DNA of 15,762 nt from a bacterium. Lineage in GTDB: Bacteria > Joyebacterota > Joyebacteria > Joyebacterales > Joyebacteraceae. The notes beneath the pieces were generated by a model, which saw only the letters and a program-made list of their open reading frames with translations, did not search any database and was not told the DNA's origin. The stretch spans positions 1 through 15,762 of the forward strand of contig JALGZK010000030.1 of NCBI GenBank assembly GCA_025774935.1. The letters run 5' to 3'. Shown in pieces: positions 1-15,762 of the stretch (position 1 is its first letter; each line of letters starts with the position of its first letter). Both the position numbers and the translations under genes were made by a program.

Positions 1-114
1 GAGCTCAAGGTGGAGCTGATCACGCCGATCGCGATGGAGGAGGGCCTCCGGTTCGCCATCCGCGAGGGCGGACGCACCGTGGGCGCCGGCACCATCACCA
101 AGATCATCGAGTAG
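1..114 (+). CDS. tuf: Elongation factor Tu, C-terminal 37 residues (5'-truncated by window edge)
   Basis: EF-Tu is the GTPase that carries aminoacyl-tRNA to the ribosomal A site. Only the last 37 codons and a TAG stop are present, in frame 1. They encode the end of beta-barrel domain 3, recognisable from [20 protein letters not shown], which matches the E. coli stretch [20 protein letters not shown] almost residue for residue, followed by AGTITKIIE and the stop. The gene is cut by the window edge and not visibly broken. It lies 83 bases upstream of rpmG. A second tuf begins at 15653, so the genome very probably has two copies flanking this cluster. The two fragments do not overlap, so their identity cannot be judged here. 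Confidence 0.97.
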
Positions 115-197
115 TTCGACAGGGGAGCGGGGATCGTCGGGCGGCGGGGACGCTCGGGATCGAGCCGGCGCAGAGGCCGGAGAGGGGTTCGTGAGCT

Positions 198-347
198 GTG
201 CGTGATATAGTCGTGCTCGCTTGCGGGAAGTGCAAGCGTCGCAATTACACATACACAAAGAACAGACAGAAGCATCCGGACCGCCTGGAGTACAAAAAGT
301 ACTGTCGCTTCTGCAACGAGCGTACGACCCACAAGCAGACGCGCTAA
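198..347 (+). CDS. rpmG: 50S ribosomal protein bL33 (zinc-binding form)
   Basis: bL33 is a small 50S protein near the E site. The 49-residue product starts [17 protein letters not shown] and ends [10 protein letters not shown]. It has Cys9-x2-Cys12 and Cys36-x2-Cys39, the four-cysteine 'C+' zinc ribbon of this family, and its length is normal. The GTG start at 198 is the only sensible one: a GTG at 191 is in another frame and meets a stop after four codons. A purine-rich GGAGAGGGG (179-187) lies 10 bases upstream. It sits between tuf and tRNA-Trp, a very common placement upstream of secE-nusG. The stop is TAA. A C+ form implies dependence on zinc; whether a zinc-free paralogue exists elsewhere cannot be seen. 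Confidence 0.95.
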
Positions 348-410
348 CCGAACGTGCGTTGGCGCGTGAGCGATGCGCAGAGCTTGGGGTGTCGTACGGG
401 CAAGTAGTAG

Positions 411-426
411 CGGCCGGCTTCGGCCG
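411..426 (+). other. Short GC hairpin in rpmG-tRNA spacer
   Basis: Within the 107-base spacer between rpmG and tRNA-Trp, CGGCCG (411-416) can pair perfectly with CGGCCG (421-426) around a GCTT loop. No T-run follows, so it is not a standard intrinsic terminator. A 6-bp all-GC hairpin is easily a chance event at this base composition. It could at most help separate the rpmG end from the tRNA precursor. I see no gene or clear promoter in the rest of the spacer. Confidence 0.3.
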
Positions 427-454
427 AAGGGTAGTCCGCCGAGTCGTTGAGAGC

Positions 455-532
455 AGGCCTGTAGCTCTAATTGGTTAGAGCGCCGGTCTCCAAAACCGGA
501 TGTTGGGGGTTCGAGTCCCTCCAGGCCTGCCA
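455..532 (+). tRNA. trnW: tRNA-Trp (anticodon CCA)
   Basis: A complete cloverleaf can be folded by hand. The acceptor AGGCCTG (455-461) pairs with CAGGCCT (522-528), followed by discriminator G529 and an encoded CCA (530-532). The D stem is GCTC/GAGC (464-467/478-481) with GG in its loop. The anticodon stem CCGGT/ACCGG (483-487/495-499) holds loop CTCCAAA with anticodon CCA (490-492). The T stem GGGGG/CCCTC (505-509/517-521, one G-U pair) holds loop TTCGAGT. Anticodon CCA reads UGG, and discriminator G fits bacterial tRNA-Trp. It lies between rpmG and secE, the usual place for trnW in this cluster, 35 bases before secE, so it is probably processed from a longer transcript. Confidence 0.98.
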
Positions 533-567
533 CTAACTGCACTCTAAAGGCGTCCGGACGAGAGCTT

Positions 568-753
568 ATGTTCAACAAGCTGGTCAAGTTCATCAAGGAG
601 GTCAGGAACGAACTGAAGAGGGTCTCTTGGCCCTCGCGAGACGAGATCCGCGGTTCTACGACCGTGGTCATCGTCATCGTCCTGATCCTCGCGGTGTTCA
701 TTGGCCTGGTCGACCGGGCGCTCTCCTACCTGGTGAGCTTCATCTTCGGTTAG
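568..753 (+). CDS. secE: Preprotein translocase subunit SecE (single-span form)
   Basis: SecE clamps SecY in the SecYEG inner-membrane translocon. The product has 61 residues, the short one-helix form rather than the roughly 127-residue three-helix form of E. coli. An amphipathic cytoplasmic helix (about residues 3-19) with [14 protein letters not shown] contains the conserved W-P-[ST] hinge motif. It is followed by one hydrophobic span (about 31-48) and a short amphipathic tail (about 51-60). The ATG at 568 gives the expected N-terminus; its ribosome-binding site is weak (purines in GGACGAGAG, about 556-564). It lies 35 bases after tRNA-Trp and 67 bases before nusG, the classic secE-nusG pair. 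The stop is TAG. Confidence 0.95.
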
Positions 754-806
754 GCCAGCACGCCATTGTCGCTGTAACTCCTTGGTTGACCTCGGGTCGG
801 CTGCAC

Positions 807-811
807 GAGGG
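807..811 (+). promoter_or_regulatory. Ribosome-binding site that sets the nusG start
   Basis: GAGGG at 807-811 lies 9 bases before the GTG at 821. The frame is open further upstream (TTG at 782), but that site has no such purine run at the right distance and would add 13 residues with no counterpart in NusG proteins. The GTG start gives the family-typical [14 protein letters not shown]. Confidence 0.65.
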
Positions 812-820
812 AATGCGCCC

Positions 821-1348
821 GTGAAGCAGTGGTATGCCATACACACGTACTCGGGTCACGAGTTCAAGGTCCGCGACAAGCTCCAGCGGACGATCGAGGC
901 GTCTGACGTCACCGACAGGTTCGGTCAGATCCTCATCGCCACGGAGGAGTTCGTCGAGATGAAGGACGGGAAGAGGAAGAAGTCCGAGCGGAAGCTCTTC
1001 CCCGGCTATCTCCTTATAGAGATGGAGATGGACGACAGAACCCGGTTCCTCGTCACGAGCACGCCGGGAGTCTCGTCCTTCATAGGGACCACATCAGGAC
1101 CTCAGCCCCTGATCCAGGACGACATCGACAGGATCCTCGGACGCATCGAGCGCAAGCCCACGAAGGACCGTCCGGAGATTCCGTACCAGGTCGGGGAGCA
1201 GGTGCGCGTCGTCGACGGGCCGTTCTCCGGGTTCGCCGGGCTCATCGACGAGGTCGACGCCGAGCGGGGCAAGGTCAAGGTGATGGTCTCGATCTTCGGA
1301 CGGGCCACGCCTGTCGAACTCGACTTCCTGCAGGTCGAATCGACCTGA
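821..1348 (+). CDS. nusG: Transcription elongation/antitermination factor NusG
   Basis: NusG (Spt5 family) binds the beta' clamp helices of RNA polymerase, promotes elongation, and links RNAP to the ribosome (via S10) or to Rho through its KOW domain. The 175-residue product has a typical length. The NGN domain (about 1-110) starts with [11 protein letters not shown] and contains the [12 protein letters not shown] strand. After a linker, the KOW domain runs from about residue 122 ([19 protein letters not shown]). The GTG start is chosen because it gives the conserved N-terminus and has GAGGG upstream. It lies between secE and rplK, as in most bacteria, and is the only gene here ending in TGA. 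No large insertion of the Bacteroidetes/Thermotoga kind is seen. Confidence 0.97.
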
Positions 1349-1369
1349 CGGGTTGACAGCGAGAGCGCG

Positions 1370-1407
1370 GCCGGTGCCGCCGTCCGGTGCGACGGGCGGG
1401 GACCGGC
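1370..1407 (+). promoter_or_regulatory. Strong hairpin in the nusG-rplK leader (candidate ribosomal-protein target)
   Basis: The 108-base nusG-rplK gap contains a long imperfect stem. GCCGGT (1370-1375) pairs with ACCGGC (1402-1407), then CCGCC (1377-1381) with GGCGG (1395-1399), then GTC (1382-1384) with GAC (1391-1393). That is 14 base pairs with one bulged G (1394), a small internal loop (G1376 against G1400-G1401), and a six-base loop. No U-tract follows. In E. coli the L1 repressor binds the leader just upstream of rplK, so the position fits an autoregulatory site for L1. I could not match a defined L1 consensus, so the ligand is a guess. Confidence 0.4.
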
Positions 1408-1456
1408 GGCGGAGCGCTGAGTCTCAGGGATTCGGAAGCAACGAGAGGGAACGAGC

Positions 1457-1882
1457 ATGGCGAAGAAGGTCATCGGAACTGTGAAGCTCCAGATCCCTGC
1501 GGGGCAGGCGACGTCGGCCCCGCCGGTGGGACCGGCTCTCGGTCCGTACGGGACCGACATCGGGGGCTTCTGCAAGCAGTTCAACGCGAAGACGCAGGGA
1601 CAGCCGGGGATGATCATCCCGGTCGTGCTGACGATCTACCAGGACAGGACGTTCACGTTCATCACGAAGACGCCGCCGGCGTCCGTCCTCCTCCGGAAGG
1701 CCGCCGGGCTCGCGAAGGGGTCCGCCGTGCCGAACCGCGACAAGGTCGGCAAGGTCACACGCGCGCAGCTCCTGGAGATCGCGAAGCTCAAGGCCCCGGA
1801 CATCAACGCGGCGGACGACGAGGCCGCGATGAAGCTCATCGCGGGCACCGCGAGGAGCATGGGGATCGAGGTGGAAGGGTAG
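1457..1882 (+). CDS. rplK: 50S ribosomal protein uL11
   Basis: uL11 binds the GTPase-associated centre of 23S rRNA, where it affects EF-G and EF-Tu turnover and RelA activation, and is the thiostrepton contact. The product has 141 residues, as usual. The N-terminal domain (1-70) holds the proline-rich PPVGPALG loop (22-29). The C-terminal RNA-binding domain holds [20 protein letters not shown] and ends [12 protein letters not shown]. The ATG is preceded by GAGAGGGA seven bases upstream. Odd point: the segment usually reading GVNIMEF is GTDIGGF here (32-38). Two stops in tandem, TAG then TGA, end the gene. It is first of the L11-L1-L10-L12 set. Confidence 0.97.
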
Positions 1883-1887
1883 TGAGT

Positions 1888-1910
1888 GCGCCGGGCGGAG
1901 TGCCCGGTGC
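1888..1910 (+). promoter_or_regulatory. Nine-bp hairpin immediately after rplK
   Basis: Five bases after the rplK stop, GCGCCGGGC (1888-1896) pairs with GCCCGGTGC (1902-1910), with eight Watson-Crick pairs and one G-T, around a GGAGT loop. A second, weaker stem, GGGCCC (1940-1945) with GGGTCC (1950-1955), lies just before the rplA ribosome-binding site (GGAGG, 1961-1965). No U-tract follows either stem. Possible roles are control of rplA translation or transcript stability. Chance pairing is possible in such GC-rich DNA. Confidence 0.35.
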
Positions 1911-1976
1911 CGACACCGTCACCGCGCGGCAATGCGGGAGGGCCCCACGGGGTCCGCGAGGGAGGAAGAGACACCG

Positions 1977-2681
1977 ATGAAGAGAAGCAAGCGCTACAGC
2001 GAGGTGGCGGGGAAGGTCGGCGAGGCCGGCCCCTTCGAGCTCGACGACGCCATCCGCCTCGTCAAGGAGTCCGCGAGCGCGAAGTTCGACGAGACCGTCG
2101 AGATCGCGTACCGGATCGGCGTTGATCCGAAGCGCTCCGACCAGCAGCTTCGCGGCACCGTCGTGCTTCCGCACGGGACGGGCCGCACGGTCCGGATCCT
2201 GGTCCTCGCCAAGGGCGAGAAGGTCCAGGAGGCCGAGGAGGCGGGCGCCGACCACGTCGGCTCGGACGACTACATCAAGAAGATCCAGGAGGGCTGGCTC
2301 GACGCCGACACCGTCATCGCCACGCCCGACATGATGAAGGACGTAGGCAAGCTCGGGAAGATCCTAGGTCCCCGCGGGCTCATGCCGAACCCGAAGAGCG
2401 GGACCGTGACGTTCGACGTCGGGAAGGCCGTGAACGACGCGCGCGCCGGGAAGATCGAGTACCGGACCGACAAGACGGCCAACGTCCACGTGGCCTTCGG
2501 CAAGGCCTCCTTCGACGAGGACAAGCTCAAGGAGAACCTGGTCGAGCTGACCCGCGAGATCATCCGGGTCAAGCCCGCCGCGGCGAAGGGCCAGTACATC
2601 AGGAACGCCACCATCTCTACCACGATGGGGCCGGGCATCGACCTCAGCATCCAGTCGCTCACCGACGCCGTGAAGCAGTAG
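1977..2681 (+). CDS. rplA: 50S ribosomal protein uL1
   Basis: uL1 forms the mobile L1 stalk that guides deacylated tRNA out of the E site and, in many bacteria, represses translation of its own operon by binding the mRNA. The product has 234 residues, typical of the family. It starts [14 protein letters not shown], has the signature [15 protein letters not shown] (from about residue 131) and ends with the GPGIDL region. The frame is open to an ATG at 1932, but the ATG at 1977 gives the family N-terminus and has GGAGG (1961-1965) upstream. It follows rplK by 94 bases. The rplJ ribosome-binding site touches its TAG stop, so rplA and rplJ are probably translationally coupled. Confidence 0.97.
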
Positions 2682-2686
2682 GGAGA
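2681..2686 (+). promoter_or_regulatory. rplJ ribosome-binding site touching the rplA stop codon
   Basis: GGGAGA begins at the last base of the rplA TAG and ends seven bases before the GTG at 2694. That favours the GTG over the in-frame ATG two codons later (2700), for which spacing would be long. The overlap suggests that ribosomes finishing rplA feed rplJ. Confidence 0.6.
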
Positions 2687-2693
2687 CAGCATC

Positions 2694-3230
2694 GTGCCAA
2701 TGACGAGGAAGAAGAAGGAAGACAGGGTCGCAGAGCTTGCCAAGCAGCTCGAGGGCAAGGGCGTCGTCATCCTGAGCGACTTCACGGGGATGAACGTCGA
2801 GACCGCAACGGAGATCCGCAAGCGGTTCCGCGAGTCGGCGGTCAGCTACCTGGTCGTCAAGAACACTCTCGCGTCGAGGGCGGCGGAGAGTGTGGGGCTC
2901 GGGGAGCTCGTCGAGGACCTCGACGGGCCGAACGCGTTCGCGATGACGGAAGACGACCCGGTCGCGCCGGCCAAGATCCTGGTCGAGTTCGAGAAGAAGC
3001 ACAACACCCCGCAGATCACGAAGGGGTGGATCGAGTCGACCGTCATGACGGCGGCGGAGATTCGTAGGATCGCCGACCTGCCGACGAGAGAAGTGCTCCT
3101 GGCCCAGATTGCGGCCGGGTTCCAGGCTCCCGTCGCGGGGCTCGCGAGACTCCTGAACGAGCTCTCGAGGAAGCTCGTCGCGACCCTGGACGCGGTGGCG
3201 AAGTCGAAGGGGGCGGAGACGGGAGCGTAG
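2694..3230 (+). CDS. rplJ: 50S ribosomal protein uL10
   Basis: uL10 anchors L12 dimers to 23S rRNA at the base of the stalk. The product has 178 residues. The N-terminal rRNA-binding domain is seen in KEDRVAELAKQLEGKGVVIL, SDFTGMNV and the SYLVVKNTLASRA segment. The C-terminal helix that carries L12 dimers is about 130-175 (LAQIAAGFQAPVAGLARLLN followed by ELSRKLVATLDAV). The GTG start is chosen by ribosome-binding-site spacing; an ATG at 2700 would remove two residues. In E. coli an L10-L12 complex binds a long leader upstream of rplJ. Here only 12 bases separate rplA and rplJ, so no such leader exists at that position. Confidence 0.96.
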   Translation: MPMTRKKKEDRVAELAKQLEGKGVVILSDFTGMNVETATEIRKRFRESAVSYLVVKNTLASRAAESVGLGELVEDLDGPNAFAMTEDDPVAPAKILVEFEKKHNTPQITKGWIESTVMTAAEIRRIADLPTREVLLAQIAAGFQAPVAGLARLLNELSRKLVATLDAVAKSKGAETGA

Positions 3231-3386
3231 GCGGCGGCCCGAGATCTTCCCTCTCGCGGGCGCGCCGGGGGAGCGGTGAACGAACCCGGTGCATGTCTGG
3301 GCCCGACGGGAGAGCGAGGAGGGGCGGCGGAGCCTCAGGTTCGAACGGAGAGAATCCCAGAAGAGAAGAACACCCGGAGGAACACG

Positions 3387-3932
3387 ATGGCAGAGGAGAA
3401 GAAGGACGCGATCGAGACGGCCGAGGAGCCTGCCGCCGAGGAGGCGACGGAAGCCAAGCAGGAAGACGCGAAGGACGAGCCGAAAGACGAGCCCAAGGAA
3501 GAGCCGAAGGAAGAGCCGAAGGAAGAGCCAAAGGAAGAGAAGAAGGTCAAGATGAGCAAGAACGTCGAGAAGATCATTGAGGCCATCGAGAAGATGACGG
3601 TTCTCGAGATGGCCGACCTCGTGAAGGCGCTCGAGGACAAGTTCGGCGTGACGGCCGCCGCTCCGGTCGCGATGGCCGCGATGCCCGCCGCCGGCGGAGC
3701 CGCCGAGGCTGCCGAGGAGAAGACGGAGTTCGACGTCGTTCTCGCCGAGACGGGTGAGAAGAAGTTCCAGGTCGTGAAGGTCATCCGCCAGGTCACCGAC
3801 CTGGGTCTGAAGGAGGCCAAGGACCTCGTCGACAACCCCGGTCAGGTCGTGAAGAAGGAAGTCTCGAAGGACGAGGCCGAAGAGGTCAAGAAGAAGCTGG
3901 AAGAGGCCGGCGCGAAGGTCGAGCTGAAGTAG
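3387..3932 (+). CDS. rplL: 50S ribosomal protein bL12 (L7/L12) with repeat-rich N-terminal extension
   Basis: bL12 is the multicopy stalk protein that recruits and activates the translational GTPases. The product has 181 residues against the usual 120-130. Residues 1-55 are an added charged tail containing six DEPK/EEPK-type repeats (30-53). Residues 56-88 (from [15 protein letters not shown]) are the normal dimerising N-terminal domain, 89-112 the Ala/Pro/Gly hinge, and 113-181 the factor-binding C-terminal domain ([20 protein letters not shown]). The ATG at 3387 has a strong GGAGG six bases upstream (3376-3380). The in-frame ATG at 3552 would give a normal 126-residue L12 and has AGAAGG (3541-3546) five bases upstream, so a second, shorter product is possible. 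The 156 bases before it contain only a weak stem (3237-3261). Confidence 0.95.
3474..3545 (+). repeat. Six tandem 12-bp units encoding [DE]E[PK]K in the L12 extension
   Basis: Six consecutive in-frame 12-base units run from 3474 to 3545, each close to GAAGAGCCGAAG. They encode [20 protein letters not shown] and EEKK. Units 3 and 4 are identical in DNA, and the others differ at one to a few positions, so this looks like recent slippage expansion. The array keeps frame and joins directly to the canonical L12 start five to seven bases later. Confidence 0.95.
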
Positions 3933-3976
3933 CGCGGGTCTCCCGGCGGTGTTCCGGGACCCGCGCGTGCGGGTCC
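3933..3976 (+). promoter_or_regulatory. Mutually exclusive hairpins just after rplL (candidate attenuator/processing site)
   Basis: The sequence starts right after the rplL stop. Segment 1, CGCGGGTC (3933-3940), pairs perfectly with GACCCGCG (3958-3965), and CCGG (3943-3946) with CCGG (3954-3957), giving a 12-bp stem with a two-base bulge. The same 3' arm, as GGACCCGC (3957-3964), also pairs perfectly with GCGGGTCC (3969-3976) around a GCGT loop. The two stems cannot form together. No U-tract follows, so a plain intrinsic terminator is not supported. E. coli has a partial attenuator and an RNase III site at this same rplL-rpoB junction, which makes a similar role plausible. Confidence 0.5.
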
Positions 3977-4030
3977 TCGTTGGCGACACCGGCTCGGGCA
4001 CGACCGAGTGGCTCGAATCGGTTCGCCGGA

Positions 4031-4080
4031 CGGAGAACGTAGCGGCCCGGGGACGAACAGCACGCGCATCTCGTTCTCCG
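4031..4080 (+). promoter_or_regulatory. Nine-bp inverted repeat in rplL-rpoB spacer
   Basis: CGGAGAACG (4031-4039) is a perfect inverted repeat of CGTTCTCCG (4072-4080) with 32 bases between. Two further pairs (4028-4029 with 4082-4083) are possible across one mismatch. In RNA this would form a second domain between the rplL hairpins and the rpoB start, with an arm long enough to be a possible double-strand-specific RNase substrate. The rest of the 216-base spacer (3933-4148) shows no gene I can support. Confidence 0.4.
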
Positions 4081-4131
4081 GCCCGTCGAGGGAGGACGCC
4101 GAGAGGTTCCGACGGCGACGCTTCCTCAATG

Positions 4132-4138
4132 AGGAGGG
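4132..4138 (+). promoter_or_regulatory. Ribosome-binding site that sets the rpoB TTG start
   Basis: AGGAGGG at 4132-4138 is a near-perfect Shine-Dalgarno sequence lying 10 bases before TTG 4149. The frame is open upstream to a GTG at 4008, but that would add 47 Arg/Ser/Gly-rich residues and place the stem at 4031-4080 inside the coding region. From TTG the protein begins as beta subunits normally do. Confidence 0.7.
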
Positions 4139-4148
4139 TGAAAGAGCC

Positions 4149-8117
<3,969 letters not shown>

Positions 8118-8125
8118 CTCCAGAC

Positions 8126-8133
8126 GGGGAGGG
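8126..8133 (+). promoter_or_regulatory. Ribosome-binding site for rpoC (TTG start)
   Basis: GGGGAGGG at 8126-8133 is the only strong Shine-Dalgarno run in the 20-base rpoB-rpoC gap. It stands four bases before TTG 8138. No ATG or GTG in frame follows before the conserved N-terminal region, so TTG is the credible start. Confidence 0.7.
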
Positions 8134-8137
8134 ACCC

Positions 8138-12283
<4,146 letters not shown>

Positions 12284-12341
12284 GCCGGCGGCGGGGAGCC
12301 GGACCGCACGGGCGGCGCCCCCGAGGCCGGGAACACGTGTG

Positions 12342-12347
12342 AGGAGG
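12342..12347 (+). promoter_or_regulatory. Ribosome-binding site that sets the rpsL TTG start
   Basis: AGGAGG at 12342-12347 is a consensus Shine-Dalgarno sequence six bases before TTG 12354. The upstream in-frame GTG at 12339 would start inside the region of this site and add five residues (MRRAG) before the family N-terminus, so TTG is preferred. Confidence 0.75.
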
Positions 12348-12353
12348 GCAGGA

Positions 12354-12725
12354 TTGCCGACGATCAACCAGCTCATCAAGCGCGGCAGGAAGATCCGCAC
12401 CAAGAAGAAGCCCGCGAGGGCGCTGGAGATGCACCCGCAGAGGCGCGGCATCTGCACGAGGGTCTACACCACGACCCCCAAGAAGCCGAACTCCGCCCTG
12501 AGGAAGGTCGCGAGGGTCCGCCTGATGAAGGGCGACTCCGTCACGGCCTACATACCGGGCGAGGGGCACAACCTCCAGGAGCACTCGGTCGTGCTCATCC
12601 GGGGCGGCAGGGTCAAGGACCTTCCGGGTGTCCGGTACCACGTCATCCGCGGTCCTCTGGACGCGGCGGGGGTGGACGGGCGGAAGCAGTCCCGGTCGAA
12701 GTACGGGACGAAGCGGCCGAAGTAA
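12354..12725 (+). CDS. rpsL: 30S ribosomal protein uS12
   Basis: uS12 lies at the decoding centre and controls tRNA selection accuracy. The product from TTG 12354 has 123 residues, the normal size, starting [13 protein letters not shown]. The conserved [19 protein letters not shown] carries Lys43, and [13 protein letters not shown] carries Lys88 and Asp89. Lys43 and Lys88 are the standard streptomycin-resistance positions and are wild type here; Asp89 is the residue methylthiolated in many bacteria. It ends [11 protein letters not shown]. It follows rpoC by 70 bases, a spacer with only weak 4-5-bp GC stems and no terminator, so the rif and str clusters are probably read through. The stop is TAA. 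Confidence 0.97.
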
Positions 12726-12757
12726 GGGAGAAAGCGCAGTGGGGACGCCCGCGATCG

Positions 12758-12775
12758 GCCGCCCGGCAGGGCGGC
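12758..12775 (+). promoter_or_regulatory. Hairpin in the rpsL-rpsG spacer (candidate S7 target)
   Basis: GCCGCCC (12758-12764) pairs perfectly with GGGCGGC (12769-12775) around a GGCA loop, midway in the 81-base rpsL-rpsG gap and 31 bases before the rpsG start. In E. coli, S7 binds the rpsL-rpsG intercistronic RNA and represses its own synthesis, so a structured element here is expected. Direct similarity to the E. coli site is not evident, and 7 bp of pure GC could arise by chance. Confidence 0.4.
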
Positions 12776-12806
12776 GCGGGGAGCCCCCGGCGGAGGGAGA
12801 CGAAGG

Positions 12807-13277
12807 ATGCCGAGGAGGCGAGAGGTTCCGAAGAGAAAGCGCGAGCCCGACCTGAAGTACGGGAGCACGGTGGCGACGCGCTTCATCAGCTGCCTCATGA
12901 AGGGCGGCAAGAGGAGCGTGTCCGAGCGGATCTTCTACCAGGCGATGGACATCGTCGCCGAGAGGACGAAGGAAGATCCGATCCAGGTCTTCGAGAAGGC
13001 CGTGAACAACGTGAAGCCCATGCTCGAGGTGAAGTCGCGAAGGGTGGGTGGGAGCACGTACCAGGTCCCGATCGAGGTGAGGCCCGAGCGGCGCACGGCG
13101 CTCGCGTTCCGGTGGATCATCTCGTTCGCGAGGCAGCGCTCCGAGCACACGATGGCGGAGAAGCTGGCGGGCGAGTTCGTCGCGGCCTTCAAGAAGGAAG
13201 GCGCGTCGATCAAGAAGAGGGACGACACGCACCGGATGGCCGAGGCCAACAAGGCGCTCGCGCACTACCGGTGGTAG
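12807..13277 (+). CDS. rpsG: 30S ribosomal protein uS7
   Basis: uS7 nucleates assembly of the 30S head and contacts E-site tRNA; in E. coli it is also the str-operon translational repressor. The product has 156 residues, the standard length. It starts MPRRREVPKRK, contains DLKYGSTVATRFISCLMKGG, the 16S-binding VEVRP-type segment (VPIEVRPERRTALAFRW) and ends HRMAEANKALAHYRW. The ATG has GGAGGGAG (12792-12799) upstream. It lies between rpsL and fusA, the invariant str order. The stop is TAG. Confidence 0.97.
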   Translation: MPRRREVPKRKREPDLKYGSTVATRFISCLMKGGKRSVSERIFYQAMDIVAERTKEDPIQVFEKAVNNVKPMLEVKSRRVGGSTYQVPIEVRPERRTALAFRWIISFARQRSEHTMAEKLAGEFVAAFKKEGASIKKRDDTHRMAEANKALAHYRW

Positions 13278-13305
13278 CGGGAACCTGCACTGAAGAAGGA
13301 CCAGA

Positions 13306-13325
13306 GCCGGCGGGAGTCAGCCGGC
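13306..13325 (+). other. Six-bp hairpin in the rpsG-fusA spacer
   Basis: GCCGGC (13306-13311) pairs with GCCGGC (13320-13325) around a loop GGGAGTCA. It is in the 183-base spacer 13278-13460, in which I see no separate gene. An in-frame GTG at 13350 keeps the fusA frame open through the last 111 bases. There is no U-tract. The stem is short enough to be chance. Confidence 0.3.
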
Positions 13326-13460
13326 CGGAGAGAAGTTCACGGGGGAGTCGTGGGAGAGTCGAGGAGCATCAGGGCACAGGGGTACGGGATCCAGGGAGGC
13401 GAGGCTCCTCTGTCCACGACCGTGAAGGCGCCGCGCAAGCGGGAGGCCGGTAAGAAGACC

Positions 13461-15539
13461 ATGGCGCGTCAGAGACCCATAGAGAAGGTCAGGAACATAG
13501 GCATCATGGCTCACATCGATGCCGGGAAGACCACCCTGACCGAGCGGATCCTGTTCTACACGGGCAGGGTGCGCCGCATGGGCGAGGTGCACGACGGCGC
13601 CGCGGCGATGGACTGGATGGAGCAGGAGAGGCAGCGCGGCATCACGATCACGTCGGCCGCGACGACCTGCTACTGGCAGGACCACCGCATCAACATCATC
13701 GACACGCCGGGACACGTCGACTTCACCGTCGAGGTCGGGCGGTCCCTCCGCATCCTCGACGGAGCGATCGCGGTCTTCTGCGCCGTCGGTGGTGTGGAGC
13801 CCCAGTCCGAGACCGTCTGGAAGCAGGCGAACGAGTACGGCGTGCCGAGGCTCGCGTTCATCAACAAGATGGACCGCGTGGGAGCCGACTTCTGGCGGGC
13901 CGTCGAGATGATGATCGACAGGCTCAAGTCGAACCCCGTGCCGGTGCAGATCCCGGTCGGGGCCGGAGAGAGCTTCGAGGGAGTCCTCGACCTCGTCGAG
14001 ATGAAGGTCATGCGGTACGACGAGAAGTCGCTCGGCGCCGAGTACGCCGAGGAGGAGATCCCGGAGGAGCTCAGACAGGAAGCGGAGAAGCTCAGGGAGC
14101 AGATGATCGAGCAGTCGGTCGAGGCCGACGACGAGCTCCTCGAGAAGTACGTGCACGGTGAGGCGCTCTCGCGCGCGGAGATCGATCTCGCGATCAGGAA
14201 GGCGACTCTGGCGGGCAGGATCGTCCCCGTCTACTGCGGCGCGGCGCTGAGGAACGTGGGCGTGCAGCGCATCCTGGACGGAGTCGTGACCTACCTTCCG
14301 TCGCCGGCGGACATCCCGCCCGTGAAGGGCCTGAACCCCTACACGGACAAGGAGGAGGTCCGCGGTCCCGAGGACGACGAGCCGGTGGCGGCGCTCGCGT
14401 TCAAGATCGCGTCGGACTCGTACGTGGGGCGTCTGACGTACGTGCGGATGTACTCGGGGACGCTCAAGAAGGGCGATCAGCTCCTCAATCCCCGGGTCGA
14501 CAAGAAGGAGCGGGTCGGGCGGATCCTCCTCATGCACGCGAACAAGCAGGAGGACCTGACCGAGGCCCATGCGGGGGAGATCGTCACGATCGTCGGGCCG
14601 AAGCAGACGGGCACCGGCGACACGCTCTGCGATCCGAGGAAGCCGATCACGCTCGAGTCGATGGCCTTCCCGGAGCCGGTCGTCTCCGTGGCGATCGAGC
14701 CCAAGACGAAGGCCGACGAGGACAAGCTGACGCAGGCTCTCGACCGCCTGTCGGACGAGGACCCGACCTTCGTGACGAGGTCGGACAAGGAGACGGGGCA
14801 GCTCATCATATCGGGGATGGGCGAGCTTCACCTCGACGTTCTTACCACGAGGATGGTGAGGGAGTTCGGGGTGAGGGCCAACGTCGGCAAGCCGATGGTG
14901 GCCTACCGCGAGACGATCACCCAGCCGGCCGAGGCGGTGGGGCAGTTCATCCGTCAGAGCGGCGGCAAGGGGCAGTACGGCGACGTCCGGATCCGCATCG
15001 AGCCCGTGAAGGACATCGGGTTCGAGTTCGTGAACGAGGTGAGGGACGGCGAGATCCCGAGGGAGTTCATCCCCTCGGTCGAAAAGGGCGTCGAGAGCGC
15101 GCTCGAGAACGGGATCATCGCAGGCTACCCGGCGGTCGACGTCCGGGTGACGCTCCTCGGCGGGAGCTACCACGACGTCGACTCGAACGAGATGGCGTTC
15201 CGCGCGGCGGGTTCGATCGCCCTCAGGGAGGCCGCGATGAAGGCGCACCCGGTCCTCCTCGAGCCGATCGTCGAGGTCGAGGTGGTCGTCCCGGAGCAGT
15301 ACGTGGGCGAGATCATCGCCGACCTGAACGCGCGGGGCGGGAGGATCGAGGGAACGAGCGTCCGGGGCGAGGAGAGGATCGTCGACGCGACGGTCCCGCT
15401 CGGCAGGATGTTCGGTTACGCGACGGCCCTCCGTTCGCTTTCGCAGGGCAGGGCGGTCTACACGACGCAGTTCTCGCACTACGCCGAGGTCTCACCCGAG
15501 AAGATGGAGAAGATCCTCGCGGGATGGGGTTGGACATAG
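13461..15539 (+). CDS. fusA: Elongation factor G
   Basis: EF-G is the GTPase that drives translocation and, with RRF, ribosome recycling. The product has 692 residues, normal for canonical EF-G. The G domain has the P-loop AHIDAGKTT (17-25), switch [10 protein letters not shown] (from 59), DTPGH (81-85) and NKMD (135-138). Domain II starts near 290, and domains III-V follow, with the domain IV region holding [11 protein letters not shown] and [10 protein letters not shown]. The end is [18 protein letters not shown]. The ATG at 13461 gives the family N-terminus ([20 protein letters not shown]), but its ribosome-binding site is weak (GGGAGG at 13441-13446, 14 bases away). The frame extends to GTG 13350, adding 37 basic residues. 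The tuf head follows after 113 bases. Stop TAG. Confidence 0.96.
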
Positions 15540-15652
15540 ATCGGTCGGGGCGCACAGGCACTCCGGCCCCCAGGACGACGGAAACGGAGACCAGCGACGA
15601 CATCTGAAGCGGAAACGAACCACAGCAGCTGAAAGCGGGAGAGGTACCCAAG

Positions 15653-15762
15653 ATGGCGAAGGAGAAGTTCGAGAGGACGAAGCCTCACGTGAACGTGGGC
15701 ACGATCGGTCACGTGGATCACGGGAAGTCGACACTGACGGCCGCGATGACCCTGTGTCTGGA
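15653..15762 (+). CDS. tuf: Elongation factor Tu, N-terminal 36 residues (3'-truncated by window edge)
   Basis: This is the second tuf, in the standard fusA-tuf position 113 bases after fusA. The ATG is preceded by GGGAGAGG (15637-15644) eight bases upstream. The 36 complete codons start [20 protein letters not shown] and include the P-loop GHVDHGKST (19-27). Position 26 is Ser, where most bacterial EF-Tu have Thr (GHVDHGKTT); both can ligate the nucleotide-bound magnesium, so function is not in doubt. The sequence ends in mid-codon at the window edge. Confidence 0.97.

Follow-up and report, generated by a model that had tools for sequence, protein, structure and literature searches.

The window, by which we mean the whole 15,762-nucleotide stretch of DNA analysed here, carries the genes rplK, rplA, rplJ, rplL, rpoB, rpoC, rpsL, rpsG and fusA. 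A tRNA gene (positions 455-529, + strand) lies upstream of a secE-like ORF at 568. The stalk scaffold uL10 is encoded by rplJ (2694-3230, + strand; NF000955 and phmmer), whose product of 178 aa includes a long C-terminal helix region. The rplJ-rplL intergenic region (3231-3386, 156 bp) gave no Rfam match. The rplL gene is present as a single copy in the genome, in the gene order rplJ-rplL-rpoB. Its frame opens with an ATG at 3387 and closes with a stop codon at 3930-3932, giving a product of 181 aa. A GGAGG Shine-Dalgarno (SD) sequence (3376-3380, + strand) precedes this ATG with a spacer of 6 nt, and an equivalent site is present in relatives.

The window gene encodes a bL12 with 55 additional N-terminal residues

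The rplL product was compared with family models of bL12. The L7/L12 profile TIGR00855 (125 positions) matched residues 56-181 over its positions 1-125 with a score of 151.2 bits against a cut-off of 84.4, and Pfam recognised the dimerisation domain (PF16320, 69.2 bits) and the C-terminal domain (PF00542, 93.2 bits). The full-length profile match together with both Pfam domains indicates that residues 1-55 are an addition ahead of a normal L12, whose dimerisation domain, hinge and C-terminal domain are encoded, with the stop codon, at 3552-3932 (+ strand). A Pfam search of the tail revealed no domain. The usual bL12 has 120-130 aa and begins at the dimerisation domain, a layout from which the window protein departs by its 55 extra residues. 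Since a start at that domain is a usual trait and no criterion of the family models, membership stands: the protein is a bL12 by every family model, and the tail makes it a variant.

The extension (55 codons, 3387-3551, + strand) is an open frame with its own start and SD, and contains 12 Lys, 19 Glu, 4 Asp and no Arg. It is made up of a 29-residue Ala/Glu/Lys-rich segment, six tetrapeptide units and a final VK. The segment comprises a conserved tip (codons 1-13, 3387-3425, + strand), aligned in 17 genomes, and a variable Ala/Glu/Lys-rich spacer (residues 14-29, 3426-3473, + strand), for which no alignment is possible across genera. The six units, of the form [DE]E[PK]K (residues 30-53, 3474-3545, + strand), are encoded by a 12-bp tandem array detected by TRF. 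The sequence-only reading had proposed a 55-residue extension before an intact L12, formed by an Ala/Glu-rich segment and then six [DE]E[PK]K repeats; its coordinates were right, TIGR00855 beginning exactly at residue 56, and the repeat units were confirmed.

The extension is translated and fixed in the phylum

Our sample of the phylum comprised 20 genomes from one family and eight genera and yielded 17 rplL genes, the window's included, with an intact 5' part. In all 17 a start codon preceded by a GGAGG-type site lies 5' of the canonical position, and the tails measure 55, 39, 34, 32, 30, 29, 27, 27, 27, 26, 22, 22, 22, 22, 22, 20 and 16 residues. At the canonical position, 14 of them have no start codon, the residue there being Ala, Pro or Leu (ASKN, PSKN, LSK...), and their next in-frame Met falls within the dimerisation helices. 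In these genes, therefore, the tail cannot be skipped and must be translated, which also rules out a start aligned to 3552 as a general rule. An ATG at the canonical position was observed only in the window gene, its congener L004 and L014. Every one of the 16 relatives whose gene start is intact keeps the start, the SD and the tip of the extension, and no relative lacking the extension and starting at the equivalent of 3552 was found among the 17 phylum genes with a readable start. A translated tail is a fixed trait of the window's phylum, in agreement with the earlier expectation that an open frame behind such a strong SD is translated. In the window gene, ATG 3552 is preceded by a weak AAGG (3543-3546), so that a short isoform is possible in this gene and in one congener, unlike in most relatives.

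Tails on all r-proteins of the genome were ruled out by reading the proteins of the S10, spc and alpha clusters, where the only obvious r-protein tails are those of L17 (acidic C-terminus) and S3 (Gly/Arg C-terminus). RpoA of the window's genome, like L17, has a long acidic C-terminal tail. The loci concerned, for the tails of L17, RpoA and S3 together, are L160 (G000:C31, minus strand) and L158 (G000:C6).

The tip of the extension is under purifying selection

In the alignment of all members the tip reads M-A-(E/D)-E-(K/T)-(K/N)-(D/E)-A-V-E-T-(A/T)-E, with E4 and T11 invariant and V/I9 and E/D10 almost invariant across the 17 genomes. We estimated dN/dS from changes counted by parsimony on a tree of the 17 genes. 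For tip codons 2-13 the ratio was 0.23 (26.5 synonymous and 22.5 non-synonymous changes; p about 2e-7 against neutrality, with changes treated as independent), compared to 0.24 for the dimerisation domain and 0.14-0.15 for the hinge and C-terminal domain. The tip and the dimerisation domain are under purifying selection of equal strength. Codons 8-13, which lie past the initiation region, gave a dN/dS of 0.24 at high synonymous divergence (pS 0.61), which indicates that selection acts on the peptide and not on the mRNA only. Synonymous change was lower in codons 2-7 (pS 0.41), where GCA occupies codon 2 in 12 of the 17 genes; this makes some extra constraint on the mRNA start likely, and a need for efficient initiation may help to preserve these codons. 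With 12 codons and few hydrophobic residues, the tip offers a weak foundation for a binding role.

The repeat array varies within the genus and linker composition is constrained

TRF scored the 12-bp unit at 111 (6.7 copies, 86% match), and no other tandem array in the window came close. The EEPK-coding DNA pattern was found nowhere else in the genome outside rplL, and this confinement rules out a genome-wide habit of EEPK repeats. Within the genus, the window gene has six units, its congener L004 two (DEPK EEKK) and L003 none. Judged by this sequence comparison, the array is the youngest, variable part of the tail. The possibility raised earlier, that the extension is a neutral slippage product, fits the array alone: the extension as a whole has a tip that is conserved and under selection. 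We rejected recent neutral slippage as a full account, since variation of this kind is confined to the array. Among relatives, then, the extension is conserved and the number of repeats is variable.

The linker that follows the tip varies freely in sequence and length, but its composition is constrained (Lys, Glu, Asp, Ala, Pro). Arg is absent from the tail of every phylum member, and hydrophobic residues are nearly absent except Val. The in-frame sequence immediately upstream of the start is Arg/Gly-rich, unlike the tails, which have Lys without Arg. The charges of the window tail are more evenly mixed than those of 97% of shuffles.

Tails of similar composition occur in other lineages

A wider sample of 389 genomes, in 383 of which L12 was found, was then compared. 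Outside the phylum, most L12s among the matches listed (a listing that favours similar L12s) have frames that total about 120-150 residues, too short to include a long tail. SD-led tails rich in Lys and Glu (K/E tails) were present in all four matching genomes from the phylum of G107 (51-63 residues, e.g. MVEKKEGKKEPEIKEAPKEEKK...) and in all six matching ones from the order of G195 (21-28 residues, e.g. MAENKAEAAVKEEKKATKTKAKKEKEVS). Tails in the phylum of G083 range from 10 to about 130 residues; L163, L166, L168 and L169 of this phylum have core-length tails of roughly 90 to 130 residues, rich in K/E/V repeats. Two related MAGs, L032 and L046, have tails of 48 and 72 residues. Position and composition (K about equal to E, almost no Arg) are common to the tails across lineages, and sequence is not. 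Arg-poor K/E tails of L12, unrelated to that of the window and 21 to about 130 residues long, are shared within each of at least three other lineages. The sequence-only reading had foreseen neither these parallels nor the spread of the extension across the phylum. When charge mixing was compared with shuffles, most long tails were more even (the window's own tail at 3%, the G107 phylum at 0.1% or less); the G083 tail, with its blocky charges, is an exception, and good mixing is thus not universal.

The tails of the G107, G083 and G195 lineages and of L032 and L046 resemble the window's in position, composition and proneness to disorder, but differ from those of its phylum in sequence and in length (10 to about 130 residues), and their origins were probably separate. 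We placed the lineages on a tree of 71 rows built from uL10 and the N-terminal part of RpoB, with the tails left out. This tree implies at least seven changes in the trait "tail of 15 or more"; its many weak branches make the number of tail origins uncertain, and parsimony cannot tell gain from loss on it. The window's phylum forms a long branch that clusters with Fibrobacter, KSB1, Bacteroidetes and Ignavibacteria rows.

Long open frames upstream of L12 in L030, L134, L135 and L137 were rejected as GC-rich chance frames, the SD-bearing start of these genes being canonical. In L136 (G288) a single 399-codon frame spans L10 and L12, and L029 (G046) has a frame of 321 codons. Both have an rplJ without a stop codon that runs into rplL, and may be in-frame L10-L12 fusion ORFs or assembly errors. 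An SD and a start codon (GTG or ATG) lie just before L12, so that a fusion and a free L12 are both possible.

The tail is probably disordered and probably present in six copies

We modelled the window protein with AlphaFold2 on an alignment with 25 relatives. Residues 1-50 were predicted with a pLDDT of about 46-52 and no secondary structure, a low value that is weak evidence for disorder since the alignment is nearly devoid of tail relatives. Beyond the tail the model shows a helical hairpin (58-68, 72-86), a disordered hinge and a folded C-terminal domain, with pLDDT above 90 in most blocks of the latter. The composition of the tail points the same way, and it is probably intrinsically disordered, much as the sequence-only reading had supposed in describing a flexible polyampholyte.

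The number of L12 dimers bound per uL10, three in Thermus and two in E. coli, is determined by how long the C-terminal part of uL10 is (PMC4592705). In phmmer searches, the window uL10 aligned with nearly full-length uL10 of Thermotoga and Thermus, and the E. coli and Bacillus proteins aligned with it only to about residue 153. As the window uL10 is of the long, Thermus-like type, each ribosome probably carries three L12 dimers and hence six tails, which fits the earlier view that the tail is present in several copies per ribosome.

Possible role of the tail

We give roughly even chances to the reading that the tail is a disordered polyampholyte spacer, presenting the conserved tip near uL10 for a weak contact that aids the stalk. 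About six tails, from three L12 dimers on the long uL10 helix, would make up a charged fringe next to the dimers, flexible and non-sticky. Being Arg-free and charge-mixed, the linker would stay expanded and avoid rRNA, and could keep the 13-residue tip close to uL10/uL11 or to an arriving factor. A weak contact made there by the tip would favour assembly or stability of the stalk. The EEPK array would have arisen recently, through repeat slippage that lengthened the linker, and would be tolerated since the length of the linker is of little importance. A precedent for contact by an N-terminal tail is the human bL12m extension, which contacts uL10m (PMC7438116).

The tail may instead be a generic solubilising bristle without a specific partner, its tip kept only as the mRNA start and N-terminus of a highly expressed gene, a possibility that we consider real though on balance unlikely. 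L12 is the most abundant r-protein and is partly free of the ribosome, and a charge-mixed K/E chain would keep it in solution and away from RNA. A bristle would be consistent with the lack of predicted structure, with the reduced synonymous change in codons 2-7 and with the recurrence of Arg-poor K/E tails of 16 to about 130 residues, without a common sequence, in unrelated lineages. Against it, codons 8-13 are constrained at the peptide level as tightly as the dimerisation domain, and most bacteria have a soluble L12 that lacks any such tail. Conservation of the tip in the phylum favours a contact and recurrence of composition without sequence favours a bristle; we place a tip tethered for contact somewhat ahead.

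The other explanations are far less probable. Neutral drift, in which the phylum ancestor gained an upstream start a single time and the tail has persisted without a role while slippage changed its length, would suit the freely varying linker and the expansion of the array within the genus. It is improbable given the dN/dS of the tip, the high charge and Lys without Arg of every tail despite the Arg/Gly-rich upstream sequence, and parallel tails common to whole clades. Slightly less probable again is a role at the mRNA level, by which A/G-rich early codons and a strong ribosome-binding site boost initiation, so that more L12 than L10 is made. The output of rplL must exceed that of rplJ, and the strong SD at the new start and the low synonymous divergence of codons 2-7 would agree with such a role; but 16-55 codons are not needed for it, codons 8-13 are constrained in amino acids and not synonymously, and most bacteria achieve the excess of L12 with a start at the canonical position. 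That the extension is an artefact, the true start being ATG 3552 or the repeat being misassembled, is scarcely credible: this ATG does align with the canonical start behind its weak AAGG, but most relatives have no start codon there, the extension is present in all independent assemblies, and the array is short with units that differ at synonymous sites.

Alongside the spacer with a tethered tip, we put forward a broader proposal, held tentatively at something short of even chances. K/E polyampholyte tails of bL12 could be a recurrent, selected stalk accessory gained several times, a multicopy charged fringe that would tune factor traffic or assembly, here by means of the 13-residue tip.

Comparison with known systems

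bL12 recruits and activates translational GTPases and counts as one of the ribosomal proteins that vary least. That one phylum has a fixed tail, with parallels elsewhere, means that stalk architecture varies in uncultured bacteria, unlike in model organisms, and start-site callers may trim such tails. The window protein shares its core (residues 56-181), gene order and single copy with canonical bacterial bL12 (TIGR00855, PF16320, PF00542); alignments with bL12 families and solved bacterial chains begin at the canonical start, ahead of which the window protein has 55 further residues. Compared to the E. coli-type L7 (N-acetylated L12), its N-terminus is shifted by 55 residues. In our search of the open-access literature, bL12 extensions turned up only for mitochondria, and no paper on such tails in bacteria was found. 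Though unreported in the literature found, bacterial bL12 tails may be visible, unremarked, in databases.

The archaeal/eukaryotic P-stalk proteins (aL12, P1/P2) likewise combine a K/E-rich flexible segment, a multicopy protein and a conserved short motif at the terminus. Their segment and factor-binding motif are C-terminal, the motif is hydrophobic and the fold is unrelated to that of the window protein. Human bL12m has an N-terminal extension, of which 16 residues were traced in the mitoribosome, with contacts to uL10m and mL53 (PMC7438116). phmmer aligned only the L12 core of the window protein with the chains 6gaw_CL and 6vlz_TA, and no similarity to the bL12m extension was found. The mitochondrial extension, which like the window tail lies N-terminal to the dimerisation domain and serves as a model of what a tail there can do, docks through Leu-13 (PMC7438116), whereas the window tail is K/E-rich with few hydrophobic residues.
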